In this document: positions 1 through 64,000 of the stretch, one piece after another | How positions within the stretch are numbered: position 1 is the first letter of the stretch | How the letters are laid out: each line of letters starts with the position of its first letter | Assembly (NCBI GenBank): GCA_025201365.1 | Contig: JAIXMF010000004.1 | Location: 434,001-498,000 of the forward strand | Reading direction: 5' to 3' | DNA from: Syncephalis plumigaleata | Lineage: Eukaryota > Zoopagomycota > Zoopagomycetes > Zoopagales > Piptocephalidaceae | Length of the DNA stretch: 64,000 bases | The notes under the pieces: generated by a model | What the model was told of the DNA's origin: nothing | The model's input: the letters and a program-made list of their open reading frames with translations, nothing else | The model's database searches: none | Made by a program: the position numbers and the translations under genes

Positions 1-1103
1 ATGGCATGGATATCACGTTTTCTGGTGATGAAGTACCGTCCAATGAGAGTGCTATCATCATCAGTAATCATAGTGGATTAGTTGACTTTTACCTTGTAAA
101 CTCATTGGCAGTACGTAAAAATATGATCAGTCATTGCTCGGTAGGTGACATTTACTTAGTGGATGATCATTACTTTGACTAATAGTTACTCGTAGTATTT
201 TGCAAAGAATTCGGTAAAATATGCAAGTATCTTCAATGGTTATACGCTTAATATACGTGAATATTAACCATTACCATGTAATACTTAGGTACCATTTTGG
301 GGTTGGGGCATGTGGGTAAGTCATACCGAGCATACAGCTTTATTTTATTTATCTATTTGTTAAGCAAGCAAGCTAATTTACGTGTACTAGCTTTGTGGTA
401 TGCTTATGATCAAGCGTAATTGGCTTCAGGTAAGGCTAGTTAGATGCCTAATGACAAGCATGTTCAACTGATGCGCCATGTCAAATAGGATCAGAAAAAG
501 ATCGAGGCGGTATTTCATCGTATTCGTACTTGGCAACCACCCGTGTGGGTGATCAGTTTCCTAGAGGGAACACGTCTTACACCAAAGAAGTTGGCCGAGG
601 TAGATGATTATTATTATTATTGTTTATTCATTCATTAGTTATTAACAACATCTAAACTGTCTAGAGTCAAGCATTCTCTCGATCTAGAGGCTTGCCTGTA
701 TTGCGTAATTTGCTAGCACCACGTACGAAAGGATTCTGCGAGACAGTACACCAACTGCGCAATACACATGTCAAACACGTTTATGGTAGGCTCCTGATTA
801 CAGGACTACATGCATCTATTGACACGCTACATGTATCGATTAGATTTAACCATTGCTTACTGGCATTGTGAACGAGGCTACGGCCATCCTCCTAGTCTCC
901 TACGTATGCACACGCATTCAATGCAAGGCCAGTATCAATTCCATGTTCATGTGAAGCGTTATGCTATCGAGGATTTACCGGAAGATGACCAGGGACTGAC
1001 CACTTGGGTACATGAACGATTCCAGGAGAAGGATGCTTTCCTTGAAGAGCTTAAAACATCATGGGTAGAACATCAGGATGTAAGGCGGATTCCTATGGAA
1101 TAA
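1..1103 (+). CDS. 1-acyl-sn-glycerol-3-phosphate acyltransferase (LPLAT, AGPAT3/4/5-CST26 type), 5' partial
   Basis: Lysophosphatidic-acid-type acyltransferase of the membrane-bound PlsC family, which acylates lysophospholipids in the ER. Seen in order: an NHSGLVD block (the NHxxxxD catalytic motif, about 67-87), VPFWGWGMW (289-315), the FLEGTRLTPKKL block (the EGTR phosphate-binding motif), GLPVLRNLLAPRTKGF, and DLTIAYW...GYGHPPSLL in the last exon. These match the eukaryotic AGPAT3/4/5 and yeast Cst26 branch. The gene enters from the left edge. Introns are seen at about 141-195, 223-288, after 315, after the WLQ codons near 428, at 601-665 and at 786-843, and the last exon runs 844-1103. 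The intron at 223 appears to use a GC donor. Family assignment is firm; acyl specificity cannot be read. Confidence 0.9.
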
Positions 1104-1278
1104 TATATATATGCATATGTGGATAGGGCACATTTACATTTGTCTACTATGCGGATTACGTAAATAAATTACATGGTAATGGTTGTCGCTTTTCTTTGAT
1201 ATTCAAGTTGTATATTATATGATTATATCACTTTTAAATTACAGGTAATCGGATGATGGTGATGGTGATGATGACACA
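1104..1278. other. Convergent 3' intergenic gap
   Basis: A short AT-rich spacer between the ends of the acyltransferase and MUS81 genes. No gene, repeat or structured RNA is seen. Confidence 0.6.
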
Positions 1279-3728
1279 CTATAAATTACCCAACCAATGC
1301 TGTGCAATACGTTCACTCAATTTCACGCCAATTTTCCTCCTTAGTACCAATTCGTCATCATGCACAAACAGCTGTTGTCGCATACGTTCACTGGGTGCAC
1401 TCAGTAATGCCTCTAATATACTAAGGTGCAAGTACGATTAGGATATAAGAGTATTTGGATGAATGAGCATCGCATCACATCATAGAGGCAAGTCTACCTA
1501 CCATTGTGGAGATGGGTATTTCTGTACAATAATGCTTGCTTTCTCGGCGCTTACTCCTTTGATCGCCATCAGCATAAGCATTGTCGTGTGTTTAATCGAT
1601 TGCGGCGTCGTTTTCCTGCTTATAACCGCGTAATCCTCATAGTTTATCAAATGTGCTTCACTAGGGTGTCGCTCATTATATGCATGTCGCTCCAGATTTA
1701 ATCGTCGTAACTCGTCAGTCTCGATTGTAATGGCATGCAATCGTTTCTCCTGTTCAGTGTACAATTAGCGTTACACTCGTTAATCAATATAATTCACGTA
1801 CTTTGTATATTGCCTCCAATTGTTGAGTCATTGCAGCCAAGTAATCCACTGTTTCCTCGATGGTTCGTGTCTTTTTGAGGAAGAATCCACTGGATACTTG
1901 AACTGATGCTAGTATACCATCAATTCGATCAAGATCAAATGCACGCGCAGCCTCGACTGTATACCCCTCGATGAGATATATAATTTGTGCCAGTCCACTC
2001 TGTGAAAGTCGATGCTAGCTCATACCGTTAAATGCTTATTCTGTACATCTATCTAGCAATAATGCCACTTACATTTTGTTCATGATAACGACCATCCTTG
2101 ATACTTGCTATTAGATCATCAATTTGCTTACGCTCTAGTACAACATCCAATAGCATTTCTATAATGCTTCCTGTAGCTGTCTTTGCACGAGCAATCCATA
2201 ATGCATCGCCTAATGGGAGAGCACGCATTTCCGACTTGATCCTGTGTTTTTCGAGTCCTTGTTGTATGCACCTACTCTCTTTTCGTCCGTTTAACTCGCG
2301 ATTATCAATTAGTAGGATGATATCAAATGTACCAGGTTGTGCTGTGAAACTAATTGACGGTTCATACGCATCATCGGATGTTAGTGGATTTGGTATTCTT
2401 TGACTTGATGCTACGCTGTTTCCATTTCTATTTGATACACATCTGTCATTGATGGCGTTATCATCACTCGCCAACATTGACGTGGAAGCCATACTACACT
2501 CCACTTCGTCCAAATAGCCAGTCCAATAATTCAGACGATCCTGCCATTTTGATTTACGGAAAACTAATGCAGCTATACGATGCTTTGCCATCAAGTCGGT
2601 AAAACAGATGCGATAGCGTACTTTGCTAGTAATGGCTAGTAGCAATCATCACATCAGTTAGAGTTGAATGTATATGAATATATAATAAAGATCACTTACG
2701 ATCTACAAGTTTCTCTGCTTGTTCACGACTGCTAACAATAACATCATCTATACTAAGGAACGAGTATATAAATGAGCCACTATCGTTAGCGCTATTCTTG
2801 CTTTTGTTTACTCCACTAGAATGATCGTGTAATGCACTGTTTGTATCGATAATTGCTAGTGGTCTTCGTGTAGTACATTCCGATGTAACCTCTTCCGTAG
2901 TGTCATTATTCGTCAATAACTCATCATGTCTACGCACTAACTCTTCGGTGAACAAGCCCTCTGTTCGTGACAACTGCTCTGCAAGTACATTTCCTGCATC
3001 AGTCAAGTTGTAGATTAACGGTCTACCCGAAGCAATAACAAGTTCTTTTGACAATAATAGTTTCATCGAACTCCACGCTGTATATCGTGTACCCGGTGCT
3101 GGTATATCGAATGACGTGTCGGTATACAACGCTGCCGCCTGCTTCAAGGTGGCTCTAGTGGCCGTCTGATCTCTAGTCTTAACTTTAGTAAACCGATTAG
3201 TATTGCAAATGCACCTGATCGATGTCGTGGTACGTAGGATCTGCCTGTTGTACGCTGCTTCTTCGTCTTCAACGTAGGAGCATCATCCTTTGAAGACGTG
3301 CTCGTTGACTCGCTATTTACTGCATAGTCCATCTTCATTAATACTCATACCAATATGATTAATCACTCGTTACAATGACCTACCATGTCTTGGTGGACTA
3401 GCTGGATTAAAGATACCATGATCCGTGCAGTGTTGTGCCCATCGTTTCTCCAGTTGAGTGACAATTTTCGGCCCAATACCATTAAGAATCGATGCCTCTC
3501 GCGGATGATCGAATGGAATGGGATATCGCATTAGCGAGTCGGCTGCCTATAGTATATAGTAAGTTATCTATTTGGCATCCCTGCTTATTATCCACCTACT
3601 TTCTTATAAATAAAACGCATATTTCGGTCGCTACGCTGTTTTGCCTCTTCTTCCCATTGCTGAACCCAGTTTAAATAGAGTGGATTCCCGCACAACGGTA
3701 GGCTCTCCCGTTTACGCTTTGGCGGCAT
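1279..3728 (-). CDS. MUS81: Crossover junction endonuclease MUS81
   Basis: Catalytic subunit of the Mus81-Eme1/Mms4 structure-specific nuclease, which cuts stalled forks and recombination intermediates in the nucleus. The start MPPKRKRESLPLCGNPLYLN resembles the conserved MUS81 N-terminus and is followed by a helix-hairpin-helix (GIGPKIVTQLEKRW, about 3440-3490). A winged helix (DIPAPGTRYTAWSSMKLLL, near 3080) comes next. The XPF-type nuclease core follows: DIILLIDNREL, ALPLGDALWIAR, VLERKQIDDLIASIKDGRYHEQ, with the ERKxxxD metal site about 2110-2150. The C-terminal HhH region contains MLMAIKGVSAEKASIIVQKYPSP. Several small introns; the stop is at 1279-1281. It is divergent from the U2AF65 gene. 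No partner EME1 is in the window. Confidence 0.93.
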
Positions 3729-4030
3729 AGTTGATTACACTAGTAATAGTTATAATCAAGCAAACAAAGGAACGAATAGGCCAAATTGTTTATTTCGTGT
3801 CAGTTCAAGTCTAGGAGAAGCAATCCTTGTTATTCCAGTTTGAATCTCTATTACGTGTTTTTCCATTTCTTTACCCTGGTCCTCACTCACTCATTCACTC
3901 ACTTGCACACACTGATCGCTTTACTACTTATTACTGCGCCAATATTGTTACCCTTTGCTTAGCGATCCATCTATATTAGTAAATAGCGATTGAACTAACG
4001 GGTAGTAGTTACCGTGACTACAGCAGGGAA
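3729..4030. promoter_or_regulatory. Divergent intergenic region MUS81 / SAP-U2AF65
   Basis: About 300 bases separate two start codons that point away from each other, so it must carry both promoters. It includes CT-rich stretches and repeated cactcactcattc motifs just upstream of the plus-strand gene. No TATA box can be assigned with confidence. Confidence 0.5.
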
Positions 4031-7018
<2,988 letters not shown>

Positions 7019-7494
7019 GATTAAAAAAGTGCTTATTCACTATATGATTTCTATGTAATAGTTGTAATAGTATATAAGAAGGATAGCGATATATATTTAT
7101 ATGAAACGAACAAGATACCATTGTGTAGCACCAATCGTGGCATCATCACCATCATCATCATCATTTGATGTTGTAACCTCAGTTATTGTACCGCACCAGT
7201 GATTGATTTTTCTTAATTTCTTTTGATTTTTTCTTTCACTCACTCACTCACTCACTCACTCTTCTCTCTCGCGCTCAGTGAACAATTTACTGCTTGCTGT
7301 GTTTATTGCTATCGCTGTTGTGATTATTATTTCTAGAGCTACTGCTGCTACAAATTTACTTTTATTCCCTTTCTCTTCTAGTTGCACATCTCACCTTATA
7401 CTGTGCGACTCTAGGCTTTCCCACCTATATCTCGTGTTCTAAATCACCGCGGCTATTTTTATTCATTTCATATTACTCTCATCATCACATCATC
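7019..7494. other. Intergenic region upstream of RanGAP
   Basis: Holds the U2AF65 3' end and the RanGAP promoter. It has an (ATC)n run near 7140, a (TCAC)n run at about 7240-7262 and pyrimidine-rich tracts leading to the start at 7495. No gene is seen. Confidence 0.5.
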
Positions 7495-9555
7495 ATGAGT
7501 GATGCCATTCCTGAAGATCCTTACGCGGCCTACTACCCGCCCGAGAACATCTTTAGTCTCGCGGGATTAGGTCAGCACTGGGATAAATACGAGGATATTC
7601 AAGCGCACTGCGAGGCTATCACCAAGTATGAACGTCTTGAGGTGGTTCGTCTCTGTGGTAACACGCTTGGTGTACCAGCTGCTCGCGCGTTAGCTGAGGC
7701 ACTGCGTGGTCAAAAGCATTTGAAGGTTAGTAAAGCTCGAGAGAGCAAATGAGCGGGTATTGTACTCCATTCCTCTCCACTCCCTATGCGAGTGAGTGAG
7801 TGAGCGAGTGAAAGTGCGCGTATGCATATGTGCGTATGCGTATGCGTAAATGTGAGTGCGAGTGCGAGTGCGTGAGTGAGTGTGTGTGTGCTAGGCTGTG
7901 TACGTTATCGCATTGTTATGGGACATGGACAGTGCTAGCAGTACTGTACTAGTAGTACTGTGCTATTAGCGGTGCGATATAGGAAGGAAGGGAGACAACT
8001 GCGCGTCGTGGCACTGCAGCGCAGTATGGATGAAAATGCCGACATGGCGGTTAACCTATCAGCGTTGCCAGTAGTATAATGTCTAGACCATATAAAGCAA
8101 CGCTCTCTAGTTGTATAAATATAATGTATATATCAATACAACTAATAGTGATAATAATGGCTATATGCGTTTGTAACAGAGCAAAGCAGTAGAGCATGTA
8201 CAAGCTTTTGTATGCGTGTATGTGTAGATGTATGTCTCCATAGAAGAGAAGCCATAATAACTTGGCGTCGGTGGTTCAAATGAATCATGCTATGCATATC
8301 CATGCAGTTATGATGTCATAAAGTGTGATCGAGTCTAGGTGACACGATACTGATCGTTTCTAATTATTGGTTCGTTTCCTCTTCTTGCCATTGAGTGAAC
8401 ATGGTTACCATTCGTTGTTGTGAAAGATATACAGTTTATAAAAAAGGGGATGAGGGCTATTTTAACTGTAGAAGTAGTGATGATGAGACATAGTTCAACA
8501 ATATGTATACAATACTAATCCTGAATGTAATGATATTTGCCCGCTTTATTCACTATTACTAGGTCGTGGACATGAGCGATGTATTCACGGGTCGTCTACG
8601 TGATGAGTTATCCGAGGCATTAAAGGCGGTGTGTGAAGTGCTTATAGATAAGGACAACTTGCTAGAATTGGATCTCAGCGACAACGCCTTTGGACCCACT
8701 GGCGCAGCCCCATTGGTGCCTTTCTTGCAGGCTCGACGTTCATTGCGTACACTGCGCATCAACAACAATGGCTTGGGTCCCGAGGGCGGGCGCATGATTG
8801 CAGACGCGCTCTACGAAGCCGCCTGCGTTAACGAGGCCAACAATCAAACGTCTAATCTACGCACCATTATCATTGGTCGTAATCGTCTGGAGAATGGCAG
8901 TTCGGAGGCATTTGCACGAGCATTCGCCGCTCATTCACAATTGCGTGAGGTACGCATGCCACAGAACGGTATTCGCCCGGATGGTATTGTCACCCTACTT
9001 GGTGGACTTGGTAAATGCACGACACTACGCTACTTGGACCTGCAAGACAATACATTCACCGCCAAGGGTGCGATGGCATTGGCTAAGGTTCTACCGGTTT
9101 GGACCGAGCTAGAACGACTAAACATAGGCGATTGCATGCTTAACCCGGATGGTGCTCTTGAGGTGGCCAAAGCACTTAATGTAGCGCGTCCTTCCCTACT
9201 CTACTTGAACATGACCTATGCCGAGATGGACGATAAGGGTGCTTTGACATTGGCCGGTGCTCTTCTTAGTATGCCGGGCATGAAACAACTCGAACTTGAT
9301 GGCAACCGATTCAAGAACGATAGTGCGGCCGCTGATGCTATTCGCGATGCCCTTTTCCATCATAATAATGACAAGGCACTCGGTTCACTATCGGATATGG
9401 AGGAGGAATCTGAAGAGGAGGAGGAGGAGGAGGAGGAGGAAGAAGAAGAAGAGGAGGAAGAATCCGAAGCAGAAGAAGAGAAAGAAAAGGAAAAACACGC
9501 AGCAGACGAAGTAGATGCATTGACAGAGGCACTTGCCACGAAGGCAACCATCTAG
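7495..9555 (+). CDS. RNA1: Ran GTPase-activating protein (Rna1/RanGAP1)
   Basis: Stimulates GTP hydrolysis by Ran on the cytoplasmic side of the nuclear pore, so it sets the Ran gradient for transport. The protein is a chain of leucine-rich repeats with the family landmarks VVDMSDVFTGRLRDE, LSDNAFGPTG, NNNGLGPEGG, IIIGRNRLENGSS (containing the catalytic Arg region), RMPQNGIRPDGI, YLDLQDNTFTAKGA and LELDGNRFKND. It ends in a Glu-rich acidic tail (about 9400-9490), as in S. pombe Rna1. Two exons: 7495-7725 and 8563-9555, joined in frame (K|VVD). The 837-base intron is more than ten times the local norm. An AATAAA lies 48 bases after the stop. No frame defects were seen. Confidence 0.95.
7726..8562 (+). 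other. Unusually long intron of the RanGAP gene
   Basis: GT donor (gttagt) at 7726 and acceptor cactattactag at 8562. The 5' part carries GTGAGT/GTGCG-type simple repeats (7790-7890). The rest has no coding potential. A GTGATGA followed by CTGA near 8476-8523 resembles C and D boxes, but with too little spacing and no clear terminal stem. Confidence 0.8.
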
Positions 9556-9916
9556 TCGTTGAATATTCTAAGTGATATAGTCACACTTTGTTTACACACC
9601 TCAATAAAGCCTACGCTAACCTTAACATTATGATGATTTATATATTTATTAAAGAAAGAAGAAATAATAATGATAATGATAATGATATCAAGTTATTCTA
9701 AAGTAAAAAAACATGAAAAATTACAAGTATGCCATGGTATGCTAATTCAATGGTGCACGTCTTTGAAATATGATATTAACAATGGCAGCAGCAATGATGA
9801 CGATGACGATGATGATGATGATTGCTATATCAAATTATAGTTGTTTCGCATAAAAATGCTAGAAAGATAAATGTATATGTGTATATAATATGTATGTATG
9901 TACTTGCTTGTACAAT
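9556..9916. other. Convergent intergenic region RanGAP / Sds3-like
   Basis: AT-rich 3' flank of both genes. It has a poly(A)-type AATAAA at 9603 for RanGAP and an imperfect (GAT)n run near 9795-9822. No gene is seen. Confidence 0.5.
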
Positions 9917-11914
9917 CTATAACCCATTAGCGTATGTGTTTGTCCATGTATCTGATAATGTAGATGTAGATGTTGATGCTGCAGCAATATACTCCTCCGC
10001 CAACTGTACTCGTCGTTTATTAGCCTTAGCGATCATCGTACGACGTAATATCCATTTATGAGTCTATAATAATAATAATTAGTGGCAATGTAGTGAAAAT
10101 TACAACCAGTCAGTTCTACCTCAAATTCTTGCCATGCTTGTTGTCGAGTGCATCAAATACCGCGTGAATATTCTCGAGTGTACACGTCCTTTTGTATTGT
10201 ACACGATTCATACGCTGTTCATATCGTTGCTTGATCGGTGCCAGTTGCGATTGCAATGCAGGATGCGTACCAGCGTGTATTAGGGCAATCTCCTGCTCTA
10301 CACGGTCAAGTATCATATTCCGTGTACTAGAATAGATGATGATGATAATAATACGTAAATAAACAATGAAAGCATTGTCATCCTTCTACTTACCGTGTTT
10401 GTGTAATGGCTAGTAAATGCTCAAGTTGGTTCATTTCTGATATGGCTGCATCATCACCGACTAATCAACTATTAGTACTTGTAATAACAATCTATTCATA
10501 CATTATACATATACTTACCAATATCTGAATCAAGATTACGTTTTAATTTCAGGGTTGTTTTATCCAATTGACTTCTCGTACTTGTTGTTGTTTCATCATC
10601 ACCATCATGATCGTCATGGTCATCATCATCATCATCATTGTCATTGTTATTATTATTCTTACTATTGCTACTACTACTACTATTATGACCGTTATTATGT
10701 TGATTGAGAGGGTATCGGCGTGAATAATGACGTCGTTTACCTAAAGTACGAGTATCAGATGTATCGGAGTCTGAGTAATTAGCGGTAGTCGATAATAGTT
10801 CAGCTGTAGTAGTTGTAGTAGTTGCTGTTGTTGTATCTGCCGTTTGCATATTAAATAATGGATGTCGAGCTCGTTTACGCTGGCGTGATGTCGTGGTCGA
10901 ATCAGTATCCGATTGCGATGCTTGATGAGTGGTGTCGAGTTTCTCGTAGGGATTGGAACGAAGACGACGAGTACGTGGTGATCTACGCTCTCCCGTGATA
11001 GTCCTCGTTCTACTGCCGGTTCGAGATGATGACGACGACGTGGATAGTGTCTCCTTTGATGCTTCTATCGGTTCTGTGACAGTGGACATGGGTGTGGTAT
11101 CCGCTTGACTACCTTCAGTATCGGTGACTGATACCTCGGACAACTCACTATCATCGCCATTGTCATCGATGAAATAGGAGGCAGCCATTCGTGGTAAAGA
11201 ACTGGCGGCTACGACAGTGGTGGGTGTATCACGCTCGTGTAACAACTTGGTTGATACATCGTCAGTGGCACCTGTGGCAGGTAATGCTGACGATAATATA
11301 GTGTCATCGTCACCCTCGTCTAGACCGACAATATCAACTAGATCATTATCGCGTTCCACATTAGAGGAGGATAGATCAGATGACGAAGATGAGGATGAAG
11401 ATTTATAAGTGGATTCAGTAGCAGTAGTAGCAGTAGTAGTAGCAGTAGCAGTAGCAGTAGTAGCGGTTGTTGAGGTAATGCCTCGACGACGAGTCATCCG
11501 AGTTGATATACTGTTATTGTTATTGCTAGTGTTATTGCTAATGTTGTTAGTAGTAGTAGTAGCAGTAGCAGCAATAATAGATTCACTTGTATTGGCGGAA
11601 GTGTGACCATCCAGTGTATTCGACAATTTCACGTCTTTATCGAGCAACGAGGATCTCGTGGACACTACACCTTTGGTACTAGAACGAGTGGTTAAACCGG
11701 TGGTCCTTCCACTACGACGTCTTCCATATTTACTATGACTATGCCCATCTCGTTCATTACTTGACATATTCGAAGTAGTAGCGATAGTGACAGTGGTGGT
11801 GGCAGCGGTAGTAGTACTATTACGGCTACTAGGGGCACTTTTACCGCCAGGAGTATTGTTAGAGGTGTCGAAACGCCTTAACACCGCGGTTGACGCCGAG
11901 TATATTTGCGACAT
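9917..11914 (-). CDS. Sds3/BRMS1-like subunit of the Sin3 histone deacetylase complex
   Basis: The N-terminal two thirds (10500-11914) is a long low-complexity Ser/Thr/Asn-rich region with basic RRR patches. The conserved part is the C-terminal Sds3-like coiled domain, read as NQLEHLLAITQTR, then VEQEIALIHAGTHPALQSQL, then IKQRYEQRMNRVQYKR and LENIHAVFDALDNK-AWQEFE. The last exon ends ...TWTNTYANGL, stop at 9917-9919. In S. pombe, yeast and animals these proteins hold Sin3/Rpd3 together, which implies a role in transcriptional repression. One base is missing from the frame near 10134-10138 (LDNK|AWQEFE). Domain assignment is fairly secure; which paralogue it is (Sds3, Dep1 or BRMS1) is not. 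Confidence 0.75.
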
Positions 11915-13274
11915 TCTATAAACGAAAGAGACAACTACATCTCTTACCGTTAGCTTGCTTCCGTTTCTGTAACGCGCAGTAAGTCTATTCCTTTCCTACC
12001 TGCTAAATTAACGGACTCGCAAGACTATGACACTATAACTAAAATACAACCAGTATATAGTAAGTGCTGGAAAAGAAGAAGACGAAGAAAGAATAAGAAG
12101 AAAGACTGGTGTGACGGCAATACAATAACAGTACAAAAGTTGTAGTAATTGAAGGTTTAGTAGTTGTAGTAGTGTAAAGATAATATGACTTAAAGGGTAA
12201 AGGCAAATGGTTTAAAGAAGAAGAACAAGGCGACTACTGCGTATGTGTGTGTGTGTGTGTGCGTTCTTACTTCTAGGTCAATGTGGTAGCAGTAGTATAC
12301 ATGAAATAGAAACAGTCTTTCTTTCTAGTGATATCATCATTCTTCTCTATAATGATACGCACACACACGCACACATCACCACACTCTTTCTCTTTCTTAT
12401 TCACCCTTCTTCTTCTTCGTCTTCTTACTTATTCACTGACTTCTACAAGTATAACCGTAATGCAGCTATCCCCTAGTTTACCTAGTTTGTCGGATTACAT
12501 CCATTCTCTATTCGTGTTCATCGCTCTTTTATCCATATTTCCCCCTTGGTAAATAAAATGTTATATCCTATTGGTAATGTGTTCACACAAGGTTGTCACT
12601 AACGTGTGACGGCTACTAACTAAAAAAAACAACGATCTATCTTTCTCTTTTTCGAATCTATTATAGTTAGCATATCATTAATATTGAATAGTCATCATTA
12701 CATCTGGTCACGATTGTAACTCTATGTATTTCATTATTGACAATGTAATAAGAGTAATGATGTGTAAGTGGATGCTTGTGTATTTTAATCAAATATAGAA
12801 CTATAAATTACAGTAACATTGACGGAATAATAGTAAGTAGTAGCTATTACCATCAAATGAGCTATTATGTAGTATGTATTGAATATGCCATCAGTGAGTT
12901 GCAAGTTTGACATTATGCAGGGTGATAATCCAGCATAACTGTATTAGCATATCAATGGATCTCGACTAATTTATTGTTTTTAACGCATCACTAGACTATT
13001 ATGCACGTCAATTTATACACTCTAGTCGTCCAGTAGTAATAGGCCTACATCTAACAATTTCTACATTATATATTTCATATTTCGTGACTGAGTTAACATT
13101 CGATCAATCTCAGTTTAAACAATCTATAAGAATGAATCATTGGAAACTAGCGATAATGTACGAATAGCCACGTGGCCAAATATATATGATATAAATGGCT
13201 AATTGAAGGTTTATCCACCTCCTCATTATTATTATTATTAGGCCTATCCGTTTTTCTCTTTCTTCATCTCAAAC
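11915..13274. promoter_or_regulatory. Divergent intergenic region Sds3-like / SIL1
   Basis: 1.36 kb between opposed start codons, with a purine-rich stretch at 12065-12240, a (GT)n run at 12243-12261, (CA)n/(CTT)n runs at 12358-12430 and an (ATT)n run near 13224. Short open frames here are simple-sequence artefacts. No gene was recognised. Confidence 0.5.
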
Positions 13275-14717
13275 ATGCATTACTTCAAATACTATTAGCA
13301 GCTGTACTACTAGCACATGGCGCTTCTGCAATAAGCGCTGCCGTAATTGAGCGCAGCGATACTGCCTCAAAGTCTGAACCGTTCGTTGCTACAGATGAAT
13401 TCAAGGTCATCGAAGACGGACAAGCTATACCAGCGGGTAAGTGTTTAGTTTTAGTTTTAGTGGTTATAAGCAAGAGAAATACTGATAACGCATACATAAC
13501 AAGGTCTATACGTGAAATTCGATATGACCACTGGCAAGCGAATGGCAAAGAAGATGCCGAAACACGAGGATTCTACCGCGACACCCGCTAACTACGAGCT
13601 TACCGTGCCAAAAGAAATACAAGACGACATTGATAGACAAGATGCCGCAAAAATGAGCATTGACAACAAACTGCACAGCTCGAATGATAAGAAAGTGGAA
13701 AAGGTCAGGGTAGCATCCCAAGGAAGAGCTGCTAGTAGTAGTAGTAGCAGTAGACGACGACCAATATCTCAATATCGTACATCTTCAGATGATAAACACC
13801 TTATGGAATATCTCGATATTGTGAAGGCGATAAATGTCGATGCAAGGAACAACATTCGAAACTGTCAGAGACATTAGACCGTCTACAAGATCTAGTGGAT
13901 GATCTCGATAATGGCTATGACTTTGCCGGTGGCGATGGTATACCGCAAATGTTTAAGCTGTTGGAGGCATCCTGGCCAAGGGATTTACGTAGAAAGGCGG
14001 CCATTATTATTGGCGAAGCACTCGGTGTAAGCGTAGATCATAGACATTAATTCACCATTGATTATTTATACTATATATATATATACATCGATCGATTTAT
14101 CATAGAACAATCCAGAGGCACAGAAGGCTGCACAATCGCATCATGTTGCTACACGACTGCTTGAGTTCTTGGAAAAGGAACAAGATGATGAGGTGATATC
14201 ACGACTATTATACGCTTTATCGAGTGCAACACGCGGTGATCGTATTGCTCATGACGCGTTCTACAATGCAAATGGATTCATCACGCTAATGAAGGCGTAT
14301 CAACGAGTGAACGAGATAAACATTCGTGGAAAGGCTCTAAGTTTGTTCATTGATCTACTCAATCCCGATATGCAAGTGGAAGAGAACGATAAAGCAAACA
14401 AGAGTAATGCGAAGCCTACCCATCGTGGTCTAGGCGACTGGTGTCAAGCGTTAAAGAGCACACTCGACATATCGACCACGAGTGTAGACTTCCAGTTAGA
14501 TTTTGTACGTGCATTTGTAGCACTCAAGGAGGAGGAGGTCAAGAATAACGAGAAACTTTGCCAAGTGGATGCTACGCTGACAAACTACTTTAACACTCAA
14601 TTCAACATGGTAGAACACAAGTGCATCAATCAGACGATGAAGATCAATCAGAACTGCTTAGACTACTGCAAGATGCACGAAGATTATATAGTAAATGATT
14701 ACAATAAAGTTAGATAG
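13275..14717 (+). CDS. SIL1: SIL1 nucleotide exchange factor for BiP/Kar2
   Basis: ER-lumen armadillo-like protein that releases ADP from the Hsp70 BiP. The N-terminus is a signal peptide (LLLAAVLLAHGASA after MHYFK). It is followed by LYVKFDMTTGKRMAKKM, typical of the Sil1 start, then LSETLDRLQDLVDDLDNGYD, FAGGDGIPQMFKLLEASWP, RKAAIIIGEALG, and ARM-type helices (VISRLLYALSSATRGDRIAH, FITLMKAYQ). The end is ...DYNKVR, without a clear HDEL. The frame needs one base inside the signal peptide (about 13288-13291) and another near 13843-13845. Introns lie at about 13439-13503 and 14029-14105. It converges on PET117. Confidence 0.85.
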
Positions 14718-14833
14718 CATACAAACAAATAGCCAACTTGATGATTCTAGTTCAAACAAAATGATGTTCTATTGTTTTAATCATATATTCCAACCTATTT
14801 GTATACTCTCCATTTGCTTATTTTATCGTAATA

Positions 14834-15130
14834 CTACGTCTTGTCATGATTACTACTTGATGGTTTTATCGACTGCTCCTTCTCAAGTTGCTCCTGTAGA
14901 CGACGCTGCTGTTCCAATTCCTCCATATTCCGTTGACGCTGCTGATAACGTTCTCGGTCACGTATAACACCCTCGTGTAATGTCTATCTAGAACGTTACC
15001 CATATCCATATGTATAAAATATCATTGATATTACCTCTCGTTCAAGTTGTTGTTGTCTATGCACGCCATAAACTATAGCAATAGTGGCACCAATAGATAG
15101 GGCAAGAGTTATTTTACTGGCTCGCGACAT
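14834..15130 (-). CDS. PET117: Cytochrome c oxidase assembly protein PET117
   Basis: Small mitochondrial inner-membrane protein that works with COX15 in heme A synthesis and complex IV assembly. It starts MSRASKITLALSIGATIAIV, where MSRASK is the family signature and is followed by one membrane segment. It continues YGVHRQQQLERE, then after one intron (about 14985-15038) TLHEGVIRDRERYQQRQRN, MEELEQQRRLQEQLEKEQ and a short tail ...SSSNHDKT. The length is about 80 residues, as expected. Its partner COX15 is also in this window, at 35.5-37.3 kb. It is divergent from ATP4 across about 295 bases. Confidence 0.92.
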
Positions 15131-15424
15131 TGTAGACTTTATAATATGTTAAGCAAAGTTATAAAAAAACAAAACTGAAGAGACAGTTGTCTAAAAACTA
15201 GAAAGGTGGAGGAGAAAAAACTGGCAAGCAATTTCATCCACATCCATAACTTATCGGGGATGGATATAGAGAGTTCCTAATAGTATAAGGAACCGACCGG
15301 CTTCCGTCATTGGTATAATCCCGATCTCTCTCTCTCTTCCTCTCCCTCTCTTTCCTGCTTTATTACTTTTGTCCTCTTTCTCATTATTTTGCTGTCGTTT
15401 GATTCGTTATTGTCTTCAAAGATC
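15131..15424. promoter_or_regulatory. Shared divergent promoter PET117 / ATP4
   Basis: 294 bases between start codons of two OXPHOS genes. A long pyrimidine tract (about 15325-15385, CT repeats) lies directly upstream of ATP4, a common feature of highly expressed fungal genes. No specific factor site was assigned. Confidence 0.55.
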
Positions 15425-16462
15425 ATGGCTCAGCGTGCCTTGTTGCAAACCAATGTTGCGCGTATGATGCGCTCCGCGGTTAGACCTACTATTCGTCCCG
15501 CGGCCATCGGTCTTCGTGCCTATTCCACGGCCGGAGATAGCAAGCCAACACCAACGGGTGAGTCGTGTTCTATTCCGATGATCTATTCATTAATTCTAAT
15601 CGACGCGTCATCATCATCCTATTATTAATAATATCACTAATATTTATTGTAATATGCAGAAGCTGAAATGGAACCAAAGAAGAAGGCCCTTAGCATTATC
15701 GATGCCTTCCCGGTAACTCGATTATCTCAAAGACTGGCTACATTACCGTTGGTGCTGCTTTGGCCACTGCCTTGATCTCGAAGGAAATCTACGTCGTCAA
15801 TGAGGAGACATTGGTGCTAGTCTCATTTGTTGGTCTTGTTACCGCGTTGCTTAACGGTGTCCGTGGTCCATACAGCGAATTCGTCAAGGATCAATACAAC
15901 GTAAGTTGCATAATCTATTGCATGCACGATAGTCTAATGATATGATGACTAAATGGGCAACATTAGAAAATGAGGGATATGCTCCAGAATGCTCGTAATC
16001 AACATAAGGAAATTATCCAAGCGCAAATTAGCGAGACTGCTCAGCTACGTGATGCCGTTGGTATTACTAAGAATCTCTTTGCCATGTCTAAGGTAAATAA
16101 ATGACTTGCTACGACTATTATTTATTACTAATGGCGATAATATAGGAAATGGCCGAGATGGACGCTCAAATCTTTGAATTGAAGCAAAAGGCTGCTTTAT
16201 CTTCGGAAATTAAAAGCGTTCTAGACTCATGGGTGCGTCATGAGTCGGCGCTTCGTGAACGCGAACAACGCCAAATTGCCGATCACGTCATGGAACGCGT
16301 TCAAGCTGCCTTGCAAGACCCGAAAATGGTAATTACTTGATGATACGTATAGATGATGCAATACATGATAGACTAATTTATTGTTTTACTTGTTAGCAAA
16401 ACCAAATCTTGACTCAAGCTATCGCTGATGTTGAACGCATAATTGCAAGCAAGAAGGCTTAA
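15425..16462 (+). CDS. ATP4: ATP synthase F0 subunit b (Atp4), mitochondrial
   Basis: Peripheral-stalk subunit joining F0 to F1. The N-terminal presequence is rich in Arg/Ala (MAQRALLQTNVARMMRSAV...LRAYST). Then come EAEMEPKKKALSIIDAFPGN, the membrane part TGYITVGAALATALISKEIY with LVLVSFVGLVTALL, and the long stalk helix (RDMLQNARNQHKEIIQAQI, EMAEMDAQIFELKQKAAL, DSWVRHESALREREQRQIA) ending ADVERIIASKKA. Four short introns. The frame needs one G at about 15710-15713 (FPG|NSIISKTGY). It probably shares a promoter with PET117. Confidence 0.93.
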
Positions 16463-16590
16463 GAATACCATTCGCGTGTTACTTGAATAACATCACTTCA
16501 CTACTTATACTCTGAAATATAGTTTTCGAGTTTATTCCCCTTTGAATGTATCTCGTGTCCTTACAGTATGTGCTGTTAATGATACGCGTG

Positions 16591-17846
16591 TTAAGCACCG
16601 TACTTTGGCGTGCAACCTAGTTTAAATGCCATTTCCGCGAGTAGTTGACAGGGTAGCACGCGACCAGATGCACCGGTTTCTATACAATTCTTTTCTGAGA
16701 AAACTGTAGCCGCATCATGACGTGTGGAATCTGCATGAAATACGGCGTAAATACCGTGTTGACTAGTATTGTGGTAATATCATCGAATCAGCAACATATA
16801 TGAATAATGATGTCTAGTCGTTTGCTTTGTAAATAGCTTCTTACCTACGGAACTGGTGTATAGGTTTATCATTCCAAATGGAATAGCTAGGTGATATATT
16901 GAATTGTTGTTGATAACAAGTACTAGAACAATTAGCTAGCAATGGATACTGTGATGATAGATGATGATGATTGCTAGCATTGAATACGTCACTTCCCGAT
17001 GGACTGGCAGCAATGGTGAAAAACACTCTTGATGCAAGTGAATCATCAGTATGTAATAGAGCATTACATAGTGCGTTAGCCCATGATATATATTGTTGAT
17101 AAGAAGTAGCGGTGGATGCTTGATCAGTTGCCGTCAAATAGACCAGACACATATCGATAGATTCGGTGTTGGAAGTGTTGAGTAGCTGAATAATGCTATC
17201 TCGCGTCTGATTACTAGTAATGTCATTCTCTGGTAATGTCAAATCAGTCGATGGAATCAAGTAAGTGGCGTGCAATCCAAGTGTCTCTCCAAATTCACGC
17301 GCCTCCAATGAATCGGTAAACAAAGCCACCCGAAGTCGATGAAAACTAGTGGCGATCATGTTCATTAGATGATTTCTATTTACTAGATAGTTATAAATAA
17401 CTTACGCTTTCCTATAATCCGCCTGTATCTATTCATTATTACACGACAATAAGTTCGTTAGCTACGACTACTGTTTACTATTATCAATCATATAACATCT
17501 CGTATTTACTTGTAATTTATCAGTACTATCCTTCCTATACCGAATATATCACGTAGTTCATCCACCGATGAATAGGCTGTATCGTCTATTATTCAATGTT
17601 GTTATTCAGGTTAGACGAGGTCATTCATTTGCTCTATTGCCACATGAGTAACTTCCATTCTATTCTTTTCTACTTACCTTGACCGGGAAAAGCAAGCACG
17701 CCAGCGGTTCCTCGTTGAGCAATACTATCCAAACTGTCGTGAGATTCAACTTCAAGTAGAGAAGGGCCCACTAAGTCATCACTACTTGCAGGTCTTGACA
17801 CGCCGCGTAAATAGACGAATAGACCGCGATGTGGAGTAAGATACAT
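16591..17846 (-). CDS. Putative alkaline-phosphatase-superfamily / iPGM-like protein, function unknown
   Basis: Start MYLTPHRGLFVYLRGVSRPA, then LVGPSLLEVESHDSLDSIAQ and RGTAGVLAFPGQ, which resembles the metal/substrate start of AP-superfamily enzymes (a target block, then LDxIAxRGxxG). A middle exon (16841-17365) reads RVALFTDSLEAREFGETLGL and LVYLTATDQASTATSYQQYI. The last exon reads HGIYAVFHADSTRHDAATVF and CQLLAEMAFKLGCTPKYGA. The classical catalytic Asp/Ser/His set cannot be placed securely, so enzymatic activity is unproven. Introns lie at about 17560-17680 and 17366-17420, with a further one near 16800-16850. No base losses are obvious. The family call is an inference from the N-terminal pattern only. 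Confidence 0.45.
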
Positions 17847-18505
17847 TATATATGTGAGCTTATTGACAAACTATATTGATAAGGGAAAGGAAAGAAACGA
17901 CGACGACGACATCATCGTTTAACTACAGTGTTTTACCAACCAGTTAGCATTGTTAGCTTACTTTTATTTTTGTTAATAAATAGTTTACATAGTAGTTAGC
18001 ATCTTTGTATTTGTCCTTATGTGTGTATGGAATTCTCTCTTAGCAGATGTTCTGTTCTTTGTTGAGCATTCGCCTCATGTTATTTACCACAATGCGAATG
18101 CCGTTAAGGCCGCATCAAGCAATACTCTGCATAACTAGAATGCACCTGCCCAATAATAAAAAGTTCTATGCTAGATCTAGCTTATTTTAATGCATAGGTG
18201 TCTAGTGTATTCTGTATTCTGGCTACTTGAATTAACATATGATGTTTAAACATTGGCAAAGCAACATCTACAATCAGCGAAATGTTACTACGATTGGCTA
18301 CGTTACGCACATTAATAGATACGCTACAATATAGAATACAGTCAATAGATATAATGTTTTATTTGTCGCATTACTTCATTCGTATCAATGAATACATCGG
18401 ATTAATAAAAGAAGAATTTATTACAGCTTGTAAAAGGAACGAGAAAGGAAAAGGGAAACACAAATGCTCCATTTTCTTTTGTATTCATCGCTCTTCTTGT
18501 TAGCA
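17847..18505. other. Intergenic region with a degenerate MITE end
   Basis: AT-rich. It contains one recognisable end of the short transposon family described at 19737 (see 17926-18005). An open frame at 18282-18503 has no recognisable content or codon character. Confidence 0.5.
17926..18005 (+). mobile_element. Truncated copy of a TACAG-ended MITE
   Basis: Begins TA-CAGTGTTTTACCAACCAG and continues TTAGCATTGTTAGC, a long AT stretch with TTAATAAATAG, and TAGTTAGCA. This matches the left half of the complete element at 19737-19878. No right terminal repeat was found downstream, so it looks like a decayed or partly deleted copy. Confidence 0.55.
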
Positions 18506-19658
18506 TTAATCTTTTACGGATTGTCGTTGCTTGTCCAGTTGTGTCAAGCAGAGGTCAAGCCAGTTACGATGCGGTTCAGTGAATTGTTCGCGAGCCAATT
18601 CCGCTAAATCATTCGCTGCCGTGTACAATTCATCCAAATGTTCATACGCGTCAATACGTGCACTGGCCTTGTCCGATGGTAGGAACCAGAAGAGATCGCC
18701 CAGTTGATCCACTTGTTCAAATAGTTGATTTGCAATTACTAAACAGCTATCTTGCCACGATGGTGGAGGTGCTGGCGTACTAGCAATACCACGTTGCTCC
18801 ACCTTCTGCAACAATTGCTTAATTAGTTTGGCACTTGCCAAAGCACACTGACAGATATGATGTTCCCATTCAGTTTTCGGTAGCTCGGTCATGTCATCCA
18901 ATAATGGATTATTACTATTATTATTATTATCATCTTGTTAACCGTTAAACTCTCATCGTATCTGTAAGTGAATCAACGGGATCGTCAGTTAATGCCGATT
19001 CAAACTCTTCAATGGCATCGTCAATCATCGATCTATGCAGTTTCCATTGTCGTAGTACTGCCTCTGTATTACTAGTGGTAGATTAGAAGTGCTTTGCATG
19101 CATCCCACACTAGACCGGCTTTGATCGTACGTCAGCGTCGAGGTTGGTTTGCGCTTCCGGTGTGGATAGCGGATCGAGCCGTTGATTAACGCAATAGCCC
19201 AAGTGTAGATACCATCAATAATATCGGTGATTCCTCCATCAATGGCCTTGAATAAGGTGGCGCCCGCTGATTCTGGTATGTTTTGTCGCATCGTGTGCAG
19301 TGCATCCAATCCTTCTCGTAGTTGATTAACAATACTAGGTGTATCGCTTGGTATGCTACCATGCTCGCAAACCAGGCATATTTAGTAACTTGATGACTAA
19401 CCACTGCACCTAGTTTCTCTAATATACAAATAGATAGTAGATAAAAGTCATTATTAGTATTTTACTCAATGCATACGTGTGTAGCTCGCTTACCAATATG
19501 CGGTACAAATAGTGTACCGTCAAATTGTATATCTGCCACTCGAGTGCACGTTGAAGCTCGTAGTGTTGTGCACGCATGACCAAGTGCTTCTAACGCCCTT
19601 CGTACCTGAGTAATTCGTGTGTTTGCTCTTCATTGTTAGCTACTGCTGGTGAAGGCAT
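18506..19658 (-). CDS. Cyclin-D1-binding protein 1 / GCIP-like helical protein
   Basis: Start MPSPAVANNEEQTHELLR, then VRRALEALGHACTTLRAS, EKLGAVVSHQVTKYAWF, DTPSIVNQLREGLDALHTMR, SAGATLFKAIDGGITDIIDG, GLVWDACKAL, AVLRQWKLHRSMIDDAIEEF, then an Asn-rich linker and TEWEHHICQCALASAKLIKQ plus QVDQLGDLFWFLPSDKASAR. The order VTL-like helix, VWDAC block, then SMIDDAIEEFE fits the GCIP (CCNDBP1) family of helical-bundle proteins, which bind cyclin D and helix-loop-helix factors in animals. The role in fungi is unclear. At least four single-base losses are needed to read it through (near 19370, 19110, 18956 and 18932). The split frames otherwise mimic three short genes. Confidence 0.6.
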
Positions 19659-19954
19659 CTTGTATTGTATTGTATTGTATTGTAAACAGAAAAAAGAGAA
19701 AATTTGATATGTTGAAAGTGGCAACAATAAATTGTACAGAGGATTTCCAACCAATTAGCATTGTTAGTCATTAACATTTGTTTTATTAATAAACACTTGT
19801 GCATTAGTTAGCATTAAATCTATTTATTGACAAGAACAACGTTAAAGGCTACAATGTTAACTGGTTGGAGACATCCTGTATATGTATGATAATTTTATTT
19901 ATATAACAATAATGACTGAGGATGGTTAAAAAAAGTGAATACAGATGATAATGG
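19659..19954. other. Intergenic region between the GCIP-like and Ste50-like genes
   Basis: Starts with a TGTAT pentamer run (about 19660-19683) and is then mostly occupied by the complete MITE at 19737-19878. Confidence 0.6.
19737..19878. mobile_element. Tc1/mariner-type MITE, 142 bp, TA target duplication
   Basis: Left end TA-CAGAGGATTTCCAACCAA followed by TTAGCATTG. Right end, read on the other strand, TA-CAGGATGTCTCCAACCAG followed by TTAACATTG. The ends form imperfect inverted repeats of about 30 bases, flanked by TA at 19735-19736 and 19879-19880. The inside is AT-rich with no coding capacity. It is related to the copy at 17926 and, more distantly, to the ends of the 523-bp element at 44154. 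Confidence 0.75.
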
Positions 19955-21975
19955 TTAAATATTACGTTCCTGATGCCATCGCTCCATAATCTCATCAAAA
20001 CGCTCGTTCATCGTTAGTTGTAGACTTGAGTCGACGGTGTACTCGCGCTCATGATAGCACCTAAACCTGATGGTAGAATATTGTTACCAGGAGTAATGAC
20101 GGTATTAGTGGAACCAGTGCTAATTGAACTAGACCGGAACCCGTAGGATGATGGTGTAAGAGACCAGGTTGCGTATGACTATAGGGACCATGTCGTGGCA
20201 TGCTACTACTAGGATTGATGGGTATGTCATCAGGTCGACGTGAATCACGTCGTAATGGTGGTGGGGTTATCGTGGTTGCTGCTGTTGCTGTTGCTGTCGC
20301 TGTCGCTGCCGTTGCTGCCGTTACCGTAGTTGTTGTTATCGTGGGATTACCAATGGTGGTGGTGCGTACATCTGCTCGTCTCATTAGAGAAGCATGTCGA
20401 CTGGGCACCACTGGCATGGTGGCTTTCGTAGTGTTGGATCGTTTCATTTGTTTATTCGGTCGCATGACAAACATGGGGTTCTCCTTGGCTTGTTGCAGTT
20501 GATAATAGTACTTTAACGGGTAATCATCGAGGGCAAAGTAGCGTTCTAATCAGTAGAAAGTAGTTTAGTAATTTAGCTGATTTACATTGTTCAACGCGTA
20601 TTTCGATTACCTCGATTGCCATGTACAATTACTAGCGTGTAGTTTCTCCCGTCATCGGTAAGATCATACTTCTTAAGAGCCATATCGAGGATTTGCTGAC
20701 TGCTACTCTCAAATGTAATACGAAGTGATTTGTAGGCTTCACTCTCGCGTCCAGGTAGTCGATCACCGTACACTCGAATGGCTTCCAAGTTAAGGTCGGC
20801 TGCTGCAGGGCTTTTTGGCGGTTCTACTTCACGTATCTAGATAAATGTATATTAAGAAGTGGCAAGTGTTCGTGTTAGTGAATTCATACCGATACTATCT
20901 GTTTCATTCATCGTATATATAATGTTTCATTACCAGATGAGTATCATTCTTGATAAACGGCGATACCGGCGTTGTATTCGCCGCTGGATGGCGCTCACTA
21001 GTGGGCGATCGTTGTCCCTTCTCTTTCTTTTGTAGGAAAGGAAGCGGTGAACGGGATCCATTTTTAATACCAGTTGATGGGATCAAATTCAAAGCTGCCG
21101 GCTTATTACGCTTTGTAGAGTCACTGGTCGGTAATGCAGCTGTGGCTGGAACACTTGGCAAATTACTCAATGGAAACACGGGCGATAGCGTATCCTTACG
21201 AATAGGAGCTGTTGTAGGAGGTGATAACACTGCATCACTAGCATCCGGCTAATAGTAATAACATTAGTATGCATTATCCTTAGTCTATCGCTACTGCTAC
21301 TACTACTACCACTTACTTTACCAGCAATTTGACGTAGAACAGGCAATAGTTGATCACGTAGCATTTTCAATTCATGACTAATATGGTTGACATCATCCGT
21401 AACTTGCTGGATTTTAGTATCTAATCATGTATAGTTATCATACCAGTTCATTAGTCTAGTAGATTACACTATATCTGTATGATAATAGCTTACTCTGTGC
21501 AGATATACTCGATTTGACAGTATGATCTTCACTCCAAATATCGATATCTATTCATGATGGCAATTAATATATATATATATATATAGTACAATCTATTAGA
21601 AAAGAGTACATTATAGCAATTACCTTGTGGACATAGTCGCCCACTCCAATTGAGATATTATGCTCCACTTTAATTGGTAATAGCCTTTAATATGCCCAGT
21701 CGGTGTCCAATCGATAGAACATTGAGGTCTCGCAACGTTTCATGATCCAGGTGAATAAGTACATCACCCGATACTCCTTCCACTGCATACATCATTATTA
21801 GGGTTTCATACGAGATTAATTAATATTCCTTTGTAAACACTCGATGATCGATGTTAATTACTGCTATTAACTATTAGAGCTTACCTTCAAAATGATGTCC
21901 ATAGGCACCATAACCGTGTTTAGTCAGCCACGATTGTACCTGGCCAGTAGACCAGTTCTTTACAGAGAGACCCAT
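19955..21975 (-). CDS. Ste50-like SAM-RA adaptor protein
   Basis: Scaffold of the MAPK kinase kinase Ste11 in fungal pheromone, osmotic and filamentation signalling. The N-terminal SAM domain is MGLSVKNWSTGQVQSWLTKH, then VSGDVLIHLDHETLRDLNVL and SIGHRLGILKAI. The middle is a Pro/Ser-rich linker (NLPSVPATAALPTSDSTKRN). The Ras-association domain contains KSLRITFESSSQQILDMAL, KKYDLTDDGRNYTLVIVHGN and then DDYPLKYYYQLQQAKENPMF. The tail is Ala/Thr-rich and ends NERFDEIMERWHQERNI. Single-base losses are needed near 21680 (LKAI|YQLKW), 20133 and 20040. The SAM-linker-RA order is the basis of the call. Confidence 0.78.
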
Positions 21976-23529
21976 GATTAAAGTATTGTTGCTATTTCGT
22001 GTTTACTCTATATAATACAAATACAAATATATATATGAGTATCAAAGACGAATAGACAAGAAATAGGTGCAGCTACTATTTTGAAATCCCGAAAGTCCGT
22101 CACCTTACCTTATATTGTCGGTAAACAGTATTAATATGTATATATAATTATTGTAATTATTTGTAATTACAACCTGAATTGGCACCAATCACTACGGAAT
22201 GCAATATAAACAATTGTTGACTGGTAGATCAGATAGTAGAAGAGGCGCAGTTAAAGTAAGATGACAAAGGAGGAAAAAGACGAAAAGTGTCGGTTTGCAA
22301 GGATCAACTAATAATAATAAGAGAGAAAGAGATACGTTTGAATTAACGAACAAACAGACAGACACAGACAGACAGACAGACACGGACACGCACAAAGACT
22401 AGTGTTGTTGCTTTTGTTTTTCTGCTTAAACTAGCAATAAATAAGGAATAGCGACCCGCACAGAACAGATACAAGTAAGACTGGCGGAGATGAGAAGTAC
22501 CACTGTAGAATGACCGTAGATGAGAAGATATCGAGAACAAGGTGTGGATAGAGAATTGGCAAGTTCAAGGAAGTAAGGAATAATGAAGTTTGGGTCACAC
22601 GCACCCACACAGGTATACAGACATTACGGTAACAGGTAGGCTAGACTAGGCTAGGATAGAATGTCAACACTTCTTCATTCACACTACAGGCTATAACGCT
22701 ACAACTATTCGTTTATCTGTCTGACTGTTTGTCTATCTATTTGATGATTGCTACTGCTACTGTCATTGTTGTCATTGTTGTCGCTCATCCATATATTCAT
22801 GCCATGTGTATTGGTGTGCGCCAATCGATTCTATACTTCTATCCGACTTGTTTGTTCCATGCATTCATGCACATAATAACCCTATGGGTTGACAAGCCGA
22901 CAGTACATGCATACATATACACCCGAGACCCTAAAGAAATAGATGCCATGAATGGTGAGTATCACACAAGAAATCAGGCATGCTTAAATTCCCGCATAAT
23001 TGCTCTTTAATTCGCAGCAGTCTAGATACAATAGAGATGCTACCTCATTAGTCAATGTTGTATACTTTTAAGGAATCAGTTTCATACTTTATTAGGATGT
23101 GTATTAACGGTGCTCTACACTTTACTTTACTTTACTATTCACTAGAGTACTATGCTAACAATCATCATCATCATCATCATCATCATTATAAATGCTTGCT
23201 AGCTACACCTTATTGAATGTTGTTTTATGCCAAACACATAGTTGCAAGCATGAGTATTGACAAAGCCATGTAGTCTTTGTCAGTATCATATGTATACATA
23301 TACATGACAACAAGTCACGTGGATCAACTTTGAGATCTGCACATGTATGGTCGTCTATTCGAAGATCTTTCCTGCGTACAATTAATAGATTCAAATGTAT
23401 TACTAGAAAACAATGGCATATATATTATAGATGTGATCAGCAGAGCTTCCCTTCTAATTTACGCAGTTAGCCTTTTGTTTTACGAATAAATAATAGCAAT
23501 GTGATAATGGTGTTAACAATTGTGCAAGA
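21976..23529. other. 1.55-kb intergenic region, no gene seen
   Basis: Upstream flank of the Ste50-like gene and 3' flank of mL54. It holds an (AT)n-like run near 22025-22040, a (GACA)n/(CAGA)n tract at 22351-22390, and an (ATC)n run at 23161-23186. Open frames at 22729-23010 and on the minus strand lack recognisable protein character. Confidence 0.5.
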
Positions 23530-24084
23530 TTATTTATTAATAAAAGTAAAAGTTAAACCCTGTAGTTTACGGCTCTTCATAAAGTTGGTATCACGAATGG
23601 TTTTACGGTTAACGCGACGCAATCGCTCTTTGCTACCTTTCTCCATCTCATTAACCGGAGGTCTTGGTGTTAGTAGTGTCCAGAGCCAGTCGGGATATTC
23701 TTTGTCTTCCTTAGCAATAGGATCACTGCCTTCTTTCATATAGTTGATGCCTTTCAATGCTGTTCCCGCGGCAACACTACTAGTAACATCAATGTTCTTT
23801 TGCTCTGCTGATCCAGTCGATACACTGGAATCTGCTTAATAGTTGTTAGTTAGTTAGTTATGATGTTTTCAAATAGCAACACTAATTATTATCTGCTTTC
23901 TTCATTGCTATAAACACGCGTGGTATTCAGCTATGAATAAGAAGAAAGGAAAGCAAATTAAACGATACTTGCCTGTTGTTGCGGCAGTATTGGCAGCATT
24001 GAAATGAGCTGCACTCTGTGTTAGTGTGCGTATTGAGCCACACGCCCTCGATCGTAAGAAGAATACTCTAATACCACTATGCAT
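23530..24084 (-). CDS. MRPL37: Mitochondrial large-subunit ribosomal protein mL54 (MRPL37/MRPL54)
   Basis: Mitoribosome large-subunit protein. Start MHSGIRVFFLRSRACGSIRT is an Arg-rich presequence. After the intron come SSVSTGSAEQKNIDVTSSVA and the conserved domain ALKGINYMKEGSDPIAK, EDKEYPDWLWTLLTPRPPVN, RLRRVNRKTIRDTNFMKSRK, ending LQGLTFTFINK. The EYPxWLW motif is the mL54 hallmark. The intron appears to begin with GC (cag|gcaagt), although the surrounding N-terminus is not conserved enough to prove it. It is divergent from uL24m. Confidence 0.88.
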
Positions 24085-24340
24085 CGTGATTGCGTAAGAA
24101 TAAAGCCTAGAACACAAGCACGGCAGCAAATAGGACAGGTGGTGCTGTCGTTTAACGATGATCGTAGAAAGGAATAGTGAAAAGATTCGAGATCAAGTGA
24201 CGGAAGTGCTCTTTTTTTCCCCTACAAAGTGGTCGCTTTCTTTTTTTTGCCTTTCTGCGTTATAATTCCACTTGTACTGCCGCTCATTCCTTTTCTTATT
24301 AGTGGTTATTTTTTACTTTACGAATCTTTTATAATCAACC
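24085..24340. promoter_or_regulatory. Shared divergent promoter mL54 / uL24m
   Basis: 256 bases between the starts of two mitoribosomal protein genes. T-rich and CT-rich tracts (24210-24260 and 24290-24330) lie on the uL24m side. Confidence 0.55.
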
Positions 24341-25304
24341 ATGAAATCAGGTCGAGCAGCAAAACGCGTCAGCACGCGTGTTGTTCCGCGTACAAAGACG
24401 ATTAAGCCACATGATCGACTTCAATACTGGAAGATTATTCGCGGTGACGAGGTAGAGAGAGAGAAAGAGAGAATGTGCATGATTATCGAAACAATACAAT
24501 AACACTGTCATTTGTAGGTTATGGTCACTAGTGGCAAAGAGAAGGGAAAGACCGGCACTGTAATTAGCGTTAATCGTAAACTCAACTCACTTATAGTATC
24601 AGGCCTGAACATGGTTAGTTTAATTGATACTTTTATATATATAATAGCGAAGTAAGCATATCATACAATGTCATGAACTAATCATGCTCTATCAGGTATA
24701 CAAACATGTTCCCATGACAGAAGGCGTAAAAGATGGCCGAGTACGTAAGGAAATGCCTATACACGTATCGAATCTTGCGCTACTTCATCCGGAAACACGG
24801 TACGCGTTATTGACAATCATATGCCTGTTCCTATGGATGTGTCCTAATCCTCCTATGCAATAGATTGCCGGTCAAGGTGAACATCCTCAAAATGACCAAT
24901 CCAGAAACGGGAAAGACCGAGAATAAGCGTGTAGTCCATAACACTACTATTGAGATACCGCGTCCAAAGTATCTGGAATACCAGGATGCATGGAAAGGCA
25001 AGTGAACCCAATAACTAATGTGATGGATTGTAGAAGGCATTGTACTAATCATGCATGATCAAGTATAGATACCAAGCTGGATACTTTACCAGAAGCAGTT
25101 CGTAAAATTACATTTGAACCATCATTAGCGGTACCGCCATTACCCGAGGGAGTTCTTGATGAGCTACGCAATCGCTATTCTAGAATGCAGTCTATCAAGG
25201 ATCGAGCACGAAAGGCCAAATGGCTTACCGAGGATATGGAATTGCAAGTAAAGAAGGAAAGCACCATTGTATCGAATGAATCCAGCTCTAAATCATCAGC
25301 GTAG
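24341..25304 (+). CDS. MRPL40: Mitochondrial ribosomal protein uL24m (MRPL40/MRPL24)
   Basis: Large-subunit mitoribosomal protein of the L24 family. Start MKSGRAAKRVSTRVVPRTKT, then the KOW domain (WKIIRGDEVMVTSGKEKGKT, GTVISVNRKLNSLIVSGLNM), VYKHVPMTEGVKDGRVRKEM, IHVSNLALLHPETR, LPVKVNILKMTNPETGKTEN and a C-terminal mitochondrial extension (ITFEPSLAVPPLPEGVLDEL) ending SNESSSKSSA. Five exons with introns of about 60-70 bases. The frame is intact throughout. Paired head-to-head with mL54, another subunit of the same ribosomal particle. Confidence 0.93.
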
Positions 25305-25742
25305 ATATACTTCTTATAAAGAACTAAATTATAATTTGATACAAAAATACGTGTAATATACATTTGTGTATATGTCTTTCTAATATAGTCTCTAGTCAAT
25401 CTGTCTACATAGCAGTAATTGATATTATTTATTGACAAAGCGGAATCTACTAGTCAACTCTTGAATGAATTAATGCCGCGAAACACTTGTAGATCCATTT
25501 ATTCATTCGATTATGATAACACGGTATTGCCTGGATCATGCATGTTGTCACATAGTTAATCAGTAGTTCTATTGTTTTAGCGTTTCGTACCATTTTCACT
25601 CCTTTCTTCTCTTCCCTTCTCTTCTCTTCCTTCTTTTCTGTCAAATCAGTAAACAAAACACTACTTCCTTTCTTTCTTTTTTCCTTTCTATCTTCTTATT
25701 ACGTATTGAAACTTATTCAATAAGCATAGCTGTTGATTTATC
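25305..25742. other. Intergenic region upstream of cyclophilin A
   Basis: AT-rich 3' flank of uL24m, then long TTC/CTT pyrimidine runs (25600-25695) directly upstream of the cyclophilin start. No gene is seen. Confidence 0.55.
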
Positions 25743-26458
25743 ATGACTACACGCGCTAGTAAAGTATTCTTTGACATTAACATTGCTGGCAAGCCAGGTA
25801 AGAACGCGTTTATTAAGTATAGGATAGTAGGCTAATATCAAGTAGCGGGTCGCCTTGTATTCAAGCTTTTCAACGAAACAGTACCCAAGACGGCAGAGAA
25901 TTTCCGCGCTCTTTGCACTGGAGAGAAAGGAGTTGGCCAATCTGGTCGTCCACTTCATTTCAAGGGCAATCGATTCCATCGAATTATTCCCGACTTTATG
26001 GCACAAGGTGGAGATATCACATTGGGTGATGGACGTGGTGGCGAGTCAATCTACGGTGCACGATTTGCAGATGAGAATTTCAAGCTTCAGCATACTGGCA
26101 AGGGTGTTCTAAGTATGGCTAATGCAGGCAAGAACACCAATGGCAGTCAGTTCTTTATCACGTTCAAGGATACGCCATGGTTGGATGGTAACCATGTTGG
26201 TAAGATTGCAAACACTGTAGAATACTCCTATGAATGAATATAATTGATACCAATGTCTTGTATAGTATTTGGCCAAATGACAGATGGAGTGGAAGTATTG
26301 AAGGAAATGGAGAAAGTTGGCAGTCTCGATGGTACAACCTCAGTAAGTAATGATACACGTAGATTACTACTATTACATTAGCATCATACTAATAACCATG
26401 CTATTACCAATAGAAACCAGTGGTTATTCAAGATTGTGGCGAGATAAAGGAGGAATAA
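25743..26458 (+). CDS. CPR1: Peptidyl-prolyl cis-trans isomerase, cyclophilin A (Cpr1)
   Basis: Cytosolic cyclophilin that isomerises X-Pro bonds and is the cyclosporin target. [20 protein letters not shown] is followed by [40 protein letters not shown], the active-site [15 protein letters not shown], and [37 protein letters not shown] then holds the NGSQFFIT block with the conserved Trp. It ends [14 protein letters not shown]. Residues for catalysis (Arg in FHRII, the Phe/Gln in QFF) are present. Four exons; frame intact; no targeting signal. AATAAA lies about 60 bases downstream. Confidence 0.97.
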
Positions 26459-26665
26459 CTGACGATCTAGCATGGAATAGAATGTTAGCGATACCGCATC
26501 ATTTTATGAATCAAATTGAATAAATATTTTGATTTACATTGACGCGTATTTATTATATGAACAGTAGTATATTGTAATGTTTGATTTATTAAACATCAAT
26601 AGTTAGATACATGAGTCATATTCGATCGAGTAAGTAAACAAGCCAATTTGCATTGCAGTATAATA

Positions 26666-27019
26666 TTAGGTGGGTGCTTGTAGTGAATCGGTAGTCTCGA
26701 GATTAAATAGAACATTACGACTGTAATTACTCCAGATTTTAGACAACGTAAGAATGTCCTGATTACACTCGTTGATATCCTAGAGTGTAGCCTTGATGAA
26801 TATAACAAGTCGATATATATATGTATATATACATACGAATACTTACCTCCATACGATCGTTCAATTCTTCCAACACTTCATTGAGCTTTTTCTAACATAA
26901 TAGCTTCATTAGTATCAAAATGAGAGAAAAGAAACATAAATACTACGCGTAACACGTACAACATTGTGAATGACGCGTCTTATCAGCGCACTTTGTTGTT
27001 CTTCATGTGGATTCTCCAT
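26666..27019 (-). CDS. DAD4: DASH/Dam1 complex subunit Dad4
   Basis: Component of the fungal kinetochore-microtubule coupling ring. The start MENPHEEQQSALIRRVIHN is the family signature. The next exon is KKLNEVLEELNDRMED, then INECNQDILTLSKIWSNYSR and NVLFNLETTDSLQAPT. At about 72 residues it is the expected size, and it is almost entirely coiled coil. Two introns (about 26892-26960 and 26790-26845). It is easily missed by gene callers because its exons are tiny. It is divergent from ETT1 over 165 bases. The DASH complex is known from fungi and a few other lineages, which helps place the organism. Confidence 0.93.
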
Positions 27020-27184
27020 TGAGATTGATGAACTGTAGTAAAAGTAATAATAGTGAAAGAAGAAAGCGGTTAACGAGTTGTTTGTTTACGCATTGTAATG
27101 AAGGATGATAGTAGATAATAAACACTCATTTTTATTTTTATTTTTCTACTTTTCTTATTACACAAGATTGACAAGCAACGTATA
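27020..27184. promoter_or_regulatory. Shared divergent promoter DAD4 / ETT1
   Basis: Only 165 bases separate the two start codons; T-rich (TTTTTATTTTTATTTTTC) just upstream of ETT1. Confidence 0.5.
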
Positions 27185-28500
27185 ATGAGTCAACCACAGA
27201 AACGTCGTCCACTTGGCTTGAAGAAAGCGGCAGAAAGTAAAAAGGTGAAGCAAGAGCAGGAGGGTCAAGAGGACCAGACAGTATGGCTACAAGGTGGTGA
27301 AGACATGGGTGACGACGAAGTAAGCGAGGCTACTATTCTATTGAAAAATGCCACGGCCATGATAGGTGAGTTGACACTGGAAGTAGAAGAGAAAGAACAG
27401 ATGTAAGCAATACACACCTACTAATAATAGCCTATGGATTAGCGGATGATGTGGATAAGGCTCGATTGCTACTACAAGGCACCGTTCATGAATGTGATCG
27501 TATTCTTAGGAATGCAAGTGATGACTCGCCACTTCCCGTAAAGTTTTATGCCACTTATGCGTTGGCATTATGTGAACTGGGAGAATTAATGACGAATGAG
27601 TCCATCGATGAAGCAATTGGATTCATACAACTTGCCGATGATTTTGCTCAACAAGGCCTGTCCATGATGGAGCAATCATCGTCTCTAGATCAATGTGAGA
27701 TAATAACGACGAATGGACGAGTACGCATATCACAGGTAAATGTCAATGAATAATGATAGCGATAAGTGTATTCATATTGTATAAAGGCACGTACAAGATT
27801 ATATCAAGTGGAACAAGAGAATAGTGAAGGAGATGAACTTTCATCGGAACAGCTCGCTGAGATAGATCATCTAGTTGAAGAAGCCAAGGAATACTTTACC
27901 AAAGCAATTCAATTAAAGAAATCAATCAATGGTGACAATAGTGATAATTTGACTGATTATATAGATACTGTACAAATGGCAGCAAATCTATTGCAAGTAC
28001 ATGCAGATTTACGCGATGATTGGCATGGTCGTGAGAAGTGGAACACAACTGCTATTGAACTACTCAAGATGATAGGTAAGCAGATATCATTGATCATAAT
28101 CAATTGCACTAATTAAACATTTTATTAGATGACAAGAATAGTGTAGCGTCTATTTATCAAACAATAGGTGCTGCGTATATGTCACTGGCCAATTGGTGGT
28201 TGGATCGTGAAGATGACGAAGATGACGAAGATGACGAGAAGAGTCAACATCAAATGAAAGCATACAATATCTACAACAAGCCAAATCGAACTTCATTCTC
28301 GCTAAACAACAAGCCGAGACTAATAGTAATACGACACCAATTGGCCCGATACTTGTGCAACTTGCTGAATGTGAGATTAATCTAGGAATACCGCTGATGA
28401 TGAAGATGATGAGTCGACCTACTACACTAGTGCAGTGGAACATCTTAAACAAGCTATTGCATCTGGACACACTCTACCAGAGCAATGGCTTCATTCTTAA
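27185..28500 (+). CDS. ETT1: Enhancer of translation termination 1 (Ett1/Nro1)
   Basis: TPR-like all-helical nuclear protein. In yeast Ett1 supports accurate translation termination with Tpa1; in S. pombe Nro1 inhibits the prolyl hydroxylase Ofd1. Start MSQPQKRRPLGLKKAAESKK (the RPLGLxKAA signature). Then GTVHECDRILRNASDDSPLP, VKFYATYALALCELGEL, IGFIQLADDFAQQGLSMM, RISQARTRLYQVEQE, VEEAKEYFTKAIQLKKSING, IYQTIGAAYMSLANWWL, GPILVQLAECEINLG and HLKQAIASGHTLPEQWLHS at the end. One base is missing near 28280 (NK|AKSNF) and one near 28386 (LG|NTADDEDDE). No Tpa1/Ofd1 gene is in the window. Confidence 0.85.
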
Positions 28501-28711
28501 CTGAATGGGAAGCAGATGATAATGATAGTACATCTTAGATATTAGGGCGAGTTTAATTTGAATGGGATAGATAATAAACTACAATAACATGATCATTGTT
28601 TACATTCACTAGTATCAATAGAGCATTCATAGTATCGGTAATAGGTATAGCACATTTAATGATACAAATGCGAAATAAAACACAACATAACACATAACCT
28701 ATAATGCATAA

Positions 28712-31700
28712 TTAATGAGGAGCACCATGTCCAGTGGATGATGTCGATGTCGATGTGGTTGCCAAACTACGCTGATACTCTTGCATAAAAGCTCGTAGTA
28801 ATCCCTAAATAAATATATTACAAACTAGTTAATAAGAGTGTACATCTACGGGAGTGTATACTACTACTACTTGCTTGTGATAGTTCATCGACACCTTGCG
28901 ATGAATTTAATCGATTGGGATATCGTCTACCGTATTCGACGACCTTTTTAACAATAGCACTCATGAGAGATGGTGTCAATGGAGGATAGATAGGTTTGGC
29001 AGCTATATATATATATATAACAATAAGTAAGTAAGTAAGTAGGTAGTTACAATAAGAATAATAGTAATAGTATTTACCATGCGATGAACCTTGTCGATGT
29101 AATATTGGATCTGCCAATAATTGAGGAATGGTGGCACGTCCTTTAGGATCTCGAATGAGACACGATCTTAGAACACGAATAAACTCAGGGTCTACGGTGA
29201 ATGCCCCTTGACCCGATGATGATGGTGCGGTGGTTGCGGATAGGCAATCTCGTAGTTTGGATCTTGAATACACTGTATCTTTTGTAGCATATTAAGATGC
29301 GAAAATGGTGTATGTCCATAGATCATTTGGTAAAGAATACAACCAAGTGACCAGACATCACTGGAACGACCCAACTAAGTGATAGTGATAGTATATATGT
29401 ATTAGTAGTCCATCTAATAGTTAATTAAATGTAAACACTTACTTTCATCAATTGCTGATGAGGTTGACCTGGTATCGCAGTATTCGTATCTTGAAGTGCT
29501 TCAGGTGACATGTAATTAAGTGTACCAATCTATTCAAGCAAGTGTATAAGATGAAGGCTCATTATTATTCATTATATCGTCTTACTTGTTGATCACGATG
29601 AATATTCGTGGTATCATTCCCGATAGCTTTGGCAATACCAAAATCAATTAGCTTAAGTGAACCACCTACAGTGGGGGAAAAAATTGTTCACGTGTTATAT
29701 ACTTTTTTACTTTCCCAATCACTACACAATTAATAAACAACATATCACTTTGTACTTTTACATGTTAATAAAGCTATTAATTCTCTTTCTAATGATATAA
29801 AATATGTGCATACTTTATTATAGATTTCTTGAGATATTAGTGTTGAAAGTCACGTGGTGCACGTGAACAATTTTTTCCATTACTAATAAAATTAACATTT
29901 CTTACCAATAATCAATTTTTATTCAATTTAAATGTAATAAAATGTTTATATATGAGTAAATACGAGCTGTCGTGCATCGTACGAGCAATAAATAATTATA
30001 AATCAAGTTGATGTGGTTGAGCAATATGGCTATAATTGCTCATTTTAATGTATAGTAAAAATGTTACTACAGTATGCTTTATTCACTTCCAAATGTTGTG
30101 CAAATGCTTATTAAAGCGCTTTTAAGCAATGGTAGCCTCCCTAGAACCACTGCGGGCAAGTTAGCTATGGTTAAAGATATGATTACATTGAACAATCACG
30201 CATGCAGCTGCTGGAATAGCGTTCATGTTACTACAATTTCGCTTATTACTCAGTGTACATTCGACCGATCCTACTTAAATTGCAGGTTATGATAAAGCAC
30301 GTCTTCACGCAGATAATGATATAAAATAATGCTATGTCGATGGGAAAAGCGTCTAGTTATCATCCTACAAAGATGATGTCACATTAATGTCACTGAATAG
30401 CGTAAATTAATTCTTATTAAATCTTTTAATAAATTCTTTAACACTTTATTAACTGCTATTGTTATTGTTTATTATCTGCGTGAAGACGTGCTCTGCGCTA
30501 TTTTTTACTATTATTTTTGGCATTAATTAATAAATTTATTACAAAAAATTAAAATTAAAATTTACGCTATTCAGTGACATTAATGTGACATCATCTTTGT
30601 AGGATGATAACTAGACGCTTTTCCCATCGACATAGCATTATTTTATATCATTATCTGCGTGAAGACGTGCTTTATCATAACCTGCAATTTAAGTAGGATC
30701 GGTCGAATGTACACTGAGTAATAAGCGAAATTGTAGTAACATGAACGCTATTCCAGCAGCTGCATGCGTGATTGTTCAATGTAATCATATCTTTAACCAT
30801 AGCTAACTTGCCCGCAGTGGTTCTAGGGAGGCTACCATTGCTTAAAAGCGCTTTAATAAGCATTTGCACAACATTTGGAAGTGAATAAAGCATACTGTAG
30901 TAACATTTTTACTATACATTAAAATGAGCAATTATAGCCATATTGCTCAACCACATCAACTTGATTTATAATTATTTATTGCTCGTACGATGCACGACAG
31001 CTCGTATTTACTCATATATAAACATTTTATTACATTTAAATTGAATAAAAATTGATTATTGGTAAGAAATGTTAATTTTATTAGTAATGGAAAAAATTGT
31101 TCACGTGCACCACGTGACTTTCAACACTAATATCTCAAGAAATCTATAATAAAGTATGCACATATTTTATATCATTAGAAAGAGAATTAATAGCTTTATT
31201 AACATGTAAAAGTACAAAGTGATATGTTGTTTATTAATTGTGTAGTGATTGGGAAAGTAAAAAAGTATATAACACGTGAACAATTTTTTCCCCCACTGTA
31301 CTAGTAGGAAGTTGGCCGGTTTCAAATCACTATGAACAATCTTTTCTTCGTGAATGGCATTAACTGCATGTAGCATCTAGATGATATACATATATATATA
31401 ACATTATTAGAGATGTATTTATACTAATGTTGCTGTTATTGCTGTTGTTACCTGTTCCCAGTAGAGTAAAATGAAATTAATACTAATGGGTTTATCGTTT
31501 CTCTTTCTTAATATGCCATCCAAGTCGATCTCACCACATTCCAATAACTAATTGATTGATTAGTAAACCACAGTTAGTTATAATGACTATCACTTACCAT
31601 AGTAATTATCTTTCGTTCCTTATCGTATTCCCAATCAAATAGGTTAATAATACACTCGTGTTTAGATAAACGAGTCAATAGTTGAATCTCGTTCAGGTAG

Positions 31701-33717
31701 CTTTCAATTGTACTCTTGTCGGCCTTACGAAGTGTCACCCGTTTCATGGCAAATATACGATTACTAGGTGCCATCACTTTGTACACTCTACTGCTACCAC
31801 CTTTACCGATGAGTTTAAGTCGAAAGAACTGTCGACCATTGATCTATAAGCAAATAAAAGGGAATGAGCAATCAATAGATAAAGGAGACGAGATACATAC
31901 AATATAGGTACCGTTACTTCCGGCTGCTGCTGCTGCTGCCGTTGCCGTTGTTGCCGGTGTATTCGTATCTGTATTTGCATGTGTACTGACATTCGCTTCT
32001 GCGGGTGTGGCAGTGGCCATAACTACTGGAGCAGCAGCTGATGGTGTCATCAAATGATTTGAGGTAGCCGACTCAGTTGCCAATGATGCAGTATTTACTT
32101 TTGGTGGCGATATCGATGTCTACATGACACATACATAGATACATATAAATATATAAGTTACTATTAATATCACTATCTCGTCTACTCACCTTGATCGATG
32201 GCATCTCTAGCTTGGATAGACCTGTCAAACTAGATAATTCCCGCTCCGGTTCAGATACACGAGACATTAATGATGGCTGACCCTTTGTTCTAGCTGTCGT
32301 GTCATTCATGTACATGGTTCGTCCAGTGTTAGATTGATCAACAACCGACATATCATCTGCTGTTGGTTCCTGTTGCACTACAGATTCATTACCATAACTA
32401 GATGTTAGTTTGTAGGAGGGTGTAGCGTGTTGAATGTTGGTATTAATCGATTTCTCCGCTATTAGTTCATCTCTCAAATGACATTTCGCATCTGTAGATA
32501 GAGTTGATTCCATCTGATGCGATTCTGTTTGTTTATTAGCTGATGATGATGATGATACGGTATTAGCATAAGTAGTCGATGACATGGGTCGAGCTACTTG
32601 AACTGCATCTGACACATCACGAAAACTCTGTGATAATGCCGTGTTGATACGATACGATGGATTAGCGTGTTCATCCGCAGATCGTGTCGAGTGGTTGGGC
32701 AATGAAAATGAATGATTATCCATTCGAGTAGCATGGCTTACATTTGCTAAATTGAATTTATATTAGATTGATTATATAATTGCTTAGTCAATCAATCAAT
32801 TAGCTTACCTTCACTGTTAATAGACGCATTATGTGATTCATCGTAGAATTGAGTATTTGATACTGCTTAATGTCATTAGTACTCGTCATTTATCCTATTA
32901 ATACACTATTACTTACCATGAGCATTACTAGTACGTTTATCAGGTTCATTTGCTAATGACGATGAAAGTGACATTAAAACATCTTCACCATCCTCATTGT
33001 CATTACTTTGTTCGTGTCGTAATGATCGTGCTGGTGGTCCCAACTTGATAGGTCGTCTAGGCATGGCATTCAAATGTCGTTTTGTAACGCGTGGTGCAGT
33101 AGCCAATCTACATGATGTTACTATTTGTTTATTTATTATTAAATGTTTACACTTACATGGGTAAGAATGGACTGCTTAGTTTCACGGCAGAAGACGGCAT
33201 AATTGGACTCATCGAATCTTTGCTCGCTGCTAGTTGATTATCCTATAGAAAAGTATAAAATAAATGTATACACTCATGTTATAATCATTGTGTTGTGTTT
33301 AGACATAGGCTCAATAATAATAATAATCACCTTCACTCCGCTAGTGTCTTCGATCGGCGATGAAAACAAGGCAGAACCACCGGAATTAACGGTATTATCG
33401 CTGTGTTGCTCCATCTCAGAGCTTGTACTCGATTGACGCCCCTTATCCGTGAATAGTCGAGTTTGTACTCGTTTCGGTAACGGTGAATCTAGACTGGGCG
33501 AGGAAGGTTCTATTCCGTAACGTGCAAAGAAATCGCTGTCCAGCATAAGAGGCGTGGACACTGCGTCCGATTCCTTCGCATCTTGACTGGACGACGAAGC
33601 CGTAGACAGCCTGTGCACTGATGAAATGGACTGCACGTAACACGTTAATAAAGATGAACTACGTGACCGAATCAATCCGTGTTATATTTGTCCTTTAGTA
33701 TGACTTACATTATCCAT
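28712..33717 (-). CDS. MPS1: Mps1/TTK spindle-checkpoint kinase, interrupted by a transposon
   Basis: Dual-specificity kinase of the spindle assembly checkpoint. A long Ser/Thr-rich N-terminus (about 32070-33717) precedes the kinase domain. The domain reads [19 protein letters not shown] (glycine loop), [20 protein letters not shown] (catalytic Lys), [38 protein letters not shown] with ANFLLV (HSDLKPAN catalytic loop), [16 protein letters not shown] (DFG), [33 protein letters not shown] and [20 protein letters not shown]. The GTA codon of FLLV is split by a 1,630-bp TA-flanked element (29669-31298), and removing element plus one TA rejoins FLLV|GGSLK exactly. As written the message would end 43 codons into the element. 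One base is also missing near 29231. It is likely essential, so a second intact allele is expected. Confidence 0.9.
29669..31298. mobile_element. Palindromic (foldback) Tc1/mariner-type element inside MPS1
   Basis: Ends CAGTGGGGGAAAAAATTGTT / mirror image, flanked by TA at 29667-29668 and 31299-31300. The left arm (29669-30408) and right arm (30559-31298) are each 740 bases and look identical on opposite strands. They surround a 150-base loop (30409-30558). Each arm also holds an inner reversed copy of 19 bases of the terminal repeat (29860-29878 and 31089-31107) and several CACGTG sites. Each arm has a 72-codon open frame (30074-30292 and 30675-30893, the same protein twice) without recognisable transposase motifs. 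It is non-autonomous; arm identity suggests a recent origin. Confidence 0.88.
30074..30292 (+). CDS. 72-codon open frame in the left arm of the palindromic element
   Basis: Reads [20 protein letters not shown], then [20 protein letters not shown] and a Cys/Ser-rich end ([16 protein letters not shown]). No DDE/D triad or helix-turn-helix is recognisable. The mirror copy at 30675-30893 on the other strand encodes the same residues. Because it appears twice only through the palindrome, doubling is not evidence of selection. It could be a fragment of a lost autonomous element, or chance. Confidence 0.2.
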   Translation: MLYSLPNVVQMLIKALLSNGSLPRTTAGKLAMVKDMITLNNHACSCWNSVHVTTISLITQCTFDRSYLNCRL

Positions 33718-34114
33718 AGTGTATTCACATAGATGTACCCAATAAATCGTGTCCTCCTCCTCCTTTCTCTTCTTCAATGGTACTGACCAGATAGATAACA
33801 CGAATACAATAGAATGTGTATGCCTGTGTGAGTGTATATGCGTCAAAGAGTCAACTGATAATAACGGTAATAATAACGCGTAGTAGTAGATTAAATGGGA
33901 TTGAAACACATAAGCGCCTATAAAAGAGGAGAGAAGTGCGTGCGTGTTCTACTAATAATAAAAGCCTGTAATATGAAAATGGCAAGAAATGTGAGATGTA
34001 TAAAATAGTTGGACAATTAATCACGTGATATACTGATGTATTAAGAAAAAAAAAGAAAAAGGATTTTTCTTTCTTTTTATACTTACTTCAACTCATCGAA
34101 TTATTTACACGGTT
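33718..34114. promoter_or_regulatory. Divergent intergenic region MPS1 / NOP15
   Basis: 397 bases between opposed starts. It ends with an A-rich then T-rich stretch (34045-34080) just before NOP15. No gene is seen. Confidence 0.5.
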
Positions 34115-35074
34115 ATGGCTCGTCAATCTGCCCGTTTAGCAACTCGCGCGGCTAATAAGCTAGCGCAATCAGCCAAGAAGGAGGAAAAGTTGTTGGCTGC
34201 CGAGGTTGAGTCAGAGGAGCAAGACTACTTGACGGTGAACACGGTAGAGGACAATGACAACCCGTCTAGCGAACTTGACGAGGCACTAGAGGATGCTATT
34301 TCATCGCAAGGTGAAGCCGATAGCTCCAATGAGGAATCCGGTAGCAATGATGACGATAATGATGATGTGTCGGAAGATGAAGGAGACAGTGACGCAGAGG
34401 AGACAGAAGATGCATTTGTCAAGAATACATCAATCGTAGCATTGGATCCAGCACAGCAGGAAGTAGTGCAAGCACGTCTTCAACAAGCAAAGAGCAAGGT
34501 GATTAATAGCGAGAAATAAGATATATATATAATGATGATTGCTAAACTGTACTGTTATTATTGTATTCATTACTGATAGGCGCGTAAAGAACAAGCAACA
34601 ACTGGTGTTGTTTATGTAGGACGTATTCCGCATGGTTTCTACGAAGATGAAATGCGAGGTTATTTTGGTCAATTTGGTACAGTGTCCCGTTTACGTCTAT
34701 CTCGTAATAAGAAGGTAAGTGTGCTACACTCGATGAATGAACATGCTTCATTATTTGCATACTCATTATTGTGGCAATACTATGTGATGTAGACTGGTCG
34801 TTCCAAGCACTATGCATTCATCGAATTTTCCGACGCTGATGTCGCTGACGTTGTAGCCGAGACAATGAACAACTACTTACTTTTTGGACGCATGTTGAAA
34901 TGTAATTAGCATAGACTGTAATCATGTTAGCTAAGCAGATTGCGCTAATTAATGAATTATAATAGGCCAAGTGGTACCTGCACAAAAGGTGCACTCTCGC
35001 TTATTTGATGGAGCAGACCGCAAGTATAAGCCATTGCCTTTGCATAAGATGGCTCGTGCTGAGCACAATCGTGT

Positions 35075-35117
<43 letters not shown>

Positions 35118-35428
35118 CTAGAATGCATCCGATTTCTTATACATATTTATTAACTAATACACTCTATCTACTACAATTAGTCACGTACCGCTGAGGAGGC
35201 TGAACGACATACTCAACGTTTACTACGTAAGGAGAACAATAAGCGTAAACGTCTTCAAGAAATGGGCATTGACTATGATTTCCCTGGATTTGTAAGTGTT
35301 TTTAGAAAAGAAATCTCTAATTATTATATACTAATATCATAACAACTATTTGATGATAGGCTGCCGTACAAAAACCAAAAGTGCAACATACATCAGCGTC
35401 ATCATCATCGACAACATCCACCGCATAA
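34115..35428 (+). CDS. NOP15: Ribosome biogenesis RRM protein Nop15 (NIFK family)
   Basis: Nucleolar RNA-binding protein needed for 60S pre-rRNA (ITS2) processing. A basic start ([20 protein letters not shown]) is followed by a Glu/Asp/Ser-rich acidic stretch. The single RRM is [20 protein letters not shown] (RNP2), [40 protein letters not shown] (RNP1) and [13 protein letters not shown]. The family tail is [40 protein letters not shown] and [15 protein letters not shown], ending SSSSTTSTA. Six exons, frame intact. One intron starts gtaagtagtagt and is largely an (AGT)n run (35072-35118). Confidence 0.92.
35072..35118 (+). repeat. (AGT)n microsatellite fused to a NOP15 splice donor
   Basis: About fifteen AGT units. 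The first two bases of the run are part of the GT donor of the intron, so repeat slippage could change the donor context but not the exon. Confidence 0.85.
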
Positions 35429-35508
35429 ACATATTAATATGCGTGTGTGTGTGTGCATGTGCATGTGCATGTGTTGACTCTATAACTATTATATTGAATT
35501 TATTGTCA

Positions 35509-37340
35509 TTAAAATTTAACGGGTGACCGTTTTAATAAATGAGCTAAACGTAACACCATTGTTAGTAGTACGAGTGAACCCGCTTGATGTGATGCTGCCA
35601 ATGGAATGGGCACTGCATAGAGTAGTGTCGATATACCTAGACTTATTTGAACGAGTGCCGCTGCTAACATACCATGAGCTGTCAATCTAATCGATTTTGG
35701 TAGAGGCAATCGACACGCGTAATACCATAGAGCCATGGTAGCTGCCACTGTAGATGTACCCTATATTCATGTATTCATGTATTCATGTATTAGTAATTGA
35801 CACATGGTTGGGTGATCTAGGTAATAACATACCATGACACGATGATCAAATTGCACAGTGACAGGATTCTCGAACAAGTTACGCCATCGACTGGTATCTC
35901 CCGGTTTCTTGAAGTCATTCGACCAGATATCATGCTCGGGTGGAATCCATTGACCGCCCATCTTAGGGAAAGTGTCATAAAGGAGACCTGCATCGAGACC
36001 TGCCACAAAAGCGCCTATTCATATCATATCATATCATATCATATCATATCATATAGATAGATAGATAGATAGATCATAGTTAGCTTAGTTCTTCATTTAC
36101 TAATAGAATGTACGAAAAGACCCACCTGACATGGCAGTGGCAAATGCTAGAACTGAAAGTGTCAATGCACCTAGGCGTAATCGTTTCACTGCTGGTTGGC
36201 TCAACTACAACATTGAATTGAATGAGTAAACTAGACTAGTACTATTATAAATGATAATGTCCACTTACCAATTTGACCACTTCAGGACGTGTACGTGTTT
36301 GTGCCATTAGAACATCCCATCCCGTGGTAAGCATACCAATGTAGATGAGAAAAGCCGAGCCTAGATGAGCCGCTAATCGATACTGACTAACGCGTGGCAC
36401 GCTATTACTTGTGAAGTGCTCCTCCTCCAGTCCACTCTTCACCATATACCAGCCTAGTACACCCTATAGACACATAGACATGCCATACAGTGTCAATAGC
36501 TAACAGTTAAGTAATCATCATGTCACTCCTTACTTGAAATCCAATCAATGCACTAATACCTAGTACACGCTTACCAAGTGTACGTGGTAACCAGCCACGA
36601 CGCCAAAAGTAAAGTGCCGGCAACACGAATGACAAACCAATAGCCCGACCCCACATACGATGTCCCCATTCCATGTAGAATATACGTTTGAATTCATCAA
36701 GCGACATGCCATGATTTAATCTAGTATAACCATGCATTAGTAATGATATTAGTAGTAACATTTTCATAGCTTACATTTTATACTCGGGATATTGCTTATA
36801 CTTTTCGAATTCCTCCTCCCAGCCTTGTTGTCCGATAGGTGGCCACACACCCTTTAATACATTCCATTCCACGATAGATAGACCACTTTCTGTAAGACGT
36901 GTAAGCCCACCAAGCACAACAATACCGAATACCAGTACACCCGAACCAATAAGCCAGTAGCCAACAATAGGTGGAGTAGGTGTTTCTGCTTCTGTTGACG
37001 TATTATTATCAGTAGTACTACTAGTAGTAGTAGACTTCTTTATTTCCATGGCTGAGTCAAGTGTAGCCTGTGTTAGACGTGGTGGTAATGTAGACAAGCA
37101 ACGATAGGTTGACGTTAATGTTGTAGGATATAATAAAGAACGTTGCTGTTGCTGTTGTTGTTGCTGTACTAGTAAACGTGATACATTCATACGCGACATT
37201 GTACTAGTAGACATTGACGACGATAGTTGTGTTAGTGGACGTGTCGTCATAATACGCGATATTCCCGCATATTGTCTACTAGGCCATACACGCTGTAGTG
37301 GCAATAAACGAATATTCCTTAACAAATTCAGTGTAGTCAT
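35509..37340 (-). CDS. COX15: Heme A synthase COX15
   Basis: Mitochondrial inner-membrane protein that oxidises heme O to heme A for cytochrome c oxidase. The N-terminal presequence is Ser/Thr/Arg-rich with a poly-Gln run (about 37141-37165). Membrane segments and conserved His sites follow: [110 protein letters not shown] and [20 protein letters not shown]. The EWGHR, AAHL, DHR and SHQ histidines are heme ligand candidates known in the family. Five introns; frame intact. It is functionally linked to PET117 at 14.8 kb. Confidence 0.96.
36017..36075. repeat. (CATAT)n(GATA)n compound microsatellite in a COX15 intron
   Basis: Seven or so CATAT units followed by five GATA units, entirely inside a short intron. 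Confidence 0.85.
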
Positions 37341-37827
37341 AATGAATAACGAGTTAAAGAGAAGAGAATGAACCAGTTATTGATTCAAGAATATTGAATA
37401 GCTTTCCAATTAATAGGAAGGAAAAAGAGAGAACCAATAAAGAACAAATAATAGGGTTATTAGTTTACTACTAGTATTGAATACTACTAATTGATAGTTA
37501 TTCAACTTGAATAGTATACCCGATATCTACTTGCCTCTTTCAGTTTTTATTTCAATTCAAATAAGCAAATAACAGTCAATTATATCACGTATTTGATCCA
37601 ATGTGTATTGTTTGTTAACTGTTTTTTAGAGCAAAGTTTAATGCCGATATGCTTCGGTAAATACCGGAATGATCATTCCCCAAAGCAATTTATATGTATA
37701 GATACGGATAAGCAACAATACAAAGAATAAGAGAAGGAAAATGAAATAGTTAAAATGAAGATGATGAAGAAGGTAAAGTAATGTGCTAATGATGCTAATA
37801 GTTAGGTCAGGTCAGGCTAGGGTCAGG
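37341..37827. other. Intergenic region COX15 promoter / MEF2-like 3' flank
   Basis: AT-rich spacer with a GGTCAGGTCAGGCTAGGGTC direct repeat just before the MEF2-like stop (37804-37825). No gene was seen. Confidence 0.5.
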
Positions 37828-40778
37828 CTATTCCGCGCGTAAACGCTTTGTTGTAGGCATTTCCGTAGTGGGTGTCAATTCACTTGCAGTACGTACAGCA
37901 GCATGTAATAACGAATTACTATTATTACTACTATTACTATTAGTAGCAGTAGTGGTAGTGTTCATTCCTGTAATAGATGAAGATAGTGAAGGGATGGGTG
38001 TTACCATTAAAGATGCAAAAATGCCGGATGATTTCTCCTTACTGTTATTATTACGGTCGGTGCCTTCGTCATTGTCATTGGGATCACGATCGGTATTTGT
38101 CGTATTATTCGTATAACTATTTGCTAGTGGTGTTCGAGATCGAGGGGGTACAATAATAGATCTACTACCAGCATAGCTTGTCGTCGTGTCTTGACTCTCT
38201 CCCGTAACCGAGTCAGCTTGTTTTAATGGCGATGGATGATGGACTACATTACTATTAGTAGTGCTGCTGCCATTATTAGTACCACTAGTGCCACTAGCAC
38301 CACTACTGGTCACACTGCCACCTGAACTTGTGCCTCGTGTCATTGGAGCAGGCCAGTGGAATGAACCACCCGTGCCCGACTTTGGTGTAGGTGTATTAAA
38401 CGAAGGGAATGGAGATGGCACGTCATTGTTTTGTTGATAGATTTCACGATAAAATGCTGATGGCGAGGGAAGATCGCGTGCAAATTTGGAGGGTAACGCT
38501 GATGCTAGATTACCATCTTGTCCCGCACTATTAGTACTATTGGTAGTGGCGGTACTATTAGTGGTAGTGGTTGTAATGCCACTACTACCCGATGGACTAG
38601 ACATGGATGCTGATGTCATCATTGATGAAGCGAGTAGGGTGGAAGTAGAGACCTCCTCTGTTTTTATGTTGACTGCCATACCACTGTCTTGCTGTTGTTG
38701 CTGTTGTTGTTTGTCTTGATGTTCCTTACTAAGTACTTCACGGAGTGTACGTTGCAATGGATCCATATTGGTGTCATTGTCGCTAGCTTCATTGATACCA
38801 TCCTTATCGCCATGACCGCCATTGGTTAGACTCGTGTTTAGACGGTCAGGAATATCCGATCCGGCTGTTGCTGCACCGGTAGCAATTTGACTTGATAACA
38901 CACCACTACTATTACTTATATTATTAAGTAGATCACTGGGTTTAGTAAGATCGGATATACGATGAGAAATGGAGTGTTGTCGCATACGACCCGCTTGTCT
39001 ATCCGCATTGCCACCATTCTCGTGGGTGTCATTGGAGGGCGAGTCCATTTGCATATCGGTAACACTCGTGGTGCCACCGATTAGATGAGATCCAGAGTTG
39101 GGACGTTCGGGGATTTGAACACTCAATCCGGCTGGTTTCTTAAGAATATGCGGACTACGATGACCGGTAGGTGGTAGTTCCCCAAGTTTCTTGGCAAATG
39201 TCGGTAAAGGTGTACTAGTATCCGCATTAGCAGCAGCTACATTGATATTCAAGGAACGATTAACCTTGCCATTGTTGTTATTGTTGTTGTTGTTGTTGCT
39301 ATTGCTGCTATTATTGCTGCTATTGCTGTTCATGCTGGCATTCTCTGATAATGGTATCGGTTCAGAAATAGATGTGGCAGTGGTAGTAGTAGTGGTAGTA
39401 GTAGTCACTGGAATAGTAGCTGTATTGTTTACCGCTAATTGTGCTGCTGTATTCGAGGTTACATTCGTAAATTGTAATTGTTCTTCGTTAGTGACAGTTT
39501 GTTTAAGCGGTAGAGGAGGCGATATCGATTGAGATAGCATGTTCAACGAGTGTGTCTCCTTTATCTGTTCAAATGATTGAATTTGCTGTTGCTGTTGCTG
39601 TTGTTGTTGTTGTTGTTGTACAGTCTGTGTAGCAGCTACTACTTGTGATTGTGAATCAACCGTATTATACGCCATAGTTTGTGCCGTAGAGTAAATGGGC
39701 TGTGACTCGGATAGAGTAGGGGCTGCCGGATACACGGTCATATAGCCATTATACGAATTGGGAGCCATTGTAGTGGCAGTAATGGAGGTACCACCTGGTG
39801 ATGCAACATACGTGGTATTCTGTAATTGTTGCATGTTCATAGTTGGTTGTGGCTATCAATGATAACGAATTAGTAAATAATCATGACTACTACTATTACT
39901 ACATCATAAGTAGCTGCTAAACTTACCTGTACCATATAGTTTTGTACTTGTTGCATTGATGCTGCCTGCGAGTAAACATGCGAGTATCCATTGGATAAGG
40001 TAACAGGCATAGGGGCCGTCGGTGGTTCAGTCTTCATCTGACCTCCTCCATAAATCGACATGTCATTTTGATTATACTCGGCGACAGATGGATTATCATT
40101 GCCCGAGAAACTTGAACTAGGCTTGTGACCCAACGAGTCAGACTATCATCAATCATCATTCATTAGTATATCATATACGATAGAATGCTATAAACATATA
40201 TATATATATATATTATCATCTTACTCTAGGCTTTGTAGTAGGAACAGTATCCGGGAATCCATGTCGAGTTGGATCACAATCTTCATTAATGAACTAGATA
40301 TCAATTGATTGATTTATTAGTAACATTCCATTGAGTAATGATGATGACATGATGATCATCATAATCATCATAATTACTACTTACATCTTCATTAGTACGA
40401 CTTTCCGATGGTTCACCATACTATAATCGTCATATTAGTGTAAATATACGTAATTGTCTCACTTTCTCTCTTTCCCTTTATATTATTAATCACTTACATT
40501 GGTATATCTTAGTAGAATATGGTCCATGTCACCACTCGAGTATTGTACCAATTTATCCTGAGTATTAAAGATAATCAAACCAATCTCACAACTACATAGA
40601 ACGCTCAACTCGTAGGCCTTCTTCATCAGACCATATTTACGTTTTAGAAACGTGACCTTTACAATAATGAAACAATTAGATATGAACATCATCATTTTAT
40701 ACATGTATACATCTATTAACTTACCTGACGATTTCTATCATCAGCAATAGGTGTAATCTTAATCTTACGTCTTCCCAT
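37828..40778 (-). CDS. MEF2/Rlm1-type MADS-box transcription factor
   Basis: Nuclear DNA-binding factor. The MADS box [40 protein letters not shown] and [20 protein letters not shown], and the MEF2-type extension [20 protein letters not shown], place it with MEF2/Rlm1/Smp1 rather than SRF. In yeasts these factors are targets of the cell-integrity MAPK. The rest (37828-40130) is a low-complexity activation-type region with runs of Gln, Asn, Thr and Ser, punctuated by SP/TP sites ([19 protein letters not shown]). Four short introns fall in the first 900 bases, then one 2.0-kb exon. The stop follows TTKRLRAE. Frame intact. Confidence 0.93.
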
Positions 40779-42727
40779 TATATATATGTATATAGGATAG
40801 TCAAAGATACGACGATAAGAATACTAATAACAATATGAATAACAATAACAACTACGACAACTAAACTGGTCAGCCTTGTTTATGGCCTATTTGACTGTAG
40901 AATCAACAAAGATGAAGCAAAATGAAGAAAATGAAAATGCAGCAGTAGCAGCTAAATCGCGAAAGATGTAGCAAGTCAGAAACAAATGAATATGATGAAA
41001 TGAAAAAACGATAGAAAGGCCGATAAGGAGATGTTCACAACCAGTCAACAGATGAATGTCCGACTATTGAACAATATGAACAATCAAGTGGAGTAAACGT
41101 GGTAAAAGAAAAGAATACTGGCAATGAGAAGTGAAGTTCACAGTGACAATCAATAAAAGTGTGTGGTGTGCGTGTATGCGTGAGTGTGTATGCGAGAGAG
41201 AGAGAGTGAGAGAGTGAGAGAGTGTGTGTGTGTGTGTGTGTGTGGATGATGATAGTAATACTTGTATTTGTAGTTATAGTTGTAATACTGATGTAGTCAA
41301 TATGACAACATAAACACTCAATCAATCAATCAGCCAGCCAGCCAGATAGACAAGTCAGCCAGATAGACAAGTCAGCCAGTCAAGTCAGACAGTCAAGTCA
41401 ATCGATTAATTAATCACACTAAAGTGTATAGCTCGCTTACTCGTTCGTTCATGCACTTGCGTATTCTTTTCTTTATAGCGTGCGATACTGCAGCAAGCTA
41501 ACCCCACAAATACACATATACACTTCTTATGACACGTTTGTTCTTGAGTGTCTACACACTGTGGTTGACAAATGTATGCAACAATGACAATGGATGTAGT
41601 AGAGAAATGCGCTATATATGCTTACACTCTTTTACAAGAGTATATGCGATAGGGTAAAAAGTACAACAGGTACTTGGAAAGAAGAGGAAAGTTACGATAA
41701 ATGATGGTATGAGGTGAGTGTGTGTGTGTGTGTGCACTGATGTGAGTGTGTGTGGATGAATGATGAATGTGGAAAGGGAGAAAGTGTCGCGTCTCCCTGA
41801 TTCATCCACTACTCTGTGCTATATATAGCGTGCGGTCAGCTCATAGTTAGATCGTGACACTAAACTTTTCTAATTGCGAAATAGTTGGCCAGACTTTACT
41901 CATAGACCCTTGCCATGAGTAATAGCAAATGCTACAATGGATCAAGCTCTTTCTTTCCCTTCTAACTTATAAAGAGGACTAGTTACCTATATGAGAGTAC
42001 ACTCGATGATTACATGGCAAATGAATAAAATGATGAATGTGATATCATTGATAGTAGTATACGTGTAAGCAATGACACTAGCCTATATATTATTCTGTTA
42101 CTATTAATACTATTGCTATTGACTGCTTACTGCCTTATTTGTACTAATGCAAGTGATACTCGACGAGTACATACATCGTCCTCTTTAGTACAAGTGTGAA
42201 TTATTATCTACATGTTTATGGTTTGGATCCATTATTCCTTGAATATCGGTTATTTAAATGTTTGAATCTTACCATTCCCATTCATTAATATGGATATACT
42301 CGAGTTCATTTATTATTGCCAAGAAGTAGACTACTATGTCGAATGACAATGTAGCAAGCAAGGTGAGAGAGAGAAAGAGGGAGAGAGAGATTATTGATGA
42401 GCAGTACTAGCAATCATAGGCAATAGAGTTTCAGTTGATCAAAGGCCCAACACACACACACGCACACACATACGCATATGCATACACACGTTTGATATTG
42501 TATTAGTGGAATGGTTCTAAAAATAGACATTATTTATTGAGGAAATAACCAACTAAAAATAGCAATCACATCTACTAATGAAATAATATAGAAGCGGTAT
42601 AAAATAGTGTAATGTTGGTAAATTACCATTGATATCGTAACAATAACAAAAAAAGCGAACTGTTTCTAGTATAATAATGTATAACCTATCATATATGAAT
42701 AGCAAATGATAATGGATATTCACCACA
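40779..42727. promoter_or_regulatory. 1.95-kb region upstream of the MEF2-like gene
   Basis: No gene is recognised. It contains purine-rich stretches (40910-41020), a (GT)n run at 41220-41242, a GT/TG run at 41716-41734, a minisatellite of GCCAGATAGACAAGTCA units at 41335-41400 and a (CA)n run near 42452-42485. This length of upstream DNA is exceptional here and may be extended regulatory sequence. Confidence 0.5.
41328..41402 (+). repeat. Short minisatellite of CAGCCAGATAGACAAGT-type units
   Basis: Two near-perfect copies of a 17-base unit (cagccagatagacaagt), flanked by degenerate CAGT/CAAG units. Confidence 0.8.
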
Positions 42728-43492
42728 TCAAGTGGATTTACTTGTAGCTACTATTGAGGGTAGCCCACGCATACCAAGTCCTATTGGAGATGATGATGTC
42801 GATGATGTCGATGATGATGATGATGATGATAAAGGTGAGTTTGCCACTTGAATGGGTGTCGACATGGTCATAGTTTCAGATTGAGACTGCATTCTTGATG
42901 GTGGTGATGGTGTACGACAACTGAAAGTATGCGAAATGCTACTTGGACTATGATGGTCATAGCGTTGATTTCGAAGAGGACTCGTATTTCGTCGTCGTTT
43001 CTCCTCTAGTTCATAAAGGGCTGCACCTGCCAGTAATGCCATGGTTGCTGGACTGGCTGGTCGACTGGTGTGCATGGTACGCATCTCCTTTTTATGTGTG
43101 GATCCGTTCAACTCACTCTCAAGAAGAAGATGCTGACGTTCTAGTGCTCGTAGTCCACGAAGTGCATCACGCGCACTCGTCCATGCATAGTAGAAACAAC
43201 CTGCTAACACACCGATAATACAAACGATTAGCAATAGACGTGCCGAGTCCCATGGAAATCCCGAGATATCAAGAGTATTGGCATCTAGAATATTAATAAG
43301 AAAGATAAGCCATAATAGATTAGCATATTGGTCTATTATTCTATAAGCAGCCCTAAGCAACCATATCAGTGTAATAGCAATAGCTACTACTTTACTACTA
43401 TTATCTAGTATGATTCAGAGTGTCATCTTGCATACATACTCACCTGATGCAACATTACTGTTTATTTTCACGTTTGCATTAGTCCAGCCCAT
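42728..43492 (-). CDS. Orphan single-pass membrane protein with Ser-rich tail
   Basis: Not recognised. The start is taken at MGWTNANVKINSNVAS (43492); after a short intron comes DANTLDISGFPWDSAR, then one membrane span (LLLIVCIIGVLAGCFYYAW). A basic/helical segment (RDALRGLRALERQHLLLESE) follows. The C-terminal half is disordered and Ser/Pro/Thr-rich, with a (Ser)n run at about 42785-42835. The short N-terminus plus a positively charged cytosol-side flank would fit a type III single-pass protein. The reading joins cleanly at the intron (CA TCA G|AT GCC). No family assignment is made. Confidence 0.5.
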
Positions 43493-44153
43493 AGTTTACT
43501 GGTAATTGCCCAGTCTAATACGCACTAAGAAACACTAGATTGTTGAATTCGTCACTATATATGTATATAATATGCAACTTCGTGTATAACTATTTAACGA
43601 GAAATGAAAAGATCAAGAAAATGAAGCTAAAAGAAAGAAGAAGAAAGAGAAGGAAAAAGTTGGTTTCAACAACTTTCACGTGCAAGTCTTTAAAGCCAAG
43701 ACTAGGCAAATGACGGTAGTTATGGTGTCAATAACAACAACAAACGCTAATAACAAATACAAGGATTGTAACAAAATAGAGCAGCAGTAGTAGTTGAAGT
43801 AGTAAAAGTAGATCAAGCGAGTAATGCATACACGATATGTAGCCCGACTGATGATATACACCAATCACATAGACGGTGGGAATAATCCGCTTGTTTCGTT
43901 ACAAGTCCGCTTTTTAATGCAGTAATTATAAGGCTTCCTTATAATCCAATGGATTATACTGATAACAAATGATTAAATGATTAATTCATTTCCTAGTATA
44001 ATCGATGTTGTTAAAGAGAAGAATGTAGATATACTACGAGTAGTATTTATTGTATTAGTATTTGTAAGTAAATAAATAATAAAAGGCCTCGACAAATATA
44101 AGGAGAAATGACGATTAAAATCATAATAATGCATAGTGTAAAACGTCATGATA
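43493..44153. other. Intergenic region left of the 44.15-kb transposon
   Basis: AT-rich, purine-rich near 43600-43660. No gene is recognised. Confidence 0.5.
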
Positions 44154-44676
44154 CAGGCTTTTTCCATCCAATTTGCGCATTTATCCTTTAACATTTGCTG
44201 TTTATTAATAAATAGCTTTACACAATTGTTAACACCATTATCACCGTAGAAATGCCAATTGATACAGCATAATAATAATAATAATTCAGTATTAGTAATG
44301 GATCATTTATTGATAGCGATAACTATCATCATCAATTCTATAAGGTAGAGGATACAAGTGTACTAGTATAGTTGGATATTGTCATGTCATGTACTTACAA
44401 GTAGCTATTAATTATCGTGTATGGAATCGGGATATGGCTGCATGTCTGAACTTCATTCAGATTATTCACAGTCTTCGTAAGGACAAGGGTGTTCCAACAC
44501 AATTCCAACGAAGTGCCGTTCCTTCTAAACGTTCAAGCAATGAAGGACATGGACAACAAAAAAAATTCATCCGTGATAGTTATCGCTATCTACACCCGAA
44601 GATACTTGTGTTAATATTACTATTATTTATTCATACAACAAATGGCTAACTGCGCAAATTGGATGGAAAAAGCCTG
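44154..44676 (+). mobile_element. 523-bp Tc1/mariner-type non-autonomous element carrying a TnpB/Fanzor-like fragment
   Basis: Perfect 26-base terminal inverted repeats, CAGGCTTTTTCCATCCAATT + TGCGCA (44154-44179 and 44651-44676), flanked by TA on each side (44152-44153, 44677-44678). Inside, the left flank (TTTAACATTTG, TTATTAATAAATAG) resembles the MITEs at 17.9 and 19.7 kb. The open frame 44389-44649 contains YRVWNRDMAACLNFIQIIHS, described separately. Confidence 0.82.
44389..44649 (+). pseudogene. Fragment resembling the C-terminal RuvC-III end of TnpB/Fanzor nucleases
   Basis: The translated piece reads INYRVWNRDMAACLNFIQII, then HSLRKDKGVPTQFQRSAVPS. The WNRDxxAxxN pattern resembles the last catalytic Asp motif (D-x-x-A-x-x-N) of TnpB and eukaryotic Fanzor proteins. 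Upstream in the same frame lies a short Cys-containing stretch (YKCTSIVGYCH) that could be a relic of the zinc ribbon. No other RuvC motif is present, and the downstream part turns hydrophobic and low-complexity. Interpreted as a remnant trapped between the inverted repeats. The similarity is from memory of motifs, so confidence is modest. Confidence 0.4.
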
Positions 44677-44856
44677 TAGAATGTACATGAATGTTGGTTA
44701 TTGTTGTTGCTCCTTTATCTCCTAACTATTCAGTATGATTATCAGTAGATCAATCTATTTGTTTATTATTTATAAACTAATCTGATAAAGATAATAAAAT
44801 TGTTTATTGAAGATGCTTATATTATGACATTCGCGAATGTCTGTTTCCATCAATCA

Positions 44857-45063
44857 TCAACGACTAGCATTTTGTTGTTCATTTTGCAGGTACCCTTTAG
44901 TCTGACTGCTAAGCTTTTGTTGAACACCATTAAGCTGATTAATAGCGCTATTAATGGAGCCCTTGGCATTTTCTACGCCATCTTGTTTTACTGCATCAAG
45001 TTGATGGATATTCTCGCGTAGTTGCTGGATAATACTTGAATATCGACATCTGTCATGCTTCAT
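44857..45063 (-). CDS. Small helical protein, about 68 residues, unrecognised
   Basis: Reads SSIIQQLRENIHQLDAVKQD, GVENAKGSINSAINQLNGVQ, QKLSSQTKGYLQNEQQNASR. Heptad-like spacing suggests a coiled coil, as in small BLOC/kinetochore/tethering subunits. A slightly downstream ATG gives MTDVDIQVLS..., which would join the same helix if one C were missing near 45025. Given the frequency of such losses here, the true start may be that one. Function not assigned. Confidence 0.4.
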   Translation of the reverse strand: MKHDRCRYSSIIQQLRENIHQLDAVKQDGVENAKGSINSAINQLNGVQQKLSSQTKGYLQNEQQNASR

Positions 45064-45066
45064 TTA

Positions 45067-45876
45067 AATATCTGATGATAAACAACTATTCTATTGATAG
45101 TTCGTAAAATCGTAATGGCATGACGCCGTAGATTAGTCAACGTGTCCTGTATAGAACGCCTTTATACTTTTTTGTACATTGCTCTAACGTGTACTAAGCA
45201 GAAATTAGACGTGAGATATCATTCAAGACAGCCTATCTACCAGAAGCTTACCGTCTCAAAGTAGACAATAGCCTATTTCAAAGATAAAATAGCAACCACA
45301 TATCTCGCCGATCCTTTGCGGATAAGCATGAACATGCATGATCTATTATATATCTTTCAAAGGTATCGTACAATATCAATATGTCATTGACTCCTATTAT
45401 TACTACGTGTATTGCAACCTATACGATGTTGCATACTTTTTACCTATTACATAATTGTTGCCTATTGATAAGTCGTGATAACAACGAAGGCGTCATACTG
45501 TGTTTGCTAACTAATAACTCAATTGCACGGTATACTTGATAGATAAACAGTATAGTGCTTATTATCAATCTTCTAATTGTCAATAATAAGCGTGCTAATC
45601 ATGATGATCATGATGATATTGATAGAAGAGTGAGAGATCAAGTGTAATAAGGAAGTGAAAGGAGGGATGGTGATCATAATGGAATTGTCGTGTAGGAAAC
45701 AAGCAAGAGTAGAGCCATTGTTTACTACACATACACATACACGTATACACATACACAAATAGAATGGACGCAGTGGTATGACAATAACTATTTATATAGT
45801 CGATATTTGGTTTGCATGGGTGATAGTGGTAGTGATGATGATGATGAGGAGGATGACAATATTGTCATCACATCAT
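45067..45876. other. Intergenic region 3' of ATP1
   Basis: No gene seen. It includes a (CA)n/(TA)-type run at 45727-45757 and a (GAT)n run at 45835-45850 near the ATP1 stop. Confidence 0.5.
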
Positions 45877-48061
45877 TTAGACAAAGGTCTTCGAGAAGTC
45901 GGTGATCACTTGACGCAACTTCTGCTCGGTGGCCTCGGTAAGCTTACCCTCCGTGCGGATAGCTTGGAGGATGTCGCTGTGTTGCGCGGTCATGTAGGGC
46001 AAGAAGGCGGTTTCAAAGTCGACAACACGCTTGACGTCGATCTTGTCGAGGAAACCGTTGACACCGGCGTAGATGATGGCCACCTGGAGTTCGACGGGCA
46101 ATGGGCTGTATTGAGGCTGCTTCAACAACTCGGTGAGACGAGCACCACGGTTAAGCAAGAACTGGGTGGAGGCATCGAGATCGGAACCGAACTGAGCGAA
46201 GGCGGCGACTTCACGGTATTGAGCCAAGAAAAGCTTGAGCGAACCGGCGACTTGCTTCATGGCCTTGGTCTGGGCGGCGGAACCGACACGAGACACGGAG
46301 ATACCGACGTTAATGGCGGGACGAATACCCTTGAAGAACAATTCGGCTTCCAAGAAAATCTGACCGTCCGTGATGGAAATGACATTGGTGGGAATGTAAG
46401 CGGACACGTCACCACCTTGGGTTTCAATGACGGGCAAGGCGGTCAATGAGCCGCTGCCAAAGTCCTTGTTCATCTTGGCGGCACGTTCCAATAGACGCGA
46501 GTGAAGGTAGAACACGTCACCGGGGTAGGCCTCACGACCGGGTGGACGACGAAGCAACAAGGACATTTGACGGTAGGCGACAGCTTGCTTGGACAAATCG
46601 TCGTAGATGATAAGCGCGTGCTTGCCATTGTCACGGAAGTGTTCGCCCATGGCGCAACCGGAGTATGGCGACAAGAATTGCAATGGAGCGGCGTCAGAGG
46701 CGGTGGCAGCCACGATGACCGTGTACTTGAGCGCGTCGTACTCCTCGAGGGTCTTCACGAATTGAGCGACAGTGGAACGCTTCTGACCGATGGCGACGTA
46801 GACGCAGTAGAGCTTCTTGGACTCGTCGTTACCGTCGTTCCACTTCTTCTGGTTGATGATAGTGTCAAGAGCAACGGCAGTCTTACCCGTTTGACGATCG
46901 CCGATAATCAACTCACGCTGACCACGACCAATTGGCAACATGGAGTCGACAGACTTGAGACCGGTCTGCATAGGCTCGTGGACAGACTGACGTGGGATGA
47001 TACCTGGGGCCTTGACCTGGACACGCTGACGAGAGCTCGACTTGATGGGACCCTTACCGTCGATTGGATTACCCAAGGCATCGACGACACGGCCGAGTAG
47101 AGCATCACCGGTGGGTACATCGACAATGTTACCGGTACGACGAACGGTATCGCCCTCCTTGATGAGACGATCGTTACCGAACACGACAATACCGACATTG
47201 TCTGGTTCCAAGTTAAGAGCCATACCCTAATAACAATGGTTGGCATCAATATATATTTATATATATATGTATGTAATTGTAACTGGCATGTCATCAATAA
47301 CCTACCTGGACACCGCTCGAGAATTCCACCATTTCTTCGGCCTGGCAGTTCTTCAAACCGTAGACACGAGCAATACCGTCACCAACTGACAAGACACGAC
47401 CAGTTTCCTGGATATCGACATCATTCTTGACACCGAGAATACGCTCTTCAATGATAGAGCTGACTTCGGATGTACCTAATATTTGATTGATTAATTATAG
47501 AATTAGTATTCCGTTAGATAATTCAATTCAACCCATATTCATCATATTCATATGGTTGACCATAACTTACCTGGTTTGGCAGCAGCGCAATTAATGGCAC
47601 TAGTGCTAAGAGCACGGCCAAGTTGAGAAGCGGCACCTACATTACGTGTAGCCTATAGTAATAGATATTAATGGGTTAGTCGAAATATCACTGCATTGTA
47701 TTACTATGCATAACGTGTTCTACACAATTTCTCTCTTTCCACATTCCACGTCATAAAAAGATGGATCCCACTAAAGCTTTGGATCATAACCAATAGACTC
47801 AAGTATACGAGTGGTATACTGCATCAATCACGCAATGGAATCATCTTGATCTAGTCAGCCTAGCGTGCTACTCTCTATCCCATTCCTAGACACATACACA
47901 GTGTATACATGCATAGTGTATACGTGTATATGTATGTATCTGTGTGCATACGTATCTCCGCACACAAACAACGACATACGACTACTTACAAGCTGGGCAA
48001 TGATCGACCGGGATGGACGAGCCAATTGCCGGGAGGAAAGACGGGCAACGCTCCTGAACAT
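45877..48061 (-). CDS. ATP1: ATP synthase F1 subunit alpha (Atp1), mitochondrial
   Basis: Non-catalytic nucleotide-binding subunit of the F1 head. [20 protein letters not shown] is the presequence. Then [55 protein letters not shown], the P-loop [75 protein letters not shown] and [20 protein letters not shown], ending [11 protein letters not shown]. The long last exon 45877-47223 is followed upstream by four small exons. Codon use is strongly biased (C/G-ending codons) compared with neighbours, which also produces long open frames on the opposite strand. Frame intact. Confidence 0.98.
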
Positions 48062-48641
48062 CGTGGACAGCAGTAACAGAACTAAAGTAGAAAGTGTGTT
48101 AAGGGAAGAAACGCGTAAAAAGACGACGCGAAAGAGGAGAGAAGAAGGCACGGAGAAAGTGTGAAGATGCGTGCACGACTATGAGTGTATGCGTGGACCA
48201 ACGAACGGAAGTAGGCGGAACAGTCGGAGGGTTGTCTCCCGATTTGATTTGTCCGTTTTAACCATACACACACACGCATACACACGCATACACACATACA
48301 AATAGATACACATGATGATGTGATATGAATTGACATTTACATTATTATTAGTAGTAGAAGAAAAAGATAAAACTACCATGACAATGATATACTAGATTTA
48401 TCTAATTAGTTTTTTATTGCACTTGTTTACTGGATGTACGATTAGCTAGCCTAGTAGTGTCATTTTATTATTATTACTGAATCGTGATATTCATCGTAAA
48501 GAGACTGGTCCTATTTCTGCCCAAAAGGAACCAGGGTGAAAATGGATAACAATGAAGGTAAATGACGATGACAAGTCGTCTTATTAGCAGGGGTTAACAC
48601 CGGCCACAATGGAACACCGATTAAAAACTATAAACACAGTT
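48062..48641. promoter_or_regulatory. ATP1 upstream / RRF1 downstream region
   Basis: 580 bases containing the ATP1 promoter. Purine-rich on the plus strand (48085-48160), plus a (CA)n/(CGCATACA)n run at 48265-48300. No gene seen. Confidence 0.5.
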
Positions 48642-49828
48642 TTAACCTGTTGTAATGTCATTGACCTTGGTCTTTGCCGCTTGATCAATCTGTTGTACAA
48701 ACTGATCTGTCAATGTTTGGACCTAATATTCATATACAGTATTAGATAGTGTGTAGATATAACAGTGGTAACACCTACTTGTTTCTCCATTTTACGCGTA
48801 TCATCCTTGGATAACGCGAGTTTCTTTAAATGACGTAGTGCATCCTGTCGAACTGCTCGAACGTGACTACGCGTTTGCTCGGCTATCTGAGATGCTTGTT
48901 TCGCTACACCATCACGTATTTCTTTAGTCATTCTAGAGATTAAAGTTTGTTATCATTATTACAGTCTACTCGTGGATAATGATGCACTTACTTTGGAATG
49001 GGCACACGAATTAGTTTATTATCAATCATCGGGTTGAGATTAAGTCCCGCAGATCGAATTGCCTTATCTACCGCAGTTATCATCTAGTATGATATTAGGA
49101 TTATTGTCATTATACATTGATATACAGGCATTTATTAATCCAATCTAGACTTGTAACTTACTTCAGGATCATAGGGTGCAACCACAAGTGTTAACGGATC
49201 ACGTACGGATACTTGAGCCAATTGTGATAAAGGTGCTTTATGTCCTTCTGATTGTACGTGTACCGAGTCAAGTAGTGCTATTATCATACGATTACTATTA
49301 AGATTACAATTAGCTTAGATATACCATTGTCAATTACCTGGATTAGCGCGTACTGAGCGTAATTGACTAAACTCCTTTTGTAAACGTTTAATACACGCGT
49401 CCATTTTAGTTTGATACGTTTGGAGATGGAATTGACTGGCGGCACCCTCGGCTGCTTCGACATCAGCCTCCGATAGTACGTTTCGTTTACCTCCACGTCG
49501 TCTTTGCTGTTGTTGTTGATCGTGCATCATCTCATCCTCATCTACTTCATCCTCATCTTCCATGGAACGAGCACCCTTCTTATTCTTTTTCTTCTTTGAC
49601 GAAAAGTGTCGTTGTGATATGGAAAGTAGCGCAGAACTACTGGTGGGTTCAACGCGTTTAATCGAGCAATACAACGCTGTTCTTGTCGCTATAGTCTACG
49701 GCAATATGGAATAGATATTAATAAAATAGCCAACTCGTTACCTAGTGACTTACTCGATTGACTATTGAACATAAACCATGACGTGCAACTCGTCCATTCA
49801 TAAACCTTTGTCCGATAACACGATACAT
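48642..49828 (-). CDS. RRF1: Mitochondrial ribosome recycling factor
   Basis: Splits mitoribosomes after termination together with mtEF-G2. The N-terminal targeting part (MYRVIGQRFMNGRVARHGLC, then SSALLSISQRHFSSKKKKNK) leads to an acidic/Gln linker (EDEVDEDEMMHDQQQQQRRR). The RRF fold follows: YQTKMDACIKRLQKEFSQLR and SVRANPALLDSVHVQSEGHK, APLSQLAQVSVRDPLTLVVA, PYDPEMITAVDKAIRSAGLN and IRVPIPKMTKEIRDGVAKQA. The C-terminal helix is SHVRAVRQDALRHLKKLALS plus VQTLTDQFVQQIDQAAKTKV. The order and size fit fungal Rrf1. Five introns; frame intact. Confidence 0.92.
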
Positions 49829-50067
49829 TGTGTAGTAGGTAGAACTTGTTGAACCAATGCCGTCGTACTACAAACAAATAGGTCTACGAATAAACGGGTA
49901 AATAAAGGAAAGACTATAAAGAGAATGCAAATACGAGTAATTTATGTTAGGAGAGTAAAGAAAAGATAAAATCGAATCGCGTCCTATTGTTTTATTTGTT
50001 CCCTTCTTCCTCTTCTTTATTTCTCTCGGTGTAGATCATTGTCTATTACCTTTATTCTCCAGTTATT
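49829..50067. promoter_or_regulatory. Shared divergent promoter RRF1 / bL21m
   Basis: 239 bases between two mitochondrial translation genes; CT-rich tract (50005-50035) on the bL21m side. Confidence 0.55.
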
Positions 50068-50797
50068 ATGTGGTCACCATTGGCTACCCTTGCACGATCC
50101 TGTGCCAGACAGGCACGGATACTAACGACAATGCAGAGAAGGGCACTAAGTACAACGTCACTACGTGCCAATTCCTGTAAGTTATCCATTTACTACATAA
50201 ATCAAATAATAATGTATTAATACATATACATTGTATAGTGGCATCTGCTATTCCAATCTACACTACCAATACGCTACCTTCAGTGCCACCAACTGTTGAG
50301 ACGGTCAAGCCTATTACAGATGTTGTGGCACCAGAAAATCAAAAAGTATCTACGTTACCTTCAGATATACAACAGGCAGCGCAATTACTACGCGATCAAA
50401 AGAAACACTATGCTGTCATTGAGATTATGGGCCGATCATTTCTCGTTACAAAGAACGACATTGTCGTGATCGATCGACTTCGTCACGCTAAAGTAGGCGA
50501 CATCCTAGAGTTTGATCGAATTCGCGAGATTGGCACCATGGATTATACGCTATACGGTAAACCTATTATTAATTCGGAAGTTGCACGGGTAAGAGCCACC
50601 GTCATCGAAGAACCAAAGAGCAGTGAAGTAAGTAATATTTGTTAGACAAATAAATAGATGGAGATTAACATTGTTGCTCATATTAGATTATTAAGATCAA
50701 ATTCAAAAAGCGTAAGAATTATCATCGTCGCCTTCGTCATCGTCATCACTACACATTGTTACGTATTTCTGATGTGGAAGTATTACCCGTAGCTTAA
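50068..50797 (+). CDS. MRPL49: Mitochondrial ribosomal protein bL21m (MRPL49/MRPL21)
   Basis: Large-subunit mitoribosomal protein. MWSPLATLARSCARQARILT is the presequence. After the intron come IPIYTTNTLPSVPPTVETVK and the L21 domain: AAQLLRDQKKHYAVIEIMGR, SFLVTKNDIVVIDRLRHAKV, GDILEFDRIREIGTMDYTLY, GKPIINSEVARVRATVIEEP, then KIKFKKRKNYHRRLRHRHHY and TLLRISDVEVLPVA. The KKRKNYHRxxGHRHxxT basic block is typical of L21. Three exons; frame intact. Head-to-head with RRF1. Confidence 0.94.
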
Positions 50798-50917
50798 TGA
50801 AATACATTACTCGTTATATTATTGTTATTGTATAGATGATATGGTGTCTATTCAATACTGCAAATGGATAAAACATATACTTTATACGAATATATATTCC
50901 TATTAATAACGTACATC

Positions 50918-53808
50918 TTATGTGCGTGGTTGCACATAAACATCCAATACATCACGTAAACTTGTCATGGAACCGGTGTCCTTGTCAAATAGTTGTACCA
51001 ATTCAATGGTATTGAAATGTTCGCGGAATGGAATAAAGTGCAAGTAGACCGAAAGACACGCACCAGGCTGTAACGGACTACTTGATCATATTAGTAAAAC
51101 ATAGCAATAACCATCGGTATTATTATTACCTTAAACGAATGTGATTGTCGAGACAGACAAGTGATGCATGATTTTGTAGACTGCGACGCTGTTTCTCAAT
51201 AATAGCTGTAATACAGATAAATAGATTAATAACACATTCAGTTCAACTTGCTTCGACTTACTATCCCCTCGCATATGTGTATCAACATGAATGCCTGCAC
51301 CGCGTGTCTCAGTGAGTAGAGTTGGGCTAATAACAAAGTTGATTTTATATATGTAAGAATATGCTCATTCATCGTTAATAAGCTTGTCCGGTTAACTTAC
51401 CGTCGATATCGTTGTGTATTAGCCGCTACACTCTGTCGACTAGGAATGAGTACGGTAAAGTTCTTGGTGCGATGTGAACGATTAACCAGGAATGCTTCAA
51501 CTACAAATTCCTGTTCATATACTACAGGACCATTGACTATTTCATACATATATACATATATATATATATATTAGCCATTTACTACATTTGCTATAAAAGT
51601 GTATTACCTGAGAATGATATCACTAATCCCGGTCCACCAAAGGATGAGTCTTCTCCCGTACGATCTAGGGTAAATGCACGTCTACCACGTCCTTTCATTT
51701 CATTCATACCGCCTCCAGTAGCTGCTGTGGTCAGCATAGGTCGACCAACATTAGTCGATGTGGCGGGTGGTCCCGTAGGTGTATTGGTACCACTAGCCGT
51801 GGGTCCTCCACCTCGACTAGGGCGAGGTCCAGATGGTGTTGTAGCTATTGATTCCGAGGGTGGAAATACACGTACTGTACGAGCACCACCCGAGCGGAAC
51901 TGCTCTTGAACACGTCGCTTGGCAGCATCGCTAGAATCAACGTGGAATCGCCAATCGGACAATACCTCACGATCGATGTTGTCCTCGTTGTTGGCGCGAA
52001 CTGTACACGCCATTTGTAAGCGTACTTCACGTAGTTTACTCTCCATTTGTGCCGGTGTAAACAGTTGAGGTAATTCACCATCAGGACCTGGTCGGGCAAA
52101 TGATGGCACCATTACTTGTGCAGGTGGTGGTTGAATAGGCGGTTTACGATCATCATCTAGTATGGTTAAATGGTAGAGTTGCGTATACTGATCACTTGGT
52201 AGCAAATGAACCGCCTAATAATAACAATAGCAATGTCTAGTATCAATATAACGATATTAGCATCTAGGATTACCTGTTCGAATGAGGGACCACATGGTCG
52301 TAGTACGGCACTGACAATCTCAACGTCCAACTTGTTTAGCATCACATTATGCGGTGCATTAACGTCATTCTCAAGATCAATGGCTAGAATAAGTGTGTTC
52401 TCCAGTAATGAAGTCCAAGTGACCTTGGCCACCGTGTTGACCGTTGAACGAATCGGCATGGTTTTAGTGGCCGATTTCTTCATGATAGCATCATTTGTCG
52501 CATTTACCGCAGAGGTAGATCGTGACACTGGTGTAGATGCGGGTACATTACTGATTAGTGGTGCGTCTTCGGTGGCTGGCTCTGGTAGATCACCCGTGGT
52601 GGATATAATCGAGGCTAGAGAACCACGACGAGGACTCTCTGATAATGGTTCATCTAGACAACATTATTACTATTACTATACTAATACAAATACAAATACT
52701 AGTATCTAATTAGCTTACCAACTATTTTACCAGATGAAGTAATCATCGTACTCGGTGTCTCTCCTTCTTCTCCAGTTACTAACATTGTACTTTCTGCCAT
52801 AATCGAGACATCTTTATCATTATTAGGATTACGAGATTTCGGTTTAGTAATATGAGCGGTAATCAATAATGTACGCGAACGATCACCCAATTTAATATAC
52901 GCTATTCATGATTAAGATTAATAAAATATTATTAGAATGGTATACACCATCTACACGTCTAGTATAACTTACTGATAGGTACGGTAAATCGGAATACTAC
53001 ACCCCATTGCTCGTTATATCGTTGAATGTCACCGCTAATATCTGTATCTTGTACACGTCGTTTCTCCTCGTATATTAGAGTGCCCGCCCAACCCTCACTC
53101 AATTGCTTCATTTCACTATTACGACGTGGACCAAGCCCGGTGATAATGAGACATTACGAATTGAAGATGATCTACGTGGTATGGTACGCGGTACACCATT
53201 AGGACCTAATACGGGTGATGCCGGTGTACTAGGAAGCGGTGACGGCGGTTGTAGTGTGGGTGTTGACACGTCAGGACGTAGTGTAGATGTGGAACTACTC
53301 GGCCATTAGATCCTCCATTAGATCCTCCCGCTGTTGCTGCTCCTGCTCCTGCTGTAGGTGGTAGTGGAGATACAGGTCTACCAGGAGACACACCATGCTG
53401 ACTGCCACTGCTCATGATAGAATCGGACGGTGAGAATAATGGAGAGGATGGTGCCATGGGTTCAACCACCGTAGCATCAAGTCGAATAGTCAAGCTTTCA
53501 AATAACGAGCGTACTGCCAACGGTGCAGTGACATTTTCTTCAGTGACATCACCTTCCAACGCTGTCTCCTGTATTGGAACACGGCCCGTGACATAGACCG
53601 TAAGTTTCTCATCTAGAAATAGTCAACTCTATCGTTCCTTAATAGTCCACGTCTATCGTGTAGTGAACCTACCGAATAATGCATAGTCAAGCTCATGCGC
53701 TAATAGCAAGTCATCTAACGGCGGACAACCTTTCTCCTGATATGTTTGCAGTGCAGGTACAAATACATCAAACGTAGATGACTCGAACAACCGGTCGAGT
53801 GTAGCCAT
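50918..53808 (-). CDS. TRS65: TRAPPII subunit Trs65
   Basis: Fungal-specific subunit of TRAPPII, the Golgi exchange factor for Ypt31/32. Start MATLDRLFESSTFDVFVPAL, then LTVYVTGRVPIQETALEGDV, VRSLFESLTIRLDATVVEPM, a Pro/Ser-rich insert, EEKRRVQDTDISGDIQRYNE, SLLENTLILAIDLENDV, LNKLDVEIVSAVLRPCGPSF, and the conserved C-terminus LVCLDNHIRL, LQPGACLSVYLHFIPFREHF and TIELVQLFDKDTGSMTSLRD. The LxxGPLxPGACxxxxLxF-type ending is the basis of the call. Bases are missing near 53301 and 53131. Eight or so short introns. No other TRAPP gene is in the window. Confidence 0.78.
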
Positions 53809-54004
53809 ACTTCTTTACTCACTCTAACCCTAACTAAATAACCGTAGATGAGTAGAATAAAGAATACAGGCGATAAATAATATAAAGTGAGTGAGGAGAA
53901 AGGAATATAATATTATTGATAAAATTCATCAATTATGATGATGACACTCATTTGTTACTACTACTGCTAGAAAAAATATAACGCGTTCCTTACTTTTAAT
54001 TAAC

Positions 54005-55588
54005 ATGGATTTATCCTCCTCGGTTAATGTCGAACCTTCTACTCCTACTGCTCCTAATGCTCCTACTGTTGACCAGCATCCAAGTGATATCATCAAACAA
54101 GATGTATCCAAGACAGCGTCAACTGGATTACTAAACAGTTGGGCTACGAATCCTCTTTTCAGCGCTGGTCTCGGTCTAGTAGGCGTTGGTGTGGCCGTGT
54201 CCATACTACGTCGTGGCGTCATGCAGTCGGCGACCCTTCTGCAACGACGTCTACTGGTCACACTAGAGATTCCGTCACGCGATAAAAGCTATCCCTGGCT
54301 ACTGAACTGGATGATTGATCAGGGAGCACAACAGCGTAGTCCGCATCTTGCAGTGCAAACGTTTTTCAAACAACACGAGAATGGCGCGGTAAGTACAGAA
54401 TTCTCACTAGTACCAGGACCTGGTAAGCATTGGTTTCGATGGCACGGCGCATGGATGCAAGTAAGTAGACGATTCGTACGCCGTTATCAACAAGGAAAAA
54501 GACAAATAATGAACATTATTATTATACTATTGGAGTAGGTAGAACGACGTAGAGATAGTCGTTTAATGGATCTATCCACGGGTAGTCCCTATGAAACCAT
54601 CACCATCACGACATTATCACGCGATCGTCCCGTATTAAATCAAATGTTGGTAGAGGCACGAGCACGAGCACTCGCGAGTCAACAAGGCAAGACCGTGATC
54701 TATTGTAGTTACGGTCCTGAATGGCGTCCCTTTGGTCAACCACGTAAACGACGTCCTCTAGCCTCGGTCGTGCTTGATAAAGATTTGAAAGAATACTTGA
54801 CAAATGATGTACAATCCTTCATACGTAATGGTCAATGGTATACAGATCGAGGTAAGTATATTGTTATATCTATTACTATATTTAATATATATTATATATA
54901 TACTCTATAAACTATTAGGTATTCCTTATAGACGTGGCTATTTATTATATGGACCACCGGGCAGTGGTAAAAGCTCGTTTATTCAAGCGTTAGCGGGCGA
55001 GTTAGGCTACAACATTTGTCTGTTAAATCTAAGTGAACCCGGTCTAACCGATGATCGACTCAACCATTTATTGGGTAATACACCGGAGCGAAGCATCCTC
55101 CTACTTGAAGACGTGGATGCCGCCTTTAGTCAACGTGTGCAAACAGACAAGCAAGGGTAATTATTGAGTGAACAAGCAATGATAGCAATAATACAATTGA
55201 GTACTGACTACGTATAATTAGATATGTGTCAATGGTAACATTCAGCGGTTTACTTAACGCGTTAGATGGAGTAGCAGCGGCAGAGGAACGTATCATTTTC
55301 ATGACAACAAATCACTTGGAACGATTAGACTCGGCGCTAATTCGTCCAGGTCGGGTCGATGTTAAAGTTCTATTAGACGACGTGAGCGAGTATCAAATTA
55401 GACAACTATTCCTACGCTTCTACGAGGCTCACGATACCGAAGCGGATGCCTTTGTAGAAGCGTGTCGCACACAATGTAAACGACATGAACGACGTCTAAG
55501 TGCCGCGGCACTACAAGGACATTTCGTCTATTATCGTGATGATCCACGTAAAGCAATCAGTCAAGTGTATCGTCTATTTGAACATTAA
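54005..55588 (+). CDS. BCS1: Mitochondrial AAA chaperone BCS1
   Basis: Inner-membrane AAA ATPase that inserts the Rieske Fe-S protein into complex III. The N-terminal linker ends in one membrane segment ([20 protein letters not shown]). The BCS1-specific domain follows: [60 protein letters not shown] and [20 protein letters not shown]. The AAA core has Walker A ([20 protein letters not shown]), Walker B ([14 protein letters not shown]), sensor 1 ([20 protein letters not shown]) and the Arg finger region [10 protein letters not shown]. Four exons, frame intact. Divergent from TRS65 over about 200 bases. Confidence 0.96.
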
Positions 55589-55839
55589 ATCAAAATATTA
55601 TTATTATTATTAGACTGATGATGATAGGAAAGTGAGTGAGTAAAAATACTGAATAGAATCATGGCCATTTTCGTAATAAATGATTTGCTTTTATTGCCAT
55701 AATTAATAAGAGTAGACTAATTAATAGTTTGATGATTACAAATAGAATTTAATATAAAGAACAGAACAATAGAAAGATGACAAGAAATAAGAATGATAAG
55801 TAGCAAAGAATAAACAACTGTAATAGGTTTCCTATTAAT

Positions 55840-57979
55840 TTAGATATAATAACCGATAAGCCATACACTTGCTATCCAATGGATCAAGTCGCATGCTTCG
55901 TTAATGAGTTCAATGATGTTACCTGCCATTGCTGCTGCTCGCTGGCCTGCTGATGGTTCATTTCGACGACGACGTCGACGACGTCGATGATGTTGTTGTT
56001 GTTGACGATGACGATGACGATGACTACTATTATTACGATGTTGTTGATCATTAACACGACCATGTAATGCTTGCTTATTTGATGATGCTGAGATGGAACT
56101 AGATTCCAAATCATCATCTTGCCATATATCATCGTTATCGAAATCTTCATCTGATTCCTCATATAAATCTTCATCCGAATCTTCTAAATCCTGTTCATCT
56201 TCTTCATCCTCTTCATCTTCGAAATCCCATCCACTACATCCACCAATGGTGAGTGATGACAAGTCATCATCGTCATCGTCATCGTCATCATTATTATTTA
56301 AATGATCCTGCGGTAAAAGATGAGAAAGTGTGTCAGCGGATAGGCTTACTACTAATTCATCATTTTGAGTATCAATTAATGTCGTGCTTGCCGTGTCTAT
56401 TATAGTAACATAATGATTAACTTATTGTTATAATGCAGTTGTATATCTCTATTAATGTACCTATTGTGTCATTTTGTGGATGACAATTCGATGTCGCTGC
56501 TTCCTCTGCCATTAGTAGATCGGAATCAGTTGTTCCATCGTAATCCGTAATAAACTTGCCATTGGCTCCCGTACGTCTTCGTAATGATTTACGTCGTCGA
56601 ATGTAAAGTGCATTGTCCAATGGTTCTAGATGCATGGAGTACTCGCAATCAGAAACGTATACTCGTCGTTCGACCGTGTCCTTAAAGGTCAAACGAGGTT
56701 TGGGCGGTGTAGATGGCGCGCTGGCCTCTTGTCGTTTGCAATGATATGTACTCGAGTCATCACTCTTGTTGCTGCAAAGACTATCGGAACTGGCCACACT
56801 CGCTTGTCCATGATGTGACAGCATTGCTGGTATGGATTTCATTGACATACCGCTGTATCCCAATTGATGATTGATATTGGTACATATGGAATGACTAGCG
56901 TAGTCATCGCACGCACTTGGACTACTCGTGTGGTAGGGAGAGATCCATTGATCGGTGGTGATATGGCATCCCAAGGGGATTCATTCAGATTACGCAATCT
57001 ATTTGGTGTTAATTGTCCCGCCAAATCCAAATGATCAAGTCGACACAGCTGCGGTTGATAGACTGGCATGTTAATATTTACAAATGAGCCGTACGACCTT
57101 TTTAGAGCAGATTTGATTGGTGGCGTGAGATGTGCTGCTAGATTATTGTCGGATGCCACAGATATCGGATAACTATTGCCGTCATATTTGTTACGTAACT
57201 ATGATCGACAAATGGCATTTCAATTGACAGAGGATTGATCGAGGATAGCATTGTAGAACTATTGCTATCCGAAGACTTGAATAGTGTACGAACAGGACCA
57301 CTAACAACTGAGGATGAGGATGGATGATGAGATGAGGATGATGACGATGATACCTGTATTGTTTGATGATTGAACGGACGAATAACCGAAATTGGTGTGT
57401 GTACGTTGACTGAACGTATACAAGAAGACAAGGCACCATCACTCATTACACGTGGCACGGATGGTGAGTGGGCAACTGATGTCGAATTAATGTCTCGATT
57501 GATACGAGTGTCGTGTAGGGTTGCAGATACAGAATTGGCCAGTGTCTTATTTATAGGAGGTTTCATCGGTAATACACCACTACAGCTAACCGTTCTCGTT
57601 TGATGTGCCGGTCGCCATCGTCTTCCCGCCAAATAAACAGGACCAATAAGTGGCGTGTTGTATTTTTCGAATCGATTACGCCAAACGTGCGACACTGTGC
57701 GACGTGTCGCTCTCGTAACAACTTTATTCACGCCCGGTTGTTCCTTGATAACGCGTTCTGGTAACAGCATGTACTGCAAACGCCAGAGTAGATTTCACAG
57801 CGTGTACGCACCTCAGGACCATAGCCATATCGTGCTAGTAAGTCGCCACGATACCATAGCAATCGCTGAGTTCGAGTGGCTTCCTCTTGACACCAGCTAT
57901 GACAAAAGTAGTCCACTTTGATTTGAAGCATCGCATTGTACGTAAGCTCCTCGGATGAAGAGGGGCTAACATGCGGCAT
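55840..57979 (-). CDS. Putative Reg1-like PP1 (Glc7) regulatory subunit
   Basis: Long, mostly disordered protein. Start MPHVSPSSSEELTYNAMLQI, then VDYFCHSWCQEEATRTQRLL, which resembles the conserved N-terminal block of fungal Reg1 proteins. The middle is Ser/Thr-rich with Pro-directed sites. RLTFKDTVERRVYVSDCEYS could be a PP1-docking (RVxF-like) region. A strongly acidic stretch (DEEDEEDEQDLEDSDEDLYE) and a basic RRRRRRR run lead to a hydrophobic C-terminus (IIELINEACDLIHWIASVWL). This resembles the ...A-D-x-x-x-x-I-W-x-x-x-W ending of Reg1 homologues. In yeast Reg1 directs Glc7 in glucose repression. Frame needs single bases near 57189 and 56937. The family call is tentative. Confidence 0.45.
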
Positions 57980-60103
57980 GGTCGATGAATAACGATAAAG
58001 ATTGGACACAATACTGTAAGACGACTGAATAAACAACACTTGCTTACAAGTCAATTCTTATGTGTAATGCTGTTAACTGACTGACTGACTGACTGACTGG
58101 ACTAATGAGTAATGCTGTGACTGTTGCTATTATTACAAGGTGGCGCGATACCTGTTCGCAGTTGGGAAAGAGGAAAAGAAGAAAAATAAACGACTGCACA
58201 CTTGGTCAAGAGTCAGGAATCCTCTATACTTGATCACCTGATAAATTGTCAAGAATATACGTGTGTAAGGATTAGTTATTGATCGATTAATGCATAAGTC
58301 ACAAATGGTCAGACAGCGAGAGAAAAAGACACAACTTGTACAAGCTAATGCTATCAGTGAATACATATACACGCATAAGTCACTCAGCGTCAATGTGCAA
58401 TAGAAAGACAAGTTGTCTGTCAACCGGCATGTAAATAACCGGTGATAACACACACACACACACACATCTACTGCCAAGCAGTCGATATAAACAATGAATC
58501 ACCAAGCCGATATACAATTATCTAGTCTTGCGCTTAATAGAAACATGGTAACAATATCACTCCTTGAAATCATAAAGCAAAGAAGAAGAACAAGAAGAGT
58601 CCTATAGTCACGTGTATGTCATACATAACTAACTAGATACTACATATACACGATGAACTAGAATGACTAGCTGCTGCAATAATAAGGAGTAGAAAATGAA
58701 TACCTACAACTTATTCGTTCTCTAGTAATAATTACTAAAGAATTCAAATAGACTATAATATAATAGTCTTACAGGTGTGGATTATCAAACGAAATCTCCC
58801 ATGTCGCTGATAGATTCAAACAAGTAACCGATTCCTGGTTACCTCCCTTTTTGTCTGCAACTCACCCTAATTACAATAGAAATCACAGTAAATATGGGTC
58901 ACAAATATGCGGAAGATTAAAATTAAAGTATAGATAGTGCGAATAAGCACAACGCCAACTACGCGATAAGGTCAGTGAACGTATGCAATGCATAGACAGG
59001 CAAGGAATAACGACAACGTAAAGGACAAAAAATATAATGAGAAAAAGAGCTATCATGCCGTAAAGCAAATAATTTTCGTTTCCGATATGAGCGGAACTTA
59101 TAGAAACAGATTCGCCCAAATCTATTGGACCGGGTCTTGAAATAAGCATTGGCCTATCAATGCTACACGTTTGATGTAAACATCAGAAGGAATTAATAGG
59201 CAAGCGATGGCATAACAAGTGAATACGATCGCTTTAGTGCGAGTACTCAATCTAGATGTTTGCTTCTTAGTCAATATTCATTTTTACGCGTAGTCTCTCT
59301 ATTGTTCAAGCACATATGCATAGGGACAACCATTTGAATCGGATTGTATACCGAGAAAGACCTGTTACCAGATAAAGTGTGGGGTAGCCACACACACACA
59401 CACACACACGTACACACGTGACTAGCACAACAGCATCACGAGAGTGAACATGATTGTAGTGGCATCAAGTGTTGTTGGTCAGCACAGTATCTAGTGTCGA
59501 CTTTTCTTTACTGACTCGTCTACAACATTCTAGACGGCCGTAATAGTCGCTTTAAAGTACAGGAATCGAGAGGACATCTTCCATTTTATAGTATATATCT
59601 TGGGAAATATAGCGACTGCTTTAAAGTAGCCTCTACTTGGCCTTTGCACTTACCCGCCACTTTACTTTATATGCTAATATTCCACCGTTCAACCAACTGC
59701 AAACACGTTATGCGCTCACCAACAATGATAGAAACAAGAGGAGTGGAGATACGAACGAACTAGACGAGCAAGACTAGGTAACAAAATAGAGAAATAAAGA
59801 GAGAGAGAGAGAAGAAAGAGCAATAAAGCGAAAGAATCGCATTTATGCCGCATAAAACGTTAATCAACGCAAAAGAGAAATGCAAGAGGTCGGATACGGC
59901 AAATGCCGGACCAGGAATTACGCTATAGTTCGCCATTTTCACGTGTGCATCCTTGACTACGGAAATGAGTACGAGATAAGCGTTGTGATAGAAAATGATT
60001 CAAGAAGTAAATAAGCGGTTAGGTGGTTGATTAATTATCAATCGCGTCATTAGCACACTCCTTATCTACTGGTGAGGCTGTTTTCTTTTTCACGCTTTCT
60101 ACA
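57980..60103. other. 2.1-kb gene-poor region
   Basis: No convincing gene. It holds a (CTGA)n run (58076-58099), a (CA)n run at 58448-58465, another at 59391-59409, and two TAGTCG/TAGCGACTG...CTTTAAAGTA copies about 65 bases apart (59545 and 59608). Two minus-strand open frames (58883-59149, 59760-59942) have a hydrophobic segment. Confidence 0.45.
58883..59149 (-). CDS. Candidate small membrane-protein exon, uncertain
   Basis: Reads MLISRPGPIDLGESVSISSA, then a hydrophobic span (YGMIALFLIIFFVLYVVVIP) and a basic/aromatic tail. A possible donor (gtgagttg) lies nearby at about 58860. No homologue is recalled, and it could be chance in AT-rich DNA. Confidence 0.2.
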   Translation of the reverse strand: MLISRPGPIDLGESVSISSAHIGNENYLLYGMIALFLIIFFVLYVVVIPCLSMHCIRSLTLSRSWRCAYSHYLYFNFNLPHICDPYLL

Positions 60104-60930
60104 ATGACTGAATTCACCATACATAACTTGTTCGGTGGTGCCATTCATGCGGCAATACCTAAACAATTCATAGACGTCAGGTAATATAAAGAGACAGAAC
60201 AAAGCGTATGAACCCTATTTTTATATAACTATTACTACTAGTGAGATCCGTGAAGTACCCGATAATCAAGAGGTATTTGCTGATAACGAGACCGAAGAAA
60301 GTATTATCGTGGAACTACTGGAATTGGACTCCTCGATAACCAATGCAGATTGTGCCTCGTAAGTTGAAGAATCAGCGAGTAATCTAGTACTGATTATAGC
60401 TGTAATGGAAATAATAGTGCTCATTTTAAACAGATTGCCGAAGATAATGAATCGCCTAACACGCAAATCGTAAATCTTGTAGCATTGACCAGTCATGATA
60501 TACCTAATATGCCGTAAGTGGATGTGCATCATTGATGCGTATTTAGAATTGTAAATCATCTTGTATAATATGTACTGACTATTGCCTATGAATGAAATAG
60601 TCCAGACACGATTGGCTACCTACTGGCTGGACAACAACAAGTAGCCAAGTTCCGCGAGACTTCCGCAACTTCCTTAATACTGTGGACATTTTCTTGGCCG
60701 TTATTCGTCTGCCACAGGTTACTACCGACATATTGATTACGGTGAATGTTCCAGTACTTATTGGATCCACCAGTAGTAGTCGTCAAATGGTGAATGATAA
60801 CACTATGGAATCCAGTTCAAATGCTGATAGTGCGACACCACTACAAACTGGTGATATACAACTGGGTGAACATCATGTACGCTCGCTTCTATCCTCATTT
60901 GACATTAAAGATTGGGGATTGTTCCAATAA
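60104..60930 (+). CDS. MOG1: Ran-binding nuclear import factor Mog1
   Basis: Small protein that binds Ran/Gsp1 and releases nucleotide. Start MTEFTIHNLFGGAIHAAIPK, then QFIDV and, after an intron, SEIREVPDNQEVFADNETEE with SIIVELLELDSS. The next exons give FKQIAEDNESPNTQIVNLVA, GYLLAGQQQVAKFRETS and NFLNTVDIFLAVIRLPQVTT with DILITVNVPVLI. The end is LLSSFDIKDWGLFQ. The LFGGAxxAxIP and DNQEVFxDxxT motifs are diagnostic. One C is missing near 60664 (RETS|RNFLN). It acts in the same Ran cycle as the RanGAP at 7.5-9.6 kb. Confidence 0.9.
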
Positions 60931-61167
60931 TTACATTACTACAACTACAAAAAAATATCTATATCATTTACAGATAATTAAATATTTCAATAACAATTAC
61001 ATATTAATAGCAGATATTAATGAAATCAACGGCAATTTATAATGACTTCAATTCAATAACAGCAACAACCACAACAACAACTAAACATTATTAATTAGAT
61101 AATTGATTGCAAATACGGATAACAAAGCAGCACGCATCATCGTCATCAAGAAGAAGTACGTGGTTCA
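60931..61167. other. Convergent spacer MOG1 / small orphan
   Basis: AT-rich 3' flanks with AAT/CAA runs. Nothing else seen. Confidence 0.5.
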
Positions 61168-61555
61168 TTACAAATGAGCGGGCATAATTGCTGCTCCTGT
61201 CGCCACACCAACCATCTTGGTACGCTGCCACGTATAACCCTGGAAGATGGGCGATCGATGGGCAGCATCCGGCGTTTGCTGATGGTATTGCGCCTCCATG
61301 TCCGAGGATGGATAGGCATTCTTCAATGGGACAATGGCCATACGAGAAGCAAAGAATGCTGGATGAAACTTGGCCGGGTCAGCATCTGTTGGCGAAACAC
61401 GAAGCAATAGTGTAAGTTGTAAGGAATCATCATGAGACAAGGCAAAGATGCGCCATCTTATATACAAATGGTGCATACACATACGCACTTGTTCATTACT
61501 TACCTTGGCGCATTGTAGGTGAAAGTAATTCAGAGGCACTGGTAAATAGCGACAT
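61168..61555 (-). CDS. Small orphan protein of about 88 residues, two exons
   Basis: Exon 1 MSLFTSASELLSPTMRQ (from 61555), intron with a gtaagt donor and ccaacag acceptor, then exon 2 DADPAKFHPAFFASRMAIVP, LKNAYPSSDMEAQYHQQTPD, AAHRSPIFQGYTWQRTKMVG and VATGAAIMPAHL. The join is in frame (G|AT). The canonical splice sites and amino-acid-like composition favour a real gene. No family is recognised. The Gly/Ala/Val-rich C-terminus could form a short membrane helix. Size and context (a genome segment rich in mitochondrial genes) make a small mitochondrial accessory protein conceivable, but this is speculation. Confidence 0.5.
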
Positions 61556-62122
61556 TGCGATACTAATAAGAAAGAGAAGAAGGAAAAGATACGGTTGAAG
61601 CGGATGATTATGCGTCTTACTTTAGTGGAATGTTTAAGTGTGTAAAAAAATAACTACAGCACCGACTAAAGAAGTACAGGCTTAATGTGATGATTTAACT
61701 ATTTGCAGCTGGCCATGCTTCCTCTGAAGGAATGAAGCACGCGATATCAATGCATGTTTCTACTTGCATAATGTACGACATGTTTTGCATGCCAGTATAC
61801 TACGTAGCAATCAATGTGAATAATGAGTTACTTGATGCTTCTGTAATTTAAATAAAATAGCGGCATTGTATAACCGATAAAAGTTCAGCATTGATTGGTA
61901 GGCTGATTTGATTTGAAAGCACGCAAGCGTCATCCATTATGACGTTAAAAATGGGTATGCAAATGACGTGTACCGACTGATATTCCCACTAATAGCACGG
62001 ACAAGCAAAGTCAAACCTCAACTTTCTTCTTGTCGTCGTCGTCGTCGTCCTCTTCTAACAACGCCTAGTCTTTCCCTTCTTCATCTCTTTGGTAGTTTAT
62101 ATTACATTCTAACAAGTGCAGT
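61556..62122. promoter_or_regulatory. Divergent intergenic region small orphan / acireductone dioxygenase
   Basis: 567 bases between opposed start codons. A CT/GTC-rich run (62022-62058) lies just upstream of the dioxygenase gene. No gene seen. Confidence 0.5.
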
Positions 62123-63033
62123 ATGCGTGCCTACTATTACAACGAGAATACCAATGAGGATCAGCGTGGTGCTCACGAGTACACCCCTCCCGTCCGGTAA
62201 CAGTGGAGCAACTCGAGCAGGTAGGCGTTCTCTATTGGCGCTTAAACGATAGCGACCGTATGGAGCAACTGGAAACGATATGTAAAGAACGCGAATACAA
62301 GAATCGAGACGAGGTGTGTACAGCCACTATTCGCTACAAAGTGTCATACGTTATCTAGACAATGTTTAATCTTGATGTAGATTACTATTTCACCAGAACG
62401 TCTACCGGACTATCCAACTAAGATCAAGACATTCTTTACAGAGTAAGTAGTGAGCAAATGGTTGATAATAATACTATAGAATAAAGTGGCAATAACCAAT
62501 TGATCAATGTGTCTAGACATCTACACGAAGATGAGGAAATCCGATTTATACTGGATGGTTCAGGCTACTTTGACGTGCGAGGTATGCTGTACGTGGTTAT
62601 TGATTCGATTACAACTAATATATGCTGCACTTGCTACCAGATAAAAACGATGAATGGATTCGTATTTTACGGAGCGTAATGATCTTATTGTATTGGTAGG
62701 TTGATCATTAATGATCATACATGGCTCAATAACATCGTTTTGTTCTTATTCACCAATTAGCCGGCTGGTATATATCATCGTTTCACGCTAGATGAGCATG
62801 ACTTTATTCATGTTATGAGACTATTCAAGGATGTACGTATACTAGTAGCATTATCATGATTGATACTAACCGCATATCAATGTAAATTATTAGGAACCCA
62901 AATGGATTGCCGTGAATAGGTAGGCAACATGTTATGCATACACGATACCATATTATTGACACGATACTATACTAGACCGGCTGATGATAATAGTACTCGA
63001 TTGACCTATCTACAAACACTGAGCGTATCGTAA
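62123..63033 (+). CDS. ADI1: Acireductone dioxygenase (methionine salvage)
   Basis: Cupin enzyme that oxidises acireductone to the keto acid precursor of methionine. Start [20 protein letters not shown], then [21 protein letters not shown]-site region [20 protein letters not shown] with [16 protein letters not shown], then [20 protein letters not shown] with [20 protein letters not shown] and [19 protein letters not shown]. The HxHxxxEIR motif plus the later YHRFT His are the four metal ligands. Frame needs one C near 62194 (TPPV|PVTVEQ) and one T near 62666. Several introns of 50-70 bases. Ni/Fe choice cannot be told. Confidence 0.93.
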
Positions 63034-63172
63034 TTACATTCTATTTGTGTGTATGCGTGCTTTTCATACTTGTATGATAACACGATACACGTTGACGTAT
63101 ATAAATAAACTTGGATTCGTGTTGCAATCCATATCCAATTTTTTGTTTACCTTTTCTTTTCCCTAAACTATC

Positions 63173-64000
63173 ATGAGTGAACCACAGCGTCAATGGACAT
63201 CGGAGCAACTTGCCTCGATGCTGTATCCAAAAAGGATATTGTTGTATGGTTGCATGAGCATGCTTCTAACGAAGTGAGTTGTCGACTGTTATAATCAACC
63301 CATGGTTATTAAAGCTAGTTTATTAGTTTTTGCTATTGCGTAAGCTTAACGGCCAAGTCAAGAATGTAGCCAAGGCGCAAAGTAAAGATTCGCTTATTGC
63401 AGCGTATGACGCGTTATTCGTGGAAAAAGCATTCCGGTAAGGCGATACACGTATACTATAGAAGCATTAAAGCTAACGAAGCGTATAGAACTAGTGATGA
63501 GGTGCCCGCGGCAGAAGCAAGAAGGCTGAGCCAAAAACAAGTACAGTGGAGAATGCCGAGGCATCAACATCTAGCAAAGCAGCCGAGGAAGAACAAGGAC
63601 CACCTAAATACGCCAAAGAGATTCTGAAGAAGGGCGATAAGGTGAACTTTCCCAAGAAAAACGATATGGTATCGGTTTGGTGAGTGGCGACATTGTTGAT
63701 CTTGGTGTAGTTACGTGATAAGCATTTTGGTTAACGTGACTAACATGCTGTGTCCAGGTATACGGGTACGCTTGAGGATGGTAAAGTATTTGATACGAAT
63801 ACTGAAAAGAAACGCGGCAAGAAACCTACACCACTGAAATTTAAAGGTAGGCCAAAATGCTTATTGAAATGGAATAGTGTAGGGTAACTAAGAAGTAAAT
63901 GCTTATGTATATCTGTAGTTGGTACTGGTCGTGTTATTCGTGGATGGGACGAGGCATTACTTACCATGACCAAGGGCGAGAAGGCCAAACTAACCATCGA
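63173..64000 (+). CDS. FKBP25/FKBP3-like peptidyl-prolyl isomerase, 3' partial
   Basis: Start MSEPQRQWTSEQLAS, then an N-terminal basic tilted helix bundle: SKKDIVVWLHEHASNE, LNGQVKNVAKAQSKDSLIAA with YDALFVEKAFR, typical of nuclear FKBP25. A linker (STSSKAAEEEQGPPKYAKEI) leads to the FKBP domain LKKGDKVNFPKKNDMVSVWY, TGTLEDGKVFDTNTEKKRGK, PLKFKVGTGRVIRGWDEALL, TMTKGEKAKLTI, which runs off the right edge. In animals FKBP25 acts in nucleolus and chromatin. The frame needs one G near 63216 and one A near 63520. The fungal presence of this N-terminal domain is itself a useful phylogenetic marker. Confidence 0.9.

Follow-up and report, generated by a model that had tools for sequence, protein, structure and literature searches.

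A palindromic Tc1/mariner-type element in an Mps1-type kinase gene of Syncephalis plumigaleata, its likely transposase-coding partner and signs of exchange between its arms

Repeat search defined a palindromic element of 1,630 bp, composed of two arms and a loop, at positions 29669-31298 of the window (the whole stretch of 64,000 nucleotides analysed here, within a contig of 1,545,695 bp). The element sits within an exon of an Mps1/TTK-type kinase gene on the minus strand, and is best explained overall as a foldback palindrome that derives from a Tc1/mariner element and is non-autonomous (probability about 0.86). Elsewhere in the window, a RanGAP-like frame has 99% identity to a protein of S. 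plumigaleata. The parts of the element are as follows.

29669-31298, unstranded: palindromic element of subfamily A, assigned as non-autonomous and Tc1/mariner-type, 100% identical to six more copies in the assembly, with TA on each side
29669-30408, plus strand: left arm, 740 bp, exact inverted copy of the right arm
30409-30558, unstranded: loop, 150 bp, with 21 matches in the assembly, equal to the number of palindromes
30559-31298, minus strand: right arm, 740 bp, exact inverted copy of the left arm
29667-29668, unstranded: left TA of the target duplication, a single TA in the allelic contig
31299-31300, unstranded: right TA of the target duplication, a single TA in the allelic contig
29669-29879, plus strand: left terminal 211 bp, sharing 90.5% identity with the 211-bp terminal repeat found in the transposase-coding element
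29676-29694 and 29860-29878, plus strand: outer and inner 19-bp sites of the left end, in inverted order
31088-31298, minus strand: right terminal 211 bp, mirroring the left, with 19-bp sites at 31089-31107 and 31273-31291
30074-30187, plus strand: left-arm sequence (arm positions 406-519) that is probably a relic of the transposase N-terminus and lies almost colinear with position 404 of the coding element
30780-30893: mirror copy of this probable relic in the right arm

The two repeats returned by the search, 29667-30408 and 30559-31300, are 742 nt each including the flanking TA, 100% complementary and 150 nt apart. The initial annotation had described identical 740-bp arms, a 150-bp loop and TA flanks, figures that are exact once the TA is left out. 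The ends of the element read CAGTGGGGG and CCCCCACTG, both flanked by TA. As in foldback elements, the arms make up nearly the whole element (2 x 740 of 1,630 bp). Each arm contains an open frame of 77 codons from stop to stop, or 72 from the first ATG; the 72-codon frames reported earlier are thus present, and they look like a decayed relic instead of a gene.

The host gene is represented in the window by the following segments, together with a long stretch to the right of the insertion that is present twice in the assembly.

31598-31843, minus strand: kinase N-lobe exon, TTK/Mps1 by sequence, with a second copy on contig C303
31299-31376, minus strand: part of the kinase exon upstream of the insertion
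29586-29668, minus strand: part of the kinase exon downstream of the insertion, the exon end being placed by eye from the GT after it
31299-43743, unstranded: stretch present twice, the second copy being the allelic contig C303 (12,393 bp), 98.17% identical and colinear

The insertion point follows the HSDLKPAN motif; the upstream exon reads into the element, and the kinase reading resumes downstream of it. For the N-lobe exon, the best 22 of 33 PDB matches are TTK (E 6.8e-14). The exons upstream of the insertion match 342 proteins, among them Mph1 of Schizosaccharomyces pombe and other Mps1-type kinases, some with names that refer to the spindle checkpoint, and in the best 120 of the 342 none is named Syncephalis, many being without an organism name. 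By sequence, the host gene is closest to the TTK/Mps1/Mph1 kinases. The frame running into the element hits a stop after 43 codons of element sequence, and a truncated kinase would be expected from the interrupted allele; the strain presumably relies on the other kinase allele, which is seen only to the right of the insertion. In the 3' kinase exon a further frame change follows NYEIAYPQ, around 29190-29290 (minus strand), which is either a second lesion of the allele or a consensus error.

The allelic contig C303 starts with CACC-TA-CTAGTAGG, namely four bases of the left flank, one TA and the right flank, and an exon search of the assembly found on it the second copy of the N-lobe exon, coding for the same protein. 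With an empty site, marked by one TA, only four bases into this contig, heterozygosity of the kinase insertion is very probable. The left flank occurs nowhere else in the assembly, and the empty allele is therefore defined by those four bases together with the point at which the contig breaks off. It had been claimed that the flanks rejoin exactly, that the TA flanks are a target duplication and that another intact allele, nucleus or splice route should exist. C303 provides the rejoined site with one TA, though with only four left-flank bases, a single TA is also found at the empty sites of other loci, and an uninterrupted allele does exist for the region to the right of the insertion.

Uninterrupted counterparts of the other insertion sites were searched for with flanks joined at one TA, in a set of 24 sites that excludes the window and the locus L058; 40 of 619 and 40 of 137 candidates were scored, and one counterpart per site was compared (15 stretches for 17 sites). 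At least 17 of the 24 sites have such a counterpart, 16 of them clearly with a single TA, while that of L059 lies in a run of TA and is therefore uninformative on this point. Thirteen counterparts belong to palindromes, L059 included, and the coding elements L047, L048, L050 and L051 have counterparts with a single TA; among the candidates scored, no counterpart was seen for L039, L040, L041, L042, L049, L057 and L063. Several sites with many counterparts lie in other repeats, and their empty sites are paralogous, not allelic, so that they show the target duplication rather than an allelic state. Four contigs (C332, C142, C225 and C179) are 97.2-98.8% counterparts without the palindrome for L054, L060, L061 and L064, and may be further alleles. 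C303 and the window diverge by about 1.8%, and the organism looks heterozygous. A published study reports three of the four Zoopagomycota examined as non-haploid, and counts a Syncephalis among the mycoparasites (PMC6784888).

A census over the 32.6-Mb assembly revealed 26 elements of this family. A 24-base terminal pattern had 51 matches with up to three mismatches and an internal 33-mer had 52, corresponding to two ends for each of 26 elements; the terminal pattern is one short because L058 is cut by a contig end. The reversed control patterns gave no match in the assembly, and no solitary ends or old relics were found within three mismatches of the 33-mer or the 24-mer. The family comprises 21 palindromes and five Tc1-type coding elements, with TA on both sides in all 25 elements that have both ends (20 of 20 palindromes and 5 of 5 coding elements), and also at the one visible end of L058. 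Eight palindromes carry subfamily A arms, of which seven, the one in the window included, are identical at 1,630 bp; the eighth, L042, has A arms with exactly the loop of subfamily B. Subfamily B has 13 copies (1,629 bp where whole), including L052, L057 and L058. Of ten B copies compared, four do not differ from one another at any of the 1,629 bp. The loop has seven matches at 100% and 14 at 94-95%. The coding elements, termed type C, consist of four identical copies of 1,652 bp and L051, which has 199 bp more. Over what is left of each copy, the arms are perfect in 17 of the 21 palindromes, the others having arm-to-arm differences of two in L055, two in L059, one in L056 and forty-four in L052.

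Seven identical 1,630-bp copies at separate places speak against a chance palindrome, and the recurrence of related elements throughout the family against a chimeric one; both readings were rejected. A genome-wide search for further copies of the arm and loop, as proposed by the initial annotation, finds 21 palindromes, seven of them identical over all 1,630 bp. That the element is young is in agreement with copies that are identical or nearly so; of the view that such a foldback is a rare event, the long identical arms stand but the singularity does not, as the element is one of 21 palindromes in the assembly. Two copies carry additional insertions. The B palindrome L057 is interrupted at 1410-7522 by a 6,113-bp LTR retrotransposon of Ty3/gypsy look with identical 182-bp LTRs; by eye, its second long frame has a dUTPase-like stretch, and the palindrome itself lies in similar sequence. 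By eye, the 199 extra bases of L051 resemble a solo LTR (TG...CA, flanked on each side by GGGAG); they change the C-terminus of its open frame.

The 211-bp terminal repeats of type C elements are perfect. Their open frame, 380 codons long (376 in L051), contains PF01498 and PF13358 above the cut-off. The predicted transposase matches Sleeping Beauty SB100X with an E of 4.6e-48, and has a triad of D188, D281 and E317 with 35 residues between the last two (DD35E). As its nearest relatives have 340 residues and a methionine start is found at element position 404, the true protein may be of 340 residues. The earlier assignment of the palindrome to a Tc1/mariner origin is borne out by these elements, which combine related ends with a transposase in the same genome. 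For the L047 transposase (L047 784-1923), all named eukaryotes among the best 120 relatives are Rhizopus (Mucorales), most of the 120 being unnamed. Mucorales is the group parasitised by Syncephalis, which makes this a lead for host-parasite transfer, but Rhizopus is heavily sampled.

Similarity of the arms to type C covers its first 211-293 bp, at 86-90% for subfamily A and 77-80% for subfamily B. Within the terminal repeats common to palindromes and type C, the identity is 90.5% over 211 bp for A and 78-80% over 233-236 bp for B, and the left arm of L052 is identical to type C over 1-212. Two conserved stretches, 1-28 and 165-213, hold both 19-bp sites of each end in inverted order. In these blocks, which were chosen after viewing the alignment, B differs from C at 3 of 77 positions compared to 42 of 136 in between (p 1e-6), and A differs from B at 3 of 77 compared to 37 of 136 (p 8e-6); for A against C the blocks have no significant excess of conservation (4 of 77 versus 17 of 136, p 0.10). 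The conserved stretches are what shared binding sites of one transposase would look like. Very likely, the palindromes are mobilised in trans by the DD35E transposase encoded in the 1,652-bp elements, which would bind the conserved outer and inner sites at each end and insert the palindrome at TA through a cut-and-paste mechanism.

Inward of the terminal repeat, the kinship with type C is seen at the protein level. At arm positions 406-519, 12 of 38 residues are identical to the N-terminus of the type C transposase at nearly the same place, a score reached by none (B) and one (A) of 20,000 shuffles; the tblastn match that first pointed to it is weak (E 0.006, best of 120 queries). Beyond position 293, the arm DNA is no closer to type C than shuffled sequence, with an identity of 49.7% against a mean of 46.9% and a maximum of 52.3% in 30 shuffles. 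An inner arm derived as a plain copy of the open frame of the coding partner found no support at the DNA level; it is linked to type C by the short protein relic only. The palindrome is best regarded as the 5' half of an old relative present twice in inverted orientation, each half with terminal repeat, leader and N-terminus relic; this is the less certain part of our interpretation.

The two subfamilies differ at 56 of the 740 arm positions, 45 of which lie in 1-237. Neither the A copies nor the B copy used here show any difference between their two arms, so that each of these differences is mirrored. A and B have the arm/loop junction in common and their loops are 95% alike; for this reason, the palindrome most likely came first and its arms then changed together. 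Among the B copies, positions 202 and 347 of the arm occur in all four combinations, and are symmetric between the arms in 10 of 13 copies (permutation p 0.002); the two arms read AA and GG in L055 and L059, and GG and AG in L056. As the permutation treats the copies without regard to common descent, the four combinations and the copy L052 are the stronger arguments. The left arm of L052 equals the C terminal repeat, with no differences in 1-212, and is of B type from there onward, whereas its right arm is pure B; the left arm has 44 differences from B, all within 1-173. The outer ends of A (1-213) have 21 differences from C compared to 40 from B.

L052 has the form to be expected of an intermediate in a process by which one arm of a palindrome first acquires the end of the partner and the other arm then receives a copy of it; A would be the finished product of an end capture from a C relative. 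It is likely, as we infer from these copies, that sequence exchange keeps the arms identical and spreads an end captured on one arm to its counterpart. The most plausible mechanisms are the folding of one strand back into a hairpin with mismatch repair between the arms, or gene conversion during repair, either of which might act. There is about an even chance that renewal proceeds in two steps, in which one arm captures the terminal repeat of the partner by recombination and the fold-back then copies it, giving rise to a new perfect subfamily such as A. Arms or copies might, in principle, have been made to look too similar by consensus polishing of the assembly.

Several other explanations were weighed against these data. 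Long perfect palindromes are a known class of artefact, namely the fold-back chimeras of long-read sequencing that arise in the library or the assembly, but such an origin is scarcely credible: the same boundaries and loop occur at 21 sites, TA flanks every copy for which both ends are available, and uninterrupted counterparts exist for the window site and 17 of the 24 others. It is also quite improbable that the palindromes are moved by another Tc1-type transposase of the genome rather than that of the 1,652-bp elements. The genome does have 31 matches to DDE_3 (PF13358), which include several other Tc1-type groups, some with open frames of 347-383 codons. However, among 20 other DDE_3 loci compared with the arms and loop, L080-L082 alone matched (38-76 bp), and the remaining 17 gave nothing at E 1e-3. 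By contrast, similarity to the 1,652-bp elements extends over the full 211-bp end, and in L052 this end is itself present. Among the 31 PF13358 matches, five have one score and a 383-codon frame, and 12 contain a stop. For the Pogo-type transposase PF03184 no match was found, but the control genomes were silent too, so that the negative carries no information.

Perfect arms might also reflect, without any exchange, a recent burst from one perfect master, the A and B palindromes having been made independently. The seven identical A copies and the four identical B copies speak for this scenario, yet it is rather unlikely: A and B share their junction and a similar loop, L042 combines the two subfamilies, the B copies have several combinations and asymmetric intermediates at the mirrored sites, and L052 has the new end on only one arm. 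As to the kinase, it would take splicing of the element out of the transcript for the filled allele still to yield a usable product, which is unlikely. Four GT-AG combinations do keep the frame within about 80 bases of the element ends, and an in-frame splice from GTACAG in the flank to CTTAAG downstream loses only six residues between the catalytic loop and DFG. These six residues, however, correspond to a structured hairpin of kinases; the pair nearest to the element ends, GTACAG...CTGTAG, is absent from the in-frame results, and the 3' exon of the same allele has its further frame change.

Foldback elements and Tc1/mariner palindromes are already known, and the S. plumigaleata family adds a member that comes with its likely autonomous partner. 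Among the closest systems is Tc6 of Caenorhabditis elegans, a palindromic element of about 1.6 kb with two long inverted arms, Tc1-like ends and a TA target, all of which are shared by the present palindromes. Compared to Tc6, the latter reside in a zoopagalean fungus, have coding partners with related ends in the same genome, and form two subfamilies with arms in step. In the open-licence literature, no paper was found by title or start of abstract on Tc6, on this element or on transposons of S. plumigaleata. In carrying PF01498 and PF13358, the transposase resembles those of Sleeping Beauty and Tc1, and so do the ends, which measure some 210-230 bp and each contain an outer and an inner site. 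The differences are the 35 instead of 34 residues from the second D to the E, the inverted 19-bp sites, and the ratio of palindromes to coding elements of 21 to 5. The FB elements of Drosophila have arms of tandem subrepeats and a 9-bp target duplication, whereas the target here is TA and the repeat listing has no tandem array in the arms.

The foldback Tetris has long inverted arms and non-autonomous forms sharing their ends with another element; no transposase-coding copy of it was found, and most foldbacks are said to seem to belong to Mutator (PMC4079207). Similarly, Tm1 is described as a Mutator-type element with long inverted arms, non-autonomous forms that have ends in common with another element, 9-bp target duplications and a putative coding partner, Tm1-A, and Mcmar of Meloidogyne chitwoodi, a Tc1/mariner-like element with 355-bp terminal repeats, is cited as an expansion towards a foldback structure (PMC3169594). 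The S. plumigaleata family differs from Tetris and Tm1 in its TA targets and its Tc1/mariner DD35E partner, and from Mcmar in that its palindromes have 740-bp arms and a short loop and are without a transposase.

For the organism, the insertion looks like a natural heterozygous lesion of a spindle checkpoint kinase. For the family, the copies appear to preserve a record of how arms were homogenised and ends captured. Instability is expected of long perfect palindromes, yet this one assembly contains 21, and in 17 of these the remaining arm sequence matches perfectly. Because the set includes the coding partner, the copy with a new end on one arm (L052) and three arm-asymmetric copies, both the identity of the arms and the tracking of the transposase can be tested in one small genome. 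If the proposed exchange is true, the palindrome would be not an unstable accident but a self-correcting structure that lets a transposon parasite track the binding sites of its partner.
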